Assembly (NCBI GenBank): GCA_903939515.1
Contig: CAJAHH010000018.1
Location: 1 to 33,732 of the forward strand
DNA from: an uncultured Verrucomicrobiota bacterium
GTDB taxonomy: Bacteria > Verrucomicrobiota > Verrucomicrobiia > Limisphaerales > UBA9464
Reading direction: 5' to 3'
Length of the DNA: 33,732 nucleotides
Part shown: positions 1 to 33,732 of the stretch, piece after piece
How positions within the stretch are numbered: position 1 is the stretch's first letter
Layout: each line of letters starts with the position of its first letter
Position numbers and translations under genes: made by a program
Notes under the pieces: generated by a model
The model's input: the letters and a program-made list of their open reading frames with translations, nothing else
Database searches by the model: none
Told to the model about the DNA's origin: nothing

Positions 1-58
1 GCTGAAGTTCCGCCCGCTGCTCAGTGGAAAGTTCGAATGGAAACTTTGGACGGGCCAT
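1..58 (-). CDS. IS630-like transposase, N-terminal fragment (runs off left edge)
   Basis: Reading leftward from an ATG at 58 gives MARPKFPFELSTEQRAELQ and stays open to the window edge. A short basic start followed by an L-[ST]-x-E-Q-R-A-E-L segment is typical of the first helix of the helix-turn-helix in IS630-family transposases (known family pattern). Only 19 codons are visible, so the catalytic DDE domain cannot be checked. The 59 bp between the start codon and the repeat copy at 115 would be the IS end. Another HTH protein with a similar start is possible. Confidence 0.45.
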   Translation of the reverse strand, partial: MARPKFPFELSTEQRAELQ

Positions 59-117
59 GTCCGAACGATGGCACGAGTAATGGTTGTTAAGAAAGACTTA
101 ATTGAGACACTACACTA
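1..117 (-). mobile_element. Probable IS630-like element, one end, inserted in a repeat copy
   Basis: The region holds the transposase start and a 59-bp AT-richer leader ending at about 115. Right after it the sequence joins the intergenic repeat in mid-element: the shared text begins at CTAGAGCC (115), while the left half found in full copies is missing. The join falls at a TA (116-117), and IS630/Tc1 elements insert at TA (known). That this is an insertion junction is inference; the other end lies outside the window. Confidence 0.4.
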
Positions 118-150
118 GAGCCTACTCAGCGAGCGTAGGACCGTTCCCGC
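115..150 (+). repeat. Hairpin repeat, truncated copy (right half only)
   Basis: Carries the right half of the ~111-bp element and its right terminal repeat GGACCGTTCCCGC at 138-150. The left half is missing, and the break coincides with the presumed IS end. It is followed by the linker CGGCCCAAAACGT, which also occurs between the tandem copies near 7.7-7.8 kb. Confidence 0.8.
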
Positions 151-170
151 GGCCCAAAACGTCCAGCGGA

Positions 171-281
171 GCGGGAACGGTCCGCAGCGAGCCTTGGAGG
201 CGAACAGCAAATCCCCAAAGTGCGCAGCGCGAAAGCTCCTCCTCCCTAGAGCCTACTCAGCGAGCGCAGGACCGTTCCCGC
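171..281 (+). repeat. Hairpin repeat, full copy 1
   Basis: A 111-bp element with perfect 13-bp terminal inverted repeats, GCGGGAACGGTCC (171-183) and GGACCGTTCCCGC (269-281). A 7-bp direct repeat GCGGAGC overlaps both outer ends. The centre has the small self-complementary motif GCGCAGCGCG. It lies upstream of mnmA and in frame with it, so automatic start calling would extend MnmA through it. Confidence 0.9.
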
Positions 282-329
282 GGAGCGACGAGAGTCGCCT
301 TCGGCGCGCCGCCCAGTATACTTATCGCC

Positions 330-1457
330 GTGACCAACTCGGTTCAGCGAAGACAACGAATATTGGTAGGCATGAGCGGCGGCGTCGATTCCTCGGCCGC
401 GGCGGCCTTGCTTCAGGAGCAAGGATTCGAAGTCGTGGGGGTCACCCTCAAGCTGTGGCCGCAAGACTGCGTCAACCGCGCCGAGGACAAATGCTGTGGA
501 CCCCAGGCGGTCATGGACGCCCGCAGCGTCAGCGCCAGCCTCGGTATTCCCTACTACCTCATCGACGAATCAGCCGAATTCCAAAAACGCGTCATCGGCT
601 ACTTCGCCGAAGAATACCGAGCCGGACGAACACCGAACCCCTGCGTGATGTGCAACCAGCACCTCAAGTTTGGGACCCTCCTCGACCGAGCCCGACAACT
701 GGGCTGCGACCTCGTCGCCACCGGGCACTTCGCCCGCGTCGAACACACCGCCGAAGGACGCTCCCTTTTGCTCCGCGGCCGCGACCCTCGCAAAGACCAG
801 AGCTACTTCCTCTTCTCACTCCGCCAACACCAACTGTCCCGTGTGCTCTTCCCCCTCGGCGAAAAAACCAAAGCCGACACCCGCGACGTGGCCCGCGAAT
901 GCGGACTGCGCACCGCCGACAAGGAAGAGTCGATGGAGATTTGCTTCGTGCCCGACAACAACTACGGACGATTCCTCGAACAATCGAAACTCGTGGAGCG
1001 CCACACCGGCGAGATCGTGGACACCCAGGGCCAGGTACTCGGACACCACGACGGCATCGAATTCTACACCATCGGCCAACGCAAAGGCCTCGGCATTTCC
1101 TCCCCAAATCCGCTGTACGTCCTCGAATTAGACCCGGCGAACAATCGAGTCGTTGTCGGCGACGAGTCGCAGCTAAGCCGCTCCGAATTCACCGTGGACC
1201 ACTGCAATTGGATTCCCTGGGATCAACCACCTGAATCCTTCGAGTGCGTCGCTAAGATTCGGTACAACCATCCCGGCGCGGCCGCCACGGTGAGACCCGG
1301 GCCGCAAGAGACCGCGACAGTCCGCCTCCACGCACCCGCTCGGGCCGTCACCCCCGGACAGGCCTGCGTCTTTTATGACGGAGACCGGGTGCTGGGCGGT
1401 GGCTGGATCCGCCGAGATCCCCTAGTTCACAGCGTCGTTACTGAGCGGACCCGATAA
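330..1457 (+). CDS. mnmA: tRNA-specific 2-thiouridylase MnmA
   Basis: MnmA makes the 2-thio group on U34 of tRNA-Lys/Glu/Gln, using ATP to adenylate the base and sulfur passed to it by a sulfur relay. The PP-loop ATP motif GMSGGVDSS is at residues 14-22. The two catalytic cysteines are C105 (TPNPCVMCN) and C205 (MEICFVPD), and the C-terminal barrel follows. I start at GTG 330, giving 375 aa, close to the family's usual ~360-370. The frame is open back to 102, but those 76 codons are translated hairpin repeat. A TATACT at 317-322 could be a -10 element very close to the GTG, which would imply a near-leaderless message; this is weak. The 3' end overlaps the convergent gene by 31 bp. Confidence 0.95.
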   Translation: MTNSVQRRQRILVGMSGGVDSSAAAALLQEQGFEVVGVTLKLWPQDCVNRAEDKCCGPQAVMDARSVSASLGIPYYLIDESAEFQKRVIGYFAEEYRAGRTPNPCVMCNQHLKFGTLLDRARQLGCDLVATGHFARVEHTAEGRSLLLRGRDPRKDQSYFLFSLRQHQLSRVLFPLGEKTKADTRDVARECGLRTADKEESMEICFVPDNNYGRFLEQSKLVERHTGEIVDTQGQVLGHHDGIEFYTIGQRKGLGISSPNPLYVLELDPANNRVVVGDESQLSRSEFTVDHCNWIPWDQPPESFECVAKIRYNHPGAAATVRPGPQETATVRLHAPARAVTPGQACVFYDGDRVLGGGWIRRDPLVHSVVTERTR

Positions 1458-2647
1458 AAAGCATTCCCGCCGGCGGGCGCGGGTCCACGGAATTCACGGA
1501 CCTCCAGACGCCCCGAAACCGAGGTCCAGACAGAGGCATCCGGTGCATCGGCCCGCTCCACCACGAACTGCTGGGCTTGCCGGCGTTCGCCGCTCAACCC
1601 ATCACGAACCTTGGCCACCGAACCATCCCAGGAGATAACCACCTCGCCCCCGTCCCGGCGAATCGAACGAATCTTGGGCACCGGCTGATAGGCAATCACA
1701 CCTCGGAGCGGGAAGCCCAAAGTGCCTGGCAACCACGGCGCGGCCGTCCAGGGCGAGAGCATTTGATCACCACTGGCCCAACTGGTGCGATAGCGAACAT
1801 ACTCGGTGCCGTCGTTGTCGATCCAATAGCCATAGGCCAGCATCCCATGGATCTCCGGATTCACACCACCGACACCGGCCACCGTCCGAGACCCTCCCCC
1901 AGAAGGCTGCATAAAGAGGAGCACCGGACGACCCGCGCGGATCTCCGCCTTGAGGTCCAAATAAGTAAAACCGCGCCCCCCGGAAACCGTCGGATTGAAA
2001 TCGGTCAATTGGCAGAAACTGGCCGCATCACCTCCCCGATATCGCGTCCAAGACACCAACCCGGAAGGAATATCCGAACCGGCCGGAATGGTTGGCTCCT
2101 GACCCAGACGCACCCAACGGCGATCGCCCCCCTTGCTCCAATACACATAGGAGAACCCATCGATATTGCCCCGGCACTCGCCCCCCAAATCCGCCCACTT
2201 GTTCTGACTGAGCCCAATAAAATCTCCGATGCAATCCGGCGCGTGTTCCTTACGACCCGCCGTAATGTAGGGATCGGTAAAGACACTCTCGTACGCGAAG
2301 TAATAATCATCCTCGTGGCCCGGCTGGTTGGCCGGTCGGCCATCGCGGCCCGCCTTCGAAGCCCACAGAGAAAAAATACCCTGATTACCTTGGCTCAAAC
2401 GGCTGTTGAGCGGCGCAACCCCGCCCCCGATTGGCCCTGTGTAGAAGTCCGGAAATCCGTTACGGTCCCAGAACCCTATCAAATTGCCGGCGGCAGTACC
2501 GAAACAACCCACATGCCACTCATAATCGGGAACATCATCGATGCGGATGTCCTCCAATTGAGCCTGCACCTGAATCGCCGCCAGTCCTCCCACAAGACCT
2601 AAGATCCATCTAGCCACTCTTCCAAGAGCCCGAGACTCACAACGCAT
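1427..2647 (-). CDS. Secreted C39-like (papain-fold) cysteine peptidase-like protein
   Basis: 406 aa with an N-terminal signal peptide (hydrophobic ~12-28, likely cut after VQAQ). The segment around residues 38-62 has the pattern VPDY...GCFGTAAGNLIGFWDRNGFPD, which resembles the catalytic-cysteine helix of C39-like peptidase domains, with C48 as the candidate nucleophile. H267 in EIHGMLAYGYW would be the catalytic histidine. The C-terminal ~90 residues look like a small beta domain ending in FYRVRS, a frequent ending in verrucomicrobial exported proteins. A GGGAGCGAAGG stretch upstream of the ATG might act as a ribosome-binding site. Its substrate is unknown. The 3' end overlaps mnmA tail to tail by 31 bp. 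Confidence 0.65.
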   Translation of the reverse strand: MRCESRALGRVARWILGLVGGLAAIQVQAQLEDIRIDDVPDYEWHVGCFGTAAGNLIGFWDRNGFPDFYTGPIGGGVAPLNSRLSQGNQGIFSLWASKAGRDGRPANQPGHEDDYYFAYESVFTDPYITAGRKEHAPDCIGDFIGLSQNKWADLGGECRGNIDGFSYVYWSKGGDRRWVRLGQEPTIPAGSDIPSGLVSWTRYRGGDAASFCQLTDFNPTVSGGRGFTYLDLKAEIRAGRPVLLFMQPSGGGSRTVAGVGGVNPEIHGMLAYGYWIDNDGTEYVRYRTSWASGDQMLSPWTAAPWLPGTLGFPLRGVIAYQPVPKIRSIRRDGGEVVISWDGSVAKVRDGLSGERRQAQQFVVERADAPDASVWTSVSGRLEVREFRGPAPAGGNAFYRVRSVTTL

Positions 2648-2745
2648 CCCGTCACCTTCGCTCCCAGGATACCGCTGTCCAGACTATCCCATCCACCGCA
2701 GCCCTAAAGACCCTGACCAGACCACTCAATGCCCACCCAGGCGGA

Positions 2746-2857
2746 GCGGGAATGGTCCGCAGCGAGCCTTGGAGGCGAACAACAAATCCCCAAAAGCGCG
2801 AAGCGCGAAAGCTCCTCCTTCCTAGAGCCTACTCAGCGAGCGCAGGACCGTTCCCGC
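2746..2857 (+). repeat. Hairpin repeat, full copy 2
   Basis: 112 bp. The arms are GCGGGAATGGTCC (2746-2758) and GGACCGTTCCCGC (2845-2857), pairing at 12 of 13 positions plus one T.G wobble. The central motif is GCGCGAAGCGCG. GCGGAGC flanks both ends. Confidence 0.9.
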
Positions 2858-2943
2858 GGAGCCCATTGAAGGACATCAATATAGTATGCAGTGTCCCCTT
2901 TTGTGTAAATAGGTGGGACCGACCCCCAGGCGATTCGAGCGGA

Positions 2944-3055
2944 GTGAGAATGGTCCGCAGCGAGCCTTGGAGGCGAACAGCAAATCCCCAAAAGCGCGCA
3001 GCGCGAAAGCTCTTCCTCCTCAGAGCCTACTCAGCGAGCGCAGGACCGATGCCGC
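2944..3055 (+). repeat. Hairpin repeat, full copy 3 (decayed arms)
   Basis: 112 bp. The interior is well conserved, with GCGCGCAGCGCG at the centre. The arms GTGAGAATGGTCC (2944-2956) and GGACCGATGCCGC (3043-3055) have three mismatches, so this is the most decayed full-length stem of the family in the window. Confidence 0.85.
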
Positions 3056-3096
3056 GCAGCCCTGATACCGCGGAGCCCACCAAAAACCGTAGCGGA

Positions 3097-3208
3097 GCGG
3101 GAACGGTCCGCAGCGAGCCTTGGAGGCGAACAGCAAATCCCCAAAAGCGCGCAGCGCGAAAGCTCTTCCTCCTCAGAGCCTACTCAGCGAGCGGAGGACC
3201 ATTCCCGC
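3097..3208 (+). repeat. Hairpin repeat, full copy 4
   Basis: 112 bp. The arms GCGGGAACGGTCC (3097-3109) and GGACCATTCCCGC (3196-3208) pair at 12 of 13 positions with one C.A mismatch. The interior is almost the same as copy 3. It ends about 70 bp before the MFS gene start. Confidence 0.9.
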
Positions 3209-3280
3209 GAAGCATCAGCTTGCACAAGCACACCGCCGACCGTTGACTCCCCGCGCGCCTTTCCGGATCGGCGCGTCACT

Positions 3281-4492
3281 GTGAAGTCCCACCCGCCTGG
3301 AAAAACAGGCTACTTTGTGCTCGAAGGCACCAACGCCTTCGCCGCCTCCTATTATTTCAACTACCTCATGTTCCTGCTCCAACAGGATCACGGGTTTTCC
3401 AACCTCAACAACTTAACTCTGGGCGCCGTCCACGGGTTCCTCTACGTCGGCGCCTCCTGGTTCGCCGGACGCTTCGGCCAACGCCATGGATACTTCACGA
3501 GCCTGCGCATCGGCTTCGGTGGCATGGGAGCAGGAGTCGCTCTGGGCTGGTTGTTTCCTGGAACGGCAGGACAAATCGCAGCCCTCCTCGTCTGGACCCT
3601 CGCCATGTGCTTCACCTGGCCCATGCTGGAGGCCCTGGCTTCCGAGCGAGAACCCTCCGATCGCCTTCCCCACCGCATCGGCCTTTACAACGTCATCTGG
3701 GCCGCAACGGCCGGGCTAGCCTACTTTTTAGGCGGCACCCTCTTCCAGCATCTCGGGAAAAACAGCCTCTACTGGCTCCCCCTCATCATCCACACCTTGC
3801 AGTGGATCAGCCTCGGATGGCTGGAACGTCACCATGCCCAGAACGCATCCATCGAAACCCCGTCATCAACCTCGGCCCACACCGCGGATGCCGGCCTGAA
3901 ACGGGAAGCCCGAGTCACCCAAGTTTTCCAGAAACTCGCATGGATGGGCAACCCCTTCGCCTACATGGCCATGAACACCGTCATCGCCGTCGTCCCCGGC
4001 ATCGCCGAGCACGCAGGCCTAGGCATCGAACAGGCGGGCCGGTTGATGTCTGCCTGGTTCATCGTCCGTACGCTCACCTTTGCTATCCTTTGGGCATGGC
4101 ACGGTTGGCACTACCGCGTCGGATGGTTTCTCGGGTCCTTCCTCCTGCTCATTTTAGGGTTCATCGCCGTCATGACCACCCATCAAATTTGGATGCTCAT
4201 TGTGGCCCAGATCGCCTTCGGATGGGGAACCGGGCTCATCTACTATTCCTCCCTGTTTTACGCCATGAACGGCAGCGACACCCATGGTGAACACGGAGGA
4301 ATCCATGAAGCCTTCATCGGTATAGGCATCGGCTCTGGCCCCGCCATCAGCGCCTTAACCTTATGGATTTCTGGCGCAGCCATGGCACCGGCCGTGGCCG
4401 TGGGAATGACCCTAGTCGGCGGATGGACCTGGTGCTGGAGAGTGAGCCGAGGAACACAGCCCACCCCGGGCCAACCGTTGACCCAGAGCTAA
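3281..4492 (+). CDS. MFS transporter
   Basis: 403 aa, a polytopic inner-membrane protein with about 12 hydrophobic segments and a polar loop near residues 190-215 (SIETPSSTSAHTADAGLKREARV) between two six-helix halves, the MFS layout. The first-loop sequence WFAGRFGQRHGYF fits the MFS loop 2-3 motif (G-x-x-x-D/G-R-x-G-x-R/K). The start is GTG 3281, which leaves a short N-tail before the first helix; no ribosome-binding site is visible. The substrate cannot be told from the sequence. It stands alone on the plus strand after three repeats. Confidence 0.8.
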   Translation: MKSHPPGKTGYFVLEGTNAFAASYYFNYLMFLLQQDHGFSNLNNLTLGAVHGFLYVGASWFAGRFGQRHGYFTSLRIGFGGMGAGVALGWLFPGTAGQIAALLVWTLAMCFTWPMLEALASEREPSDRLPHRIGLYNVIWAATAGLAYFLGGTLFQHLGKNSLYWLPLIIHTLQWISLGWLERHHAQNASIETPSSTSAHTADAGLKREARVTQVFQKLAWMGNPFAYMAMNTVIAVVPGIAEHAGLGIEQAGRLMSAWFIVRTLTFAILWAWHGWHYRVGWFLGSFLLLILGFIAVMTTHQIWMLIVAQIAFGWGTGLIYYSSLFYAMNGSDTHGEHGGIHEAFIGIGIGSGPAISALTLWISGAAMAPAVAVGMTLVGGWTWCWRVSRGTQPTPGQPLTQS

Positions 4493-4586
4493 AATCGGCC
4501 ATGGTCCCTCAGAGTTGGCCTTAGTTCCGTCTGAACGCTCTTTCCAGTAACGCCGCGTTTTCTCGGTGGTCTTTCCATTCAAGTCC

Positions 4587-5327
4587 ATGATCTCTCACAC
4601 ACCCTCGAAAACCAAAAACGGCTTCACGCTGATCGAACTCCTCGTGGTGGTGGCCATCATCGGAATCCTCACTAGCATGCTGCTGCCGTCTCTGGCCGCA
4701 GCCAAGGGCTCCGCCCAACGGATCGCCTGCCTCAACCACGAAAAGCAACTCGCTCTGGCCCTTCACATGTACGCCGGAGACCATAACGGCCGATTCCCGC
4801 CCCGCCTCCTGACCAACCGCTGGTGCACCACGCTGCGCCCCTACTATATCGATCTCAAGATCCTCAAGTGCCCCGTTGATTCCGGCGCCAAAGGCAGCAC
4901 CAACATCCCCGGAGTCGGCGATCGCGTCGCCGAGTACGCCCCTCGCACTTACCTCATCAACGGCTTCAACGACTTCTACCGCCGCCGAGTCGGAGCCTCC
5001 CAGATGCCCGAGTTCCGCACCCAGGGCAATGGCGAGGTTGTCATCGGCGAGAACAACATCCCCGAGCCTTCGCAAACCATCTGCTTCGGTGAACGCGACT
5101 CCAGCCGGGTTGTCCACTTCCACATGGATTTCGACGCTCTCGACGACTTGAGTGCCCTCCACCAAAACCGTCACGGCACCTCCATCAAGACGGGTCGCGG
5201 CGGTGGCTCCAACTTCGCCATGGTCGATGGTCACGTCGAGTTCCTCCGGTACGGACGCTCGTTCAACCCCATCAACCTTTGGGCCGTCACCCCCGAAGAT
5301 CGCAACATCGGCGTCTCGCTGCCCTGA
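4587..5327 (+). CDS. Prepilin-type (pseudopilin) protein with H-X9-DG-type C-terminus
   Basis: 246 aa. After a short leader (MISHTPSKTKNG) comes the type IV prepilin signal FTLIELLVVVAIIGILTSM, with Glu at +5 and cleavage expected after the Gly. The C-terminus has RHGT...FAMVDGHVEFLRY, the processing-associated H-X9-DG-like ending common in Planctomycetota and Verrucomicrobiota, which carry many such genes. It is likely an exported or membrane-anchored type II secretion/type IV pilus-like minor subunit; its true role is not known. I prefer ATG 4587 over an upstream GTG (4566), since the leader is then the usual length. It is followed 13 bp later by a co-directional small gene. Confidence 0.8.
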   Translation: MISHTPSKTKNGFTLIELLVVVAIIGILTSMLLPSLAAAKGSAQRIACLNHEKQLALALHMYAGDHNGRFPPRLLTNRWCTTLRPYYIDLKILKCPVDSGAKGSTNIPGVGDRVAEYAPRTYLINGFNDFYRRRVGASQMPEFRTQGNGEVVIGENNIPEPSQTICFGERDSSRVVHFHMDFDALDDLSALHQNRHGTSIKTGRGGGSNFAMVDGHVEFLRYGRSFNPINLWAVTPEDRNIGVSLP

Positions 5328-5340
5328 ACCCCTACGGCCG

Positions 5341-5850
5341 ATGAACCCTAACCGCCGCACCTGGACCCTCCTCGCACTGACTCTTTTTCTGGGCGGAGCC
5401 TACGTCTTCGCCTTCACCGACTGGCTGGATCCTCAGCCCATTGAGATTGCTTCCCAAATCCGACCGGTCATCCAACCTCCGCGGTTCGGCCGGCGTGGAC
5501 CCAAAGCCAACCCAGAGTCCCCCGACAAACCAACCGAGGCCAACCCGGCTAGCAGCGTGGCCCGCGTCACCTTCAGTCTGGATGGACGCTATCGCCTGAG
5601 CTCCGTGCGCGTCTTTGTCCTGAATGCCCAAGGCGAACCTGCTAAGAAAATATGGGACCTCACCGGCAAAAGCCGGGAACTCAACTCCCTGATGTACGGC
5701 ATGAATCCCGCAGGCATGTCCCCACCCGAGGGCACCGACGCAGCCGCACCGCTGGAGGCAGAACTCACCTATCTCCTGGAGATCCGGGCCGGGCGACGCA
5801 CCGGTTCGCACCGCTTCAAGACGCTTCCCCTGACTCCCAGCGACAACTAG
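5341..5850 (+). CDS. Membrane-anchored protein of unknown function
   Basis: 169 aa. It has one N-terminal hydrophobic segment (residues ~7-25, TWTLLALTLFLGGAYVFAF) without a clear cleavage site, then a proline-rich linker (~40-70) and a beta-rich C-terminal part (VARVTFSLDGRYRLSSVRVFVLN; LTYLLEIRAGRRTGSHRFKTLPL). It starts 13 bp after the pseudopilin gene, so the two are probably co-transcribed and it may be a periplasmic partner. I do not recognise the family. ATG 5341 is chosen because upstream codons overlap the pseudopilin gene. Confidence 0.65.
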   Translation: MNPNRRTWTLLALTLFLGGAYVFAFTDWLDPQPIEIASQIRPVIQPPRFGRRGPKANPESPDKPTEANPASSVARVTFSLDGRYRLSSVRVFVLNAQGEPAKKIWDLTGKSRELNSLMYGMNPAGMSPPEGTDAAAPLEAELTYLLEIRAGRRTGSHRFKTLPLTPSDN

Positions 5851-5870
5851 CACCTCCACCCCTGAACGGC

Positions 5871-5945
5871 GTGCAGCGGAACGGACCGTAGCGGGCGCTG
5901 GATGAAGTCCTATTCCCTAAGAACGCAGGACCATTCCGTGCGGCG
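5871..5945 (+). repeat. Hairpin repeat, degenerate short copy
   Basis: About 75 bp with left-arm remnant GCGGAACGGACC and right-arm remnant GCAGGACCATTCCGTGC. The central GCGCGNAGCGCG part and most of the interior are missing. It is probably a decayed or internally deleted relative. The rest of 5851-6070 shows no other clear feature. Confidence 0.5.
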
Positions 5946-6070
5946 CCCTGCAACGAATCCCTTCACCCCACCTCAAACTTCCTAGTCCAGACCATACCTC
6001 CCGGCTTGTCGTCGAATGCCGGGTCGGTAGAGTTCGTCCCATAGCCCGTCACATTCAACGCACCTGAACC

Positions 6071-7492
6071 ATGTCCTCTCCCCAAAAAAACTCTCCACCG
6101 AATGCTGGCTCCTCCCGGCGCGAATTCCTAAAGCGAACAGCCGCAGCCGGCGGCATCGCTGGCATTCTCGCCAACCAACCCGCTGCAGGCGCCAACACCC
6201 TCACCAAGCTCGCTGCTCCCTACGCAGGCCGAGTCATCGGTGCCAATGACAAGATCGTCCTTGGTTTTGTGGGCGTCGGTGGTCAGGGCGGCGGGGCTCA
6301 TGTTGGCCAAAACCTCGAACACTATCAGGAAAACAACGTGGCTCTGGCCGCGGTCTGCGACATTTCCAAGCACCGCGTCGACGACCACGTCGCCAAGATC
6401 GAGAAGAAGACCCACGTCAAGCCCGACGGCTACGAAGACTTCCGCCGGCTCCTAGAACGCAAAGACATCGACGTGGTATTCTGCGCCACCGTCGACCACT
6501 GGCACACCAAGGTCAGCTGTGAGGCCATGGATGCCGGCAAGCATGTTTATGTCGAGAAACCGATGACCCGCTACCTCAGCGAAGCCTTCGAAATCTACGA
6601 CGCCTGCAAGCGCACGGGCAAACTGCTCCAAGTCGGTTCACAAGGCTGCTCCGACCGCAAGTGGCACAAGGCCGCCGAGTGGATCCGCGCAGGCAAAATC
6701 GGCCCCATCGTCATGAGCCAGGGTAGCTACATGCGCAACAATCCGCACGGCGAGTGGAACTACACCATCGCCCCGTGGGCCAAGCCTGAAGACATCAACT
6801 GGAAGATGTGGCTCGGCGAGCAAATCAAGACCGGCCACAGCTTCGACCCCGACCACTATTTCCGCTGGCGCAAGTATTACCCGTATTGCTCCGGCCTGTT
6901 GGGTGACTTGTTCCCCCACAAGCTGCACCCGTACATGCTCGCCACCGGCAATCCGGAGTTCCCCGTGCGTGTCGCCGCCGTTGGCAGCAAGGCCTTCAAG
7001 ACCGACCTGAATCAAGTGGGCCGCAAGCCCGAGCAGGCCACCCAATACGTCCGTGACGTCGAAGAAATCATCCAGCTCGTCGCCGAATTCCCCAGCGGCT
7101 ACGTGATGCACGTCACCTCGAGCTCGGTCAACGAAGTGGGCTCCTCCGAGATGATCCGCGGCCACAAGGCCACGCTCACCATGGGCGGCAACAAGGTTCA
7201 ATTGAACCCCGAACGCCCATTCGCCGAAGATATCGAGCCGGAGACCAGCGAAGCATTCCCCGGTGAGAGCGTCGCGGCCCACCACAAGAACTTCTACGAG
7301 TCTATCCGCGCCAACAAGCAGCCCAACGCCGGTATCGACCTGGCCACCAAGGTTCAGACCGTCATCTCGCTGGCCGAGATGTCCGACCGCTTGGGCGTCA
7401 TGTGTTACTTCGATGTCAAGAGCCGCAAGGTGACCGACAAGTCCGGCAAGGAAATCTCCCAGCTGACCTACGGCTGGGACAAGAACTCCTAA
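6071..7492 (+). CDS. Tat-exported Gfo/Idh/MocA-family oxidoreductase
   Basis: 473 aa. The N-terminus is a twin-arginine signal (SSRREFLKR, residues 14-22, then a weakly hydrophobic Ala/Gly stretch to ~40). A Rossmann NAD(P)-binding fold follows, with GFVGVGGQGGG at 65-75, and the family's EKP motif at 162-164 (HVYVEKPMTR). The C-terminal alpha/beta domain spans ~190-450. Family members oxidise, epimerise or otherwise process sugars and inositols; Tat-exported forms are abundant in PVC bacteria and Bacteroidota and some cleave glycosides by an NAD-dependent route. The substrate here is unknown. ATG 6071 places the RR motif correctly. A strong terminator follows immediately. Confidence 0.9.
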   Translation: MSSPQKNSPPNAGSSRREFLKRTAAAGGIAGILANQPAAGANTLTKLAAPYAGRVIGANDKIVLGFVGVGGQGGGAHVGQNLEHYQENNVALAAVCDISKHRVDDHVAKIEKKTHVKPDGYEDFRRLLERKDIDVVFCATVDHWHTKVSCEAMDAGKHVYVEKPMTRYLSEAFEIYDACKRTGKLLQVGSQGCSDRKWHKAAEWIRAGKIGPIVMSQGSYMRNNPHGEWNYTIAPWAKPEDINWKMWLGEQIKTGHSFDPDHYFRWRKYYPYCSGLLGDLFPHKLHPYMLATGNPEFPVRVAAVGSKAFKTDLNQVGRKPEQATQYVRDVEEIIQLVAEFPSGYVMHVTSSSVNEVGSSEMIRGHKATLTMGGNKVQLNPERPFAEDIEPETSEAFPGESVAAHHKNFYESIRANKQPNAGIDLATKVQTVISLAEMSDRLGVMCYFDVKSRKVTDKSGKEISQLTYGWDKNS

Positions 7493-7504
7493 ACGGTCTC
7501 GGTC

Positions 7505-7547
7505 ACGGCGGTCCTGCCCTCCAAGGCGGGACCGCCGTTTTTGTTTT
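7505..7547 (+). terminator. Rho-independent terminator after the Gfo/Idh/MocA gene
   Basis: The perfect 10-bp arms ACGGCGGTCC (7505-7514) and GGACCGCCGT (7529-7538) are extended inward by a T.G pair and GCC/GGC, and followed by TTTTTGTTTT. It lies 12 bp after the stop codon at 7492. Confidence 0.92.
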
Positions 7548-7577
7548 CCGAAACAGCTCCCCCCACTCGAGGCGGTA

Positions 7578-7686
7578 GCGGGACCGGGCTGGAGCGAGCA
7601 TTGAAGGCGATCACCACAATTCCACGCGCGTAGCGCGAAAGCCCCTCCTCCCCCGAGCCTTCCTGCGAGCGTAGGACCGGGCCCGC
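7578..7686 (+). repeat. Hairpin repeat, full copy 5 (divergent type B)
   Basis: 109 bp. The arms are GCGGGACCGGGCT (7578-7590) and GGACCGGGCCCGC (7674-7686), with two mismatches and one wobble. The interior differs from the others: GAGCGAGCATTGAAGG on the left, and CCCGAGCCTTCCTGCGAG rather than CTAGAGCCTACTCAGCGAG on the right. The centre is GCGCGTAGCGCG. Confidence 0.85.
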
Positions 7687-7706
7687 GGCCCAAAACGTAC
7701 AGCGGA

Positions 7707-7817
7707 GCGGGAACGGTCCGGAGCGAGCCTTGGAGGCGAACAGCAAATCCCCACCAGCGCGAAGCGCGAAAGCCCCTCCTCCCCCGAGCCTTCCTGCGAG
7801 TGTAGGACCCGGCCTGC
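7707..7817 (+). repeat. Hairpin repeat, full copy 6 (chimeric A/B)
   Basis: 111 bp. The left half matches type A (GCGGGAACGGTCC, GAGCGAGCCTTGGAGGCG), while the right half matches type B (CCCGAGCCTTCCTGCGAG, GGACCCGGCCTGC). The arms therefore pair poorly in the middle (three mismatches and one wobble of 13). It looks like a recombination product of copy 5-like and copy 7-like elements. Confidence 0.85.
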
Positions 7818-7837
7818 GGCCCAAAACGTACAGCGGA

Positions 7838-7949
7838 GCGGGAACGGTCCGGAGCGAGCCTTGGAGGCGAACAGCAAATCCCCACCAGCGCGAAGCGCGA
7901 AAGCTCTTCCTCCCTAGAGCCTACTCAGCGAGCGCAGGACCGTTCCCGC
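7838..7949 (+). repeat. Hairpin repeat, full copy 7
   Basis: 112 bp with perfect 13/13 arms, GCGGGAACGGTCC (7838-7850) and GGACCGTTCCCGC (7937-7949). Centre GCGCGAAGCGCG; GCGGAGC flanks both ends. Confidence 0.9.
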
Positions 7950-7974
7950 GGAGCCCCCAAATACGCCCAGCGGA

Positions 7975-8085
7975 GCGGGATCGGTCCGGAGCGAGCCTTG
8001 GAGGCGATCACCAAAATCCCTCGCGCAACGCGCGAAAGCCCAATACTCCCCCGAGCCTCCTCAGCGAGCGCAGGACCGATCCCGC
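7975..8085 (+). repeat. Hairpin repeat, full copy 8 (compensated arms)
   Basis: 111 bp. The arms GCGGGATCGGTCC (7975-7987) and GGACCGATCCCGC (8073-8085) pair perfectly even though both differ from the usual arm: A to T on the left is matched by T to A on the right. The interior is also distinct (GCGCAACGCGCG centre). Confidence 0.9.
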
Positions 8086-8143
8086 GGAGCGCCCCGTGTT
8101 CTTGGGATTGCCCGGCGCTGCTCAACCCGCTTGGCTTGCACTT

Positions 8144-9094
8144 ATGAGTTCCCGCTCCACCTCCGCCCGCCCGTTCTCCTGCGTCGCCCCAGACTGGTGG
8201 GATTACACCACCCTAGACTCCGAACTCGTCGCCGACGCCGCGGCCCTCACCCCGGAGAAAATGCAGCGCCTCTCACGCCCCGGATTCAAAGTCACCCTCT
8301 ACGACACCCTCGAAGAATTCTACCTCGCCGAAGCCCTCGAATACGTAGCGGCTTGGAAACAGAGCACCGACGACAACCCCGTCGGCATCTGCGGACCCAT
8401 CGGACCCACCGAGCAACTGCCACTCGTTGCCCGCATCATCAACGCCTTGGGCCTCGATATCCGCTCCGGCCACTTCTGGGGCATGGACGAATGGATCATC
8501 GACGGAAAAGAAGCGTCGGCCACACACCCCCTTTCCTTCGAAAAAGCCGACCGGGAACTCTGCTTCAACCGCATTGCCCGCAAGCAAGTGATGCCGGATG
8601 CGCACCTGCATTTCCCGAAAGCCGATACCCGAACCTACCGCGCCTCCTGGGACGCCGGCGTCCGCTGCGCCGTCATGCAAGGCGGCCAAGGCGACGTAAA
8701 ACATTGGGCTTTCAACGACCCCGTGCGCCGCTCCGGCAAATACCGCAATGCCCCGCCCACCCCGGAAGAGTACCTGAAGCTCGCCACCCGCGTGGTGGAC
8801 TTGCACCCACTGACTATCGCCCAGAACGCTCGAACCAGCGGAGGCGGTAATGTATCACTGGTGCCAACCCAGGCTATCACCGTTGGCCCAGTCGAAACGT
8901 GGAAAGCCGACACTGTCTCCATCTGGCATGCCGGTCAGCACGACAACCCCTTCGGACAACGACTCACCTGCCTCATGATCGCCAAAGGCATCGCCGATAC
9001 CGCCGTGCCAATGTCTCTCCTAGCCCTGCATCCCAACGTGCGCTTCAACTACTTCCGCGGAGGCATCGGGCGCTGCGCGATAGAAATGCATTGA
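8144..9094 (+). CDS. Glucosamine-6-phosphate deaminase-like (NagB/RpiA fold) protein
   Basis: 316 aa. [12 protein letters not shown] (81-92) is the phosphate-loop region and GMDEWI (113-118) matches the MDEY motif of NagB, whose Asp acts as acid/base. [11 protein letters not shown] (183-193) aligns with NagB's DGHIAFNEP, keeping the catalytic His (H187). The family turns glucosamine-6-P into fructose-6-P plus ammonia in the cytosol. Compared with NagB, the Asp two before the His is not kept in register and Glu in NEP is Asp, so the substrate may differ. ATG 8144 is chosen; upstream in-frame codons are translated repeats. It stands alone, downstream of four repeats. Confidence 0.75.
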
Positions 9095-9155
9095 ACTGGC
9101 ACCCTCCTATCAGCCGATCCGGCCAGCCCAAACCCCGCACAAAACCAATCACTCC

Positions 9156-9201
9156 AAAAAACAACCTGAGGCCGACGGAGTTCATCCATCGACCTCAGGT
9201 T
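9156..9201 (-). terminator. Rho-independent terminator of the hpnH-hpnJ operon
   Basis: The arms AACCTGAGG (9163-9171) and CCTCAGGTT (9193-9201) form a 9-bp stem with further inner pairing (CGA/TCG). In the minus sense the stem is followed by GTTTTTTGG (complement of the A run at 9156-9161). It lies 62 bp beyond the hpnJ stop. The plus side lacks a good T run, though it may still help stop the deaminase-like gene. Confidence 0.75.
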
Positions 9202-9263
9202 AATTGGTTGGAACAACTGACAAGACCACCCCAGGACCGTCAGCCTATTTTTGAGCGGCCCTA

Positions 9264-10715
9264 TTAGTGAGCGGCCAAGCTCTGAGACGCGGCCAAATCT
9301 ACCTTGCGCTGATTGAGACTGCGGAAGAACTCGTAGCCCTCGCGGCACCGGCGCACCATGACACTCTTGTCTTCTAGCATGGTCTTAATGATCCGCAGAA
9401 TCGGACCCGAACGCAGATAGTACCGCCGGTAGAAGCGATCCACCGACTCGAAGATCTCGTCCTTAGAAAGACCCGGATACTCCAGCGTGGACTGCTGAAA
9501 ACCATCGTCATGGACGATGTCGGTCTTGTCCTTCTTGGAGAACCACCCGTTCTGGCGAGCCATCTCGTAAAGTTCGGTCCCAGGATACGGGGCCGCCAGC
9601 GATACCTGCATCGAGAATACGTCGAGATCCTGAGCAAAGCGCATGGTCTGCTCAATGGTCTCCTGAGTCTCCACAGGCAGCCCGAGGATGAATGTACCGT
9701 GGATCACCACACCCACCCGATGGCAGGCCTTGGTGAAGCGACGCATCTCATCGGTGGTCACACCCTTCTTGATGCGCTTAAGGATATCGTCGTTGCCGGA
9801 CTCGTAGCCGACGAGGAAGAGGCGCAGACCGCAATCCTTGAAGAACCGGATGGTGTCTTCATCTAAGTTGGCCCGGCTGTTGCAACTCCAGGTCACTCCC
9901 AACGGAGCGAGCTTCTTGGCAATCTCGCGAGCCCGCGGCAGGTTGGCCGTGAAGGTATCGTCATCGAAGAAAAACTCCCGAACCTGCGGGAAGAGCTTCT
10001 TCATGTATGCCATCTCGGCAGCAACATTATCGGCCGACCGCACCCGATACTTATGGCCACCAATGGTCTGGGGCCACAGACAGAAGGTGCACTGAGCCGG
10101 GCAACCTCGCCCCGTGTACATCGAAATGTACGGGTGCATCAGGTAACCAATAAAATACTTCTCGATCTCCAAATCCCGCTTGTAGACATCGGCCACCCAG
10201 GGCAGCGCATCCATGTTGTGGATGAGTTCACGCTCCGGATTGTGGATGATCTTACCTTCCTTACGAAAGCTCAGCCCCGAGATGGATTCCATCGGGCGGT
10301 CTTCGCAGACCTCCTTGCACGTGAAGTCGAACTCCTTGCGACCCACCCAATCGATCGCCGGAGAAGCCTTCAGCGTCTCGGTTGGCAAGACAGCCGTATG
10401 CGCTCCGATGAATCCGATCTTTGTCTCCGGACTCTGGGCCTTAATGGCTTCGGCCACCTTGCAGTCGTTCTTCAGCGACGGAGTCGACGTGTTAATGATG
10501 ACATGGCTGAAGTCTTTGGCGATGCGCAGAGTCTCCTGGATCCCGATGTTATGGGGCGGACAATCGAGCAGGCGGGAGTTTGGCACCAGGGCGGCCGGTT
10601 GGGCCAACCAAGTCGGATACCAAAAAGAGGTCACCTCGCGACGGGCCTGGTAGCGGGCACCGGCACCGCCGTCGAAGCCGTCAAACGAGGGAGGAGACAA
10701 GAACAGGGCGGACAT
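9264..10715 (-). CDS. hpnJ: Hopanoid-associated radical SAM protein HpnJ (B12-binding type)
   Basis: 483 aa. The N-terminal ~130 residues form a cobalamin-binding-like Rossmann domain (MSALFLSPPSFDGFDGGAGARYQARRE..., DCPPHN). The radical-SAM 4Fe-4S motif is CPAQCTFC at 205-212 within GRGCPAQCTFCLWPQTIGGHKYR, which is very like HpnJ. In hopanoid producers HpnJ acts late, on the side chain, and is needed to form the cyclitol ether. The start is ATG 10715, giving the family length; codons further upstream overlap hpnH. It follows hpnH by 58 bp on the same strand, so the pair is almost certainly an operon. No HpnI or HpnK partner is in the window. Confidence 0.85.
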   Translation of the reverse strand: MSALFLSPPSFDGFDGGAGARYQARREVTSFWYPTWLAQPAALVPNSRLLDCPPHNIGIQETLRIAKDFSHVIINTSTPSLKNDCKVAEAIKAQSPETKIGFIGAHTAVLPTETLKASPAIDWVGRKEFDFTCKEVCEDRPMESISGLSFRKEGKIIHNPERELIHNMDALPWVADVYKRDLEIEKYFIGYLMHPYISMYTGRGCPAQCTFCLWPQTIGGHKYRVRSADNVAAEMAYMKKLFPQVREFFFDDDTFTANLPRAREIAKKLAPLGVTWSCNSRANLDEDTIRFFKDCGLRLFLVGYESGNDDILKRIKKGVTTDEMRRFTKACHRVGVVIHGTFILGLPVETQETIEQTMRFAQDLDVFSMQVSLAAPYPGTELYEMARQNGWFSKKDKTDIVHDDGFQQSTLEYPGLSKDEIFESVDRFYRRYYLRSGPILRIIKTMLEDKSVMVRRCREGYEFFRSLNQRKVDLAASQSLAAH

Positions 10716-10773
10716 GGAGATCAGTGATGAGTTGGAAAGCAGGAAACTCGGTGAGAGGAAGATCGCTCCGATC

Positions 10774-12234
10774 TTACTCCGACTTGACCTCGATTTTCTT
10801 GGCTGCGGCCATCTTGGCCTTGAGGTCGGCCAGCTGGTCGATCGCTGGCCCGGAAGCTCCGGTGGAGCACCCGCCCGAACCGCCGGAATCTTCGTGGGAG
10901 TGATCGTGTGGCAAGTCATTGCCGCCGCGGGCGTAGGCAGATTTCACACCAGCGAACTCACGGTTCACCGCCTCCTTGGCCTCAGCTAGGTGACCCTTGC
11001 CAATGGTCGCTCCATTGTAAGCCGAACGGGTCAACTCAGGGCTCGACGGGTAGGCCGGGGGCCGGGAACCAAAGTTGTACTTAAAGTTGACCCACGAATC
11101 CCTCGGTTTGCTGCTCAGAGCCCCCGACGGCTCAAAGCCCGAATGCATCATGCAGTTGTCGCAGCGGACATCGCGGCCACAACCCTTTTCATCCACGCCG
11201 AATCGGTCCCATTTCACCTCGGCCAACATCTGGGCATAGGTGGGGTAATGACCCTCGGTCATCACGTAGCAAGGAGCCTTCCACCCGCGGACATTATAGG
11301 TGGGCACAGCCCACGCACTGCAGGCCAACTCGCGTTTTCCGGCCAAGAATTCCAGATAACCCGGAGTCCCGAAGATCGTAAACATCTCACCCCAACGCTC
11401 GATGTCCTTGAACTTCTGGCGGGTCATCTCACGGGTGAGGAAGAACTGGGCTGGGTCTTTGCCCAGGCGCTTGACCATGTCCTTCTTGGCAGCGTCGTAG
11501 TCGTAGCCCGGTGAGATGGTGTGGCCATCCACGCCCAATGAGCTGAGAAACTTGAACATTTCTTCCAGTTCAGCGGCTTCAGTCTCCTTATAGACGGTGG
11601 TGTTGGTGGCGACCTGATAGCCCAAAATCTTGGCCATTTGCATGGCCGCCACGCACTCCTTGAAAACACCCTCGCGTTCGACGATGAGGTCGTGGGTGAA
11701 CTCCAAGCCATCGACATGGACATTCCAGTAATGCCACTTGCCGGGCCGGATCACCGTCTTGGACTTGGCAGTCGCATCAGCCTTGCGGATCGCTTCAGCC
11801 TCCTTTTCGGTCACCAATTTCTCAGTCAGCAACTGGGCCAACTGGGGTTCAAAGGTCGGCGTATAAACGCAGGCCAAGTACTCCCGCATTTTCTTCCGCA
11901 TGAAGACACCGTTGGTGCAAATGTACACCAGACGTCCCTGTCCCTGCAGACCTGCTACCAACTCCTCGATCTTGGGATAGATCAACGGCTCGCCGCCACA
12001 AATCGAAATCATGGGCGCATCGCATTCGTCCGCAGCTGCCAGACACTGTTCCAGCGGCACCAAGTCCTTCAGCGAAGTGGAATACTCCCGGATGCGACCA
12101 CAGCCCGTACAAGTTAGATTGCAGGTATGGAGCGGCTCCAACTGCAACACCATCGCGTACTTGGGTGTGCCTTTGAGCTTATGTTTAATGATGTGCCGGG
12201 CGATCTTGGCCGTCGGCGCGAGAGGAAAACGCAT
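10774..12234 (-). CDS. hpnH: Adenosyl-hopane-forming radical SAM protein HpnH, with extra segments
   Basis: 486 aa against ~340-390 in typical HpnH. The cluster motif is C38-NLT-C42-TG-C45. ICGGEPLIYPKI (77-88) is the SAM-binding GGEP motif, and CDNCMMHSGFEPSGAL near residues 370-385 matches the HpnH C-terminal CxNCM.H motif. HpnH joins a 5'-deoxyadenosyl group to diploptene, the first step of side-chain extension. Two parts are unusual: a charged insertion (~130-165, LLTEKLVTEKEAEAIRK) and a ~90-residue tail with HDHSHED (443-449) and a GGC. The start ATG 12234 lies 10 bp after the preceding lipoprotein stop. No squalene-hopene cyclase is visible in the window. Confidence 0.85.
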   Translation of the reverse strand: MRFPLAPTAKIARHIIKHKLKGTPKYAMVLQLEPLHTCNLTCTGCGRIREYSTSLKDLVPLEQCLAAADECDAPMISICGGEPLIYPKIEELVAGLQGQGRLVYICTNGVFMRKKMREYLACVYTPTFEPQLAQLLTEKLVTEKEAEAIRKADATAKSKTVIRPGKWHYWNVHVDGLEFTHDLIVEREGVFKECVAAMQMAKILGYQVATNTTVYKETEAAELEEMFKFLSSLGVDGHTISPGYDYDAAKKDMVKRLGKDPAQFFLTREMTRQKFKDIERWGEMFTIFGTPGYLEFLAGKRELACSAWAVPTYNVRGWKAPCYVMTEGHYPTYAQMLAEVKWDRFGVDEKGCGRDVRCDNCMMHSGFEPSGALSSKPRDSWVNFKYNFGSRPPAYPSSPELTRSAYNGATIGKGHLAEAKEAVNREFAGVKSAYARGGNDLPHDHSHEDSGGSGGCSTGASGPAIDQLADLKAKMAAAKKIEVKSE

Positions 12235-12244
12235 GGTTGGAAAA

Positions 12245-12496
12245 TCAATGGGCAGGCACCCGGACCACCGCCGCCATGGCGACCACTTGGGTCGTCGTGG
12301 CAGTCAATGCAACCCCGTTGGTCGGAGAGCCAGGAGCCGAACGATGTGCAGGATCGGCCTTGAGCAGACCTGGAAGGAGTAACGTCGCCGGAGAGACGCT
12401 ATGGGATCCACTGAACCCTCCGCATCCCGAAAACAGGGTAGAAGCGGCGAAAAAAAACAAAACCGCCATTCCCTGAAATCGATGAGACCCCTTCAC
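12245..12496 (-). CDS. Small putative lipoprotein upstream of hpnH
   Basis: 83 aa from GTG 12496. It has a lipoprotein signal: MKGSHRFQ, a hydrophobic run (AVLFFFAASTLF), then the lipobox LFSGC with Cys at about residue 23. The mature part is short, ~60 aa, of low complexity with a C-terminal hydrophobic stretch (TTTQVVAMAAVVRV). The stop is 10 bp before hpnH, which suggests co-translation. I do not recognise a family; the short length makes a chance frame possible, but signal, spacing and strand all agree. Confidence 0.5.
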   Translation of the reverse strand: MKGSHRFQGMAVLFFFAASTLFSGCGGFSGSHSVSPATLLLPGLLKADPAHRSAPGSPTNGVALTATTTQVVAMAAVVRVPAH

Positions 12497-12605
12497 GCCC
12501 GTTAGGATAGATCGGGCCGCTGCAGGGGCAATCCCCATTTTAGGCGCGTATTGAGGAAGGTCTTGTCGGTCCGGGTCGCACAGACCACCGTGGAGCTCAG
12601 CGACC

Positions 12606-13847
12606 ATGAAATTCATCAGCCTGTTGGGAATCGTCGCCCTCATCGGCGTGGCTTGGCTGCTCTCAGAGCACAAGCGCCGCTTTCCGTTCCGGGCTGTGCT
12701 CTGGGGCGTAACCCTTCAGTTCTTCTTGGGATGGTTTATCCTGAAGACCGGTCCCGGTGAGGCTCTCTTCAACGCCTGCCAGCAGCTTGTTTCTCGCTTC
12801 ATCGGCTTTGCGAACGAGGGCAACAAACTGATGTTCGGGCCGTTGGCCAATGAAGCGGTGATGTCCAAAGCCTTTGGCCCGGAAAACGCATTGCTCTTCG
12901 CCCTAGTCATCACCGGCATCATCGTATTGATCAGCACCGCCTCCTCGATCCTTTACCACTACGGAGTCCTGCAACTCCTCGTCCGCGCCGTGGCCTGGGT
13001 CATGCGCCGAACCATGGGTACCAGCGGCAGTGAAACCCTCAGCGCTGCGGCCAACATCTTCATGGGCCAGACCGAGGCCCCGCTGCTCATCAAGCCCTAC
13101 TTGCCCGGCATGACTCGTAGTGAATTGCACTGCATGATGGTTGGCGGTTTCGCCACCATCGCCGGCAGCGTGATGGGTGTGTATTCGGGGCTGCTCAAAG
13201 TGCCCGCCGGTCACCTGTTGACCGCCAGCGTGATGAGTGCTCCGGCTGCCCTGCTTATTTCCAAGATCATCATCCCGGAGACGCAAGTGAGCGAAACGGC
13301 CGCCGGTTCAACAGCCAAGATCGAGCGGGAGACCGTCAATGGGATCGATGCCGCCTGTTCCGGCGCCAGCGACGGCATGAAACTCGCCATCAATGTCATC
13401 GCAATGCTGCTGGCCTTCACTTCGCTGGTCGCTGCCGTGAACTGGTTTCTCGGTCAGGGATTCAGCCAACTGGGGTGGCAGACTCAACAACCCCTGCAAA
13501 CCCTGCTCGGTTACGCCAACGCTCCGTTTGCTTGGCTCATGGGTATCCCCTCCAAGGACTGCTTGGCCGTGGGACAAATCCTGGGCGAACGCATTGTGCT
13601 GACGGAGTTTGTGGGGTACCTCTCACTGTCTCAGCAACAAGCGTCACTGGACCCCCGCAGTTACGTCATTGCCACCTACGCGCTCTGCGGATTCGCCAAC
13701 TTCGGCAGCGTGGCCATTCAAATCGGAGGCATCGGTGCTCTGGTGCCCAGCCGACGCAAAGACCTAGCCCAAGTGGGCATCAAGGCCATGGTGGGAGGTC
13801 TCTTCGCCTGCTACATGACCGGCTGCGTGGTGGGATTCCTACTCTGA
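12606..13847 (+). CDS. Concentrative nucleoside transporter (CNT/NupC family)
   Basis: 413 aa, polytopic. It has the CNT hallmark GSETLSAAANIFMGQTEAPLLIKPY at residues 141-165 (GQTEAPL binds nucleoside and cation), then the central gate region and the C-terminal half with ASIxxPRSYxIATYALCGFANFGSVAIQIGG. It imports nucleosides with H+ or Na+ across the inner membrane. ATG 12606 is preceded by GGAG 10 bp upstream, one of the few possible Shine-Dalgarno sites here. It is divergent from the hpn operon and 8 bp upstream of lpxA, so likely co-transcribed. Confidence 0.9.
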   Translation: MKFISLLGIVALIGVAWLLSEHKRRFPFRAVLWGVTLQFFLGWFILKTGPGEALFNACQQLVSRFIGFANEGNKLMFGPLANEAVMSKAFGPENALLFALVITGIIVLISTASSILYHYGVLQLLVRAVAWVMRRTMGTSGSETLSAAANIFMGQTEAPLLIKPYLPGMTRSELHCMMVGGFATIAGSVMGVYSGLLKVPAGHLLTASVMSAPAALLISKIIIPETQVSETAAGSTAKIERETVNGIDAACSGASDGMKLAINVIAMLLAFTSLVAAVNWFLGQGFSQLGWQTQQPLQTLLGYANAPFAWLMGIPSKDCLAVGQILGERIVLTEFVGYLSLSQQQASLDPRSYVIATYALCGFANFGSVAIQIGGIGALVPSRRKDLAQVGIKAMVGGLFACYMTGCVVGFLL

Positions 13848-13855
13848 ACTCTCCG

Positions 13856-14677
13856 ATGCCTACAGAAATTCACCCTACAGCGGTTATCCATCCTTCAGCC
13901 CAACTCGGCGAAGGCTGCCAAGTCGGCCCTCATGCTGTCATCGATGCTCATGTGATCCTGGGGCCTCATTGCCAGGTGGGCCCCGGTGCCTACCTGACCG
14001 GCCATACCCAACTGGGATCGGGCAACCGCATCCATGCCGGGGCCGTTCTTGGGGACGCGCCACAGGACTTCAAATACGCGGGACAACCCACTCGACTGCG
14101 TATCGGTAACGATAACGTTTTTCGAGAACACGTGACCGTGCACCGCTCGAATCGCCTGGACGAAGACACGGTCCTCGGCGACGGAAACTTTCTAATGGCC
14201 GGCTCTCATGTCGGACACAACAGTGTTTTAGGAAACCACAATGTTCTAGCGAATGGCGCCCTGTTGGGGGGCCATGTGGTGGTGCAAGACCGGGCCTTCA
14301 TTTCCGGGAGCTGCCTAGTCCACCAGTTTTGCCGGATTGGTCGGCTGGCTCTGATGCAAGGCGGTTCGGCCATCTCACTCGACCTCCCTCCCTTCACGCT
14401 GGCGCAGGAAACGAACATCCTCTGCGGGCTCAATCGGGTGGGATTGCGTCGGGCCGGCATTAGTCCAGAAGACCGCCGTGCCCTCCAACGCGTGTATCAC
14501 CTCCTCTTTCGATCGGTCCTCCCGCGGGCCGAGCGCCTGCGTCAAGCCGCTGCCAATTTCCCTCAACCCGTCTGTCAGGAATTAATCGCCTTCGTGGCCA
14601 CATCGACCCGGGGCCTGTGTGCCGATCCGGGTCGCCGGAATGGTTCCAATTCCGACGAAGAGGCCTCAACCCACTGA
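13856..14677 (+). CDS. lpxA: Acyl-ACP--UDP-N-acetylglucosamine O-acyltransferase LpxA
   Basis: 273 aa (E. coli LpxA is 262). The hexapeptide-repeat left-handed beta-helix covers residues ~5-190, with the LpxA block FREHVTVHRS (89-98) and GSHVGHN (117-122), where H121 matches the catalytic His. The helical C-terminal domain begins after SLDLPPFTLAQ and includes GLNRVGLRRAGIS. It catalyses the first step of lipid A synthesis in the cytosol, so the organism has an LPS-type outer membrane. It starts 8 bp after the transporter stop; the frame open further upstream runs back inside that gene, so ATG 13856 is chosen. Confidence 0.9.
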   Translation: MPTEIHPTAVIHPSAQLGEGCQVGPHAVIDAHVILGPHCQVGPGAYLTGHTQLGSGNRIHAGAVLGDAPQDFKYAGQPTRLRIGNDNVFREHVTVHRSNRLDEDTVLGDGNFLMAGSHVGHNSVLGNHNVLANGALLGGHVVVQDRAFISGSCLVHQFCRIGRLALMQGGSAISLDLPPFTLAQETNILCGLNRVGLRRAGISPEDRRALQRVYHLLFRSVLPRAERLRQAAANFPQPVCQELIAFVATSTRGLCADPGRRNGSNSDEEASTH

Positions 14678-14742
14678 CCCGCAATCCCAGAGGCTATCCG
14701 GGCTCTACGGCCGGCCGATCTCTGAGCCTCCCAACGACAACA

Positions 14743-15597
14743 ATGGAATTCGCTTACTCCCTGGTCCAACTGGCCAACGGCACCACCAGCATACGATCGC
14801 TGGCCGAAGGGGAGACCTTTCATCCAGTTATCGGTCCGGTCGCCGAGGCCGAGGCGCTGTACGTGAGACAGCTGCGACTCCCGGAACGCCTCACCGCATC
14901 CACCGATGAGGAATGGGTTCTCTGGGATGTGGGGCTGGGCAGCGCAGCCAATGTCACCACCGCCCTGCGGCACCTGGCCGGGATCCCGAAACGGATTTGC
15001 ATCGTGAGTTTTGATCACACCTTAGAGCCCTTGCGCTTCGCCAGAGACCATGCCCAGGAGCTGAGCTATCCGTTGGGCTTCGAGACCGCCTTCGGCACGC
15101 TGCTCGAACATCATCAGTGTGAGTTCGTCCACGATCGTCTTTCAGTCCGCTGGCAAGCAGAGGTGGCCGATTTTCCCACCCTCATCCAATCGGCCGCACC
15201 ACTGCCAGCCCCCCACGCGATCTTCTACGATGCGTATTCCCCCGCACGGAATCCCGCGATGTGGACGCTGCCCCTCTTCCAACGACTCTTCGAGCGATTG
15301 GATCCGACACGCCCCTGCGCCATGGCCACCTATTCCCGGGCTACCCTCCTGCGGACGACCCTGCTCCGGGCCGGCTTCTGTGTCGGCGCCGGCGAGGCCA
15401 CCGGGGAAAAGGAAGAGACGACTCTGGCCGGCAATACGTTGTCCCTAATCCCTCGGCCCCTCGGAAGCGACTGGCTTGGCCGAGCTCTGCGTTCCACCAG
15501 TGCCGAGCCTCTGGAGAGCGCTGTCTACCGGCAGGCTCCTTTGTCTGAAGGGACCCGAGCCGCCCTGCTAGGCCACCCCCAGTTCCGGCAAGACTGA
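14743..15597 (+). CDS. MnmC1-like SAM-dependent methyltransferase (DUF752/Methyltransf_30 type)
   Basis: 284 aa. WDVGLGSAANVTTAL (~64-78) corresponds to the SAM-binding E-x-G-x-G-x-G-x-N loop. FYDAYSPARNPAMW (~163-176) matches the D-x-F-x-P-x-x-N-P-x-x-W signature of MnmC methyltransferase domains, and ATYSRATLLRTTLLRAGF and GEKEETTLA follow as in that family. In MnmC this domain methylates aminomethyl-U34 of tRNA. It lacks the FAD oxidase half of bifunctional MnmC. mnmA, which acts on the same base, is in the window but far away. It follows lpxA by 65 bp and may be in the same transcript. Confidence 0.75.
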   Translation: MEFAYSLVQLANGTTSIRSLAEGETFHPVIGPVAEAEALYVRQLRLPERLTASTDEEWVLWDVGLGSAANVTTALRHLAGIPKRICIVSFDHTLEPLRFARDHAQELSYPLGFETAFGTLLEHHQCEFVHDRLSVRWQAEVADFPTLIQSAAPLPAPHAIFYDAYSPARNPAMWTLPLFQRLFERLDPTRPCAMATYSRATLLRTTLLRAGFCVGAGEATGEKEETTLAGNTLSLIPRPLGSDWLGRALRSTSAEPLESAVYRQAPLSEGTRAALLGHPQFRQD

Positions 15598-15681
15598 ATC
15601 GTCAGACTCGGGGTTAGATTCTCAGGCGCGCAATGAGACTGGCTGAAACAAAAGCCCGTCTGGCAGAACCGGTTCCAGGGT

Positions 15682-16329
15682 TTAGAAATAGCCTGGAAAA
15701 CCATCCTTCTCAAAAAGTCCGATGAAACCCAGACCACTCAATCTGGGTTGGTTCATCGATTCGACATGCCCATCAAAAAACCAGCCATTGGCGCGGTTGG
15801 AATGACGGCCGTGAATCTCATAATCCTCATCGATTCGAAAGACATGAAACTGCCGGGCAGTAATGCCCAAACGACCCCGACTAGTGGTATCAGCCAAGTG
15901 GAGGTACGAGGAGGGTTGTTCTATCCGCTCACTCTGGAGAAATTCTTGAAGCGGCCCCGTCCGTAGGACCTCCGGAGGGTCGACCCAAACACCGAAGGTC
16001 ATCAGCCAATTGGTCCAAGAAGAAGGCGGATAGGTGGGGCACAGAAAAATGGAAGCAGGAAGGTTCTGATGGGCCGCCACCGACTGGGCCCACGTATTGG
16101 TGATCATCAATGGCGATTGGAGACGGACCGCACCCCGATGGTCCTGCGCATAAAGTTGAGTGGCCAATCCTACCTGCCGCAAATTACCCTGACAGCGTAC
16201 CGCCCCCGCCTTGGCCTTGGCCGAGGACAATGCAGGCAACAGCATCGCCGCAAGAATGGCGATCACAGCAATCACCACCAGCAACTCCACCAAGGTGAAC
16301 GCCTTACTGCGGGCTATCTGCGACCTCAT
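15682..16329 (-). CDS. Prepilin-type (pseudopilin) protein
   Basis: 215 aa. [10 protein letters not shown] leads into [31 protein letters not shown], the type IV prepilin signal with Glu at +5. [16 protein letters not shown] near the C-terminus fits the H-X9-DG-like ending. It likely sits in the inner membrane or is exported via a type II secretion/pilus-like apparatus. ATG 16329 is preferred over an upstream start because it gives a usual short leader. It is convergent with the MnmC1-like gene and similar in layout to the protein at 4587-5327, so the window has two unlinked pseudopilins, a pattern common in Verrucomicrobiota. Confidence 0.8.
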
Positions 16330-17144
16330 TTGGCTGACATTACAAACATTATTGAACGGGCGCCATCCCCTTCCCAAGGAACACTCCTACCTGAAACAGG
16401 CCAAAACCGATCGCGCGCGAGGCCAATACTCCAGCATCGAGAGTCCTTTTACTCCGATGCTTTCACCGCTATGGCAAAACCCATCCATTGAAAGATAGGA
16501 TAACATCCCACCCAAGACCTGAGCCGAACCCTAGAGGTCTGTGAGCGGCCAGCAACGAAGCCAGTCGCCTTTCTGCGAGGACATTCTCTCGTCCGGCATG
16601 CCTTTTTTAGAGCGGCTGTTTCACCGGGCTTCTCTGCTAGGTTCCACGGCGCTGCACCCCTGCTCCTGTGCCAACTTCTCGTTCCAGTCTGAAAATCTCA
16701 GCGCAGCGTCTCTCTGAATCTTTAGATAAGCTCCAAGAAACAGTTGGCAGTACAGCCCCCTGTTACTCTCCAAAAACTCTTCACAGATAGGCTTCAAAGC
16801 GACTGTTTAAGGAATGTTATTAACAGGTTATTAACAGGTTCAAATTCGCTATTTTTACCGTATCGAATACAGTTTGTTGAAATAGACTTATTGCTGAGAA
16901 AATTCAATTTTTAGGGCTTTTTACGATCTATTCCCTCTACTTTCATTGAGGCCAACCAACAGAAACTCGTCATCCTAACTAAGCGGTTGGACGGTTTGAT
17001 CCTGCCTCATTGGCTGATGCTTCATTAGATATTTATTCTTGCCTTGTTTTTTCCATTCGATAGGTTCGCAGCACAACGCATCGTCCTACGCTGGTTTTCA
17101 GCTCAGGGTGGTCGGGTTCAGATAAATTAAAAAACGTATCCATC
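16330..17144. other. Long AT-rich gene-free region upstream of the coiled-coil/wHTH gene
   Basis: 815 bp without a supportable gene. The left half is of ordinary composition. From ~16800 to 17060 it is clearly AT-richer than the rest of the window. It holds two tandem GTTATTAACAG units (16816-16837) and a short palindrome GGCATGCC followed by TTTTTT near 16600. No tRNA or known RNA was recognised. It probably carries the promoters of the divergent pseudopilin and wHTH genes; a small RNA cannot be excluded. Confidence 0.6.
16816..16837. promoter_or_regulatory. Two tandem palindromic sites, GTTATTAAC x2, 11 bp apart
   Basis: The 11-bp unit GTTATTAACAG occurs twice in perfect tandem. Each holds the odd palindrome GTTA-T-TAAC, so two dyad sites lie one helical turn apart on the same DNA face, in an AT-rich region about 308 bp upstream of the gene at 17145. 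It looks like an operator for a cooperative dimeric regulator; which protein binds is unknown. Confidence 0.35.
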
Positions 17145-17549
17145 ATGGACATTACCAAAGAGATCGAACGTCAGACTCAGGAACTCCAGAAGAAGCTGGC
17201 CTTGTTGAGCGACAACAACCTCCAAGAGCTGGTCACCAAAAAAGCCGCGCTGGAAACCGAATTGGCTGACATCGAAGCCAAGATTTCCAACACCTGCAAG
17301 CTTCTGGGTATTTCCACGTCGGGTGCCTCCTCCCCGGCCCGCTCTGAGCGGCGTACCCGTATGGGTGGTGATGTCATTCGTGCCAAAATCACTGAGGTTC
17401 TCAAAGCCGCCCCTCAAGGCCTTTCTCAGATCGACATTGCCAAGCAGACTGGGGTTTCTTACGCCAGCGTGATCAACTTCCTGAAGGACAATCAGGACAC
17501 CATCCGCACTGAAGGCGATCGCAAGAGCAAGCTGGTCTTCCTCAAGTAA
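17145..17549 (+). CDS. Coiled-coil plus winged-helix DNA-binding-like protein, unknown family
   Basis: 134 aa. Residues 1-55 form a strongly heptad-patterned coiled coil (IERQTQELQKKLALLSDNNLQEL... AALETELADIEAKI). A basic flexible linker follows (SSPARSERRTRMGG, ~62-76), then a C-terminal winged helix (~77-134) with helix-turn-helix AQIDIAKQTGVSYASVINFLKDN-like spacing. An oligomerising coiled coil, basic linker and DNA-binding domain is the layout of several nucleoid proteins, but I do not recognise the family. The start is preceded by an A-rich AAATTAAAAAA rather than a Shine-Dalgarno site. It has a long AT-rich leader upstream and two terminator-like hairpins downstream, and stands alone. 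Confidence 0.7.
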   Translation: MDITKEIERQTQELQKKLALLSDNNLQELVTKKAALETELADIEAKISNTCKLLGISTSGASSPARSERRTRMGGDVIRAKITEVLKAAPQGLSQIDIAKQTGVSYASVINFLKDNQDTIRTEGDRKSKLVFLK

Positions 17550-17555
17550 ACGCGC

Positions 17556-17576
17556 AGGTCCTTGGACCTCCTTTTT
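17556..17576 (+). terminator. Short hairpin with T run after the coiled-coil/wHTH gene
   Basis: AGGTCC-TT-GGACCT (17556-17569) is followed by CCTTTTT. The stem is only 6 bp with a very small loop. It is a weak first terminator; the stronger one follows at 17628. Confidence 0.4.
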
Positions 17577-17627
17577 GGCCTCCTTTTTGGCGATATTCAT
17601 CAGCCAAACAAAACAGTTAAAAATCCG

Positions 17628-17688
17628 AAAAAGGCCGGTATTCGCAGAGCGACCTGAGGGTTGCCTGAAATCGAATACCGGCCTTTTT
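17628..17688. terminator. Strong bidirectional Rho-independent terminator
   Basis: A perfect 17-bp inverted repeat, AAAAAGGCCGGTATTCG (17628-17644) and CGAATACCGGCCTTTTT (17672-17688), with a 27-nt loop. The A run on one side and T run on the other make it work in both directions. It lies between the convergent wHTH gene (stop 17549) and HisN-like gene (stop 17774). Confidence 0.95.
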
Positions 17689-17773
17689 GTCGATGCCTTG
17701 AGCGACAAATTCACCACGAAAACCGTTGGATCGGTTTGGCTGGAACTTTCAGAACTTAGTCTGAGCTGGCACT

Positions 17774-18544
17774 TCAGGGGTTCAATAATCCGATCACCTC
17801 GTCGTGCAGTTCCGGCGCACAAGCCACCATGGAAGTCGCGCCGACGTGATTGGCCGGCTGGCCCTGCCAGTCGGAGAAACGAGCCCCGGCCCCTTCCAAC
17901 ACGGGCACCAGCGGCAGGAGATCCCACGGGTTCATGATTGGATCGACCATCACATCCACCCACCCAGAGCACAGCAGCAAGTAGCCGTAACAGTCTCCGA
18001 AGCCCCGGTAGAGCCGAACCGAGCCGCTCAGGGCATCGAACCGGGCTCCATTCTGGTACTTGGCTGGATAAAGGGGATCGGTCGTCAGGAGGGAAGCCTC
18101 GGAAAGGCGGGCGCAGGGTCGGACCCGGACCGGTCGATCATTGAGAGTGGTGGTGACTCCATCTCCAATCATCAACTGACGCGTCACGGGTTGGTGAATG
18201 CATCCCACAATGGGCCGACCGCGATGGAGCAAACCGATGAGAGTCCCAAAGAGGGGGACTCCCAGGATGAAACTTTTGGTCCCGTCCACCGGATCGAGCA
18301 CCCAGACGTACTCGGCGTCGCCCCGTTCAGTGCCAAATTCCTCGCCGATAATGCCATGCTCTGGAAAGCGACGCGCAATCATCTCCCGCATCACCTTCTC
18401 GGCTCCGCGATCAGCGAGGGTCACGGGAGAGGCATCGCTCTTAAGTTCCAAGCCCATGTCCCGGGATCCGAAGTAAGGCAAGATAACCTGGGCGCTGGCC
18501 TCGGCGAGTTCCCGCACAAAGGCAACAAAGGGCTCGTGATTCAT
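17774..18544 (-). CDS. Inositol-monophosphatase-family phosphatase, histidinol-phosphatase (HisN)-like
   Basis: 256 aa. Metal-binding motifs of the family are clear: GEEFG with E68/E69, WVLDPVDGTKSF with D84 and D87, and MNPWDLLPL with D208. KSFILGVPLFGTLIGL and GDCYGYLLLCSGWVDVM are closer to HisN-type histidinol-phosphatases than to SuhB/CysQ, so the last-but-one step of histidine synthesis is the best guess. It is a soluble Mg2+ enzyme. It follows hemC by 64 bp on the same strand and may be the last gene of the haem operon. No other his gene is in the window, so the assignment within the superfamily stays open. Confidence 0.8.
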   Translation of the reverse strand: MNHEPFVAFVRELAEASAQVILPYFGSRDMGLELKSDASPVTLADRGAEKVMREMIARRFPEHGIIGEEFGTERGDAEYVWVLDPVDGTKSFILGVPLFGTLIGLLHRGRPIVGCIHQPVTRQLMIGDGVTTTLNDRPVRVRPCARLSEASLLTTDPLYPAKYQNGARFDALSGSVRLYRGFGDCYGYLLLCSGWVDVMVDPIMNPWDLLPLVPVLEGAGARFSDWQGQPANHVGATSMVACAPELHDEVIGLLNP

Positions 18545-18608
18545 GAAGACGCCGGATGAGAGCAGAATTGCCCGTATTTGGAAACCGAAGACCCGTTACG
18601 AAATCGGC

Positions 18609-19676
18609 TCAGGACCGGGCCACTGCTAAGAGCCGCTCGGCCAACCGACTACCCAGGCGCTCGGCGTCCCGGACCGGCGCCTTATCTTCCTCGTAACGGC
18701 CCACGCCGTCGCGGAAGACCGCCACCCGCAGCTGTAACTGGTGTCCCACCACCCGGGCATAGCCAGCGATAGGACTCTGACATCCGCCACCCATACCGCG
18801 CAGGAAGGACCGCTCGGCCAGCACCGCCTGTTGGGTGTTGAAGTGATTCAGGATCTTGATCCGAGAGCCGATCTCCGAATCCCCGGTGCGGATTTCAAGA
18901 GCCACAGCACCCTGCCCCACAGCCGGTAGAAATTCTTCCGGCTCTAGGATCGTCCCAAGAATGCCCTCGGGCGGCGGATCAAACAGCCCCCGTTGGGCCG
19001 GGCTCAGACGATAATCGGCCCGCAGTGCCCCTTTGGGACTGAGGTCGAAACCCAAACGGGTCAATCCAGCCGCGGCGAGCAAGGTGGCATCGATTCCATC
19101 GTCCTGAAGCAGCTTAGAGAGCCGGGTTCCCACATTGCCGCGAATTGGCACCACGGACACATCGGGCCGCAGCGCCTTCACCAGGGCCGATCGCCGAGTA
19201 CTGCTGGTAGCTACCACCGCACCCTCAGGCAAGTCTTCTAGCGAGAGGCCCGGACCAAAGCCCGAACGCTCCTTACTCCCGGGGGTCCAGTCGGCGACCG
19301 GGTTCTTCTCCGCAACAACCCGCACCACATCGCGATACAGCAAAACCTCCCGGACATCGGCGCGCAGACAAATGGCTCCCAATGTCAGCCCTTCCGGCAA
19401 TTCGGTGGGCAGATCCTTGAGGCTATGGACCGCCAAGTCAGCCCGACCTTCCAAGAGGGCCAGTTCCAGTTCCTTGGTGAACAATCCTTTCGGCAGTGGC
19501 GTCCCGGTGTCGGCCAGCGCCGAAGTCTGGAGGGCATCACCCGTGGTTCGGATCACTTCCAGTTCGAAGCGCTCGCCCGGGAATGCCGCCTGAAGGCGGT
19601 ATTGAACCTGACGGGACTGGGCCAGTGCCAGGGCGCTACCGCGGGTGGCGATGAGGATGGGGCGATTCAGAGACAT
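18609..19676 (-). CDS. hemC: Hydroxymethylbilane synthase (porphobilinogen deaminase) HemC
   Basis: 355 aa, longer than the usual ~310. ATRGSALALAQS (9-20), IRTTGD (42-47), HSLKDLPT (83-90) and SSTRRSA (~157-163) are standard. GMGGGCQSP holds C299, which carries the dipyrromethane cofactor. It polymerises four porphobilinogens to hydroxymethylbilane in the cytosol. The extra length comes mainly from insertions around residues 115-150 (RVVAEKNPVADWTPGSKERSG) and ~230-260. It starts 5 bp after the hemA stop, so it is operonic. Confidence 0.95.
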   Translation of the reverse strand: MSLNRPILIATRGSALALAQSRQVQYRLQAAFPGERFELEVIRTTGDALQTSALADTGTPLPKGLFTKELELALLEGRADLAVHSLKDLPTELPEGLTLGAICLRADVREVLLYRDVVRVVAEKNPVADWTPGSKERSGFGPGLSLEDLPEGAVVATSSTRRSALVKALRPDVSVVPIRGNVGTRLSKLLQDDGIDATLLAAAGLTRLGFDLSPKGALRADYRLSPAQRGLFDPPPEGILGTILEPEEFLPAVGQGAVALEIRTGDSEIGSRIKILNHFNTQQAVLAERSFLRGMGGGCQSPIAGYARVVGHQLQLRVAVFRDGVGRYEEDKAPVRDAERLGSRLAERLLAVARS

Positions 19677-19681
19677 GGAAA

Positions 19682-20731
19682 TCAGGCGGCCGGTGAGCGC
19701 AAGGCAAAGGGACCGAAGCGACGCCCACCATCAAACTCGGCAGCGGCTTCGCGGATCATCGTCTCGCAACGCGCCACCTCCTCCCGGCGTTGGCGAGTCG
19801 CCGTATCAGCCACCGATTGGAGGTCATCGACATTGGCTAGGAACACTTCCGGCAACAAGGTCACTGCAGGATCGATGTCCCGCGGCACCGCCAGATCGAT
19901 GAGCAAAATGGGACGAGGCCTACGCCCGGCCATCAGCCGTTCCAGCCGATCCCGGTCGAGGATTGGATGCGGCGAACCCGTGGCGCTAATCACGATATCC
20001 ACAGCGGCGAATTCATGCTCCCAGTCCTGGAAACCAATGGCCCGACCGTCCAGTTCTTCAGCCAAGGCTGCGGCACGGTCGAAGGAACGATTGGAGACGA
20101 GGATACCCTTAGCGCCACGACCCCGAAGCGCCCGGGCAGTCTTTTCGCTGGTGTCGCCAGCCCCAATCACCATCACCTGGCGCCGATCTAGGTCGTCGAA
20201 AATCCTCTCGGCCAGTTCGACGGCGACGGCGGCTACCGAGGTGTTGCCCCGTTGAATCTGGGTCTCGGTGCGGACGCGCTTGGCCATGGCGAACGCCCTT
20301 TGGAATGATCGGTTCAGGATGCCCCCAGTGCTCCCTGCAGCCAAGGCGACCGAGTAGAATCGCTTGATTTGACCCAAGATCTCCGTCTCGCCCAGCACCA
20401 ACGAATCTAGGCCGGAGACCACGCGGAATAGATGTTCCAAAGCTGCGGTTCCCTGGTGGGTGTACACGATTCCCGACAAGTCACCGGAGTGGCCCCGGTC
20501 GCGAGCCAGAAAACCCCGCAATTGCTGGGCCAACGCCGCCGGATCGCCCGATGGGCTTGCGGCGTACAATTCGACCCGATTGCAGGTAGAAACCACCAAA
20601 GCCTCGGTGGCCAGACCCAAAGATCGAATGCGAGCCGCCGCAGTCGCGAGGTCGGCCTCAGTAAAGGCCAATTGCTCCCGAACCTCGATGGGAGCGGTCT
20701 TATGACTGACACCTACAGCAACGAGAGGCAT
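19682..20731 (-). CDS. hemA: Glutamyl-tRNA reductase HemA, short C-terminus
   Basis: 349 aa against ~415-425 in E. coli and many others. VGVSHKTAPIEVRE (7-20), the catalytic Cys C50 in STCNRVELY, GETEILGQIK (~113-122), the NADPH site VIGAGDTSEKTARAL (~193-207) and IDLAVPRDIDP (~280-290) are all present. It makes glutamate-1-semialdehyde, the first committed step of C5 tetrapyrrole synthesis. The C-terminal dimerisation helices are largely missing; the gene ends in a clean stop next to hemC, so this looks like the natural form and not a frameshift. Its ATG overlaps the previous stop as TGATG. Confidence 0.93.
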   Translation of the reverse strand: MPLVAVGVSHKTAPIEVREQLAFTEADLATAAARIRSLGLATEALVVSTCNRVELYAASPSGDPAALAQQLRGFLARDRGHSGDLSGIVYTHQGTAALEHLFRVVSGLDSLVLGETEILGQIKRFYSVALAAGSTGGILNRSFQRAFAMAKRVRTETQIQRGNTSVAAVAVELAERIFDDLDRRQVMVIGAGDTSEKTARALRGRGAKGILVSNRSFDRAAALAEELDGRAIGFQDWEHEFAAVDIVISATGSPHPILDRDRLERLMAGRRPRPILLIDLAVPRDIDPAVTLLPEVFLANVDDLQSVADTATRQRREEVARCETMIREAAAEFDGGRRFGPFALRSPAA

Positions 20732-21576
20732 CAGGAGTTGGGGCGTGGAACCCGGTTATGCATCTCGGAAAGAAGGTACATGCCCCAGAAGGTGAGCATG
20801 AGCACGGAGAAACCTAGAACCGAACCCCAAGCCAGCCGACGACCTCGCTGACGAAACTGCCAGGCAGCGACCAAGAGTCCGCCATAGAGAAGCCAGGTGA
20901 CGCAGGAATAGATTACGAAGGGATCCGCGACAAACCACGCCCCCCTCGCCTGGCGCAAATACAAGGAGCCCGAAGCCATACCCGCAGACAGCAGCCCCCA
21001 ACCGACCCAGAGCAGGCCCGTCGTCGCCGACTCCAATCGAGTGATGGGCGGCAAGAGCGCCCGCAACGCGCGGGCCTTGTCAAAACGCAAACTGTGCTCT
21101 TGCCGCAAGTACATGCCAGAGGCCAGAGAACCTAAACCAAAGGATCCATAGGCCAATAGCACTAAGGCCGCATGGATCGGACCCCAGCCGCTGGAGAAGT
21201 CAGGACGCTGGCCGGCAGGCGGGTCTAGGGCGGGCATGAGCGCGAAGACACCCAGTAAAGTGAGGACCGGCGCCGCAAAGGCCCCCAGGAATCGCATGCG
21301 ACTAAATCCTCCGATCAACAAGTAGACCGCGGAAATGGTCCACGTCACGAACACGGTCGCCTCGAACAGGTTGTTAATGGGACACCGTTCGAGGGAAAAC
21401 CCGCGGCGAAACATGGCCCCGGTGTGGAGCACCCAACCGACGGACATGAGCGCGTATAGCGCGACACTGTCCCGCTGAAACTGCCGACGCCAAATGATCA
21501 CAGCAAAGCCCGCAGCCAGCGCATACAGCACTACCGCGGCACCAAACAATCCTCGATCAGAAAACGGCAATGACAC
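20731..21576 (-). CDS. CcsA/HemX-like cytochrome c assembly membrane protein
   Basis: 281 aa from GTG 21576 with about eight membrane segments. It resembles HemX/CcsA: WGPIHAALVLLAYGSFGLGSLASGMYLRQEH (first conserved His helix) and a later ARGAWFVADPFVIYSCVTWLLYGG that sits where CcsA has its tryptophan-rich WWD segment; here that segment is reduced, favouring the HemX branch. The family handles haem or stabilises GluTR. Stop and hemA start overlap as TGATG, so it is translationally coupled with hemA, which fits the known hemX-hemA link. Confidence 0.75.
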   Translation of the reverse strand: MSLPFSDRGLFGAAVVLYALAAGFAVIIWRRQFQRDSVALYALMSVGWVLHTGAMFRRGFSLERCPINNLFEATVFVTWTISAVYLLIGGFSRMRFLGAFAAPVLTLLGVFALMPALDPPAGQRPDFSSGWGPIHAALVLLAYGSFGLGSLASGMYLRQEHSLRFDKARALRALLPPITRLESATTGLLWVGWGLLSAGMASGSLYLRQARGAWFVADPFVIYSCVTWLLYGGLLVAAWQFRQRGRRLAWGSVLGFSVLMLTFWGMYLLSEMHNRVPRPNS

Positions 21577-21702
21577 GAGAGAACCAAGTTAGATGCAGTC
21601 AAGGGCTCGGCAAACCGCGGTTCGGTCGTTCGATTTGGACGACCCAACCGCCAGCCTCTGCCCTTTCATTCAACAGCCCGTCCCTAGACGGGGCTCGCAG
21701 GA

Positions 21703-22383
21703 TCAGTGCTTTTTGACCCGCACGTTGCGGTATTCCACGATCGACTTGGGATCGTGGGCCTGGAAGGCAATGGTACCCTCATTGAGCTTGCGCTCGAAAT
21801 CCTTGCCCGCCTTGCGATTGGGCTCCTCAGTGAAATCATTCACCAGCTTGCCGTTGAGGAAGATCTGAATGTGGTTGCCCTTCACAATGACGTGATGCGT
21901 GTACCACTCGTTGTCACGAACCACTCCCTCGATCTTGTCCGCTTTGACGTCCTGCACCGAGTAGATGCTGCCCGATTTGCGCCAGTCGCCCTGGGTCTGA
22001 TTGACCTGGGTCTCGTAGCCACCCCAGGGCCATCCAGAATCCTGGTACTTGGTGTGGATGTAGATGCCACCGTTGGAGTTGGGGGCAGTCTTCACATCCA
22101 CCTTCAACTCAAAGTCTTTGAAGGGAGCCAGCGGGCCGGTGTAAAAATTGTGGGACCGCTCACCCTGGGCCTTGAAGCCGCCGTCTGCGAGGCTCCAAGA
22201 GGCGGGCGTCTCGTTGACCTTCCAGCCGGTCCAAGAGCCGTCGGAGATCAGGGTGAAGCCCTGGGAATCTACGTGGCCAATTTGGCCCGGCTTGGGTTTA
22301 GAGGCGGCAGAATCAGCGGCATTGGAGGCACAACCAGCGAGGATCGCGGCGGCCACGACGATAGGAAAGCAGAAGGTCTTCAT
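21703..22383 (-). CDS. DUF1080 (3-keto-disaccharide hydrolase-like) lipoprotein
   Basis: 226 aa from ATG 22383. The lipoprotein signal MKTFCFPIVVAAAILAGC has its lipobox Cys at 18. The rest is a concanavalin-like jelly roll of the DUF1080 family: SDGSWTGWKV, FKDFELKVDVKTAPNSNGGIYIHTKYQD, GYETQVN, and a final YRNVRVKKH. These domains are common in PVC bacteria; some cleave 3-keto-glycosides made by Gfo/Idh/MocA oxidoreductases, and one such oxidoreductase sits at 6071, though unlinked. Likely periplasmic or outer-membrane facing. It lies 126 bp downstream of nothing co-directional except the haem operon start and is divergent from the next gene. Confidence 0.85.
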   Translation of the reverse strand: MKTFCFPIVVAAAILAGCASNAADSAASKPKPGQIGHVDSQGFTLISDGSWTGWKVNETPASWSLADGGFKAQGERSHNFYTGPLAPFKDFELKVDVKTAPNSNGGIYIHTKYQDSGWPWGGYETQVNQTQGDWRKSGSIYSVQDVKADKIEGVVRDNEWYTHHVIVKGNHIQIFLNGKLVNDFTEEPNRKAGKDFERKLNEGTIAFQAHDPKSIVEYRNVRVKKH

Positions 22384-22497
22384 AGGGCGCAGTCTAGGAA
22401 CTGACAAGATCATGCCCCTGGTCCCATCCGCTCGGCAAACCGGAATTCACCGACGGGATGGATTGCCGACAGCCCCGCTTCCCGTTGAAGTCATGCC

Positions 22498-23388
22498 GTG
22501 TCCGACACGACAACCACCCAGGCCTGTGCCGCTCCGACGGTTTCCCGACGGTCGCGGGGGGCTTGGCAACCGTTCACCGGGAATGGGGTGTCCCGCTTTG
22601 CCGATGCGAGCGGCAGCCGTGCCCTCGGATTCCTTGGAGGTTTCGCTCTCACCTCAGCCCTGGTGCTGGGCTGGGCATTGCACACCACCTGGTGGCCCGT
22701 CGTGGACCAAGCCGTGCGAGAGTTTCCAGAAAACGGTCCAGCCCTGATTCAGGGTCGATTCAATTGGCCGGAAACAGCACCGCGGTTGCTGGCCGATTCG
22801 CCCCATCTCGGTGTGGCTGTCCGCCCCAGCAACTTAGATCCGCTCGGTCGAACAGCCGATCTTCAACTCGAACTCCTTCCGGAAACCCTGAGACTGGCCG
22901 GAATCGCTGGATTCGTGGACCTACCATGGCCACCGACGGCGACCCTGCCGCTCGGTCGTCTCCAGGCTCAGGCTGCATGGGAGGCCTGGAGGCGGCCCGC
23001 TTTGGCCGCTCTCATCGTCACAGCAGCGACGGCCATGACGGTGATCTGGAGCCTGTTGGCCCTCACTTTGGCGCTACCACTGCGAATCGCCGCCTTCCTG
23101 TTGCAGAAGCAGATCACCCTCGGTGGATGTTGGCGCCTGAGCGCCGCGGCCAGCATGAGCGGGTCGCTGGTTCTCAATCTGGGACTCGGTGGTTATGTGA
23201 TGCGGTGGTTGTCCTGGCCTGCTCTGGCCGCCGTGGTCGTGATCCACCTGCTGGTCAACGGGCTGTTCGTCAGCTGGGGACTCGTCAGTCGTCCCAAGAA
23301 AAACCGTGCAGCATCGGCACCCAACCCCTTCCACCCGAAGGATGCAAAGTTGGGTTCTCGAAAGTCCGGACGTAATCCGTTTGGATGA
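22498..23388 (+). CDS. Multi-pass membrane protein of unknown function
   Basis: 296 aa from GTG 22498. Four hydrophobic segments lie at about 43-65, 165-200, 213-235 and 238-262. A ~95-residue polar loop between the first and second is probably periplasmic. The C-tail is short and basic (RPKKNRAASAPNPF...SRKSGRNPFG). No motif of a known family was recognised. It is divergent from the DUF1080 gene (114 bp between starts) and convergent with the LRR gene. The unbroken frame and membrane pattern support it being real. Confidence 0.6.
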   Translation: MSDTTTTQACAAPTVSRRSRGAWQPFTGNGVSRFADASGSRALGFLGGFALTSALVLGWALHTTWWPVVDQAVREFPENGPALIQGRFNWPETAPRLLADSPHLGVAVRPSNLDPLGRTADLQLELLPETLRLAGIAGFVDLPWPPTATLPLGRLQAQAAWEAWRRPALAALIVTAATAMTVIWSLLALTLALPLRIAAFLLQKQITLGGCWRLSAAASMSGSLVLNLGLGGYVMRWLSWPALAAVVVIHLLVNGLFVSWGLVSRPKKNRAASAPNPFHPKDAKLGSRKSGRNPFG

Positions 23389-23433
23389 TCGAATCAACCG
23401 CCTCGAGGGCAGCGCTATTCGGTCGGCCTCGGA

Positions 23434-24324
23434 TCAGCGGGCGGGCGGATTGATTCGCGCTCCCTTGGCCTTGAGTTCTTCGAGCTGGGCCTTGGACTGC
23501 TTAGACAGCGGATTGCCATCGAGGTAGACCCGAACGAACGGGGCAAAGTTCCGGGTCTTCTCCAGATCGGGGGTCATCCATCGGCTCAGGGGAGCCAAGT
23601 CTCGAATGCGATTGTGGGACAACTGCAAGAAAGACGGAGCACGGATGCCGGACAACGGCGCCAGATCGCTAATACCGTTATGGGAGGCCGAGAGAAGTGT
23701 CAGATTGCGGAAGGCTCCGAAACCCTCGATCGAGCGGATCTTGTTGTGATCAATATACAAAGTCGCCACACGAGGCAGATTCGTCAGCAGTGCCACCGAG
23801 CCGAGCCGGTTGGCCGACAAGTAAATCGAGGCAAGGTTGGTCAGACCGGACAAGGGCTTCACGTCCTTCACTCGATTGTGAGAGAGCTCGATGTATTGCA
23901 GGGCCGGCACTGAGGCCAGAGGGGCAATCACCGAGACCTGATTGGAAGCCAAGTTGAGATACTGAAGCTGCTTTAGTCCGGCCAGGGGCACGAGATCAAT
24001 GATCTGGTTGCCCGGGATCTCCAGCGAAGCCAAAGCCACGCAATGCTCCAGACCCGCCAAGCTAGTGATGCCCGAGAAGGGTGCGGACACGGTGGACACC
24101 GTGGCCACATCGGCCGCCGTCAATGGATCCTGAGATTCGCGCTTGGCGAAGACCTGCCGACGCACCGCTGCTTCAAGCTTCTTGTCCTTAAAGACGGAGA
24201 CCGGTGCGTTGGTGGCCGCGGGCTTCTCAGCAGGCTTGGGCGCAGGTTCTGCCGCGCTCATCGGCACCGAAGCCAACAGCAACACCGATGCACACAGGGA
24301 GGAGAGGGTAGCTCGCTTGTTCAT
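23434..24324 (-). CDS. Exported leucine-rich-repeat protein
   Basis: 296 aa. The signal peptide (MNKRATLSSLCASVLLLASVPMSAA) is followed by a Pro/Ala-rich linker (EPAPKPAEKPAATNAP), a short helix with VRRQVFAKRES, then ~8 repeats of ~22 residues from about 80 to 270 of the form L..L..L..L.LS.N.I.D..PLSGL, as in internalin-type LRRs (SDS22-like). Such folds bind other proteins, so it may be a periplasmic or surface adaptor. It lies 141 bp downstream of the mlaD-type gene on the same strand; that gap suggests its own promoter, but readthrough is possible. Confidence 0.8.
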   Translation of the reverse strand: MNKRATLSSLCASVLLLASVPMSAAEPAPKPAEKPAATNAPVSVFKDKKLEAAVRRQVFAKRESQDPLTAADVATVSTVSAPFSGITSLAGLEHCVALASLEIPGNQIIDLVPLAGLKQLQYLNLASNQVSVIAPLASVPALQYIELSHNRVKDVKPLSGLTNLASIYLSANRLGSVALLTNLPRVATLYIDHNKIRSIEGFGAFRNLTLLSASHNGISDLAPLSGIRAPSFLQLSHNRIRDLAPLSRWMTPDLEKTRNFAPFVRVYLDGNPLSKQSKAQLEELKAKGARINPPAR

Positions 24325-24465
24325 GGAAATTGTTCCGTATAATGACCAGCCGTGGAATCAACGAAAGCGATTTTCAGATCGAAGTCTCTCCCGGATTTGT
24401 CGTCGCTCCGACCTGGGGCCGCTAACGGATCCCGAGCGCACCCCGGAATCATCCAACTGAATGGT

Positions 24466-25614
24466 TCAGCGCTTCGAGGAAGTGTTGGTCTTGAAGGCGC
24501 CACGAAAGAGCCAGTGCCGCTTAAGCCCACCCAAAAAGTCGGAGGAGTTGGTGAGGACGCCCTCGACCGCCGGCAGGGTGTTTGAGCGAACCGTTCCCAG
24601 GGTCCGCTCAACCTCAACCAGTGTTCCCGGCAAGGTGGTATTGAGATTGGAGACCAACGGCCCCACCCCTTGGATCTGCTGGTTCAGCTGCGTAACCAGT
24701 GGCGGGACGGTGCGGCCCAGATCGGTGAGCAGCGGTGGCAGCGTGGTGTTGAGGTTGGTCAGGAGCGGAGGCACCGTGGAGTCGAGGTTCGAGACGAGCG
24801 AACCAATGCCCCCGATCTGAGCGTTCAAATTGGTCAGAGTCATCGTCAGCGCCGAATTGAGATTGCTCGGGATCAGGATCTCCCCAAGTCCGCCGGGTCG
24901 GTCGAAGCGGGCCGACAAGTTAGTGGGGAAGAGCAAGTCGCCCAAGCCACCGGGCTTGGTGAAGGCTTCTCGAATCCGCGGTACTAGCAGAGTGAGTTCA
25001 CCGATGAGATCTCCCGTGACCTCGGTGCGTATAAAGTAACCCTTGGCGTCCTCGGCAACAGGATCATAGCGGATGAAGTTCGTGACGTCCGATCGGCCTA
25101 AATTGTAGGCGTACTTGTCCCACAGGACACCCAAGGCTCCCCCGCCGGTGGCATTGGTGGACGGGGCCGTGGTGGCGATGCCAAGGCCCTGGCTGCGGGT
25201 TATCTCCAGGAAGTTTCCTCCGGCGATGTCGATGGGCAGGCCACTGACCTTGAGCTTGGAATCGGTGAAAATGTACCCGTGGTAGGGGTCCCGCACCAGG
25301 AACCGAACAAACACGTTGAAACCCTCGCTTCGGTGCCAGGAATCATCCGGGGCCGTGTCGATCTTGACCACCTCGCCGATGGTGAAACCCAGCATCTTCA
25401 CCGGAGTACCCACTTTCACCGAACTGCCGTCTCGAAGGTAGGTGTAGTAGGGCACCTGACGAACCCACCACCCACGTTTGTCACCCGTGGTCTTGATGAA
25501 GAATCCCAAGCCGAGGAGTCCCACGAGTACCGCGCCCACCAGAAAGAGCACCACGACCCATTCCACCCTTCGAAGGCGGGTCCGAAGTTGAGGAGTCAAA
25601 TCCTGCAGGGCCAT
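24466..25614 (-). CDS. MlaD-type MCE domain protein with 11-residue repeats
   Basis: 382 aa. It has a cytoplasmic N-tail, one membrane helix (~19-41), an MCE domain (~52-140, SVKVGTPVKMLGFTIGEVVKI ... LPIDIAGGNFLEI) and a long C-terminal region. From ~262 to 330 there are near-perfect 11-residue repeats (LVSNLDSTVPP, LLTNLNTTLPP, LLTDLGRTVPP). KRHWLFRGAF near the end is an MCE-family ending. MCE proteins form rings that carry lipids across the periplasm. The gene starts 2 bp after the ATPase stop, so it is the membrane-spanning partner of the MlaE/MlaF-type pair. Confidence 0.85.
   Translation of the reverse strand: MALQDLTPQLRTRLRRVEWVVVLFLVGAVLVGLLGLGFFIKTTGDKRGWWVRQVPYYTYLRDGSSVKVGTPVKMLGFTIGEVVKIDTAPDDSWHRSEGFNVFVRFLVRDPYHGYIFTDSKLKVSGLPIDIAGGNFLEITRSQGLGIATTAPSTNATGGGALGVLWDKYAYNLGRSDVTNFIRYDPVAEDAKGYFIRTEVTGDLIGELTLLVPRIREAFTKPGGLGDLLFPTNLSARFDRPGGLGEILIPSNLNSALTMTLTNLNAQIGGIGSLVSNLDSTVPPLLTNLNTTLPPLLTDLGRTVPPLVTQLNQQIQGVGPLVSNLNTTLPGTLVEVERTLGTVRSNTLPAVEGVLTNSSDFLGGLKRHWLFRGAFKTNTSSKR
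24625..24831 (-). repeat. 11-codon tandem repeats in the MCE gene
   Basis: Residues ~262-330 repeat with a period of 11 (33 nt): L-[VL]-[ST]-[NDQ]-L-x-x-T-[VL]-P-P. At least four units are clear and two are degenerate. The pattern suits a long amphipathic helix or beta needle beyond the MCE ring. Confidence 0.75.
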
Positions 25615-25616
25615 AG

Positions 25617-26408
25617 TCAGGGACGGGGTTTAGTGAGATCGCGGAAACCCTCTTCACCTGTGGCGGCAAGAACGGCTTCGATGTTGGAAAGGATGCGCCA
25701 ATGGCCGCTGGCGACCAGCGCGAAGCGCGGGTCCAGACCGACGTACGGGCGCACCGCATCCGCCGTTGCGACGATGGTCAAGGGTTGGCCACCGAGCAAG
25801 GGATGCCCGGCCAGAGCCTCCGCCAGAAATCCGCGCCACCAATGCAAATGAACGGCGTCCAGACCCGCCAGTGGGTTGTCGAGCAGGAGGAGGCTCGGCT
25901 CCAACACCAGGCTTCGGGCCAGCGCGACCCGGCGCGACCAAGACCGACTCAAGGAGGCGGGTTTCCGAGAGAGGATCGATTCCAACTGGAGGTAACCAAT
26001 CAACGGCTCAAATTCGCTGAGGGCCTCGGTAGGGGAGCGGTTCTGGTGATAACACCACGGGAGGAGGATGTTTTCTGCCACGCTCAGGGCTGAGAACAGT
26101 CGCCCGCTCCCATCGAAGACCAAACCCAAACGACGACGGGTCTCCCGCAATCCCGCGTCGTCCTCTCCGGAGGCATCGACGCGGCGACCAAACACGCGAA
26201 CCTCGCCCGCCGCCGCCGGAATTAATCCGGCCAAGGTCTCCAAAAGCGCGGTCTTACCGGCACCCTGCGCGCCGGCCACCACCCAAAGTTCACCCGTGTC
26301 TACCGTCCAGTCCACCGCCTGAAGCGAGACCCCACCCATTGAGGTCGAACTAGCGATCCCCAGCGATCGGGTCTCCAGCGCAGGGGTGGTGGATGGAGGT
26401 GTCCTCAC
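25617..26408 (-). CDS. MlaF-type ABC ATPase with degenerate catalytic motifs
   Basis: 263 aa. The start GTG 26408 overlaps the permease stop (GTGA). Walker A GAQGAGKT (46-53) is intact. The other motifs depart from the family: the Q-loop VFQ is VFD (D99); the signature LSGGM/Q is LSRSW (153-157); Walker B is LLLLDNP, so the catalytic Glu is Asn (N178); and the H-loop His is Ala (TAD, A216). RRVALARSLVLEPSLLLLD still clearly places it next to MlaF. It should drive lipid movement with the MlaE-type permease. With these changes it probably binds ATP but hydrolyses it poorly or in another way (inference). Longer upstream frame overlaps the permease. Confidence 0.8.
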   Translation of the reverse strand: MRTPPSTTPALETRSLGIASSTSMGGVSLQAVDWTVDTGELWVVAGAQGAGKTALLETLAGLIPAAAGEVRVFGRRVDASGEDDAGLRETRRRLGLVFDGSGRLFSALSVAENILLPWCYHQNRSPTEALSEFEPLIGYLQLESILSRKPASLSRSWSRRVALARSLVLEPSLLLLDNPLAGLDAVHLHWWRGFLAEALAGHPLLGGQPLTIVATADAVRPYVGLDPRFALVASGHWRILSNIEAVLAATGEEGFRDLTKPRP

Positions 26409-27244
26409 AGGAGCAAGTACACGGTGATAAACAGGGCGTCGATCATCAGGCATCCCACCACGCAAACGGCCACCGTCCGCGTCGTCGCCGGGCCCACTTC
26501 CTCCAAGGTCATCGGACGGGCCAGTCCCTGATAGCAAATCACCCAGCCGGTGAGAGCCCCGAACAGTAACGTCTTGAGGACCCAGAGTGGAAAATCCAGA
26601 GCACTCATGGCACTAGCGATCTGGGTGAAGAACTCGATCGGAGACGCTTTCAATCCGCGGGCATAAGCAAAGAGATAGCCCGACCCCAGCGCTATCAGGA
26701 TGAGGTAGGCACTGAGTGATACCACCGCCACCGCGAATCCGATCACCCGGGGCACCACCAAATAATGGATCGGGTCGATACCCAGGGCTTCGAGGGCTTC
26801 CACCTCACCTAGTGCCCGGGCCGTGCCCAATTCAACCACCGACGCCGTACCCACTCGGGCCAGTACCAGGAGGCCAGCGATCATTGGGACCATTTCCCTC
26901 ACGAACACCGTGACAATGAATGTTCCAGTGAAGTTCCCGGCCCCAAATTGCTCCATCAGCGAGACGGTCTGCCCCACGAAAACCACACCTAGAATCACTC
27001 CAAGAAAACTAATGATGGGCAGGAGGCGTACTCCGCATCGATGGATTTCGCCCAGCACCTGCGGGCGCATCACCTCGGAATTATCCCGATGACGCCGAGC
27101 CGCCGTCGCCAGCGTAATGAGGATAAAGGCACCCAGACGGGTCAGGCTGCGCCACTCGCCAAGCAAGGCACCCAGCCACCCCAACCCTCCACCGGAATCC
27201 TCGCCGGCAACGGCATTTCTGAGAGGGGGTGGGGTCGCCTCCAT
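26405..27244 (-). CDS. MlaE-type ABC lipid-transport permease
   Basis: 279 aa with five to six membrane segments. The family core REMVPMIAGLLVLARVGTASVVELGTARALGEVEALEALGIDPIHYLVVPRVIG (~130-185) is clear. It forms the inner-membrane channel of a Mla/MCE lipid transporter between outer- and inner-membrane leaflets. It starts 14 bp after the epsI stop and overlaps the ATPase start by 4 bp. An extra N-terminal ~40 residues precede the first helix. Confidence 0.88.
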   Translation of the reverse strand: MEATPPPLRNAVAGEDSGGGLGWLGALLGEWRSLTRLGAFILITLATAARRHRDNSEVMRPQVLGEIHRCGVRLLPIISFLGVILGVVFVGQTVSLMEQFGAGNFTGTFIVTVFVREMVPMIAGLLVLARVGTASVVELGTARALGEVEALEALGIDPIHYLVVPRVIGFAVAVVSLSAYLILIALGSGYLFAYARGLKASPIEFFTQIASAMSALDFPLWVLKTLLFGALTGWVICYQGLARPMTLEEVGPATTRTVAVCVVGCLMIDALFITVYLLL

Positions 27245-27258
27245 GTGTGTCGGCGGGA

Positions 27259-28002
27259 TCAGCGGCTGGCCGTCTGCGGTTCGCGCTCAATGGACGGCAC
27301 AGCCGCTCCGATCAGCCGCGACATGCGCTCGAAAGTGAGGTCTTCATCCCCCGGATCGCTGAGCGAGAAAAAGGAGATGTAGGCCCAGCGCGGACTGCGC
27401 CCCTTGGAAAGAATGTCCTGGACCATCTGCCATTGGCGGGCTGAGTGGCTGGCCGTGCGGATTCCGTCGGCCACGAACCAAAACACATAGACCCCATTGA
27501 TGGTCACTCGACGGCCGTCATCACGCTCGACCGAACGGGTCATGTCAAAGCGCTGCACCTCAAGGCTTCCGGGAGCCCATCCAGGGACTTCGATGCGTCG
27601 GACGGTCTGTGAGAGAATCTGCCACCCGACGCCGGTCATGCAGTACTCGGGCCGATGAATGCTGGTCCGATCGGCACCCATCAGCACCACGCTTGCCGAA
27701 ATAGAGGGGATGGAGGCTCCACCATGATAGGACCTTCGCCCAAAGGTCGTGTCCGGCGGCAAGAAACTCAGCTCTAGGTCGGGAATGGCATCCATCTGGG
27801 ACCGGTAACCCGGCAACGAGGCCGGAAGGGACACCGAATTGGAGGTAGCCAAACCACCCGACTCGCTCAGCAATGGAAGACCCACAATCCGCACACCGGG
27901 TTCACCCATGCGCACACGTTCTTTGAGCCATCGCAGGGAACCGGCGGCCGCAACCATGAGGGTTAGGGCCGTAATCGTAATGACAGCAATGCGCGGGTTC
28001 AT
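27259..28002 (-). CDS. EpsI-family exosortase-associated protein
   Basis: 247 aa. One N-terminal membrane helix (~5-23) precedes an EpsI-like periplasmic domain with the characteristic HRPEYCMTGVGW (116-127, H116 and C121), then YVFWFVADG and the C-terminal helix. EpsI proteins go with exosortases, often in exopolysaccharide loci; the exact job is not settled. The start overlaps the exosortase stop as ATGA, and the mlaE-type gene follows 14 bp after its own stop, so it physically links the two systems. Confidence 0.8.
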   Translation of the reverse strand: MNPRIAVITITALTLMVAAAGSLRWLKERVRMGEPGVRIVGLPLLSESGGLATSNSVSLPASLPGYRSQMDAIPDLELSFLPPDTTFGRRSYHGGASIPSISASVVLMGADRTSIHRPEYCMTGVGWQILSQTVRRIEVPGWAPGSLEVQRFDMTRSVERDDGRRVTINGVYVFWFVADGIRTASHSARQWQMVQDILSKGRSPRWAYISFFSLSDPGDEDLTFERMSRLIGAAVPSIEREPQTASR

Positions 28003-28973
28003 GGCTGGGCGGTGCCGGAGTGGGTGCCTTCAGCGGAGACTAGGGTGGATGAACTGGAGGTCGGTTCAGGTTCGCGCAGCCATCGGGCCACCAAGAACAC
28101 ACAACTCAATGCGATGAGGAAGGTCGCAAAACCGAACTTAGTCTCAACGGCCTCACCCGCGGCTTGCCCTGCGGCCTCGGCCACAGCGAACACCACAATG
28201 AGCCGGATGACATTGGCCAACACCGCAAAACCGGGGCTGAGCAGGATGAGAAAAATTCGACGCCAGGCGGACCGGAAATTCAGGAAGGCGAAGGTGACGG
28301 TTAACAGCAGCACCACCGTGGCGCTGCGGATGCCGCTGCAGGCCGGGGCGACATCGAAGCGGAATCCCTGCACGGTGGCCGAAGCCTTCTGTAAAACAAT
28401 GGTTCCCGCCCGCTCCAGCTTCATGTTCAGAACCCATTCACAGAACGTCGTCGAGAGGACGGTGCTCAGGAGCCGCAATCCGTGGGTGAGCGTGTCGAGG
28501 AAGACGGAGATCGGCACGCAGAAGAAGAACAGCAAGTAGGGAAAGGCGAAGGCGCGCATCCAAGCCCGGCCCCAGTACATCCCCATGATCCCGAAGAGCC
28601 CTACCAGAAAACCCACCACCCCGAGGCGTGTCTGCTGGACCACATAGCCCGAAAGGTGCAGCAGCAGTCCAAGGGGAACCAGCGCCAGCGCCGGAGCCCA
28701 AGGTTCCTTCGGAATGGCGGTCAATTCGGTCCGACGCATCACGACGATGGCTCCCACCAACCAGGGAATCATCAGGCCCAATTCATCATCGCGCCCCTGC
28801 TTAGCTCCCCCCTCATAAACCGCCTGCAGCCAACCGAACATCGATTCGGTCTGGATGTAGCCCAGGGTAGAGTTGCCCAAGAAGTGGAAGAGCGCGAACC
28901 ACGCCGCAACGACCAACCCAAAGGCTGCCTTATGAGGCAGGCTATCCCACAGCGATCGCAATTCTTGAAGCAT
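27999..28973 (-). CDS. Exosortase-family membrane protein, unusual active site
   Basis: 324 aa from ATG 28973 (an in-frame TTG lies 12 bp upstream). About eight membrane helices. The exosortase motif APACSGIRS carries the catalytic Cys (C212), and FAVLANVIRL carries the conserved Arg (R257). Where exosortases usually have a His about 20 residues later (F-H-D-x-x-G-W-x-x-F), this protein reads AVETKFGFATF, with Glu near 277 and no His nearby. Exosortases cleave and process PEP-CTERM-type tails at the inner membrane. No target with a clear tail is in the window. First gene of the exosortase-epsI-mlaEFD-like operon. Confidence 0.82.
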   Translation of the reverse strand: MLQELRSLWDSLPHKAAFGLVVAAWFALFHFLGNSTLGYIQTESMFGWLQAVYEGGAKQGRDDELGLMIPWLVGAIVVMRRTELTAIPKEPWAPALALVPLGLLLHLSGYVVQQTRLGVVGFLVGLFGIMGMYWGRAWMRAFAFPYLLFFFCVPISVFLDTLTHGLRLLSTVLSTTFCEWVLNMKLERAGTIVLQKASATVQGFRFDVAPACSGIRSATVVLLLTVTFAFLNFRSAWRRIFLILLSPGFAVLANVIRLIVVFAVAEAAGQAAGEAVETKFGFATFLIALSCVFLVARWLREPEPTSSSSTLVSAEGTHSGTAQP

Positions 28974-29074
28974 CGACGGTTGCAAGTGGGGTAAAAGTGA
29001 CCCGTCCCGACACCCCTACGCAAGGGCAACGTCAATGGATCACCGGCACAACGTCAGCCATTGAAGGACTCCCA

Positions 29075-29842
29075 CTAGGACCGGATCACCAACGAGGCCA
29101 GCCAGTCTTGGGCGGCCGAGCGAATGGATTCCCCGGTGCGGACCCGGGGTTCGACGAACTTGGGTGTGAACCAGGGGAAGGCCCCAACCAAGTCGTGGGT
29201 CACCAAAATCTGACCGTCACAATCTGCTCCACTGCCAATGCCTATGGTCAGCATCCGAGAGCAAACGCCGCGGATTTCAGCAGCCACCGGTGGGGTCACC
29301 AACTCCAAGACACAGGCAAAGGCGCCGGCTTCTTCCAAGGCAAGGGCGTCGTCCAACAAGCGCTGACGGCCCGCCTCGTCCCGACCTTTGATGCGGTACT
29401 TGCCGCCCTCTTCCACCACATGCTGGGGCAGCATGCCGAGATGACCCATGAAGGGAATTCCTTCGGCCAAGATCGCTTGAACTTGCGGCAAGATCTCCTG
29501 CCCTCCCTCGGCCTTCACATATTCAGCACCCGCCTCAACCAAGCGGCGGGCATTGCAGACCGCCTGGGCAGGCGTCTCATAGGCTTTGTACGGTAAATCG
29601 GCTCCTACCAACGCCCGGCCTCGGGCTCGGGCCACCGCTCGAAGGTGATGGACGATGTCGTCCATGGTTACGGCAGTGGTGTCCGGATGTCCTAGCACCA
29701 CCATGCCCAGCGAATCACCCACCAGCAGCACCGGTACACCCGCTTCATCGAGCAACCGAGCCCCGGGATAATCATAGGCCGTCAACGCACCGAATGGGCG
29801 GCAACCCTTCCATCCGCGCAGCGTCTCGACGGTGATCTTCAT
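29075..29842 (-). CDS. panB: 3-methyl-2-oxobutanoate hydroxymethyltransferase PanB
   Basis: 255 aa from ATG 29842 (E. coli 264). MKITVETLRGWKG, LTAYDYPGARLLDEAGVPVLLVGDSLGMVVLGH (metal Asp in GDS), DLPYKAYETP, VKAEGG, MGHLGMLPQ and the catalytic Glu in VLELVTPPVA are all present, followed by IGIGSGADCDGQILVTHD. It makes ketopantoate for pantothenate/CoA synthesis. An in-frame GTG at 29881 would add 13 residues, but family members start like MKIT. It lies ~100 bp upstream of the exosortase operon on the same strand and may be co-transcribed. No panC is present. Confidence 0.95.
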   Translation of the reverse strand: MKITVETLRGWKGCRPFGALTAYDYPGARLLDEAGVPVLLVGDSLGMVVLGHPDTTAVTMDDIVHHLRAVARARGRALVGADLPYKAYETPAQAVCNARRLVEAGAEYVKAEGGQEILPQVQAILAEGIPFMGHLGMLPQHVVEEGGKYRIKGRDEAGRQRLLDDALALEEAGAFACVLELVTPPVAAEIRGVCSRMLTIGIGSGADCDGQILVTHDLVGAFPWFTPKFVEPRVRTGESIRSAAQDWLASLVIRS

Positions 29843-29971
29843 GGCATCCACAAGGGGGAGTGTCGGCGCGGATGCGGGCACGGCAAGGTTGAAGCGCTCG
29901 ACCCGCGGAACTCTTCAGCAAGGCCCGAACGTCTTGATTACGATCAGTGCCCTCGGGCCCCGCTAAGGACC

Positions 29972-30730
29972 TCAGCCCAACACCAAGCCCACTGGACAAT
30001 GGTCAGATCCCAAAACAGACGGGCGAATGAAGGCCTCTTTCAAAGCCGGTCGAAGCGCCCCCGAGATCCCGACATAATCAATACGCCACCCGACATTCCG
30101 GGACCGAGCGCCGGCCATCGGACTCCACCAGGTGTATTGGCCTGCTTTCCCCGGGTGCCGGTCGCGGAACGTATCCACAAACCCCGCCTCCATGAGCCGA
30201 GTGAATCCCCGCCGTTCCTCGACCGTGAAACCATGGTTGCGAACATTGGCCTTGGGATTGGCCAAATCGATTTCTTCGTGGGCCACATTGAGGTCTCCGC
30301 AAAAAACCACCGGCTTACGGGCCTCCAACGCCTTCAGATACGCCCGAAAGGCCGGATCCCATTCCAGCTCCCGATACGGCAGGCGAGAAAGATCCCGCTT
30401 GGTATTGGGTGTGTAGCAATTGACGACGAACTGGTCCTGGAGTTCGACCGTCAACACCCGACCTTCGTTGTCCGGTAACCACGAACCCAGGCCTCGCTCG
30501 ACGGAAAGCACGGGCAAGCGGCTGAGAGTCAGAGTACCGCTGTAGCCCTTGCGTTCGGCGGAGTTCCAATGAACCGAATACCCGCTGGGCCACTCGACAG
30601 ACACTTGTTCGGACATCGCCTTCACCTCTTGGAGGCAAATGACATCGGCATCCTCTTGGGCAATCCAGTCGAGCAATCCCTTGCCCAACGCCGCGCGCAG
30701 GCCATTGACGTTCCACGAAGTCAGCTTCAC
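29972..30730 (-). CDS. Exodeoxyribonuclease III / AP endonuclease (Xth family)
   Basis: 252 aa from GTG 30730. VKLTSWNVNGLRAAL (1-15), CLQEVKA (Mg-binding Glu), NCYTPN, FCGDLNVAHEEIDLANPKAN, GFVDTFRD, YTWWSP, WRIDYVGIS and the terminal GSDHCPVGLVL are the complete ExoIII/ExoA motif set. It nicks DNA at abasic sites and removes 3' blocks during base excision repair. Further in-frame codons upstream to 30805 do not match the family, so the GTG is preferred. It lies 97 bp downstream of the PVC cytochrome gene on the same strand and 129 bp upstream of panB. Confidence 0.93.
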   Translation of the reverse strand: MKLTSWNVNGLRAALGKGLLDWIAQEDADVICLQEVKAMSEQVSVEWPSGYSVHWNSAERKGYSGTLTLSRLPVLSVERGLGSWLPDNEGRVLTVELQDQFVVNCYTPNTKRDLSRLPYRELEWDPAFRAYLKALEARKPVVFCGDLNVAHEEIDLANPKANVRNHGFTVEERRGFTRLMEAGFVDTFRDRHPGKAGQYTWWSPMAGARSRNVGWRIDYVGISGALRPALKEAFIRPSVLGSDHCPVGLVLG

Positions 30731-30827
30731 GGGCAGAATCTTGCTGTCTATCGCGCCTCGGTGCAATCCAGCGGCCCGGAATCGGCTCGGCTTCTGCGGG
30801 GTCAAGGATTGATCCGGGGTGTGAACC

Positions 30828-33732
30828 TCACCGGGCCCCGGCCGCGGAATGCATCGGCCGGCCAGCAGACTCGCCGCGGATGAAGGCGATCAAGTCGCGC
30901 AGTTCCTGGGGAGAACGCCCGGCCTCCAAGCCCTCGGGCATGAGCGATAGGCCGGTCGAGCGCAGGGAGCGGATCCTCGTCCTCGGCAACACGACCCTCA
31001 GCTCGCCGGCCTGCCGGAGGGTCACCGAATCGCCGCGCTGGGCCTCCAGCAAGCCGGTGATCGTTTCGTCGTCCACGGTCTCGGCCTGGTAGGCCACGAA
31101 CGCAGGATTCATCGCCATGTTTGGGTCGAGGATGTTGGACAGCAAGTCCTCCACGCTGCGGTGGGCCGAACCGGCCAACTCGGGTCCCACGCGCATGCCG
31201 ACCTCACCCATGCGGTGACAATGGGCGCAGGACAATTCGAACACCTTGCGGCCCCGGGATGCGTCCCCACCGGCGGGCAGCTTCGCCAGCCATTCGTCCA
31301 CCACCTTGCTGCGATTGGAATACTCCTCGTCACTCCAGAAGCGGGCGGCGCGCACTCGGATTTCGGCGGACCCACCCCGCAGGAGCCGGCGGCGCTGCTC
31401 GAGATCGAGGTTCAACTCGCCCACGCGGATCGTTCCCGATTCGACCGCCTCGAGGAGATCCCCATGGAGTGCTCGGCGTTCGGCCAGCAAACGGCTGGCA
31501 CGGCCCCGCAGCGCGGGCGGCAATCCGGACCAACGGTCCACCAGCCATCGACCCAGCCGGGGCGGTTGGAGGCGTTCCAGCACATCGAAGGCGGCCGTCT
31601 GCACCTCGGGTTCTTCGTGGGGCGCTCCGAGCAGGCGCGAAAGCCCGTCCAACCAGTCGGCCGGAGCCTCGGCCAACTCCATGGCCCGGAGACGCGGCAG
31701 GCGCAGCGTCACCGGCAAGGCAGCGTTGGTGGCCATCTGGAAGGCCTCGGCCAGCGCGTGATCCACCCCGGAATCGGACGGCGCCTTGAGACGGCGCATC
31801 AATCGCAGCGCCGGAATCCACTCAGGCGCCGCGGGTCGCGCAGCGAGGGCGGTCACGGCTCGGAGAGCTTTCGGTGCAACGGGAGGGACTTTTCCGGAAC
31901 GGGCCAAGCCGGATTCCAACCCCTCCAAAAGCGACCCCCGCAGCGCCGGGGCGCCGTGCAAGGCCTCCAGCAGTTCCAGTGAAACCTCGAAGTCGCCGGG
32001 AGCCGAGGTGGCCTGGACCGCCACCGACTCGGCGAGGTCTTGCAGCGCCGGGGCGAGACTGGCATCGAAAGCCGTTCCGCCTCGCGGTAAAGCCCCCGCC
32101 AGTCGCCGCAACACCTGACCGGCCTCGCCCGGCCGCAGCGAGCCCAAAACAGCCCGCCGAGTCCACGGACTGGAAGCATCGCGCCAATACAGCGCCGCCA
32201 GCGCGTCCACCGAGTCCGGGGTGCCCATTGCTGCCAACGATTGGGCCGCCTGGAAGCGGATCCGCGGAAGGGCATCGCGGGAAAGCTCCAGCACCCGGGC
32301 TTGGAGCCGGGCCTCCGAGGCCAGCCACGGTTCGGACCAGCGCAGTGCGTTCTCGCGGACGCCGGGGTGCGGATCGGCCAGGGCAGTCATCAGGTCGGAG
32401 GGTTGCAGCACGCCCAAGACGCGGAGAGTGGCCAGGGCGTGCAAGCGGCCCTCCGGTCGGACCTTCGAGGTGGCCCACCGGCGAAGGGCCGGAACCGTCT
32501 CGCGGGCCTGGCGTTCGTGGAGAAGTCGCTGAGCGGTCCCTCGGACCCAGGGATTTGGGTCGCCCAAATGGCGGACCCATTGGGCGGGGGTCATCGCCGA
32601 GAGACGGGGAAACCGCCGGGGGGCACCGCCACGCGGGGTGATGCGGTAGATGCGACCGCGGTCGTGACCGGCACGCAAATCCAGGGAGGCCCGGACCTTC
32701 TGCGGGATGTAATCCGGGTGTTCGATGACCTCGCGCTGCATGTCGAGCAAGTAGAGAGCGCCGTCCGGTCCCGTCTCCAGGCCCACAGGGCGGAACGACG
32801 GGTCGCGGCTGGCGAGGAACTCGCGGTCGGAATCCTCGAAGGCCCGCGAAGCACGGAACACCGGTCCATCCGGACGAATCACATCGCGGTGCACCAAATG
32901 GCCCACCACATCGCAGACGAAGACCGATCCCTGCAAGTCGCGGGGGAAGATTGGCGACTCGCAAAGTCCCATCCCGCCCGCGGCCGAGAAATGCCCCGCC
33001 TGTTCCGGGTGATTGGGGCGAGTCTCGGGTTCGGAGATCGGGAAGATCTGCGCCATGTCTCCATGGTCGGAGATGCTCCCGGTGATGGCCACCGCCGGGA
33101 ACCCCGGGTTACGCCGCGCGTGGGCCAGCGGCAGGAAGCGGTGCTGGATGTGGTCGATGTTGTAGGTCGTGAACCCACGGCCCCAGGCATCAAACACGAG
33201 GCCGAATCCGCCGCCGGTCCGGGCGGTCAATTCGACCTCGCCGGTGTCCGGATCGAAGGCAAAATCGTGGTCACCCAGCACGACAGACAATCCCTCCCGG
33301 AGCGGCGACGTGAGCCGACCGCCATTGCCGCCGTTGGCCACGTGGACCCGGCCGTCGAGGTGATAGCGGAGGCTGTTGGCCAGCGAATCGCTGACGCCGA
33401 GCCCCAACCCACGGAGGATAACCGAGCGCCGGTCGGCGCGTCCGTCGCCATCGGTGTCCTGAAGGAAGACGATCTCCGGCGGGGCCAGCGCGAGGACGCC
33501 GTCGCGCCATGGTAGCACGCTGGTGGCGTAGCTGAGATCCGAGGCGAAGACCGTCGAGCGGTCCGGCAAGCCGTCGCCGTCGGTATCGGCTAACCGGCGC
33601 ACGGTGCTGCCCGGTCGCCCGGAGGCACCCGCGCCATAGGGATAATCCCGGCATTCGGCGACATAGGCCACGCCATCGGCAGCGAAGGCCAAGCCCACCG
33701 GATCCACCACCTGCGGCTCGGCGCACCAGACC
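30828..33732 (-). CDS. PVC-type propeller/HEAT/CxxCH haem-binding protein, 5' truncated by window edge
   Basis: At least 967 residues; the frame is still open at 33732 with family-like VWCAEPQVVDPVGLAFAADGVAYVAE, so the N-terminus lies outside. Order: a six-bladed propeller-like glucose/sorbosone dehydrogenase domain (DTDGDGLPDRSTVFA, VANGGNGG, FDAWGRGFTTYN), a long HEAT-like helical region, and a C-terminal mono-haem cytochrome c with CAHCH (31215-31229) and a distal Met candidate in MAMNP, ending with LRDLIAFIRGES. This is the large membrane-bound dehydrogenase/cytochrome family typical of Planctomycetota and Verrucomicrobiota, expected in the periplasm and oxidising an unknown substrate. 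Confidence 0.9.
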   Translation of the reverse strand, partial: VWCAEPQVVDPVGLAFAADGVAYVAECRDYPYGAGASGRPGSTVRRLADTDGDGLPDRSTVFASDLSYATSVLPWRDGVLALAPPEIVFLQDTDGDGRADRRSVILRGLGLGVSDSLANSLRYHLDGRVHVANGGNGGRLTSPLREGLSVVLGDHDFAFDPDTGEVELTARTGGGFGLVFDAWGRGFTTYNIDHIQHRFLPLAHARRNPGFPAVAITGSISDHGDMAQIFPISEPETRPNHPEQAGHFSAAGGMGLCESPIFPRDLQGSVFVCDVVGHLVHRDVIRPDGPVFRASRAFEDSDREFLASRDPSFRPVGLETGPDGALYLLDMQREVIEHPDYIPQKVRASLDLRAGHDRGRIYRITPRGGAPRRFPRLSAMTPAQWVRHLGDPNPWVRGTAQRLLHERQARETVPALRRWATSKVRPEGRLHALATLRVLGVLQPSDLMTALADPHPGVRENALRWSEPWLASEARLQARVLELSRDALPRIRFQAAQSLAAMGTPDSVDALAALYWRDASSPWTRRAVLGSLRPGEAGQVLRRLAGALPRGGTAFDASLAPALQDLAESVAVQATSAPGDFEVSLELLEALHGAPALRGSLLEGLESGLARSGKVPPVAPKALRAVTALAARPAAPEWIPALRLMRRLKAPSDSGVDHALAEAFQMATNAALPVTLRLPRLRAMELAEAPADWLDGLSRLLGAPHEEPEVQTAAFDVLERLQPPRLGRWLVDRWSGLPPALRGRASRLLAERRALHGDLLEAVESGTIRVGELNLDLEQRRRLLRGGSAEIRVRAARFWSDEEYSNRSKVVDEWLAKLPAGGDASRGRKVFELSCAHCHRMGEVGMRVGPELAGSAHRSVEDLLSNILDPNMAMNPAFVAYQAETVDDETITGLLEAQRGDSVTLRQAGELRVVLPRTRIRSLRSTGLSLMPEGLEAGRSPQELRDLIAFIRGESAGRPMHSAAGAR

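Follow-up and report, generated by a model that had tools for sequence, protein, structure and literature searches.

The five-gene block at positions 24,466 to 28,973 of the window (the whole 33,732-nucleotide stretch of DNA that was analysed) probably consists of two separately conserved envelope modules, which apparently form a single transcription unit in one genus of Verrucomicrobiota: a relocated exosortase/EpsI pair, and an MCE transporter whose MlaF, judging from its residues, would be a pseudo-ATPase, leaving the transporter with no ATP hydrolysis of its own.

All five genes were on the minus strand: an exosortase of the EpsH family (27999..28973; ATG start, 324 aa; PF09721 Exosortase_EpsH, 4e-31), its partner EpsI (27259..28002; Pfam DUF3485/EpsI, 1.1e-11), the MlaE-type permease gene mlaE (26405..27244; PF02405, 4.9e-49), mlaF for a degenerate MlaF-type ABC ATPase (25617..26408; GTG start; Pfam ABC_tran, 2.2e-22), and mlaD for an MlaD-type MCE protein (24466..25614; PF02470 MlaD, 9.5e-08, above the cut-off). 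Neither MlaA, MlaB, nor MlaC was found among the ORFs and Pfam matches of the block. The exosortase gene (xrt) and epsI overlapped by 4 bp (ATGA), as did mlaE and mlaF (GTGA), and the gaps between epsI and mlaE and between mlaF and mlaD were 14 and 2 bp, respectively, in agreement with an earlier note on this DNA, which had described the five genes as overlapping or lying within 14 bp. The tight block xrt-epsI-mlaE-mlaF-mlaD was visible in 17 of the 19 genomes of the genus, and its order thus extended beyond the single genome in which it had been noticed. In the 17 other measurable loci of the genus (from 16 genomes; 2 of 19 loci were cut), the xrt-epsI overlap was always 4 bp and the epsI-mlaE gap always 11-18 bp, while the mlaE-mlaF spacing was -4 in 13 and +6 in 4 and the mlaF-mlaD gap was 2-67 bp. 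This recurrent spacing excludes chance, the recurrence of the block in 17 genomes rules out a chimeric assembly, and the exosortase and EpsI are probably co-expressed with mlaEFD. An LRR protein with a signal-like N-terminus (23434..24324, minus strand), encoded 141 bp downstream of mlaD, had been proposed as an accessory; this did not hold, because it lay beside mlaD only in closer species within the genus (not in loci L042-L045) and outside the conserved unit. The LRR gene and panB both drifted away from the block within the genus, and were rejected as core members.

MlaF of the window kept the Walker A lysine (K52) and the Walker B aspartate (D177), and lost four other elements: the Q-loop Gln was replaced by D99, the LSGG signature by LSRSW (153-157), the catalytic Glu by N178, and the switch His by D217 (in the aligned column). 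Its AlphaFold2 model (pLDDT 90.5) showed 6xbd MlaF as the top PDB match (TM 0.77), and the predicted structure is an ABC fold close to MlaF. None of the four elements (Q-loop Gln, SGG, Glu, and His) was found in any of the 18 genus rows, and all four were present in 9/9 canonical Mla paralogs of the genus and family. Among the named loci of the order (77 of 80 rows scored; three dropped because the contig was cut or the motifs contained N), none of the elements was kept in 69 and one in 8 (Glu in 5, Gln in 2, His in 1, and SGG in 0), with the Walker A Lys retained in 74 and the Walker B Asp in all 77. A separate order set of 18 loci gave none in 15 and one in 3, after the exclusion of row L074_100 (three elements kept), which represents another ABC gene, of canonical type, at the locus edge. 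The genus, order, and named sets overlap, since several named loci are contigs of genomes in the other sets (G handles), and their counts are not additive. Two of the four elements were kept at the class locus L214. MlaF of this lineage, in lacking residues for ATP hydrolysis, differs from that of E. coli Mla, in which one such change (K47A or E170Q) already blocks complementation, as described in PMC7367683; according to PMC7784689, E170Q reduces the ATPase activity of E. coli MlaFEDB by approximately 80%, not to zero.

The decay had proceeded further outside the class. Walker A was absent in 17/17 orthologs fetched, of 27 matching genomes (canonical controls were positive in 9/9), the Walker B Asp was mostly Glu, a mild change, and row L265 retained TH at the switch; the one example that was modelled had the ABC fold, and its top PDB match was E. 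coli MlaF. In two draft genomes of the genus g80 (G092 and G067), mlaF was missing between mlaE and mlaD, and the best matches to the MlaF profile elsewhere in these genomes scored 124 and 130 bits versus 295 for the ortholog of G087. Their MlaE was more divergent (276 and 214 bits), with the coupling segment altered in one genome and shortened by 10 residues in the other.

This segment (RALGEVEALEALGIDPIHYLVVPR in the window, assigned to the coupling helix by alignment with canonical MlaE) was intact in the window and strongly conserved wherever mlaF was present, suggesting that MlaF still matters. The MlaE tree separated the canonical paralogs from the whole lineage (support 100/99); it was midpoint-rooted with no outgroup and flagged for long branches, and is therefore compatible with a single origin or multiple origins of the decay. 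The C-terminal region of MlaD was long, with repeats of an LTNLN-PPLL segment, and its end (GLKRHWLFRGAF) was conserved.

The retention of the Walker A Lys and Walker B Asp speaks for ATP binding and perhaps for slow hydrolysis. A working, slow or rewired ATPase, in which Mg-ATP is bound by Walker A and B and a non-canonical site is built from Asn178, the GRLF that follows the Q-loop, and the Arg and Trp where the signature had been, is nevertheless unlikely. In its favour, the lineage-specific residues were themselves conserved (Asn, the most frequent replacement of the catalytic Glu, and Trp after the signature, each in 58/80 named rows), as was the coupling segment of MlaE; against it, the four elements that serve hydrolysis and the NBD sandwich were lost together, Walker A was missing outside the class, and g80 lacked the gene. 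In the preferred reading of MlaF as a pseudo-ATPase, ATP binding and docking on MlaE would probably persist in the order, and the protein may have a structural role as a clamp or gate the transporter by sensing nucleotide. MlaE, as a dimer, and the tunnel protein MlaD would form a bridge that carries phospholipids between the membranes without ATP hydrolysis by MlaF; this transport would follow a gradient or draw its energy from another source.

In the exosortase of the window, Cys212 and Arg257 were kept and Glu277 occupied the place of the catalytic His, so that odd active sites, as proposed in the earlier note, were present in both this enzyme and the ATPase. Cys and Arg were invariant in 19/19 aligned rows. 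In the ortholog tree (cut or duplicate rows left out; the fused xrt-epsI row L049 shortened), Glu was found in 20 of 31 rows, the window counted, and His in the other 11. Among the NCBIfam exosortase types, only the broad signature TIGR04178 reached the cut-off, and a search for a solved structural relative gave E 0.24 as the best match. Another exosortase, in which Cys, Arg, and His are all present, was encoded in the genome, which also contained 11 PEP-CTERM matches above a cut-off that was also reached in 2/14 control genomes. The order of an EpsH-type membrane protein followed by EpsI resembled that of the exosortase/EpsI pair of exopolysaccharide loci described in PMC1569441, and sugar-transferase genes adjoined the pair in most other genera, where it was usually at the head of an exopolysaccharide sugar-transferase locus. 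The present pair differed from the described one by the change of His to Glu in Cys-Arg-His and, in this genus, by its position ahead of the mla operon. Based on its usual location elsewhere, this pair, apparently of the exopolysaccharide type, most likely departed from its sugar-transferase locus and moved next to mlaEFD in the ancestor of the genus.

Both modules were held by 13 of 20 order relatives outside the genus and were adjacent in 0/13; one module without the other was found in 2/20 and 5/20. The block order occurred in 11/80 named loci, namely, those nearest to the window. The expectation that xrt-epsI-mlaEFD would be conserved across Verrucomicrobiota was not borne out, and an order-wide or phylum-wide system was rejected because the adjacency was confined to one genus. 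A further expectation, that the variant exosortase and variant ATPase would co-occur, also failed: the ATPase variant was found in five genomes of the order that lack this exosortase, as well as alongside exosortases that retain His, and a linkage between the two odd active sites was rejected because they vary independently between the modules. Around mlaEFD in 18 loci of other genera, no neighbouring cluster was found in more than 5, besides the three genes themselves and shadow ORFs. A single pathway, in which the MCE transporter shares one process with the exosortase and EpsI, such as the movement of a lipid-linked sugar or of an anchor lipid for sorted proteins, is possible from the adjacency in one genus, and we consider it rather improbable. 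The modules remained contiguous in the 17 genus genomes with a constant short epsI-mlaE gap, though flanking genes changed, and G005 (an 80% complete genome) lacked both; however, the absence of adjacency in relatives with both modules and the existence of each without the other argue against it.

The genome contained three MlaE and three MCE proteins, together with canonical MlaF paralogs, and the degenerate MlaF may be imagined to form a heterodimer with a canonical MlaF from either of the other two Mla operons, a pairing like that of ABC exporters with one degenerate site. In the degenerate ABC heterodimers described in PMC7756269, each NBD carries part of the deviations, which leaves one composite site whole; in the present MlaF, on the other hand, both halves of the site (the signature and Glu/His) were lost in the same chain, and, by our own deduction, a canonical partner thus gives no complete composite site. 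Rescue by such a partner is very doubtful and was rejected. Although catalytic residues were lost in both modules, it is hardly conceivable that they are decaying genes of no function, because the frames were open, all five genes were under purifying selection within the genus (dN/dS 0.15-0.28 for mlaF and 0.06-0.21 for the other four; 25 comparisons, 3 saturated), and the MlaE ortholog was kept in 70/83 listed order genomes.

The transporter module, which appears to be a lineage spread in Verrucomicrobiota, shared the mlaE-mlaF-mlaD order, the MlaE permease, the MlaF fold, and an MCE-domain MlaD whose C-terminal part is long with the Mla or minimal MlaEFD system (E. coli MlaFEDB; Veillonella parvula MlaEFD, described in PMC10665443); mlaB was absent from the block. 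The loss of the signature, catalytic Glu, and H-loop residue was reminiscent of ABC transporters with one degenerate site (ABCB2/B3, ABCC7, and ABCG5/G8; described in PMC7756269). These keep one canonical site, whereas the only ATPase gene of the present operon bears all losses, so that a homodimer would have two degenerate sites. LetAB and PqiABC are MCE systems that have no ABC ATPase (the components of Pqi are given in PMC10897342). The mlaF-less g80 loci resemble both in that no ABC ATPase is dedicated to their MCE protein; they differ in the use of the MlaE permease instead of PqiA/LetA. In the open-access literature (preprints not covered), no description of degenerate MCE ATPases, this exosortase variant, or this operon was found. 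Thus, in the suggestion of an undescribed envelope system, the part that stands is the transporter with a degenerate ATPase, which appears to be undescribed in that literature; the coupling stands less so, and, as far as the same literature shows, the novelty lies more in the transporter than in the exosortase coupling.

ATP hydrolysis is required in Mla of E. coli and Acinetobacter, and the direction of phospholipid transport is disputed, according to the accounts in PMC6365058 and PMC7367683. The residue losses in this lineage hint at lipid transport without an ATPase motor. We tentatively propose, with slightly less than even confidence, that an MCE lipid bridge became free of ATP dependence in part of Verrucomicrobiota (its ATPase being a pseudoenzyme, elsewhere also without nucleotide binding, and in one genus lost as a gene, with erosion of the coupling segment), the conduit being passive or differently energised, and that one genus joined this bridge to an altered-site exosortase/EpsI pair in a common operon for envelope export. 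This appears to be a natural experiment, in which the permease and MCE protein were retained over the order and beyond while the ATPase decayed to different degrees, and the graded natural variants (catalysis, nucleotide binding, or the gene lost) make ATP-independent MlaE-MCE lipid transport directly testable.

The five genes xrt (exosortase), epsI, mlaE, mlaF, and mlaD were located on the minus strand at 24466-28973, and each was confirmed by Pfam. Coordinates, overlaps, and gaps were all as described in the earlier note: an ATGA overlap at the exosortase/epsI junction, a gap of 14 bp between epsI and mlaE, a GTG start of mlaF overlapping the mlaE stop by 4 bp, and a gap of 2 bp between mlaF and mlaD. 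At the thresholds used, searches of the genome (4.7 Mb; 160 contigs) recovered two exosortases and three each of MCE proteins and MlaE permeases, and 11 PEP-CTERM matches exceeded the cut-off. Downstream of mlaD, an internalin-like LRR protein (23434-24324) was there only in the closer species of the genus, in which a 296-amino acid hydrophobic protein (22498-23388, plus strand; no Pfam or NCBIfam matches at E 0.1) was conserved beside it. Peptide-like strings, including AYSASxGPFPR, recurred at ORF starts in the window (102-1457, 2752-3246, and 7730-9094), suggesting that the genome may carry an interspersed DNA repeat family.

Conservation of the gene order xrt-epsI-mlaEFD, a question raised by the earlier note, held within the genus but not outside it. 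Among 39 genomes including that of the window (19 of the genus and 20 of other genera), xrt-epsI-mlaE formed one visible block in 17 of the 19; in the other two, the contigs stopped at the block (G002), or both the exosortase/EpsI and mlaEFD modules were missing from an 80% complete genome (G005). The xrt-epsI overlap was 4 bp in all 17 other measurable loci of the genus (16 genomes; two more loci were cut), and the epsI-mlaE gap was 11-18 bp across them, this spacing being kept in the more distant species, where panB and the LRR gene shift away from the block. Outside the genus, both modules were found in 13 genomes (adjacent in 0/13, being on different contigs in all 13), the exosortase alone in 2, and mlaE alone in 5, and mlaE after epsI was not found in any locus fetched from there. 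When 148 relatives were searched with MlaE, 80 named loci were kept; all of these had mlaF after mlaE, 74 had a detected mlaD, and 11, the ones closest to the window, had xrt-epsI upstream (L124 begins within mlaE, and eight others <1.7 kb upstream of it). The genus-level operon is real but modest, and secondary to the transporter.

In other genera, a gene resembling, by its sequence motifs, that of a polyprenyl-phosphate sugar transferase followed xrt-epsI in 13 of 16 loci, and a gene resembling, likewise by motifs, that of a UDP-sugar epimerase/decarboxylase lay nearby in 9 of 16. The sugar transferase was still present in 19/19 genomes of the genus, on a contig separate from xrt in all 18 with xrt (draft assemblies). 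The usual home of EpsH/EpsI is an exopolysaccharide locus (PMC1569441), and since the sugar transferase adjoins xrt-epsI elsewhere and lies apart in the genus, the simplest reading is that the pair left such a locus. The window exosortase kept Cys212 and Arg257, with Glu277 replacing the His of a Cys-Arg-His set reported as absolutely conserved among the EpsH proteins then known (PMC1569441). In the ortholog tree, Glu was found in 20 rows (14 belonging to the genus, the other 6 to G019, G020, G023, and G025) and His in 11, with two changes of label required; on this tree, the His-to-Glu change most simply predates the move beside mlaEFD. Within the genus, selection strongly constrained the exosortase gene (dN/dS 0.06-0.15). 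Locus L047 (G023:C111:30314-49210) contained a tandem of two exosortase-EpsI pairs, both of the Glu type (7001-10421), then sugar transferase-like and UDP-sugar decarboxylase-like genes, and locus L049 (G019:C189:19022-33930) contained exosortase and EpsI in one 584-amino acid open frame (9179-10930), an apparent natural fusion.

In the window MlaF, K52 of Walker A and D177 of Walker B were retained, and four catalytic elements were lost: D99 replaced the Q-loop Gln, LSRSW replaced LSGGM, N178 replaced the catalytic Glu, and the switch His was absent. All four were found in 9/9 canonical paralogs (genus and family), and none in 18/18 MlaF rows of the genus. After removal of one wrong row, 15 of 18 order loci had no element and 3 had one; the corresponding numbers for the named loci were 69/77 and 8/77 (SGG, Glu, Gln, and His: 0/77, 5/77, 2/77, and 1/77, respectively), with the Walker A Lys in 74/77 and Walker B Asp in 77/77. 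Among 20 further class and order loci, mlaF was present in 18, with zero elements in 16, one in 1, and two in 1. The former catalytic-Glu site was Asn in 58 of the 80 named loci (others: D, E, K, Q, S, R, T, and A); with Asn dominant, the site is relaxed, not free. The predicted structure of the window MlaF (pLDDT 90.5) had as its best PDB match E. coli MlaF (6xbd), in which K47A or E170Q has been reported not to complement (PMC7367683) and E170Q to lower ATPase activity by ~80% (PMC7784689); K55L in A. baumannii was dominant negative (PMC6365058).

MlaE profile matches (E <= 1e-50) were found in 84 of 385 class genomes (70 in the order and 14 elsewhere), 13 order genomes being listed without a match; among 387 genomes of the phylum (1e-45), 29 matched, 27 of them outside the class (157-188 bits). 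In the 17 loci fetched from these 27 genomes, an MlaF-like gene (36-65 bits) adjoined mlaE in 17/17, and mlaD could be detected in 13 of them. Walker A and LSGG were absent from 17/17 of these MlaF-like genes by a test positive in 9/9 canonical controls; the Walker B Asp was kept in two and was mostly Glu in the remainder, and L265 retained TH at the switch. These proteins had their own set of conserved blocks in common. Of eight that were scanned, seven had an ABC_tran hit, which exceeded its cut-off in two, and the best match of the L255 model (pLDDT 93.4) was E. coli MlaF (6xgy).

In two genomes of genus g80 in family f45 (G092 and G067), mlaD directly followed mlaE with no space for mlaF; one had an altered MlaE coupling segment, and the other a segment shortened by 10 residues. 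Their top MlaF-profile scores (124 and 130 bits) resembled those of ordinary ABC ATPases; the mlaF ortholog of a related genome (G087) scored 295 bits. In the MlaE tree (rooted at its midpoint, with a program warning of long branches), canonical paralogs split from the order, class, phylum, and g80 rows (support 100/99), outside-class rows formed a single group (100/99), and g80 joined f45 (94/84).

A search of the open-access literature found no description of degenerate MCE ATPases, a Glu-type exosortase, or an xrt-epsI-mlaEFD operon. MlaD had a long repeated C-terminal region with a conserved GLKRHWLFRGAF-type end. Grasekamp et al. reported that long MlaD is widespread, occurring without a beta-barrel in PVC bacteria, and that MlaEFD is the ancestral core (PMC10665443); together with the long region, these findings fit an inner-membrane-anchored tunnel. 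The transporter is an MCE transporter that differs from the known ones in its ATPase. Conservation of the Walker motifs argues that ATP would still bind MlaF in this order. Since one MlaF chain has lost both halves of the composite nucleotide site of ABC transporters (PMC7756269), a homodimer or a pairing with canonical MlaF would, by deduction, leave no complete site. This double loss and the graded loss across lineages argue for lipid transport that may proceed without ATP hydrolysis by MlaF.
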